A stretch of DNA of 24,732 nt from a virus, in the IMG/VR virus record IMGVR_UViG_3300031566_000348, positions 1 to 24,732 of that record; one strand, given 5' to 3'. The number at the start of each line of letters is the position of its first letter. Position 1 is the first letter of the stretch. The notes under the pieces are model-generated. The model saw only the letters and a program-made list of their open reading frames with translations, was not told the DNA's origin and did not search any database. Made by a program: the position numbers and the translations under genes. This document shows, one piece after another, positions 1 to 24,732 of the stretch.

Positions 1-2
1 CT

Positions 3-365
3 CAAGACCGTCGAGGGCTACTTTATGAGTGGGCGCATGCACACAAAACCTCAATTCTGTTGAATGGTGGGTATAGCTCCGCGCTTCGTGAAATCATTAA
101 TCTGTTTGATTCTCGGCAGAACCCATATCCATGGGCTCCGTTCAATGAGGGTAAAGACGCTCTTGATGGTGCTCTAACTTGTGTCGGTATTATTCTTCCT
201 GCTAAGATTTACGAGCTGGCTTCTGCTATGCGCGCTGATAAAGATTTAGTAGAGGTAGTTAGAAATACCGGAGTTTGGGCGTACGACTATGAGGAGACTG
301 TTGAATTCTCCAAGTGGGAGTTTGAGCTTTGTGTTGAGCTTAACAAATATGGGCTAGCTTCATGA
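3..365 (+). CDS. Unknown protein, 5'-truncated by the window edge
   Basis: The frame is open to the left edge, so this is the C-terminal part of a longer protein. An in-frame TTG exists at 60, but the residues before it (LLYEWAHAHKTSILLNGG) continue the same helix-like, ordinary-looking protein, so I treat 60 as internal. The visible 120 residues are mixed charged and hydrophobic, with no recognisable catalytic motif, signal peptide or membrane segment. It ends in an ATGA overlap with the next gene, suggesting translational coupling. Function unknown. Confidence 0.6.
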   Translation, partial: QDRRGLLYEWAHAHKTSILLNGGYSSALREIINLFDSRQNPYPWAPFNEGKDALDGALTCVGIILPAKIYELASAMRADKDLVEVVRNTGVWAYDYEETVEFSKWEFELCVELNKYGLAS

Positions 366-700
366 GAGACCGTGGAGATCGTGGAAGCAGTCTTGCGAAA
401 ATTTCGTCAGTAACGGTATTTGATTTAGCAAAGGACCAACTATACAGTTATCTAAACGCTCTTGATAAAATTAATAAGAAATTCGAAGACGACAAAGAAA
501 GATACAATTCCAAAAGCTGGTTTGTGCGTGAGTTCTGTTTTAAATCGGCCATTACATATAGTGACTACTCTGAACAGAGTAGGTGTGAGGAAGGTGTAGA
601 TAGAGCAGAAAATCTTATGCGAATTAGTTCCCACACAGAGGAGCCAGTTTACATTACTCCAAGTGATGCTAAGTTCTTGGGATTATCGAGGGACGGATGA
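362..700 (+). CDS. Hypothetical small phage protein, 112 aa
   Basis: ATG overlaps the preceding stop by four bases (ATGA), and its own stop overlaps the next start in the same way, so it sits in a tightly packed translationally coupled string. The protein starts with a short Arg/Gly/Asp stretch (MRDRGDRGSS), followed by a helical middle rich in Lys, Asp and Glu, and has two cysteines (in FCFK and SRCEEG). No known domain, membrane segment or metal site was recognised. The minus-strand frame at 452-634 is its antisense shadow. Confidence 0.6.
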   Translation: MRDRGDRGSSLAKISSVTVFDLAKDQLYSYLNALDKINKKFEDDKERYNSKSWFVREFCFKSAITYSDYSEQSRCEEGVDRAENLMRISSHTEEPVYITPSDAKFLGLSRDG

Positions 701-885
701 ATATTAATCCTTACCTCTTCCAAAATGGTGACAAAACGATCGAAGTAGTTTTAACAGGAAGAACAGCAACTCGAAAACGAGGAAAACGAGAAATCGTCTT
801 ACACGAGATAGAGTCCGCAGATAAAGATGTTGGATTTCGTCAGTGGGTAAAGATTGACCAACTCTTTACGATAGAATCTAAATAG
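697..885 (+). CDS. Hypothetical small phage protein, 62 aa
   Basis: It is linked to the previous gene by an ATGA overlap. The product is small and predicted beta-rich, with a basic patch around residues 22-32 ([13 protein letters not shown]) and a C-terminal half with alternating hydrophobic residues ([13 protein letters not shown]). The basic patch would suit nucleic-acid contact, but that is only inference. Five bases separate it from thymidylate synthase, so it is probably in the same transcript. Confidence 0.5.
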
Positions 886-890
886 TTATT

Positions 891-1739
891 ATGCATCACG
901 ACCGACACTATCTTGATTTGGTACGAGATATATTATCAACGTCAAATGAAAAGCACGACAGGACAAACACCGGTACGCGTTCGGTGTTTGGAAGGGAAAT
1001 GCGATTTGATCTACATGACAACATCATTCCAGTCCTCACAACAAAAAAGATTCACATTAATAGCATAATCCACGAGCTGTTGTGGTATCTCAAAGGCGAC
1101 ACAAACATCAAGTATCTCCAAGACAATGGAGTGCGAATTTGGAATGAGTGGGCTGATGAAAACGGTGACCTTGGGCCGGTGTATGGGAAACAGTGGCGTG
1201 CGTGGTCCAGGGGACGTTCAGCACACAAAGGGTTTAATGGAATTAGTGACACTGACCTGAATACTGATATAGACCAAATAGCAGAAGTAATAAAGACAAT
1301 ACGAACAAACCCTAATAGTAGACGAATGGTCGTGAGCGCTTGGAATGTTGGCGAGCTTCACAAGATGGCACTACCACCGTGTCACGCTTTTTTTCAATTT
1401 TACGTTGCCAATAATTCTCTATCGTGTAAACTAACACAACGGTCAGCGGATGTTGGTTTGGGTGTTCCTTTTAACATCGCCCAATATAGTATTTTGACTT
1501 TAATGATTGCTCATGTAACAGGGTTGAATCCTGGTGAGTTTATTTGGAGTGGTGGTGATGTGCATATATACTATAACCACATCGACGCTTTACAAGGACA
1601 ATTGCAGCGATGCTCTTATCCATCGCCCACACTTTGGTTAAACCCAAATATTACAGAAATAGATAAGTTTACTATTAACGATATTAAAATTGAAAATTAT
1701 GAATCACACCCACCGATCAAAATGGAGGTAAGTGTATGA
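891..1739 (+). CDS. thyA: Thymidylate synthase (ThyA type)
   Basis: It makes dTMP from dUMP using methylene-tetrahydrofolate, feeding phage DNA synthesis. At 282 residues it is close to the usual bacterial length of about 264. Family signatures are clear: [12 protein letters not shown] near residues 23-34 (phosphate-binding Arg), the [13 protein letters not shown] block at 61-73, [19 protein letters not shown] at 87-105, paired arginines at 144-145, the catalytic Cys164 in [27 protein letters not shown] at 183-197, and a C-terminal PIKMEVSV. No Shine-Dalgarno stands before the ATG, so it may depend on coupling to the small gene upstream. The DHFR at 4815 would regenerate the folate that this enzyme oxidises, forming the usual ThyA/DHFR pair. 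Confidence 0.97.
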
Positions 1740-2071
1740 ACGGGCCAGACATAGTTACAAAAACGCACAACGTTAATAACAAACAGTTATTTGCAGAAAT
1801 TGACAATTTTATGACAGAGGTATTTTCCTCAATTGGCATTTCATGGGCTAACAAAGAACACAGAACCGAGTTCGTTGATATGATTGATATGTGGATGGAA
1901 CAGTTTGCAGATGAGTCTGGAAAAATCATTCAATGGGATATCCAGTGTGACTCAAGAAACAACACCACAGAAGACTTTGAAGTCGGCAATATTCATTTTG
2001 ATCTGCTATATCGGCAGAGAAACTGCTTTAACACCACCAAAATTGAGTATAGTTTCGATCTAACCCCTTAG
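1736..2071 (+). CDS. Small phage protein resembling a tail-sheath C-terminal segment
   Basis: It overlaps the thyA stop by four bases (ATGA). The 111 residues have a helical first half and then a beta-rich second half, with [15 protein letters not shown] followed by [13 protein letters not shown]. This pattern (Cys-Asp-x-x-Asn-Asn-Thr, then Asp/Glu and alternating hydrophobics) recalls, from memory, the C-terminal segment of phage contractile-sheath proteins. It is far too short to be a sheath protein. A small virion protein sharing that fold is one possibility; otherwise the function is unknown. Confidence 0.5.
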
Positions 2072-2091
2072 TTTCTGCGGCAAAATAGGCG

Positions 2092-2119
2092 TTGACCCTC
2101 CACGAAACATGCGTATAAT
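2092..2119 (+). promoter_or_regulatory. Sigma70-like promoter for the ligase operon
   Basis: TTGACC at 2092-2097 and TATAAT at 2114-2119 are separated by 16 bases, a near-consensus host RNA polymerase promoter. It lies in the only gap between the 2071 stop and the ligase start. An AAGGAG ribosome-binding site follows at 2131-2136. Confidence 0.75.
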
Positions 2120-2127
2120 AAACGCAT
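2109..2127. promoter_or_regulatory. Inverted repeat over the -10 box (possible operator)
   Basis: ATGCGT at 2109-2114 and ACGCAT at 2122-2127 form a perfect 6-bp inverted repeat around a 7-base AT-rich centre that contains most of the TATAAT box. Its position over the -10 and start site suits a repressor site, but it could also be a weak 5' hairpin or chance. Confidence 0.35.
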
Positions 2128-2143
2128 ATTAAGGAGATTTCTC

Positions 2144-4030
2144 TTGCAGAACACATTAATCAAATTTGAAGACGCGACGTTTGACGAGCTGGTGACGGCA
2201 CTTCAAGCTGCTGACGACCATTACTTCAACACCGGCGAGACGCTTGTTGAAGATAATGTGTATGACATCGCGAAGAGAGCAGCTTACTCTCAAAACCCTG
2301 CCCACGTTTACTTTACGGGTATTGGTAGTGACGTTCGAGGCGGAAAAATTAAACTTCCGTTTCAGATGGGTTCACTTGACCAAGTCTATGACGGCGAGAT
2401 TGAGGAGTGGATAGCTAAGAACAGCCTTCGCTCAGCAATGGTCCTTATCACGGACAAACTTGATGGCACAAGCGCCATGATTGTTTATGGTGACAACGGC
2501 GAGCTTCAGATTGCTTACAGTCGCGGTAACGGTCTTGAAGGTGCTGACATTACTCGTCACATCAAAAACATTTCTTCCGTACCTCAGAAAGTTTCTGGTC
2601 CGATGGTCGTTCGTGCTGAGGTAATTATTCCAGTCAACAAATTTGATACACTAAAAAGTGTTCAGAAGCGAAGCAGTGGCGACGATTATAAAAATCCTCG
2701 TAACGCTGTTGCAGGAATTATGAATTCCAAAACAAACAAAACAGCTGCCTACGATTACATTGATGTTGTTGCTTACGAAGTAGTCGGCAACACTTGGTCA
2801 AAGCAAGGTCAGCTTGAAAAATTGCAACGCGAAGGATTCATAACACCTGCTTATGTTCTTTGGGTTGGTAACGATTTCAACGATTCAGACCTGACTGAAT
2901 ACTTAAACCATCGTCGTGCAACGTCGATGTACGAGCTCGATGGTGTTGTTCTCGATGCAAACGCCGAGGACGTTCGTTCGCGAATGAACCCGACAAAGAC
3001 GACACTGAACCCTGCTTACGCTGTCAAGTACAAAGTAGCAAGTGCTGATAACGAAAAGAATGTTCGTGTTATCGAAGTTGAATGGAACGTATCAAAGCAC
3101 GGTTATTTGAAGCCACGTGTGCGTATCGAGCCTACAGATTTGATGGGAGTTACAATTCAACACGCCACCGGTTTTAACGCGAAGTTCATTAAAGAGAATA
3201 GTATTGGTAAGGGCGCGATCATCAAGATCACACGATCTGGTGATGTTATTCCGTTCATCCTAAAGACAATCTCTCCTGGACAACTCGAACTGCCGAAAGA
3301 CGCAGTGTGGAATGACACTGGTGTTGACCTTGTAGCAACGAGTGGTGCTGCTGCCGATATCGCATTCTTCAAGCAAGTAGCAGACTTCTTCGCATCTATC
3401 GAAGCACCTCATTTGAAAGACGGTAGCATTCAAAAGATGTTCGACAAGGGGTTCAACACGATAGAGAAAATCATTCAGGCTGAAGAGATTGATTTCATTA
3501 TTGCTCTCGGAAAGAATGGTCAGAAGGTGTATGAGGGGATGACAGAGCGTCTGAACAACATTTACTTCCACGACTTCGTAGGTTCAACACCGTTCTTCGG
3601 CAGAGGTATTGGTAAGCGTAAGTTCAAGAAGTTATTTGAAGCGATTGATAAGAAAGAATTCATGAAGGGTAACCTAAATGGCATCTCTGGTGCAGAAGGA
3701 TTTGACACAAAGACGGCCCTCAAGATTCAAAAGGGATTGCCAAAGTTCATCACTTTTATGAATGAAGTGAAAGACTATATCACAATCGTTGAGCCAAAAG
3801 TTACAGGCATTTCGATGGGTGGTCAGTTGGTTGTGTTCACTGGCTTTAGGGACAAAGGTCTACAAGCTGATGTTGAAGCTAACGGCGGCAAAATGCAATC
3901 GGCAATTAGCAGCAAGACGACTATCCTTGTTGCTGCCAACCCTACTAGCAATTCTACCAAGATGCAGAAGGCACGATCGAACGGAACAATGATAATCGGC
4001 ATTGACGACTTCAAGGAAATGTTGCGATGA
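2144..4030 (+). CDS. ligA: NAD-dependent DNA ligase (LigA family), zinc finger lost
   Basis: It seals nicks using NAD+ through a lysyl-AMP intermediate. The start is TTG with AAGGAG at 2131-2136 upstream; no ATG lies nearby. In order: the Ia domain (VEDNVYDIAKRAAY, about 35-48), LPFQMGSLDQV at 71-81, the catalytic Lys105 in DKLDGTSAMIVYG, RNAVAGIMNSK near 186, an OB fold around 300-380 (ITRSGDVIPFIL), helix-hairpin-helix repeats at about 430-540, and a C-terminal BRCT domain (GGQLVVFTGFRDKG to the end). At 628 residues it is slightly shorter than bacterial LigA (about 670). The four-cysteine zinc finger expected after the OB fold is absent; that position reads AVWNDTGVDLVATSG. It has its own promoter and heads a run of overlapping small genes. 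Confidence 0.95.
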   Translation: MQNTLIKFEDATFDELVTALQAADDHYFNTGETLVEDNVYDIAKRAAYSQNPAHVYFTGIGSDVRGGKIKLPFQMGSLDQVYDGEIEEWIAKNSLRSAMVLITDKLDGTSAMIVYGDNGELQIAYSRGNGLEGADITRHIKNISSVPQKVSGPMVVRAEVIIPVNKFDTLKSVQKRSSGDDYKNPRNAVAGIMNSKTNKTAAYDYIDVVAYEVVGNTWSKQGQLEKLQREGFITPAYVLWVGNDFNDSDLTEYLNHRRATSMYELDGVVLDANAEDVRSRMNPTKTTLNPAYAVKYKVASADNEKNVRVIEVEWNVSKHGYLKPRVRIEPTDLMGVTIQHATGFNAKFIKENSIGKGAIIKITRSGDVIPFILKTISPGQLELPKDAVWNDTGVDLVATSGAAADIAFFKQVADFFASIEAPHLKDGSIQKMFDKGFNTIEKIIQAEEIDFIIALGKNGQKVYEGMTERLNNIYFHDFVGSTPFFGRGIGKRKFKKLFEAIDKKEFMKGNLNGISGAEGFDTKTALKIQKGLPKFITFMNEVKDYITIVEPKVTGISMGGQLVVFTGFRDKGLQADVEANGGKMQSAISSKTTILVAANPTSNSTKMQKARSNGTMIIGIDDFKEMLR

Positions 4031-4212
4031 AAGCTTTTTTTGAACGACACAAAGTTAGTTTCATATTTGCCTCGGGGTTATTTCTTGGATATGGAGCGGG
4101 CACCACTAATTATTTACACGCGTTGTACTTTACGATAACGGTAGAGATTGTGACGCATACTATTATTTGGATATTTGCAGGACCGCCGTTGTTCAAAAGG
4201 AACAAGACGTGA
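4027..4212 (+). CDS. Small membrane protein, 61 aa, two TM segments
   Basis: ATGA overlap with the ligase stop. The protein begins with a short basic stretch (MKAFFERHK), followed by two hydrophobic segments (about residues 11-27 and 33-52), and ends with a basic FKRNKT tail, so both ends are probably cytoplasmic. No known family recognised. Small inner-membrane proteins are common phage early products, but nothing here shows a specific role. Confidence 0.6.
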   Translation: MKAFFERHKVSFIFASGLFLGYGAGTTNYLHALYFTITVEIVTHTIIWIFAGPPLFKRNKT

Positions 4213-4409
4213 ATACTCAGGCATATCTCGGGGATGGTGTGTATGCATCCTTTGATGGATACCAAATAGAGTTGACTGCCAACGGCGTTGGACCGGATGC
4301 TACAGATCGTATCTTTTTAGACTCGAGGGTCTTAACTCAACTACAACAGTGGGTGGAAAAGGGATACGCTGACCACAATTCGGGGAAAAAATTCGGTGAA
4401 GATAACTAA
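4209..4409 (+). CDS. Conserved small phage protein, 66 aa
   Basis: I chose the GTG at 4209: it gives a four-base GTGA overlap with the preceding stop and has AAAGGA about eight bases upstream. A TTG at 4167 would lengthen it by 14 residues without a ribosome site. The protein opens with YLGDGVYASFDGYQIELTANG, then ends in a helix (RVLTQLQQWVEKGY). The YLGDGVYA-F-x-x-x-I-L motif is familiar from many unrelated phages, where its function is not known. A compact beta-hairpin plus helix fold is likely. Confidence 0.75.
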   Translation: MNTQAYLGDGVYASFDGYQIELTANGVGPDATDRIFLDSRVLTQLQQWVEKGYADHNSGKKFGEDN

Positions 4410-4749
4410 AGCAGAACTAAACCCTGTGCTGCTGAGAACACAAAAGCGCACGGAAAAAGATATTGAAAACATTCTTGAGTGGAGTAACGAGCTCCAGAGA
4501 GTGTTTGAACATATGGAAACTCTTGACCCCGAAAAAGATGACCTGTATGGGTTTGCGTTGATTGTTGAGCGGTGTGAATTAGAGATGCAGAAGGCTTGGG
4601 GCTTCCCACAAAACCGTGACAATCATTCTTGGTGGTACAAAACACCACACTGCAAGTGTCCATACATGGACAATCAAGATATGTTTGGAACACCGTATAG
4701 ACACTATGTTGTTGGGTGTCCTGTCCACAAAACAGGGAAGGAGTTGTAA
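4396..4749 (+). CDS. Conserved phage protein with Cys/His zinc-like cluster, 117 aa
   Basis: Starts with GTG at 4396, overlapping the previous gene by 14 bases, with a purine-rich GGGGAAAAA upstream. The N-terminal two thirds are helical and charged; the last third carries HCKCPYMDN, then VGCPVH. The Cys-x-Cys and Cys-x-x-His arrangement suggests one bound zinc. WWYKTPHCKCPYMDNQD is a block I associate with small phage proteins of unknown function. The equally long minus-strand frame at 4406-4759 is its antisense shadow. It closes the ligase transcript. Confidence 0.7.
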   Translation: MKITKAELNPVLLRTQKRTEKDIENILEWSNELQRVFEHMETLDPEKDDLYGFALIVERCELEMQKAWGFPQNRDNHSWWYKTPHCKCPYMDNQDMFGTPYRHYVVGCPVHKTGKEL

Positions 4750-4772
4750 AACTCAGCATTGTCTAGTAAAAT
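4744..4772 (+). promoter_or_regulatory. Sigma70-like promoter for the DHFR operon
   Basis: TTGTAA at 4744-4749 and TAAAAT at 4767-4772 with a 17-base spacer. The predicted start is at about 4779, which coincides with an in-frame ATG of the DHFR reading frame. Confidence 0.6.
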
Positions 4773-4814
4773 ACCTTCATGATTGCGTCAAGAAGGTATG
4801 AAAACGAGGTATCG

Positions 4815-5510
4815 ATGATTGTTGCCGTGGACCACTCAGGTGGTTATGCAAACGGCCGTGATATTCCTTGGTCATTTAAAGCAGACTGGACTCATTTCAA
4901 AAAGATTACCAAGGGTAACATATGCATAATGGGTCGCGGCACCTATGACGACATTGCAGGTCGCCGAAAGGAAAAGAGCCCCAATTTTGAAGTCATTCTC
5001 CCAGGTCGAACCTCATACGTAATATCCGAGACCCGCTCTAAGGTTCAGGGAGCGACAGTTTTTCCTAGCGTCGGACAATGCATCTCATCTCTCCCAACCG
5101 ATGATCGTGAAATCTTTATCTTAGGCGGTCGCCGTTTATGGGTTCAGTATCTCCCTAAAGCAAAGCAAATCTGGATGACTATTGTTCCTGGCCAATATAA
5201 GACAAACAAGAAATTTCCCATTGAATTACTTACAGATTATGAAATTACAGAAGGGTATAAAGAGCCAGTTGGTGACGATGAGTTGATGTTTGTTAAATAC
5301 GTCCGTAAGGTGGATTATTACTCCGTACAGTTCCCCATGGGTCAACACGGACAGCAATTAGCCGAACAACTAAAACGATCACACAGACTCATTAAAGAAG
5401 AACCACAAATCTCTAAGGTTACGTTTATCGAACCGTTTCAGAGTGAACTGAAGTTTATTAAACAGGTTGGTGGACAGCTAACAATTAGGAAGGGACTAGC
5501 AATAGAATGA
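4815..5510 (+). CDS. folA: Dihydrofolate reductase with C-terminal extension
   Basis: It reduces dihydrofolate to tetrahydrofolate with NADPH, restoring the cofactor consumed by ThyA. DHFR signatures: MIVAVDHSGGYANGRDIPWS (the N-terminal strand, Met20-like loop and conserved Pro-Trp), the MGRGTYDDI NADPH-binding helix, and ILGGRRLWVQYLP with the conserved Gly-Gly. The core ends near VKYVRK, about 160 residues in. A further 65-70 residues of different character follow (from VDYYSVQFPMG to GLAIE), beyond any normal DHFR. I chose ATG 4815 because GAGGT stands four bases before it and the protein then opens as DHFRs do. The in-frame ATG at 4779 would add 12 residues and coincide with the predicted transcription start. 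Confidence 0.93.
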   Translation: MIVAVDHSGGYANGRDIPWSFKADWTHFKKITKGNICIMGRGTYDDIAGRRKEKSPNFEVILPGRTSYVISETRSKVQGATVFPSVGQCISSLPTDDREIFILGGRRLWVQYLPKAKQIWMTIVPGQYKTNKKFPIELLTDYEITEGYKEPVGDDELMFVKYVRKVDYYSVQFPMGQHGQQLAEQLKRSHRLIKEEPQISKVTFIEPFQSELKFIKQVGGQLTIRKGLAIE

Positions 5511-6022
5511 AATTAGACGACATAATGGAAAAGAAAGAAGAAGCGAAGCCTGGCACATACGCGGGTGTGCGTTTTGATACGGACACAATTAAGCGTATAA
5601 AAGAATTTGCAAAGGCATATAAAATTCCTGAACGACTGCCGTCGGATAAGCTTCACTCCACTTTACTATACAGTAAAAAACACCTACCTGATTATCAGGC
5701 CGCTGGTGAATATGACAACCCTCTTGTCGGCAAGCCGAAAAGTTTTGATGTGTGGGAATCTCAACCGGATGATGATGGAGTGAAATCAAACTGCCTAATT
5801 CTTCAAATCGATTGCCCAACCCTTGTCGCTCGTCACAAAGAATTAATGGACGAACATGATGCGGAATACGACTTTGATGAATTCAAACCACACGTCACAC
5901 TGTCCTATAATATTGGCGACTTTGATGTGTCAACATTAGACCCCAAAGAGATTGGTGACATTAACATTGCTACAGAATATCAAGAAGAACTGAACGTCGG
6001 TTGGGCAAAGGCAAACACATGA
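5507..6022 (+). CDS. acb1: 2H phosphoesterase, Acb1 / T4 57B-like (candidate anti-CBASS)
   Basis: The two His-x-Thr motifs of the 2H family are plain: H50-S-T52 in DKLHSTLLYSKK and H129-V-T131 in FKPHVTLSYN. Between them stand GKPKSFDVW and ARHKELMDEHDAEYDFDEFKPH, blocks that I recall from T4 57B (Acb1). Acb1 hydrolyses the cyclic oligonucleotide second messengers made by CBASS systems and so blocks abortive infection. At 171 residues it is slightly longer than T4 57B (about 150), with a Lys/Glu-rich N-terminal extension of about 15 residues. It is coupled to DHFR by an ATGA overlap. Substrate is inferred; other 2H enzymes act on tRNA-derived cyclic phosphates or 2'-5' oligoadenylate. Confidence 0.85.
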   Translation: MKLDDIMEKKEEAKPGTYAGVRFDTDTIKRIKEFAKAYKIPERLPSDKLHSTLLYSKKHLPDYQAAGEYDNPLVGKPKSFDVWESQPDDDGVKSNCLILQIDCPTLVARHKELMDEHDAEYDFDEFKPHVTLSYNIGDFDVSTLDPKEIGDINIATEYQEELNVGWAKANT

Positions 6023-6486
6023 TAGAAATTAAAGCACCAAACAATCCAATAATGTCTGCGGTAGTTCGTAATTCAATTTTCCTCGCCGGAAGCATCGAGC
6101 AGGGCAAAGCAGAGAACTGGCAAGAGAGACTTGTTACCGAATTGAAAGATGAAAAATTCTTAATCATCTACAATCCTCGTCGCGACAATTGGGATCCGAC
6201 ACTTGAGCAAACAATAGACAACAAAATTTTCAACGAACAAGTCGTTTGGGAATTAGATCATCTTGAAGAGGCAACCGTCATACCAATGTACTTTCAACCC
6301 GGCACACAATCGCCAATAACTTTGTTGGAACTGGGATTATTCGCCTCCTCCGGTAAGCTGGTTGTGTGTTGTCCGGAGGGATTCTGGCGCAAGGGCAACG
6401 TGGACATCATTTGTAGTGAATACCAAATAGATCAGGTCGATACGCTCGACGAGCTCATTGAATTTGTGAAGAATAAGGTTAAATGA
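6019..6486 (+). CDS. Nucleoside 2-deoxyribosyltransferase-like protein
   Basis: The fold is suggested by SIFLAGSIEQGKAENWQ at 19-35 (strand plus nucleotide-binding loop), YNPRRDNWD at 51-59, a helix with QVVWELDHLEEATVIPMYF, and SPITLLELGLFASSGK at 98-113. In this family the Glu in the last motif (E104) is the catalytic nucleophile. Length, 155 residues, is typical. I chose ATG 6019 because it makes a four-base ATGA overlap with the preceding gene; TTG 6001 is a weaker alternative. Family members swap bases on deoxyribose or hydrolyse nucleotide N-glycosidic bonds. Here it could serve nucleotide salvage, or act on a defence nucleotide given the Acb1-like neighbour; the sequence does not decide. 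Confidence 0.8.
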   Translation: MIEIKAPNNPIMSAVVRNSIFLAGSIEQGKAENWQERLVTELKDEKFLIIYNPRRDNWDPTLEQTIDNKIFNEQVVWELDHLEEATVIPMYFQPGTQSPITLLELGLFASSGKLVVCCPEGFWRKGNVDIICSEYQIDQVDTLDELIEFVKNKVK

Positions 6487-6755
6487 GAAAACGATCCCAC
6501 ATTGAAAACGATCTTGAGTTTGTATTAAATTATATAAACGATATGTATGCCCGCGATCCGAACCAGCGAGGTGTCTACGTTGGCGAAGCAATTGGCCGCC
6601 TGAAGCATGACTTACTTACAGACTTAAAGGATACGTGTGAAGTGTGTGAAGGAACACGTGGCGGGCTGCCTGGTAACGAGAACCTAGTTCGAATCGACGG
6701 TGAATTCGTTTCGATGTGTGATTATTGTCACGAGCACCACTCGGAAAAGATATGA
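6483..6755 (+). CDS. Small zinc-ribbon-like phage protein, 90 aa
   Basis: ATGA overlap with the previous gene. The first 50 residues are helical and charged. The C-terminal part has CEVCEGTRGG and then CDYCHEHH, a pair of Cys-x-x-Cys knuckles about 26 residues apart, which probably bind one zinc. The layout resembles small treble-clef or zinc-ribbon proteins seen in phages. Nucleic-acid or protein binding is likely for such a fold but no target can be named. Confidence 0.65.
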   Translation: MRKRSHIENDLEFVLNYINDMYARDPNQRGVYVGEAIGRLKHDLLTDLKDTCEVCEGTRGGLPGNENLVRIDGEFVSMCDYCHEHHSEKI

Positions 6756-6761
6756 CCACAT

Positions 6762-6935
6762 ATGGCTATTAAATGCTTTCTAGCAGACGATGTGTTGGGA
6801 CAATCGCGATACGTTTGGGCTGAAGATTGGGACAAGGCTGAGAAGATCTGTGCTGTCGAAAGATTCGAAATAGTTGGTGAATACATAAGCACACAAGTTT
6901 GGTGGGATATGCCTAAGTTCTTGGAAGAGTTGTAA
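6762..6935 (+). CDS. Short hypothetical protein, 57 aa
   Basis: A short frame with ATG six bases after the preceding stop and TAA at 6933-6935. It reads MAIKCFLADDVLG at the start and VWWDMPKFLEEL at the end, an ordinary acidic, tryptophan-rich composition rather than noise. There is no strong ribosome site (GGAAAAGATATG lies upstream), so it may be translated by coupling. It is the last protein gene before the tmRNA. No family recognised. Confidence 0.55.
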   Translation: MAIKCFLADDVLGQSRYVWAEDWDKAEKICAVERFEIVGEYISTQVWWDMPKFLEEL

Positions 6936-6952
6936 TTTTTTCTTCATTAGTG

Positions 6953-6960
6953 TATAAATA
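6953..6960 (+). promoter_or_regulatory. T4-type late promoter (TATAAATA) for the tmRNA
   Basis: An exact TATAAATA followed by CC. In T4 this element spans -13 to -6, which predicts transcription from about 6966, just where the first conserved helix strand of the tmRNA acceptor piece begins. No gene start lies nearby to compete for this promoter. Confidence 0.75.
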
Positions 6961-6965
6961 CCTTT

Positions 6966-7338
6966 AATGATCGTATGATCTAGTTTTAAGTAGGCGTTGC
7001 GGACGCGGCTTCGATGCCGCCACTTCCACCAAGCTGATCTACCAAGTGTAGAAACAGTAACGAGTCACCGAGAGGGGCTTAGCAAATTGGGGGTGAATTG
7101 GTTTCGACGGGGCGATGAAAGATTCAAGGGACGATTTGATTGGTCACATAATGACTAAAAACTATAACTGACAATTCAAAAACAGTTAAAGCCGTAAGCA
7201 ACGTTGTACCTTTCCGTGCGAAAGCTAAGAAAGCCATCAGCAACTTCGGTGGAGCATACGCTCTAGCAGCGTAATTGTCTCAGGGGGGTGACGCCTTCTT
7301 ACCAAATAGTCAGAAAGGGTCACCTCGTGTGGCCCTTT
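6966..7338 (+). ncRNA. ssrA: Circularly permuted (two-piece) tmRNA precursor
   Basis: The 3' acceptor piece precedes the 5' coding piece. Acceptor piece 6966-7031: strand ATCGT 6970-6974, strand GTTGC 6996-7000, GGAC, T-arm GCGGC 7005-7009 / TTCGAT / GCCGC 7016-7020, CACTTCC 7021-7027, then an encoded ACCA to 7031. A spacer of 57 bases (7032-7088) follows. The coding piece starts GGGGGTG at 7089 and continues into GGTTTCGACGGGG, the hallmark tmRNA 5' sequence. GGGGGTG pairs with CACTTCC over all seven positions, and the third pair is G-U, the alanyl-tRNA synthetase identity element. Helix P2 is supported by GCGAT 7112-7116 with GTTGC, and ACGAT 7131-7135 with ATCGT. A pseudoknot-like hairpin TAACTG / CAGTTA precedes the tag frame. 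tmRNA with SmpB rescues stalled ribosomes and adds a degradation tag. The 3' end of the coding piece is uncertain; 7338 includes the terminator stem. Confidence 0.93.
7197..7274 (+). other. tmRNA tag reading frame (about 25 codons, ends AYALAA)
   Basis: The frame that ends at TAA 7272-7274 reads GGAYALAA at its end, matching the C-terminal degron recognised by ClpX in proteobacterial tags. Its start reads SNVVPFRAK if resumption is at AGC 7197; GTA 7194 and GCC 7191 are also possible, because the resume codon cannot be fixed by sequence alone. The neighbouring frame starting at GCA 7198 ends at TAG without a degron and is rejected. The tag is longer than the usual 10-15 residues and basic in the middle. 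Confidence 0.75.
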
Positions 7339-7343
7339 TCTTT
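7314..7343 (+). terminator. Rho-independent terminator after tmRNA
   Basis: AAAGGGTCAC 7314-7323 pairs with GTGGCCCTTT 7329-7338 (10 bp, one G-U pair) around a CTCGT loop, followed by a T-rich tract. It is nearly identical to the terminator at 8020-8048. Confidence 0.9.
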
Positions 7344-7345
7344 GG

Positions 7346-7374
7346 TTGACTTATCTTACCCCAACCTGTATCAT
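7346..7374 (+). promoter_or_regulatory. Sigma70-like promoter for the pentapeptide-repeat gene
   Basis: TTGACT 7346-7351 and TATCAT 7369-7374 with a 17-base spacer, immediately after the tmRNA terminator. AAAGGAA precedes the ATG at 7404. This makes the next gene an independent transcription unit. Confidence 0.7.
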
Positions 7375-7403
7375 CTTGAAATCTTTAACCAAAAGGAAAA
7401 CAA

Positions 7404-7997
7404 ATGAAAAATGTATTAATTGGAATTACACTCCTGATGTTGGCACAGACATCTTTTGCAGAAGGCATCGCGCAAGCAGTTGACGGCCTGGAGACAGATG
7501 TTAGCTCGCTCGAAAATCAGGTGGCTTCTCTGCAGACTAACAACGCAACACTAGAAGCAGTTATCAACACACAAGCAACACTCATCGCTGATCTTACATC
7601 AGTTGTGGATGCTTTAGTTGAACAACAGCGCTGTCACGTTCGTCCAGCAGACCTAACAACCAACGCTAATGGTGATTATCTCGGTGGTGTTGATTGGCGC
7701 GGTTGTGACAAGTCTGGTTTGTCTATGTGGGGTCCTAGGGTTGGTGGCACTGAAACAGAACTTCTAACTAACGCAGACCTACGTGATGTGAATTTCACAT
7801 TAGCAAATCTTATCGGTATCTATGCTAGTGGTGTAAATCTAGATGGTGCGCGTTTTGTAAATGCTAGCCTAGCATACTCTGACTTTAGTGGCGCAACCAT
7901 CTCAGCCTCTACTGTATTCATCAATACAACCTGTCCTGATGAAACTAACAGCGATGTTAATGGTGGAACTTGTGTGGGTCACATGACACCAAACTAA
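7404..7997 (+). CDS. Secreted pentapeptide-repeat protein with coiled coil
   Basis: Residues 1-19 (MKNVLIGITLLMLAQTSFA) form a clear Sec signal peptide with an AxA-like cleavage site (SFA before EG). Residues about 23-75 form a coiled coil with heptad Leu/Val (DGLETDVSSLENQVASLQ). The C-terminal half has pentapeptide repeats of the A(D/N)LxX type: NADLRDVNFTLANLIGIYAS, then GVNLDGARFVNASLAYSDFSG. Four cysteines (RCHV, RGCD, TTCPD, GTCVG) could form disulfides in the periplasm. It has its own promoter and terminator and so looks like a moron-type cassette. A periplasmic or envelope role, for instance altering the infected cell surface, is plausible. DNA-mimic pentapeptide proteins such as Qnr act in the cytoplasm, and the signal peptide argues against that role. 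Confidence 0.85.
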   Translation: MKNVLIGITLLMLAQTSFAEGIAQAVDGLETDVSSLENQVASLQTNNATLEAVINTQATLIADLTSVVDALVEQQRCHVRPADLTTNANGDYLGGVDWRGCDKSGLSMWGPRVGGTETELLTNADLRDVNFTLANLIGIYASGVNLDGARFVNASLAYSDFSGATISASTVFINTTCPDETNSDVNGGTCVGHMTPN

Positions 7998-8019
7998 GCA
8001 GTAACAAAAAGTAACACTT

Positions 8020-8048
8020 AAAAGGGTCACTTCGGTGGCCCTTTTCTT
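8020..8048 (+). terminator. Rho-independent terminator after the pentapeptide-repeat gene
   Basis: AAAAGGGTCAC 8020-8030, TTCG loop, GTGGCCCTTTT 8035-8045, then TCTTT: an 11-bp stem with a stable UUCG tetraloop. The two stem arms match those of the terminator at 7314-7343. Confidence 0.93.
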
Positions 8049-8069
8049 TGCCTCGACGTCCTCTACAGG

Positions 8070-8077
8070 TATAAATA
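8070..8077 (+). promoter_or_regulatory. T4-type late promoter (TATAAATA)
   Basis: An exact TATAAATA followed by C, directly after the terminator at 8048. The predicted start at about 8083 falls on the short hairpin at 8082-8096, and AAGGAG precedes the ATG at 8116. Confidence 0.75.
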
Positions 8078-8081
8078 CTTT

Positions 8082-8096
8082 TGCGTTTTGAACGCA
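8082..8096 (+). promoter_or_regulatory. Short 5'-end hairpin in the late leader
   Basis: TGCGTT 8082-8087, loop TTG, AACGCA 8091-8096: a 6-bp perfect stem. If transcription starts near 8083, the mRNA would begin with a base-paired 5' end, a feature that can slow RNase E-dependent decay. The function is inferred. Confidence 0.4.
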
Positions 8097-8115
8097 CATC
8101 ACAAGGAGAAGGGTT

Positions 8116-8310
8116 ATGGATTTTGATTGGAGCACAGCATTAAGTGTAGTTGACTACGTGGTTGCAAATAAGATTGTTTTGGGTGGAGTTATTGGTGCTT
8201 TTGTTGGATGGAACCTACCACAGCCAAAAATTGCTAAGTATGTTCAAGACAAACTAGTCGCAGGCGTAAAATACGTTTGGTCTAAATTTAGTAAGAAAGA
8301 AGAACTATAA
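8116..8310 (+). CDS. Small late membrane protein, 64 aa
   Basis: It follows a late promoter and a good AAGGAG site. One hydrophobic segment, about residues 19-35 (NKIVLGGVIGAFVGWNL), is followed by an amphipathic basic helix (KYVQDKLVAGVKYVWSKF) and a KKEEL end. A single membrane span with glycine spacing plus a basic tail could fit a holin-like or membrane-associated virion or assembly protein. Nothing decides between these, so the function is unknown. It is probably co-transcribed with the ClpP-like gene 17 bases downstream. Confidence 0.65.
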   Translation: MDFDWSTALSVVDYVVANKIVLGGVIGAFVGWNLPQPKIAKYVQDKLVAGVKYVWSKFSKKEEL

Positions 8311-8327
8311 AAATAAAAGGATGTAAT

Positions 8328-8975
8328 ATGTCTCGGGAAAAGGAAGAGGAAGAAGTCACCAAAGAGGATCTGCCGTATAGTTTTTACCAGCAGAAGATGA
8401 TGTCCCGACAGCTTCACTATTATATTAGTGGACCTATCGAAGATCCTGCAAGGTATACGGAAATGATTCATACAATTCGCTCTGCTTCTCCGAGTGATGT
8501 TATAAACCTGCATCTTAATACTCCTGGAGGATTAGTTTCCACAGGAGTCCAGATAATTAGCGCAATGAGGGCCTCTCAGGGCCACATTGTGACCCACCTT
8601 GAAGGCGAAGCGTGCTCAATGGGCGCTCTTCTCTTTCTAACCGCCGATGAGATGGTGGTGTACGATGACAGTTTGCTAATGTTCCATAACTACAGTGGTG
8701 GTGCATTCGGTAAAGGTCATGAAATGACAGCTTCGATAGACGCAACAAATAAATGGTACTCGAAATTAGCAAACACTGTCTGTGTACCTTTTCTTACTAA
8801 AGAAGAGTTGGCTAGAATATTCGATGGTGCTGATTTGTGGATGTTATCAGATGAGGTTGAAGTCCGTCTTAAAAAGATGGCCAAGATTCTTCTTGAAAAA
8901 GAAACCACACGAAAGACACAACCCAAAAAACTTGGTAAGAAAAAAGTTCCTGTTAGGAAGAAAAAGAATGTATAA
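8328..8975 (+). CDS. clpP: ClpP-like serine peptidase (family S14)
   Basis: The ClpP fold signatures are complete: PGG at 66-68 (oxyanion region, LHLNTPGGLVSTG), nucleophile S97 in GEACSMGALLFL, base H120 in LMFHNYSGG, and probable D169 in GADLWMLSDEV. It is 215 residues, near the ClpP length. An acidic N-terminal extension (REKEEEEVTKED) is present, and the C-terminal helix is followed by an unusual Lys-rich tail (KKLGKKKVPVRKKK) instead of the normal ClpP end. ClpP forms barrels that degrade substrates delivered by ClpX or ClpA. No ATPase partner is visible here, so it might use the host one, act alone, or process capsid proteins. AAGGA precedes the ATG. A tmRNA lies about 1 kb upstream. 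Confidence 0.9.
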   Translation: MSREKEEEEVTKEDLPYSFYQQKMMSRQLHYYISGPIEDPARYTEMIHTIRSASPSDVINLHLNTPGGLVSTGVQIISAMRASQGHIVTHLEGEACSMGALLFLTADEMVVYDDSLLMFHNYSGGAFGKGHEMTASIDATNKWYSKLANTVCVPFLTKEELARIFDGADLWMLSDEVEVRLKKMAKILLEKETTRKTQPKKLGKKKVPVRKKKNV

Positions 8976-8983
8976 TCTCTGTA

Positions 8984-10084
8984 ATGGATTATATAGAAGA
9001 ACTAGTTAGAAACTATATTCACCTTCCTTCCCAACCTGCAAGCACAGGGTGGTACCCTATCCTGTGTAAAGTTTGTAACGACCACGGTAAAAAAGGGCCG
9101 AGAGCTGCTTTCCGGTTTGAAGACGATGGTGCGGCTTATCATTGTTTCAATTGTGGGCAAAAAGGTTCATACTATCCTCATTTCAAGACTGTTCCAAAGG
9201 ACATGGAAGACGTGTTTGCGGCGTTTGGCATTCCTGAAGAAGAAATAAACAAACTACGACTCGCAACTCTTCAAGAAAGAGATCAAAGCGGTCAAACGAT
9301 TGGACCGGCATTAGATAAACGTATAATTATTAATCCGGATGAATTACCAACGCCTGACCATTTCTTTCCGCTAAAAGGAGCTGAGGGGAATTGGGCCGAG
9401 ATAGCAAGATATTATCTCGAGGATCGAAAGATTGACCCAGACTCCTATCCATTCTTCCTTTCAACAGGAATTCCCAAACAATACTCAGGTCCACCGTCTC
9501 AAAAACAAAATTTCATTAAGGCTGCACAAAAATGGGCAAAACGGCTAATTATTCCAATTTACAAGGACAACAAGCTAATTTACTATCAAGGTCGTGATTT
9601 AACCGGAAACGCTCTCAAAAAATACGAAAGTCCGAGCGCTCCAAAGGATCGAGTAATTTATGGCTTTGATCAGCTGTTTAAGCACGAAGATCGCCCATTA
9701 TACGTGGTGGAAGGCTTTTTTGACGCATTTCACATTGGAGGCGTTGCATTGCTCGGAAATGAGCTGACCGAACCGCAAATCGCATGGTTAAGTAGAAGTC
9801 ATCGGGACAAGGTGTATATCCCCGACAGGGGTGTGTCAGGCGCGGAAATAGCACAGAGAGCGCTCGAGTTAGGCTGGAAAATAAGTTTCCCTGTGGAACC
9901 AGACAGTTCCGATAATATCAAGGACGTTTCGGATGCAATTGTTAAATACGGGCAGATATATGTTCATAATAATCTTCGAGAACACACCATAGAAGGAATT
10001 CAAGCCGAAACAACACTGAGGTTATATTGCAAAACCAATGACAAGCAAAGAGGCACTCGAGCGAATCCGCGACCACCTAGATAA
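8984..10084 (+). CDS. 61: DNA primase (T4 gp61-like)
   Basis: It makes RNA primers for lagging-strand synthesis with the helicase at 21692. An N-terminal zinc ribbon has C28-x-x-C31 and C54-x-x-C57 (YHCFNCGQKG). A Toprim domain follows, with E243 in LYVVEGFFDAF, D281 in VYIPDRGVSG, and IKDVSDAI at 312-319 as the later metal-binding acidic motif. At 366 residues it matches T4 gp61 (about 340). No Shine-Dalgarno is visible; TATAAT at 8971-8976 ends seven bases before the ATG, so the transcript may be leaderless. The 3' end overlaps the SprT-like gene by 47 bases. There is no helicase domain, so it is not a T7-type fusion. Confidence 0.92.
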   Translation: MDYIEELVRNYIHLPSQPASTGWYPILCKVCNDHGKKGPRAAFRFEDDGAAYHCFNCGQKGSYYPHFKTVPKDMEDVFAAFGIPEEEINKLRLATLQERDQSGQTIGPALDKRIIINPDELPTPDHFFPLKGAEGNWAEIARYYLEDRKIDPDSYPFFLSTGIPKQYSGPPSQKQNFIKAAQKWAKRLIIPIYKDNKLIYYQGRDLTGNALKKYESPSAPKDRVIYGFDQLFKHEDRPLYVVEGFFDAFHIGGVALLGNELTEPQIAWLSRSHRDKVYIPDRGVSGAEIAQRALELGWKISFPVEPDSSDNIKDVSDAIVKYGQIYVHNNLREHTIEGIQAETTLRLYCKTNDKQRGTRANPRPPR

Positions 10085-10496
10085 GCGCAGTGGTCATTCT
10101 GTGTTTCTAACAGAACGAATGGCTAGACGCTGGTGGAACCTCTGTAATGTTGCCCTTTTCGAAAATAAGTTGTACCCTCCAAGTCACATTCTCGTTGTCC
10201 CAGACAAGGACTGGGGCTATTGTTCTGTCGGTCCAGCAAAAGAAATTACTATTGCTATAAATTCTGAGATACAAAAACGAGGAACTTTTTTAGCTACTCT
10301 TATTCATGAAATGGTTCACCAATGGGAACAAGAAACATATGGTGTAATGGGTCATGGAAAAAGATTCTTCAAGTGGAAGGATCAAATTGAGAAGAAGCTA
10401 GGTTTAGACATACACATAGATATAGACGAAGAGGATTATTACGCATATGGCCAAAAGCAATTATACAAGCGAAGACATAAAGGTCCTAAACGATAG
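10038..10496 (+). CDS. SprT-like zinc metalloprotease
   Basis: The metalloprotease site is H90-E-M-V-H94 in TLIHEMVHQWEQ, with the third ligand H106 in MGHGKRFF. The preceding EITIAINSEI strand and RRWWNLCNVALFENKLYPP helix and strand match the SprT domain. At 152 residues it is just the protease core, without the C-terminal zinc ribbon of bacterial SprT. SprT/Spartan proteases cut proteins crosslinked to DNA, a known outcome of topoisomerase trapping. Its position, overlapping primase at one end and topoisomerase at the other (47 and 50 bases), fits such a role, but the substrate is inferred. Confidence 0.88.
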   Translation: MTSKEALERIRDHLDKRSGHSVFLTERMARRWWNLCNVALFENKLYPPSHILVVPDKDWGYCSVGPAKEITIAINSEIQKRGTFLATLIHEMVHQWEQETYGVMGHGKRFFKWKDQIEKKLGLDIHIDIDEEDYYAYGQKQLYKRRHKGPKR

Positions 10497-12351
10497 GGAT
10501 CACGTTAGACTTCGTACTCAAGTATATCTTGGCAACATGACACCCACGTCATACCCCATCCCACTTTTCAACAACAACGATTTTTCGATAGAAGAAATTG
10601 AATTCATTCCAGCAGTGTACAAGGCAGTTGGTGAGATTATTGATAATAGTATTGACGAGTTTGCGCAAACTAACATCAAGAACAAAATTCTTAAAATAGA
10701 GGCAGAACCCTTCACAGGTTGGTATCGCGTTGGCGACAACGGTAGGGGAATTCCAATAGACAAACACTCATCAGGAAAGTTCACACCAGAAGTAGCACTA
10801 GGTTCTCTCAGAGCTGGTAGAAATTTTGGTAGCGATAAAGAGACGGGTGTTATTGGACAAAATGGTGTTGGTAGTGCTTGTACGAACTATTGTAGCTCTG
10901 AATTCAACATAGTAGTTCATCGCGATGGTAAGAAGTACGTGCAATCGTTCGAAGATGGTGCAGGTAAGATTGGAAAGCCATCCATTCGCAAGGGACCGAA
11001 AACAAAAACCGGTACAGAAGTATCCTTCACATTAGATGACACAGTGTTTGGTAATGTATCGTGTGATCCACGATTGATGAAGAACAAAGCTGTTGAGCTA
11101 GCTCTTACTAACCCAGGATTACAGGTAGAATACAATAAAGAAAAATTTAAGTACGCAAAAGGATTTGAAGATTTTATTCGACCAATGACAAAAGCGTACG
11201 GCGGTTCGTATCATGAATTTTCCTTCAAGGATAAGGGACTTGAGTTACAGTTTTTTGTAATTGATGGAATATATGAATCGATTGATGAACAAATGTTCAC
11301 TTGGGTTAATAGCTCACTATTATTTGATGGTGGTCTTGTTAATACTCAGTTTATTAACGCGTTTGTGGATAAGACTATAAAACACTTGGCCGCATCCGCT
11401 AAACGACTAAAGATTGAAATCACAAAAAACGATATTCGACAGAACATGTTGATTTTCGCTAACCTAAAAATTGCTGATCCAGAATACGACGCCCAATCAA
11501 AGACAAGACTTACCGGTCCGAACCTTCGAAAAGAAATTACAGACATGATTGCTGATCAATGGTCATCGTTTGCTCGCAAAAACAAAGATTGGCTTGCCAA
11601 TATATTAGAGCGAGCCACTGACCGACATCACTTGACTGCAAACAAGAAAGCAGTTATTGATCATAAAAAATCTTTCAACAAAAAGATTAAAGGGCTTGTT
11701 GATGCGACAAGTCGATACCGACAAGATTGTAGTTTGCTTATCACAGAGGGTGAGTCTGCAGCAAGTATGATTACAGAGGCACGTGATCCAGCTACGATTG
11801 GTTCCTTTCCGTTGACAGGAAAGATTAACAACGTGTACGGGAGTACAGTTGCTCAAGTATTACAGATGGGTAAAATAACTGACTTATTATCAGCGTGTGG
11901 CCTCGTGCCAGGACAGAAAGCTCAGCTCAAGGAATTGCGTTACGGTAAAATTGTTATAGCAACCGACGCGGACTTCGACGGGGATGACATCTTCACCCTG
12001 CTGTCTAATCTGTTCTACCAATTCTGGCCGGAGCTCTTGGATAGTGATAGACCCGTTATACATCGACTTGTGGCTCCTAACGTTTGTTTAACGAAAGGAA
12101 AGACACGTTTACATTTCGCAACTCGCGAAGAGTATGAGAAGAAGAAATCCAAATACTCAGGATATGAAGTTCACTACTACAAGGGTCTCGGTTCGATGGA
12201 GCGAAAGGACTGGGATATGATTCTAAGTGGGGAAACCAATACAATGATTCCTCTCACACACGACAAAAACATGAAGGCAACATTCGAGCTTCTTTTCGGT
12301 AACGATGCCGAAGCCAGAAAAAATTGGCTGCAAGATCAAACAGTTAACTAG
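10447..12351 (+). CDS. 39: Type II DNA topoisomerase large subunit (T4 gp39/gp60-like)
   Basis: ATPase and metal-binding subunit of the phage topoisomerase. GHKL motifs: E63-x-x-D66-N67 (VGEIIDNSIDEF), GDNGRGIP at 96-103, and GQNGVGSAC at 137-145. A transducer domain follows, with QSKTRLTGPNL near 350 as the QTK-loop equivalent. The Toprim domain has E434 in ITEGESAAS, PLTGKINNVYG at 455-465, and DADFDGDDI at 507-515. In T4 the subunit is split into gp39 and gp60; here the 634 residues are one frame. The gene starts inside the SprT-like gene. The partner is the medium subunit at 13412, separated from it by two unrelated genes. Confidence 0.96.
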   Translation: MAKSNYTSEDIKVLNDRDHVRLRTQVYLGNMTPTSYPIPLFNNNDFSIEEIEFIPAVYKAVGEIIDNSIDEFAQTNIKNKILKIEAEPFTGWYRVGDNGRGIPIDKHSSGKFTPEVALGSLRAGRNFGSDKETGVIGQNGVGSACTNYCSSEFNIVVHRDGKKYVQSFEDGAGKIGKPSIRKGPKTKTGTEVSFTLDDTVFGNVSCDPRLMKNKAVELALTNPGLQVEYNKEKFKYAKGFEDFIRPMTKAYGGSYHEFSFKDKGLELQFFVIDGIYESIDEQMFTWVNSSLLFDGGLVNTQFINAFVDKTIKHLAASAKRLKIEITKNDIRQNMLIFANLKIADPEYDAQSKTRLTGPNLRKEITDMIADQWSSFARKNKDWLANILERATDRHHLTANKKAVIDHKKSFNKKIKGLVDATSRYRQDCSLLITEGESAASMITEARDPATIGSFPLTGKINNVYGSTVAQVLQMGKITDLLSACGLVPGQKAQLKELRYGKIVIATDADFDGDDIFTLLSNLFYQFWPELLDSDRPVIHRLVAPNVCLTKGKTRLHFATREEYEKKKSKYSGYEVHYYKGLGSMERKDWDMILSGETNTMIPLTHDKNMKATFELLFGNDAEARKNWLQDQTVN

Positions 12352-12380
12352 TTGATCCATCTTTTAAACCCCTGTATAGT
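12352..12380 (+). promoter_or_regulatory. Sigma70-like promoter for the lipoprotein gene
   Basis: TTGATC 12352-12357 and TATAGT 12375-12380 with a 17-base spacer. The predicted start at 12387 is the A of the next gene's ATG, so the mRNA would be leaderless. Confidence 0.6.
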
Positions 12381-12386
12381 ACCCTT

Positions 12387-12719
12387 ATGCGTACTTTAAT
12401 TCTTATGTGCTTTATCGCTTTGGTTGGTTGTGCAGGGAAGAAACCTCTGCCGCCTCCTGTTGCTGTGATACATGGATCAGGCTCTGAATTATCTTTAGAG
12501 GATATTTGTTTCTCTCTTGAGCGCCTTGCAGTACAGATTGGAGCCCACAAGATCAAAGCAACCGTTAACGATACATATATAGAAGTACCCCCAGCGCTGC
12601 AGGGGGAAGTAGTGACAATTACTCAAACCATTTACTCCCTCCCGATTAAAACTATTGAGGACGTTAACGCGGTCTCTCGACTCATTTACAAAAATTGCGT
12701 ATTAAAACATGAACGATAA
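12387..12719 (+). CDS. Small lipoprotein, 110 aa
   Basis: A short basic N-terminus, a hydrophobic core and a lipobox (ALVGC, lipidated Cys15) define a type II signal peptide, MRTLILMCFIALVGC. The mature protein begins AGKKPLPPPVA, a proline-rich spacer as in spanin-like or surface lipoproteins, followed by a small alpha/beta domain with one internal cysteine pair (DICF, KNCV). It has its own promoter but no ribosome-binding site. It lies between the two topoisomerase subunit genes. Possible roles include superinfection exclusion, or an outer-membrane spanin; neither is shown. An inverted CCCCC/GGGGG pair is present at 12588-12606. Confidence 0.75.
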   Translation: MRTLILMCFIALVGCAGKKPLPPPVAVIHGSGSELSLEDICFSLERLAVQIGAHKIKATVNDTYIEVPPALQGEVVTITQTIYSLPIKTIEDVNAVSRLIYKNCVLKHER

Positions 12720-13431
12720 TTATTACAGAGATCTATACATTCAGTGGCTAAGCGACCCTGTCGAGGGACCGAAAGGTGCTCGGACTCGCGCGCGTGGAAT
12801 CGAAACATGGAAAAACTTCCAAACAGTTCTTCCACAAGGCAAACGAGAACTCGATTTACAGTACGCGGCTAACGGATGCCTAGCTGACGGTCGGTACGTG
12901 TGGACATGGTCCGATCAACATTTTGGACATAAAAACATTATTGAATTTAGTAACCGCCCTTATCCTAATCTGGAACTTATGCACGAGTGTATGATTCTAA
13001 ACCATAACGATTATGTTCAACCCAACGACGTCTGTATATGGGTTGGCGACTTTGCGTTTATGAAAGATGATGCGGCTAATGAAATCCTTCATCAGATGAA
13101 TGGATATAAGATTTTAATCTTAGGCAACCATGACATACAGGGAAATAAAGTTAAGAAGCTGCATTTCGACGAAATTAGATTGCTGGCAAACTTTGATGTG
13201 CCAGTAACAAATCGAACTGCGCCTGTTCAGCTTGTGTTCACCCACTATCCAATGCATAATCTACCCAAGAAAGTGATGAACATTCACGGACATGAACACG
13301 TATCTTTTATGCACTCTAGTGGATCATCACAACACATAAACGTAAACTGCGAGCTGCACGGGTACAAACCAATCAGTTTGCAATCGGTCGTACAACTAAT
13401 AGAGAAACGAATTGAAAACGGCAACTTCTGA
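12709..13431 (+). CDS. Calcineurin-like metallophosphoesterase
   Basis: All metal-binding motifs are present: D69-x-H71 in TWSDQHFGHKN, G-D114 in WVGDFAF, GNHD at 139-142, H179 in FTHYP, and NIHGHEH at 191-197. The closest general resemblance is to small phage and bacterial phosphodiesterases of the YfcE/MJ0936 type. About 60 residues at the N-terminus precede the catalytic domain and have no recognised fold. It overlaps the lipoprotein gene by 11 bases and the topoisomerase medium subunit by 20. The substrate is unknown: cyclic nucleotides, phosphorylated nucleic-acid ends or phosphoprotein are all possible. Confidence 0.88.
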   Translation: MNDNYYRDLYIQWLSDPVEGPKGARTRARGIETWKNFQTVLPQGKRELDLQYAANGCLADGRYVWTWSDQHFGHKNIIEFSNRPYPNLELMHECMILNHNDYVQPNDVCIWVGDFAFMKDDAANEILHQMNGYKILILGNHDIQGNKVKKLHFDEIRLLANFDVPVTNRTAPVQLVFTHYPMHNLPKKVMNIHGHEHVSFMHSSGSSQHINVNCELHGYKPISLQSVVQLIEKRIENGNF

Positions 13432-14767
13432 TTACATTAATAAAAGTCGACGAAATTACTCGCTGTACGTTTTGCAGATGCGGGCAATTCCCTCTCTTGC
13501 AGATGGGCTCAAAGCGGGTGGTAGACGCGTACTGTGGACTGCTAGGAACGGTGAGAAGTATAAGAGCGCGGCGCTTGCTGGTCGTACTATGCCTCTCCAT
13601 CCTCACGCAGCACCAGAGGGAGCAATCAATACACTAGCCGCTCCTTACGGTAATAACTTTCCTCTTTTTAGAGGATATGGTGCGTTTGGAACACTACTAC
13701 GACCAACCGCATATGGTGCTAGTCGATACACAAGTGTCAAGGTATCTGATTTTACCAAAGATGTCGTATTCAAAGATATAGAATTGGTTCCGATGATTGA
13801 TAACTACGACGGGACTCTACAAGAGCCAGCACACTTTCTCCCAATCGTTCCTGTTGCTCTTCTTAATCCTTGGCAAGGTATTGCAATTGGTTTTGCTACT
13901 AATATTTTGCCTCGGGGGCTGGAAGAAGTAATCAATACACAGATTATGTTCTTAAAGGGAAGACAAAGAGGCATTCCCGAAATAATGCCATATTTTGAGC
14001 CAACCAAAAATGCAGCCGAGGAATACGAAGAGATCAGCAGCGGCAACGTTGCGTATTACTTCTACGGAGAAGTTCAAATTCTTGACTTCAAACGAGCGTT
14101 GGTACAATCGTTACCGTATGGGCTCTCGCATGAAAAATTTATCGATTATCTTGACACACTAAAGGATCAAGGCATAGTTCAGGGATACACGGACAGCTCA
14201 AGAGACGTTATCCAGATTACAGTTAAGTTCAGAGATAAAATTGATAACAAAAAACCAAAAGAAGATGTTAGAGAGCGACTCAAGTTAGTATCAAAGGAAG
14301 TTGAAAACCTCACTCTTCTTGATCTGGATGGAGAATCTGTGTTACAGGTTGATCCGGTTGAAGCTATAAGACTGTTCACTAACTGGCGGCTCGGATGGTA
14401 TCTAACGCGTTATCAGCGATTATCAGACGAACTTACGGTCCAGATACAGAAGTATAAGGACATCCTTACAGCGATCGAGAAGAACGTAGGTAGCGCTGCA
14501 AGAACCGTGACAGATCGAGCTGGTTTAATTACTTACCTCAAATCTATTAAAATTGTGCACACAGACTACATTGCAGGATTCCCCGTATATCGATTCACAA
14601 AAGACGAGAAGGAAAAGGTCGAGGTTAAACTAAAAGACGCATTACAGCTTCTTAAACGATACAAACAGCTCATTGGTAGCGAAGACGAAAGAAAGCAAGT
14701 ATACATCTCTGAATTAAAAGATGTGGCTAAGGCGCACAAGCAGGGTAAATACAACAATGAGACTTAA
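13412..14767 (+). CDS. 52: Type II DNA topoisomerase medium subunit (T4 gp52-like)
   Basis: GyrA/ParC-like DNA breakage-reunion subunit. RAIPSLADGLKAGGRRVLW at 24-42, HPHAAPEGAINTLA at 63-76, the active-site Tyr106 in YGASRYTSVKV, and PVALLNPWQGIAIGFATNI in the tower region are all diagnostic. A long coiled-coil region (about 370-440) precedes the end. At 451 residues it agrees with T4 gp52 (about 440) and lacks the GyrA C-terminal wrapping domain. The start is TTG 13412: an in-frame stop at 13400 leaves no other good start before the conserved N-terminal helix. It pairs with the large subunit at 10447. Confidence 0.95.
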   Translation: MKTATSDYINKSRRNYSLYVLQMRAIPSLADGLKAGGRRVLWTARNGEKYKSAALAGRTMPLHPHAAPEGAINTLAAPYGNNFPLFRGYGAFGTLLRPTAYGASRYTSVKVSDFTKDVVFKDIELVPMIDNYDGTLQEPAHFLPIVPVALLNPWQGIAIGFATNILPRGLEEVINTQIMFLKGRQRGIPEIMPYFEPTKNAAEEYEEISSGNVAYYFYGEVQILDFKRALVQSLPYGLSHEKFIDYLDTLKDQGIVQGYTDSSRDVIQITVKFRDKIDNKKPKEDVRERLKLVSKEVENLTLLDLDGESVLQVDPVEAIRLFTNWRLGWYLTRYQRLSDELTVQIQKYKDILTAIEKNVGSAARTVTDRAGLITYLKSIKIVHTDYIAGFPVYRFTKDEKEKVEVKLKDALQLLKRYKQLIGSEDERKQVYISELKDVAKAHKQGKYNNET

Positions 14768-15266
14768 AGAACTAACCCCAAGTGATTACCACATTTATGT
14801 TGACATGGATGGAGTTGTAGCTAATCTAGTTAAGAAAATGAAAGAATTAACCGGTCATACTTTACGAGACGATGACAAGTATGATAATCACGCCTGGGAT
14901 AAATTTCACGTAAAACTTGGTGCTGGTGAACGATTATTTGTAGACTTTGATCCAATGCCAGATGCGCACGAGTTGTGGAATTATGTTAAGAAATATTCCC
15001 CAAGTATTTTAACAGCTACTGGAAACAGGTTTCCCGCTGAGGTGGCCGAACAAAAACGTGAGTGGGTTGCAAAGCACCTTGCGGGAGCTAGCGAAGTTCA
15101 TGTGGTGCGCGCTAGCCGCCAAAAGGCCAAGTTTGCGTGGCCTGACGCCATTCTAATCGATGACCGAATGAAGTCTATAGGTCCATGGCGAGAGGCTGGT
15201 GGAATTGGGATTCTTCACACCAGCGCTGCTGAAACAATTAAAGAGTTAAAGAAATTAGGACTATAA
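14757..15266 (+). CDS. 5'(3')-deoxyribonucleotidase-like HAD phosphatase
   Basis: HAD motifs in order: nucleophile D16 and acid D18 in YVDMDGVVANL, Thr in SILTATGNRF, Lys in ASRQKAKFAW, and the metal-binding pair in ILIDDRMKS. DMDGVVAN is typical of the NT5C deoxyribonucleotidase group, which dephosphorylates dNMPs; polynucleotide-kinase-type phosphatases are an alternative. I chose ATG 14757, with AGGGT upstream and an 11-base overlap with the topoisomerase gene; an upstream in-frame ATG at 14721 adds 12 arginine-rich residues and is less likely. It ends 19 bases from the convergent ribonucleotide reductase gene. Confidence 0.85.
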   Translation: MRLKELTPSDYHIYVDMDGVVANLVKKMKELTGHTLRDDDKYDNHAWDKFHVKLGAGERLFVDFDPMPDAHELWNYVKKYSPSILTATGNRFPAEVAEQKREWVAKHLAGASEVHVVRASRQKAKFAWPDAILIDDRMKSIGPWREAGGIGILHTSAAETIKELKKLGL

Positions 15267-15285
15267 AGTATAACTGGAAAAGATC

Positions 15286-18018
15286 TTAACATCTACTGTT
15301 GCCGCAATTACCACATTTGCAACATCCCTCACTATACACAATATCACCGCTACATTCGGTACACTTTTCACCAGAACGCTCACCATCCTTGATGTAAGAC
15401 TGTAGGAACTTGCGTATCTGGAATACAAATGAACCAGCATAGGCATCTTCTACCTTGTCTAGGGCACCAACTATATTGCGAATTAGAACGCCGTGTCTCA
15501 GACAAAAGCTAACCAAACGAGTGATTTTGCTCGAGTTAATATCGCCAATAAGTTTTTGTTCTACGTCTGCTACGTGGTGCTCCGGAATACCCTTATCACG
15601 AGCCAGTTTCAACAACACCGCTGCTGTTTGATCTGATAGGACACTCTTTTCATGTGCGTTTGTTTTTACGAACAATGCAAATGGGCGACTCGGATTATCT
15701 TCGTGGTACACAACTGTCAAATACCACTTACGGTTCTCGGCGCGGATCGTCTTCATAACAGCTGGTGCTGATGTTGGTAGTTTTACATCATCGAGAATAA
15801 TTTCATCGTCGTTCAGCTCGGCTGTCTTTTCTTCGTTTGCTGACAAAACGGAAGTCATTGTGCCAGAACGATATGTGGTGACACCCTTAACATATCCACT
15901 ATTGTACGAATCGAGATAGATTTCTTTAAACGCCTCAATAGGATACTCATTAGGAACATTCACTGTCTTTGACATTGCCGAATCAACCCAACGGGCAAAT
16001 CCCTTCAAATCTTCTACATGATCTTGAACTCGTAGGTTTGTTGTTGTCACTGCCCAAGCGGCTGTAGGATCCCACTGGTCACGAGCTTTTAGATAACGAA
16101 CCCCATAGTCCTCACACAAAACTTCTTTTGTTAGACCACGATTTATATCAATCTTATATACTGTTCCTTTGGAGTCAACGCCTTTCAATATCTCTTCGTC
16201 GCCTTCCTTCGTGAACTTAAACATATCTGTTTCATGCCACGCACCTTCAAACCATTTAGGTGTTACATCAGCGATGTGATCAGGAAGCGTGTTAACGATT
16301 ACCGTGCGAATGTACTCGGGCATAAAAATTGGTTCTAGTCCACCCGAAACCACATTAGCGAGAATCGAAGTGTTTCCGGTAGGCTGAACGGAAAGAAGTG
16401 AACTGTTTCGAATTCCCACACGGCGCAACTTTTCCATATAGTCTGCAGACAGCTCCAAGTTTTGAACAAAAGGATTAACCGCATGCTTCTCGGGTTGGCA
16501 CAAAGAGAACATTCCTTTCTCTTCTGCAATATCGATAGACGCTTCATACGCGTTTTGTGCAATTGTCCTCATTACTTGTTCGCGAAGCTCACTTGCTCGT
16601 TGTGATCCAAATCGAGTGCGCAACATAAACAACGCTGAACCCCAACCAAGAATACCAACGCCGATTCGACGTTTGTTCTTCATTGAGTATTCATATTCAG
16701 GAAGTGGTGCTTCAGAAATATCGTTAATGTTGTCTAGGAATCGAACCATAAATCTAGACATCTTAGCAAGTGCGGGGAGATCAAATCCAGTTCTGTCGTC
16801 GTTTAAAAACTTTGCTAGATTAATCGATCCTAAATTACAAACACCACCCGGAGCTAGTGTTTGCTCACCACACGGGTTCGTTGCTTGAATTGTTTCAGCA
16901 TAGTTTAGTGGGGAGAAGTAATTTGCTCTGTCAAGAAACAATACACCTGGTTCAGCACGATTGTAGGTTGATTCCATCATCAAATCCCACAAATAAGATA
17001 CTTTCACCGTGTTATACACAATAACTGGATAGCCTTTGGCTTCCCACTTACCGAGATGTCCACTCCACTCCTCTTTATACCTGGAGAATTGGGTATCAGG
17101 AAATCTTAGGTCCCACGTGTTGGTAGATTCTATTTCTTTCTCTGTGGATTTAATCTCATGTTCGAAGGCAGTAATGTCTGGGCCTGTTCCCATGCCTAAA
17201 CTATCTGGATTATCTTCACACCACTGAAGCGCATCTCGGAGAACCTGTTTTTGCTGCTCTAGTTGCACTCCTAATTCCTGTAAACGAACTACCTTCTTCA
17301 TGAATTCGTCTGTGCAATTCACCGAAATGTTAAATTTAGTTAAACGTCCAGGCTGTTGTTTTGCGGTAATAAACTCAATGACGTCCGGATGCCAAATGTC
17401 AAGCACCCCCATCATTGCACCTTTACGAATTTTGCCCTTGGCTTTTTTGTTTGTACTCTTCTTACCTGATCCAGCTGTAATCGTCTCGGAGGATTTATCG
17501 AAGATTTCCATGAACTTCACTGAACCTGGCGTCTCTACACCAATGCCGTGAATGAATGTGCCACGTGGACGAATATATGAAAAGTTCTCGCCCCAACCAC
17601 CTTCTGCCTTCAGAGTTTGTGCTTGATTGCGTAGATTTACAAGAATACCATCAAGAGAATCTATGTCTGATGATTGGCGCGGTGCTACAAAGCAATTCAT
17701 TAACGTTGTACCATTCCACTCAGTACCAATGTTTGAATATATTCGACCACCAGCTGTAGAGCGGAATTGGCTCAGCATGTGATAGAAATTGCGAATCCAC
17801 TGCTGTTGAAGTTCTGGTGTTCTTTCTACGCTAGCGGCAGCTGCTGCGACTCTGTAAATAGTGTCGTCGATCGTTGTATCTTTATGATCTTTGTAGGTTG
17901 TTTCCCAAACTTCCTTTGAAAATGTGTCCTCGAACGTTGTTGATTCTGATTGCTGTAACTCTTGCTTAAGGTCTATATTAAGCTGGTTCGAAAACCACTC
18001 TTCAAACTCGTTTGACAT
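15286..18018 (-). CDS. nrdJ: Class II (adenosylcobalamin-dependent) ribonucleotide reductase
   Basis: It reduces ribonucleotides to deoxyribonucleotides. At 910 residues it has the one-chain class II layout: LMNCFVAP (first redox Cys), a substrate and B12 region (GWGENFSYIRPRG), NPCGEQTLAPGGVCNLGSINL (active-site Cys and Glu), SLLSVQPTGNTSILANV, and a C-terminal cysteine-rich tail (EKCTECSGDIVY, then CCKCGNCGNSRC) of the kind that relays electrons in this class. No small (beta) subunit is encoded in the window, in keeping with class II. AAGGA stands before the start. It is the only minus-strand gene here. The host, or its environment, must supply cobalamin. Confidence 0.95.
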   Translation of the reverse strand: MSNEFEEWFSNQLNIDLKQELQQSESTTFEDTFSKEVWETTYKDHKDTTIDDTIYRVAAAAASVERTPELQQQWIRNFYHMLSQFRSTAGGRIYSNIGTEWNGTTLMNCFVAPRQSSDIDSLDGILVNLRNQAQTLKAEGGWGENFSYIRPRGTFIHGIGVETPGSVKFMEIFDKSSETITAGSGKKSTNKKAKGKIRKGAMMGVLDIWHPDVIEFITAKQQPGRLTKFNISVNCTDEFMKKVVRLQELGVQLEQQKQVLRDALQWCEDNPDSLGMGTGPDITAFEHEIKSTEKEIESTNTWDLRFPDTQFSRYKEEWSGHLGKWEAKGYPVIVYNTVKVSYLWDLMMESTYNRAEPGVLFLDRANYFSPLNYAETIQATNPCGEQTLAPGGVCNLGSINLAKFLNDDRTGFDLPALAKMSRFMVRFLDNINDISEAPLPEYEYSMKNKRRIGVGILGWGSALFMLRTRFGSQRASELREQVMRTIAQNAYEASIDIAEEKGMFSLCQPEKHAVNPFVQNLELSADYMEKLRRVGIRNSSLLSVQPTGNTSILANVVSGGLEPIFMPEYIRTVIVNTLPDHIADVTPKWFEGAWHETDMFKFTKEGDEEILKGVDSKGTVYKIDINRGLTKEVLCEDYGVRYLKARDQWDPTAAWAVTTTNLRVQDHVEDLKGFARWVDSAMSKTVNVPNEYPIEAFKEIYLDSYNSGYVKGVTTYRSGTMTSVLSANEEKTAELNDDEIILDDVKLPTSAPAVMKTIRAENRKWYLTVVYHEDNPSRPFALFVKTNAHEKSVLSDQTAAVLLKLARDKGIPEHHVADVEQKLIGDINSSKITRLVSFCLRHGVLIRNIVGALDKVEDAYAGSFVFQIRKFLQSYIKDGERSGEKCTECSGDIVYSEGCCKCGNCGNSRC

Positions 18019-18312
18019 TCTTCTTCCTTATTATTTTGTCAAAAAATCTCGCAAATGCTGTGCACGGCAAGATGTAATTTTTAATTAATTGTTATATAAA
18101 TGGTCCAACTTCTGAAAGTCGGAGCGTTTCCCTTTTTAATTATTTATTGTGTTTGGGAACCACTCCGAGAACATTACGGCAATCAGCAACTTATTTCAAC
18201 GGTAAAAATATTAGTTGCCATACCCCCAAAAAATCATGTATATTTGATATGTTGGTTGGGGGCATTGATTACCGTTCAATGCGTGTTTTTAATTTGTTTT
18301 AGGAGCTTCACT
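18019..18312. other. Divergent intergenic region
   Basis: About 294 bases between the minus-strand reductase and the plus-strand small gene. It holds the reductase ribosome site, AT-rich sequence, and TATAAATG at 18095-18102 (one mismatch from the late box). It also has CCCCCAA...TTGGGGG arms around 18225-18262, and a candidate sigma70-like promoter TTGATT 18265-18270 / TTTAAT 18288-18293 (17-base spacer). An in-frame extension of the next gene from ATG 18100 would encode two hydrophobic segments, but it lacks a ribosome site. No other gene is supported. Confidence 0.5.
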
Positions 18313-18597
18313 ATGGCGAAGTTTGAAAAAGACAAGGGCGACGTAAAAAGCATCAACGTTGAGCAAGTGGTGAGTTATCTTAATCACACGTTTGCGAAGA
18401 TGGCTGATGAAGTATTTGGCCCACTGAGAGCGAAGGCAACAAAGGGTACAACTCTTTATTCGTATCAGGTGGATCATTGCTATCTTATAGATGATATCCA
18501 GCGAGGACCCATTTATATGTTGCCAAAAGTCATTAGCGCCGCTAATGACAACATCGCTAAGATGAAAACTGAGGTGAGACAACAGGAAAGCGCGTAA
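18313..18597 (+). CDS. Hypothetical phage protein, 94 aa
   Basis: I chose ATG 18313 because AGGAG stands at 18301-18305, seven bases upstream. The product starts MAKFEKDKGDVKS and is charged and helical, with no membrane segment and a single cysteine (DHCYL). A reading frame open from 18100 would add 71 residues with two hydrophobic stretches; that may be spurious. No known family was recognised. Confidence 0.6.
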   Translation: MAKFEKDKGDVKSINVEQVVSYLNHTFAKMADEVFGPLRAKATKGTTLYSYQVDHCYLIDDIQRGPIYMLPKVISAANDNIAKMKTEVRQQESA

Positions 18598-18604
18598 GGG
18601 TAAT

Positions 18605-18612
18605 GATAAATA
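18605..18612 (+). promoter_or_regulatory. Late-promoter-like box (GATAAATA)
   Basis: GATAAATA followed by CC, one mismatch from TATAAATA. With T4 spacing, transcription would start at about 18618, one base before the ATG of the next gene, which has no Shine-Dalgarno. Confidence 0.5.
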
Positions 18613-18618
18613 CCATTT

Positions 18619-19215
18619 ATGCGCATCAATCAAATTTTTGAAAATGATAATCCTGTTTTCATTGAATACAAACATCTTCTGAGTAAAATCGCGAAGGAAT
18701 GCTCGTCATTCCTTCGCGAGGCTCAGGAACTTCCCGTATTTAAACAGCTTCCCACTGCGTATAACGACATTCAAAAGATTAAAGTCCGGAAGCATAGAGA
18801 CCAAACCAAATTCAGCCAAACATTTAACGACGCTTTTGTCGAAGATGTCCGTGACTTACGTCAGCGTGCTGTGTTTACAAACAGCCGACTAACAGAACAT
18901 GTAGCCGACGCAGATTTGTTCTACGTCTTCCCTAAGAATGGGTATAACTTCATGTATAGTGCAGAGGTCAAGCACTCATCAAACGACTACCAGCAAGTGT
19001 TTGATTCACTTTTCGAACAATTTGATAACGAGAAGGCTGAACAAATCATTCACGACCTTTTGAAGTTCACGTATACTCGTGAAAACCTATTTGAAGGTAT
19101 TAAAAAGGAAGTTGAGGTCATTTTCTACAACATTCCGTATTACTATGCGGCACGAGTTGATGCATTCGAGTATGATGTGCTATTATCGGATATATCAGAA
19201 TTGGGCAACATTTAA
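18619..19215 (+). CDS. Phage protein of unknown function, possible degenerate ADP-ribosyltransferase fold
   Basis: A 198-residue protein without signal peptide or membrane segment. The block SSFLREAQELPVFK, then VRKHRDQ, RQRAVFTNSR, and LFYVFPKNGYNFMYS recalls, from memory, a marine T4-like phage family in which the first block reads FLKE...LYRG and the third carries Phe-x-Thr, suggesting an ADP-ribosyltransferase-like fold. Here the YRG arginine is replaced (VFKQ), so catalysis is doubtful. The second half (YQQVFDSLFEQFDNEKAEQI) is helical. It is probably late-expressed. A 13-bp perfect hairpin occupies codons 24-34. Confidence 0.6.
   Translation: MRINQIFENDNPVFIEYKHLLSKIAKECSSFLREAQELPVFKQLPTAYNDIQKIKVRKHRDQTKFSQTFNDAFVEDVRDLRQRAVFTNSRLTEHVADADLFYVFPKNGYNFMYSAEVKHSSNDYQQVFDSLFEQFDNEKAEQIIHDLLKFTYTRENLFEGIKKEVEVIFYNIPYYYAARVDAFEYDVLLSDISELGNI
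18689..18719 (+). repeat. 13-bp perfect inverted repeat inside a coding region
   Basis: TCGCGAAGGAATG 18689-18701, loop CTCGT, CATTCCTTCGCGA 18707-18719: every position pairs. It would form a very stable RNA hairpin about 70 bases into the mRNA. No U-tract follows, so it is not a typical terminator. Confidence 0.9.
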
Positions 19216-19250
19216 CTACCGCGCCCACAAGTAAATAAAGGAGAAATATA

Positions 19251-19541
19251 ATGGAAGTAGCAGCATTTAAACTTGCTTCAGGTGAGGAAATTATCACCCG
19301 AGTAGCAGAACGTGACGAGAGTAAGAATTACATAATTGTTGATCGCCCAAACATGATTGGTATTGCACAAGCACCTAATGGTGCCGGTCTTGCAGTTCAG
19401 CTAATGCCTTGGATGGCATCTAATCAGGAAGGGTCGGCAAAATTGTATGTGTCAAACATCGTTGCAGAGATAAAGCCTAACGACGAGCTTGAGAAAGGAT
19501 ACCTCCAGCGAACGAGTGGGATAGCAATGGCACTAGGGTAA
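19251..19541 (+). CDS. Sm-like (Hfq/LSm-fold) phage protein
   Basis: The N-terminus FKLASGEEIITRVAERDE resembles the Sm1 motif (strand, Gly-Glu turn, strand). IIVDRPNMIGIAQAP, QLMPWMASNQEG and EIKPNDELEKGYLQRTSGI continue a pattern I associate with the Sm-like protein of putative cyanophage origin whose structure has been described. At 96 residues it is of the right size. Sm proteins form rings that bind RNA, but an RNA partner for the phage family is not established. Ribosome site AAAGGAG lies just upstream. Two bases separate its stop from the next gene. Confidence 0.8.
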   Translation: MEVAAFKLASGEEIITRVAERDESKNYIIVDRPNMIGIAQAPNGAGLAVQLMPWMASNQEGSAKLYVSNIVAEIKPNDELEKGYLQRTSGIAMALG

Positions 19542-19543
19542 AC

Positions 19544-21637
19544 ATGTCGGTAATTCGGTACAAGTGTACAAACTGTAATCGTGAAATTGAGCTCATCGAG
19601 CAACCTACTGGGTTGGAGACTATCGGTGGGTGTGTTATCACTAACAGGTGCCGAGGAAGAATGTACAGGCTGGAACGACTTGAAGATTTTGCAGTAGGAA
19701 AGTTTCCGTCTGATGTCACAGGACTAACGAATTACATAAAACGAAATGTGTTGTACGATCACACCCAGGCTATTGCCGATTCTGTGTGGTTGGTGGAGCA
19801 CGACCTTGGAGTAAACCCGTCTGTTCAAGTTCTCGTTAATCGGGAAGAATTAATTGATGGGGTAGTTGTTAAATCTAGGCTTGAAATTGAGCCACAGTCG
19901 ATAACTCTTATTGACAAAAATAATCTGACAATTCGCTTCGACAGACCTGAATCGGGTCTGGCTCAAGTTATTGCAAGATCGTCGGCATTTACACAAACAG
20001 TTGAAACTATTGACCCAGGCATAACGTATCTGCCTGTTTCACAATCCAATATTTTAACGATTGGTATTGATTGTGATTCGGGACAATTTCCCGCGGGTAC
20101 AACAGCAGGATTACAACTCGTCCGAATTTATTACCTTGACCAACAAACACTAGACGAAACGGCTTTTGAATCAGCTGTCTATAAAGACTATGAAGCGAGA
20201 TCGCCGGTTAGCACATCCGCATGGAATGATGTATCGGAGATTTTTGTTAACGGTCAAATATACACTGTAATGACAATCGATATAGGAGATCCTGTAACAG
20301 ATATTGGAGCTCCATCTGCGGGAACAGTTTTGTTCCAGGCGGGAACGAGCACATCTGGATTCCCATACGACCAATCCCCTAATATGGTTGTGTTGTTGTC
20401 GAATCCACCACACCAAAACGTCGATAAGAACCGTAACCAATTATTCCGGCCTGATCTGGATGTTGGTCCTGCGCTCACTTTGGATTCGTTTATTTTTGCT
20501 GATGGTGAAATATTAATTGATCAAACAAAAATTGAAGGAGTCTTTCCGCCTATTTTTGCTGTGAGCAATCCTCAAAATTGTCCAGTACCAACAGTTGTTG
20601 TTCCAGTTGTTCCGGTTGAGGGTGCGTTTGTTATTGCTACGTCTACGTTTGGTAGTGAGGGTGCAGCCGAAAACGCACAGTGGATTTCTGATGATGACAT
20701 TACAACATGGACAGGAAAGACAATGGGCTTCCCTGTGACTGGTATAGGTTTTATGTCAATCTCTGGTATGACGTATTCTTCCTCACAAGCGAAATTTGTT
20801 GGTGTGCATCCTTCATCTAGCAATGTACACGTGTATAGTACCGACGATGGTGATACGTGGACTGCGGCTGCAAGGGTAGACTTTCATACTCCAAGAAGCA
20901 TTGCATACGATCCTATTCAAGATATATTTGTGACGGGTGGGAATTCAGGACAAATCCAACGAAGTTCAGATGGTATAACTTGGGTAAATTCAGAACCACG
21001 AACCTCTGGTACATTTGGATCATCAATTATAAGCGGAATGTGTTGGGCAAAAGATATAGGAATGTTCTTTTGTAGTACTTCTAATAATGAGGTTGGTAGA
21101 AGTTCTGATGGTATAAATTGGGTCATAACTGCTACAGAACCAGGTGGTGCGTCTTCAAACGATCAAGAAAATATATATGCAGTTGGTACCCGAATTATTG
21201 TTGGTGGACAAATAGCATTTGGTGGTAGTACTATACCATATTACAGCGACGATAATGGCGATACATGGAACACTCCAACAATTGATATCGTGAAGGCGGG
21301 TGACAACAGAGCGATAGCAGCTAACGCAGACGGAAGTATTATTATGGTTGGAGCAGGTTGGAATAATGCTGGGAACCACTATAGAAGCACTGACGGCGGA
21401 GGCAGCTACACAAGAGTAAATGATGGAGTGGCTGGAAGCCTACTTCACGATGACATGATTTATGATCCTGATTATGGTTTTATAATTGTTGGATCACAGA
21501 CAACTGGATCTCCGCAAGTATCTCACATCATGACAAGTCCGGATGGACTAGCTCCATGGACAATTAGAAGCAACACCAATGTTGGAGACTTCAAACGCAT
21601 CGAGTGTGTCTCTAGTAAGAACGCCGTAGGACGCTAA
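19544..21637 (+). CDS. Asp-box beta-propeller virion protein (putative tail or baseplate)
   Basis: A 697-residue protein. N-terminus: a zinc-ribbon-like YKCTNCNRE with two more cysteines (C30, C36), then FPSDVTGLTNYIKRNVLYDHTQAI and WLVEHDLGVNPSVQVLVN, a beta-rich head I associate with structural proteins of marine T4-like phages. The middle (about 100-350) is beta-rich. The C-terminal half carries seven Asp-box-like motifs (S-x-D-x-G-x-x-W type) at about 382, 432, 474, 520, 568, 615 and 665, spaced 42-50 residues, which suggests a seven-bladed propeller. Such domains bind or cleave glycans in sialidases; here host-surface recognition is plausible. The catalytic residues of sialidase were not identified. 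It sits just after the Sm-like gene. Confidence 0.8.
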   Translation: MSVIRYKCTNCNREIELIEQPTGLETIGGCVITNRCRGRMYRLERLEDFAVGKFPSDVTGLTNYIKRNVLYDHTQAIADSVWLVEHDLGVNPSVQVLVNREELIDGVVVKSRLEIEPQSITLIDKNNLTIRFDRPESGLAQVIARSSAFTQTVETIDPGITYLPVSQSNILTIGIDCDSGQFPAGTTAGLQLVRIYYLDQQTLDETAFESAVYKDYEARSPVSTSAWNDVSEIFVNGQIYTVMTIDIGDPVTDIGAPSAGTVLFQAGTSTSGFPYDQSPNMVVLLSNPPHQNVDKNRNQLFRPDLDVGPALTLDSFIFADGEILIDQTKIEGVFPPIFAVSNPQNCPVPTVVVPVVPVEGAFVIATSTFGSEGAAENAQWISDDDITTWTGKTMGFPVTGIGFMSISGMTYSSSQAKFVGVHPSSSNVHVYSTDDGDTWTAAARVDFHTPRSIAYDPIQDIFVTGGNSGQIQRSSDGITWVNSEPRTSGTFGSSIISGMCWAKDIGMFFCSTSNNEVGRSSDGINWVITATEPGGASSNDQENIYAVGTRIIVGGQIAFGGSTIPYYSDDNGDTWNTPTIDIVKAGDNRAIAANADGSIIMVGAGWNNAGNHYRSTDGGGSYTRVNDGVAGSLLHDDMIYDPDYGFIIVGSQTTGSPQVSHIMTSPDGLAPWTIRSNTNVGDFKRIECVSSKNAVGR

Positions 21638-21650
21638 AAGTCACCAACCC

Positions 21651-21679
21651 TTGACAGAATCATAAATGTCCCTTACAAT
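21651..21679 (+). promoter_or_regulatory. Sigma70-like promoter for helicase
   Basis: TTGACA 21651-21656, a 17-base spacer, TACAAT 21674-21679: close to consensus. AGAGGA is the ribosome site before ATG 21692. Confidence 0.8.
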
Positions 21680-21691
21680 AAGAGGACAAAT

Positions 21692-22999
21692 ATGGATAAT
21701 AATAAACAAAAACTTTTAATCGAGTATTTGATATCGTCTCCAGACACGTACGCTCTCTGCTCAAGCATTGTTAACCCAAGCTATTTTGATCCAGAGTTTC
21801 GTAACGCTGTAGAGTTCGTGCACAAATACTACGATCAATATCATCAAACACCAGCCGTCGAACAAATCGATGCAGAAACTGGTGTAAAACTTCAGGTTCG
21901 TGAGGTTAGCAAAGATCAATTAGATTACACAACAAATGAGGTCGAACAGTTTTGTAAGACCCGAGCAATGGAAAAGGCTGTTCTAGAATCAGTACCGCTT
22001 ATCGAAGAGAAGAAGTACGGGGAAATCGAAGACAAAATTCGTAACGCCGTTACTGTTTCGTTAAATCGTAATATGGGTACAGACTATTTTAGAGATCCAG
22101 AGGGCCGGTTACATAGAATGGGCCAGGAAGGAGTTAAAATATCAACTGGGTGGAAACAGGTCGATGATCTTCTTTATGGAGGGGTCGAACGAGGGCAATT
22201 AATAGTCTTCTCAGCAAACTCAGGTGGTGGTAAGTCAGTAACACTATCCAACCTTGGACTGAACTTCTTAGAACAAGGTCTCAATGTTGTGTACTTTTCA
22301 TTCGAGCTTTCGGAAGATTTAATATCACAACGATACGATACAATGGTATCTGAAATCTCAACTGCTGTTTGGAAATACCACAAAGACGAAATCTCTCAAG
22401 CAATTCTAACTGCCGGTGATAATAATGGTCACTTCTTGATTAGGTATATGCCATCAGGAACAACCCCAAACACAATACGATCATACCTAAAAGAGTATGA
22501 GCTGATTTACAAACGGACACCAGACCTAATTATTGTCGACTATCTTGATATCATGGAACCCAATCAAAGGGTCTCGGCTGATAACGTTTTCGAGAAGGAT
22601 AAAAGGGTATCCGAGCAGATTCGCGATATTGGCAATGATTATAGAGCTGTAATCGCCTCAGCATCACAACAAAATCGTGGTGCCGTCGATCAAACCCACA
22701 TAAATCAGAGCCATGTAGCCGGTGGTTTAAGTAAAGTAAATACCGCTGATATTTGGATATCCATACTGGCAAACAAAGCTCAGCGAGCCGCAAATGAGTG
22801 TGCGTTTCAATTTTTGAAAACACGTTCAAGTGAAGGCGAGGGTGAGGTTGTTTACATGCAGTGGACGAAAAATATTCGTATCAAAGATCATCTCAATAGT
22901 CAGAAGGGGCTAGTCCTCAATACTAAGGATAAGTGGCTTGATACAGAAAAGGAAGATGTAGGACCTAAGAAAGACCTAATTGATTTATTTGACACCTAG
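21692..22999 (+). CDS. 41: Replicative DNA helicase (T4 gp41 / DnaB family)
   Basis: A hexameric 5'-3' helicase that unwinds the fork and recruits primase. The N-terminal domain (about 1-125) is helical. The RecA-like core has the lead-in STGWKQVDDLLYGGVERGQL, Walker A ANSGGGKS at 175-182 (K181), FSFELSEDL (catalytic Glu205), Walker B LIIVDYLDIM (D283), and the SASQQNRGAVDQ motif with a Gln/Asn/Arg sensor. At 435 residues it is slightly shorter than T4 gp41 (475). It has a dedicated strong promoter. It lies far from the primase gene, whereas in T4 the two are adjacent. Confidence 0.95.
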   Translation: MDNNKQKLLIEYLISSPDTYALCSSIVNPSYFDPEFRNAVEFVHKYYDQYHQTPAVEQIDAETGVKLQVREVSKDQLDYTTNEVEQFCKTRAMEKAVLESVPLIEEKKYGEIEDKIRNAVTVSLNRNMGTDYFRDPEGRLHRMGQEGVKISTGWKQVDDLLYGGVERGQLIVFSANSGGGKSVTLSNLGLNFLEQGLNVVYFSFELSEDLISQRYDTMVSEISTAVWKYHKDEISQAILTAGDNNGHFLIRYMPSGTTPNTIRSYLKEYELIYKRTPDLIIVDYLDIMEPNQRVSADNVFEKDKRVSEQIRDIGNDYRAVIASASQQNRGAVDQTHINQSHVAGGLSKVNTADIWISILANKAQRAANECAFQFLKTRSSEGEGEVVYMQWTKNIRIKDHLNSQKGLVLNTKDKWLDTEKEDVGPKKDLIDLFDT

Positions 23000-23029
23000 T
23001 TGTCAACGGAAATCGTTTTAATATATAAT
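23000..23029 (+). promoter_or_regulatory. Sigma70-like promoter for the small acidic genes
   Basis: TTGTCA 23000-23005, an 18-base spacer, TATAAT 23024-23029. AGGAGA precedes the ATG at 23051. Confidence 0.7.
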
Positions 23030-23050
23030 AAACATTCATAGGAGAATAAA

Positions 23051-23410
23051 ATGACAGAAGCAGCATCAATCGAACAACTAACAATTGACGACACTACGTT
23101 TGTAGTAGCAAATCTACCTGAAGAAATTCAGAAACTGGTAACAAAATATGAAGAGTGGCGTGACCGCTACACAATGGCCGAAGACGAAGTCCGTCTTATT
23201 GCATCCGCCCTTCGTGATCTAGGTGCAAATATTGTTGGTGGAATCAAACAATATGAAGCTCAAAAGGCAGAAGCAGCGGCTAAGGCAGCAGAAGAAGCAG
23301 CTACGGCTGAAGCAGCTAAGGCAGCAGAAGCAGCTAAGGCTACAGTAGTTGATGCTGAAGATGCAGTCTTTACAGAAGACGTGCTGGTCATTGACGATGC
23401 TTCAGAATAA
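23051..23410 (+). CDS. Small acidic phage protein with Ala/Glu/Lys repeat, 119 aa
   Basis: The N-terminal half (LTIDDTTFVVANLPEEIQKLVTKYEEWRDR) resembles small proteins of marine T4-like phages of unknown role, with a beta hairpin followed by a helix. Residues about 70-100 are a low-complexity helix built from repeated A-A-K-A-A-E units, and the DNA shows direct repeats of GCAGCTAAGGCAGCAGAAG. The end is acidic (DAEDAVFTEDVLVIDDASE). No motif gives a function. Promoter and a good ribosome site are present. Confidence 0.7.
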   Translation: MTEAASIEQLTIDDTTFVVANLPEEIQKLVTKYEEWRDRYTMAEDEVRLIASALRDLGANIVGGIKQYEAQKAEAAAKAAEEAATAEAAKAAEAAKATVVDAEDAVFTEDVLVIDDASE

Positions 23411-23714
23411 AATTACAAAAATCAGGTACGCGAAAACAATTGTTGAGGACCCAGTGCAGTTCATTTCTGAGAAATCAGAACGAACGATCATTCCAACGTC
23501 AGTTCCTGGACACATCAAGGCTATTGATGTTACAGATCTTGAAGATACGGAACAGATACGGCTTGCTGATCTTCATGAAGAATACTCTGAGTATTTTAGC
23601 AATTATGCCAGGCAAGCGTTTTCGTTTGAGGATTGGGCTTCCCATACTCAGCAGCTAGAAATTTCGCCCAAGTGGCGCACGTTTAAACCTGATCAAACAG
23701 AAGAAATCAGCTAA
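23397..23714 (+). CDS. Conserved hypothetical phage protein, 105 aa
   Basis: I prefer ATG 23397, which overlaps the preceding gene by 14 bases; the longer frame from 23349 starts at TTG and adds residues (LQKTCWSLT) that look like a shadow of the acidic tail in the other frame. The C-terminus, SFEDWASHTQQ and PKWRTFKPDQ, is a block I associate with marine T4-like phages. The fold is probably mixed and small. Function unknown. A terminator follows at 23736. Confidence 0.65.
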   Translation: MLQNKITKIRYAKTIVEDPVQFISEKSERTIIPTSVPGHIKAIDVTDLEDTEQIRLADLHEEYSEYFSNYARQAFSFEDWASHTQQLEISPKWRTFKPDQTEEIS

Positions 23715-23735
23715 AATCCTCCTATAAAAAGAAGC

Positions 23736-23766
23736 GCTCAGCAATATTGCTGGGCGGTTTCTTTTC
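23736..23766 (+). terminator. Rho-independent terminator
   Basis: CGCTCAGCA 23736-23744, loop ATAT, TGCTGGGCG 23749-23757 (9 bp, one G-U), followed by GTTTCTTTT. It separates the middle-type genes from the following late operon. Confidence 0.9.
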
Positions 23767-23769
23767 GTG

Positions 23770-23777
23770 CATAAATA
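23770..23777 (+). promoter_or_regulatory. Late-promoter box (CATAAATA), first of a tandem pair
   Basis: CATAAATA followed by CC, one mismatch from TATAAATA, just downstream of the terminator. Confidence 0.55.
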
Positions 23778-23784
23778 CCCATAC

Positions 23785-23792
23785 AATAAATA
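23785..23792 (+). promoter_or_regulatory. Late-promoter box (AATAAATA), second of a tandem pair
   Basis: AATAAATA followed by CC, 15 bases after the first box. ATACC 23795-23799 / GGTAT 23804-23808 form a small hairpin between it and the gene. Confidence 0.5.
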
Positions 23793-23820
23793 CCATACCA
23801 CACGGTATAAGGGCTATTAC

Positions 23821-24732
23821 ATGTCATTACTCAAAGAGATTATTCAAAGAAAGCGTCAACAGGACATTATAGAGGATGCAGCTGCTGGTGCTACGTCTGC
23901 CGGTGCTGTTGCTGGATTTCGCGCACCTCTTGGTGCAACACCCGTTAGCAAGAAAAAGAAGAAACGAAAAATGCGTCGAAGAGCTGTTCCTACTGGTAGT
24001 GTTTTTGCTATGCGGTTTGAGGGTGTTCAGGATGCAACTTTTGATTCCGCTGACGTTATATCCAAGCTAAAGACGGCTGAAAAGAAAGCAGAATACGAAG
24101 ATGATAGCACTGGATTCGCTCTCGAAGACGAAGAAGGTAAGATCGTTAAGGTATATGTTGCGGCCGATCAAGCAAAAGACTTTGAAGCAGCGCTAGCTAC
24201 CGCTCTATCCGGTGGAGACGAGGACGACGAAGTGGCTGGTGATAATGAAAGCTCGTCTCTTGAAATTGCTGAAGTACTATTCGGATTGAAGGATCGGTTT
24301 ACTATTATCGACGTTCAGTGGCCTGATATCGAAGAAGATCAGGAAGAAGAAGTCGGAGCAGACGACGTAGAACCAACCGAAGGCGGTGATGCTGAAGGTG
24401 ATCTTGACCCCGATATTGAAGGTGGTGAAGAAGGTGAAGGCGACGAAGAAGGTGGTATGGAGGCAGAGCTTCAGGGCGATGCTTTAGGTGATGAAGGTGG
24501 TATGGGGGGAGAAGATCAAACCGCATCAGCACTCGATAAAGTAATTGAATTATTAAAAGCACAGGCGGATGCCCAGAAGGCTGAAGCAAATGCAAAAGAG
24601 GCCGAAGCCAATGCAGAAGAAGCTAAGTATAACGCAGCCGCTGCTGATTCAAAAGTAAAGAACGAGCAAGAAGTGTTGGACATGGAAGCGTACTACGATG
24701 ACCAAAAGAAGCTCGATGGTGAAGCCAAGAAA
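23821..24732 (+). CDS. Acidic coiled-coil late protein, 3' end beyond the window
   Basis: The frame runs from ATG 23821 (with AAGGG upstream) to the last base without a stop: 304 codons visible. Residues about 45-56 are a strongly basic run (SKKKKKRKMRRR). A mixed domain follows (SVFAMRFEG to SGGDEDDE), which continues with SLEIAEVLFGLKDRFTIIDVQWP. Then comes a very acidic Gly/Glu/Asp-rich stretch (about 170-235), then an Ala/Glu/Lys helix (ALDKVIELLKAQADAQKAEANAK) typical of a coiled coil. Late promoters and composition suggest a head core or scaffold-type protein; this is inference. The minus-strand frame at 24305-24595 is a shadow. Confidence 0.8.
   Translation, partial: MSLLKEIIQRKRQQDIIEDAAAGATSAGAVAGFRAPLGATPVSKKKKKRKMRRRAVPTGSVFAMRFEGVQDATFDSADVISKLKTAEKKAEYEDDSTGFALEDEEGKIVKVYVAADQAKDFEAALATALSGGDEDDEVAGDNESSSLEIAEVLFGLKDRFTIIDVQWPDIEEDQEEEVGADDVEPTEGGDAEGDLDPDIEGGEEGEGDEEGGMEAELQGDALGDEGGMGGEDQTASALDKVIELLKAQADAQKAEANAKEAEANAEEAKYNAAAADSKVKNEQEVLDMEAYYDDQKKLDGEAKK

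Follow-up and report, generated by a model that had tools for sequence, protein, structure and literature searches.

A circularly permuted two-piece tmRNA gene with a 34-codon tag frame in a putative T4-like jumbo phage

The stretch of viral DNA that we analysed (hereafter the window) is a 24,732-base IMG/VR virus record, a 24.7 kb fragment. It contains, at positions 6966–7343 of the plus strand, a complete circularly permuted two-piece tmRNA gene. A search against all Rfam families gave a single match at gathering thresholds, which was with tmRNA_permuted (RF04321) at 6969–7274 (+). This match extended over the full length of the model (1–213 of 213), with a score of 89.6 bits, as compared with a gathering score of 47 bits, and an E-value of 2.6e-16, which by itself settles that the gene is beyond chance. 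The top-scoring older subfamily model was beta_tmRNA (RF01850), which stayed below its cut-off (59.1 bits for a gathering threshold of 84) and whose alignment took in the 3' region of the gene. A preliminary description of this DNA had proposed a permuted two-piece tmRNA with the acceptor half 5' of the coding half, and a search with a permuted covariance model as a check; the score of RF04321, well over the cut-off, confirmed the proposal. The position (6966–7338) and anatomy given there were also correct, except that the terminator reaches about 7343.

From 5' to 3', the gene consists of an acceptor half with an encoded CCA, a 57-nt intervening sequence, a coding half and an intrinsic terminator, all on the plus strand. 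The acceptor piece (6966–7031; aligned with RF04321 from 6969, its exact 5' end being approximated) contains the 5' strands of P2, the T-arm (7005–7020) with its six-base loop TTCGAT (7010–7015), the 3' strand of the acceptor stem, CACTTCC (7021–7027), and, at its 3' end, the encoded ACCA (7028–7031). The intervening sequence (7032–7088), placed between the encoded CCA and the coding piece and expected to be removed, formed two hairpins on folding (z −1.98). The coding piece (7089–7311; delimited with the RF04321 and beta_tmRNA alignments, its 3' end being approximate) starts with the 5' strand of the acceptor stem, GGGGGTG (7089–7095), followed by GGTTTCGAC. It also contains P2 strands at 7120–7124 and 7131–7136, and a PK1-type stem formed by 7140–7146 with 7152–7158 (fold z −2.42). 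Folding further predicted an intrinsic terminator hairpin with a T-rich tail at 7313–7343 (−15.4 kcal/mol, z −3.12), which was equalled by 1 of 200 shuffles.

The seven acceptor pairs (GGGGGUG/CACUUCC), among which is the G3-U70 pair, form only across the joint of the two halves, as the preliminary description had stated. We compared 129 distinct permuted genes taken from viral and bacterial DNA: every one of them had the seven pairs, G3-U70 was invariant, and pairs 4–6 showed compensating changes. This census is supportive rather than independent evidence, because the loci were chosen partly by their acceptor region. The two P2 segments that had been proposed to pair between the halves are also present, GAUCGU (6969–6974) pairing with ACGAUU (7131–7136) and GAUCU (6977–6981) with AGAUU (7120–7124), and the Rfam alignment shows one mismatch within the P2 region. 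The pairing energy between the acceptor and coding pieces, taken alone, was no better than that of shuffled sequence, and the support for P2 therefore comes from the Rfam model.

The gene is preceded by a T4-type late promoter motif, TATAAATA, at 6953–6960 (+). The number of these motifs in the window (2, for 1.13 expected) was not above chance and was therefore not taken as evidence. As to its placement, 10 of the 127 loci with a permuted tmRNA had TATAAATA at 50–130 nt on the 5' side of the acceptor end, versus a background of 0.5% (P about 1e-9 if the 127 loci are treated as independent). The loci with the motif include those of the relatives L163, L165 and L168. This positional enrichment makes late transcription of the window tmRNA likely.

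The tag reading frame (7170–7274, +) comprises 34 codons and a stop codon: DNSKTVKAVSNVVPFRAKAKKAISNFGGAYALAA. The resume codon, GAC at 7170, was placed by alignment with the genes of L176, XacN1 and L137 (the L049 gene), as well as by the Rfam alignment, and it shares one open frame with the stop codon TAA (7274), also placed by comparison. A 27-residue tag starting at GCC 7191 was dropped, since the alignment with L176, XacN1 and L137 sets the resume codon at GAC 7170. The predicted peptide begins with Asp and ends with ALAA, an ending of the LAA type, like that of most phage tags that we collected. Its length is about three times the usual one: tags had 10–14 residues in 114 of 123 other permuted genes (distinct and called by ARAGORN), and the frame is about 72 nt longer than in the relatives. 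The tags of jumbo relatives called by ARAGORN had 10–13 residues (ANDAFYGEMRLAA, ANDSAFAMAA, ANSENYALAA, ANDENYNVAMVA and ANEGNFRLAA). Other long viral tags were those of L045 (29 residues), L103 (28 residues) and L049 (28 residues), the last of which also begins with DN. By reading, the viral permuted tmRNAs of L110 and L127 appear to have longer tags than usual too, and some of the tags in this group of five have a phenylalanine and arginine core recalling cyanobacterial tags. A search of the window tag peptide against phage records gave no match. A cyanobacterial origin was considered for this tag, its core NVVPF resembling ANNIVPFARKAAPVAA (L185), but this short match was noticed after the fact and was set aside as a weak lead.

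ARAGORN, which had also been suggested as a check, called no tmRNA in the window, where the T-loop has six bases instead of seven on a stem of five pairs. Eleven other collected genes have a six-base T-loop of the same kind, among them chromosomal tmRNAs of Mesorhizobium (L150, L152), which score above 255 bits as alpha_tmRNA. The six-base T-loop is thus a natural variant. ARAGORN detected six-base-loop genes closed by U-A (L037, L120, L150), whereas it missed those closed by C-G, such as L014, L064, L089 and L122–L127. This pattern of closure suggests that the six-base T-loop is probably the cause of the miss in the window, and ARAGORN was not retained as an arbiter, since C-G-closed genes elsewhere likewise go uncalled. 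Surveys based on this usual tool would therefore have a blind spot and probably undercount phage tmRNAs. A permuted tmRNA with a six-base T-loop was seen in L154 (6251–6557), whose contig had been assigned to a Bacteroidetes genome bin; this is possibly a phage contig or a misbinned one.

The genes around the tmRNA include those for T4-type topoisomerase II subunits, primase, DnaB-like helicase and ribonucleotide reductase, and the window also encodes an NAD-dependent ligase, thymidylate synthase, dihydrofolate reductase and RNA ligase. Judging from the T4-type genes, the window belongs to a T4-like phage, in agreement with the preliminary description. A nucleoside 2-deoxyribosyltransferase-like protein (6001–6486; PF15891, E 1.5e-33) is encoded in a nucleotide-metabolism cluster upstream of the tmRNA, and a pentapeptide-repeat protein (7404–7997; PF00805, E 1.4e-9) directly downstream of it. 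No DNA similarity of the window to known phages was found. By primase, the nearest named phages were Xanthomonas phage XacN1 (37% identity) and Stenotrophomonas phages CM1 and RAS14 (34%), which are jumbo phages. The RNA ligase protein retrieved no relatives, and ClpP a single contig (47% identity), without tmRNA. With the topoisomerase large subunit we found 12 viral contigs, of which one had 100% identity and the others had 56–59%. These contigs reach up to 350 kb and XacN1 has 384,670 bases, while the window has only 24.7 kb; it probably represents part of the genome of a jumbo phage that is a distant relative of XacN1. A permuted tmRNA scored over the cut-off in 10 of the 12 contigs, the remaining two ending before the site; it preceded the topoisomerase gene by 2.1–3.7 kb (by 3.2 kb in the window). 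Since all ten relatives that cover the site carry it, the gene is fixed in the lineage as sampled.

A ClpP-like peptidase gene lies downstream of the tmRNA (8328–8975, +; PF00574, E 5.2e-14; PHROG ATP-dependent protease, E 4.6e-57), and its protein matched solved ClpP chains. Such a gene adjoins the tmRNA in L163 too, and the phage of L163 has a short tag (L174) despite this neighbour; any special link between the ClpP-like protein and the tmRNA is therefore putative. A search of 12 records of related phages, among them XacN1 and two phages larger than 460 kb but also some fragments, revealed no SmpB gene; the genomes covered were of up to 490 kb, and the same search detected SmpB in ten bacteria used as a control. 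Host SmpB is thus presumably used. The earlier suggestion that the phage could run its own ribosome rescue accordingly stands as far as the RNA is concerned, but not for a fully independent system.

The preliminary description had not settled whether permuted tmRNAs had been described before in T4-like phages. Such genes have in fact been published for the OM43 phage Melnitz, a myophage whose transcription and replication genes are T4-like, as well as for related marine myophages (PMC9004378). In the same work, a 2021 survey of 18,146 genomes found 133 unique phage tmRNAs, of which 53 were of the two-piece form, 50 of these 53 being from marine or aquatic samples (PMC9004378). For huge phages, both tmRNAs and SmpB were reported in a 2020 survey (PMC7162821), and a 2025 tmRNA database lists 79 phage sequences (PMC11915505). 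Permuted tmRNA genes are common in IMG/VR as well, where our pattern scan found at least 119 stretches with a permuted tmRNA. In view of the Melnitz-type genes and of this number, the window gene is not of a new kind. It differs from that of Melnitz, which is described as being preceded by an early promoter with a glutamine riboswitch (PMC9004378), by its late promoter motif, its 34-residue tag and its XacN1-related jumbo lineage.

XacN1 itself has a permuted tmRNA (AP018399.1, 37231–37530), which is unannotated in the record, is called by ARAGORN and is not mentioned in the XacN1 paper. Both terminal repeats contain it, with tRNAs as neighbours and a GOLLD RNA about 1 kb further on (tmRNA and GOLLD RNA at 1501–1800 and 2840–3253, respectively, of L132, AP018399.1 35731–39030); its T-loop has seven bases and its tag 12 residues (ANANTFDYALAA). 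The window tmRNA is near a Clp protease gene instead; the gene run NAD ligase, Clp protease, primase is common to both phages. The IMG/VR relatives (L169–L178) share with the window the position upstream of the topoisomerase gene and, for several of them, the late promoter motif, but have tags of 10–13 residues and intervening sequences of 13–90 nt (34 residues and 57 nt in the window). We also observed an unannotated permuted tmRNA in Sinorhizobium phage Phosso (minus strand, 1501–2103 of L133, PV764938.1 348096–351698), with a very long intervening sequence of several hundred bases and no ARAGORN call. The tmRNAs of phages Bxz1, Wildcat and G have the standard one-piece order. Mycobacteriophages Bxz1, Wildcat and DS6A and Bacillus phage G carry tmRNAs that are not listed as permuted (PMC4131195), and that of DS6A has little beyond the tRNA-like domain and is devoid of a tag frame (PMC4131195; PMC11915505), unlike the window gene. 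New here, as small additions, are the conserved position in a jumbo T4-like lineage, the long Asp-initiated tag and the blind spot in detection.

Processing, alanylation through G3-U70, delivery by SmpB and EF-Tu, tagging, ribosome release and proteolysis are established for tmRNA. While structure, conservation and position in relatives are direct observations, we infer for the window gene its transcription timing, processing, charging, use of SmpB and tagging. Transcription of the permuted ssrA gene would start late in infection at the T4-type late promoter and stop at the terminator of the gene itself, and the host tRNA-processing enzymes would excise the 57-nt intervening piece, leaving the acceptor and coding RNAs joined via the acceptor stem and P2. 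The RNA, charged by the alanyl-tRNA synthetase of the host through G3-U70, would be delivered by host SmpB and EF-Tu to ribosomes that had stalled on broken mRNA. These would go on translating from GAC and add Ala and the 34-residue tag ending in ALAA; the ribosome would be freed and the tagged product would go to ClpXP-type proteolysis. That this phage-owned gene acts in ordinary trans-translation with host factors is, in our opinion, quite probable, because of the full Rfam match, the complete acceptor stem, the CCA, the open frame ending in ALAA and the terminator, and also because of the conserved site in ten relatives, the shared late promoter motif and the failure to find SmpB in the related records, which fits a use of host SmpB. 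We counted against it the six-base T-loop, the P2 mismatch, the pairing energy and the approximately threefold tag length.

Some of these features could also fit other explanations. The phage tmRNA might bind SmpB and mainly compete with that of the host, whose trans-translation would thereby be altered or damped, a decoy role that has been suggested for the tRNA-like-domain-only tmRNA of DS6A (PMC4131195; PMC11915505). A tmRNA cut down to this domain indeed inhibits E. coli tmRNA, perhaps by titrating SmpB (PMC4131195; PMC11915505), and no SmpB was found in the records of related phages. Yet the window gene retains the tag frame, the resume site, the stop codon and the ALAA ending, and the relatives have ordinary tags; as a decoy does not need these features, we consider a pure decoy unlikely. 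Trans-translation could also work with the long tag setting a phage-specific fate, for instance via the nearby ClpP-like protein. The 34-residue Asp-initiated tag, far from the 10–14 residues of most genes, and the ClpP-like gene that closely follows the tmRNA in the window as in L163 are in line with this, but relatives with the same neighbour have short ordinary tags and the window tag still ends in ALAA. On this reading, the T4-like jumbo lineage would keep a late-expressed two-piece tmRNA of its own at a fixed site near a ClpP-like gene, and the tag would have been lengthened in the window phage so as to give tagged proteins a phage-controlled fate instead of ordinary disposal; we regard such a role of the long tag as very doubtful.

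Finally, the shortened T-loop, the P2 mismatch and the frame extended by about 72 nt are what one might expect of an ssrA copy captured from a host, now in decay and without function. Such a relic is hard to reconcile with the presence of the gene at the same genomic site in all ten covering relatives despite about 57% topoisomerase identity, with the complete acceptor stem, with the occurrence of the six-base T-loop in other viral and in chromosomal tmRNAs and with the lack of an integrase among the window proteins scanned, and seems to us extremely improbable.

The present data extend phage-borne permuted tmRNAs to an XacN1-related jumbo T4-like lineage. The long Asp-initiated tag provides a concrete sequence for asking whether tag length matters. 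The site is conserved and several phages of the lineage have the late promoter motif, both of which speak for a durable role during infection and not for a gene captured by chance.
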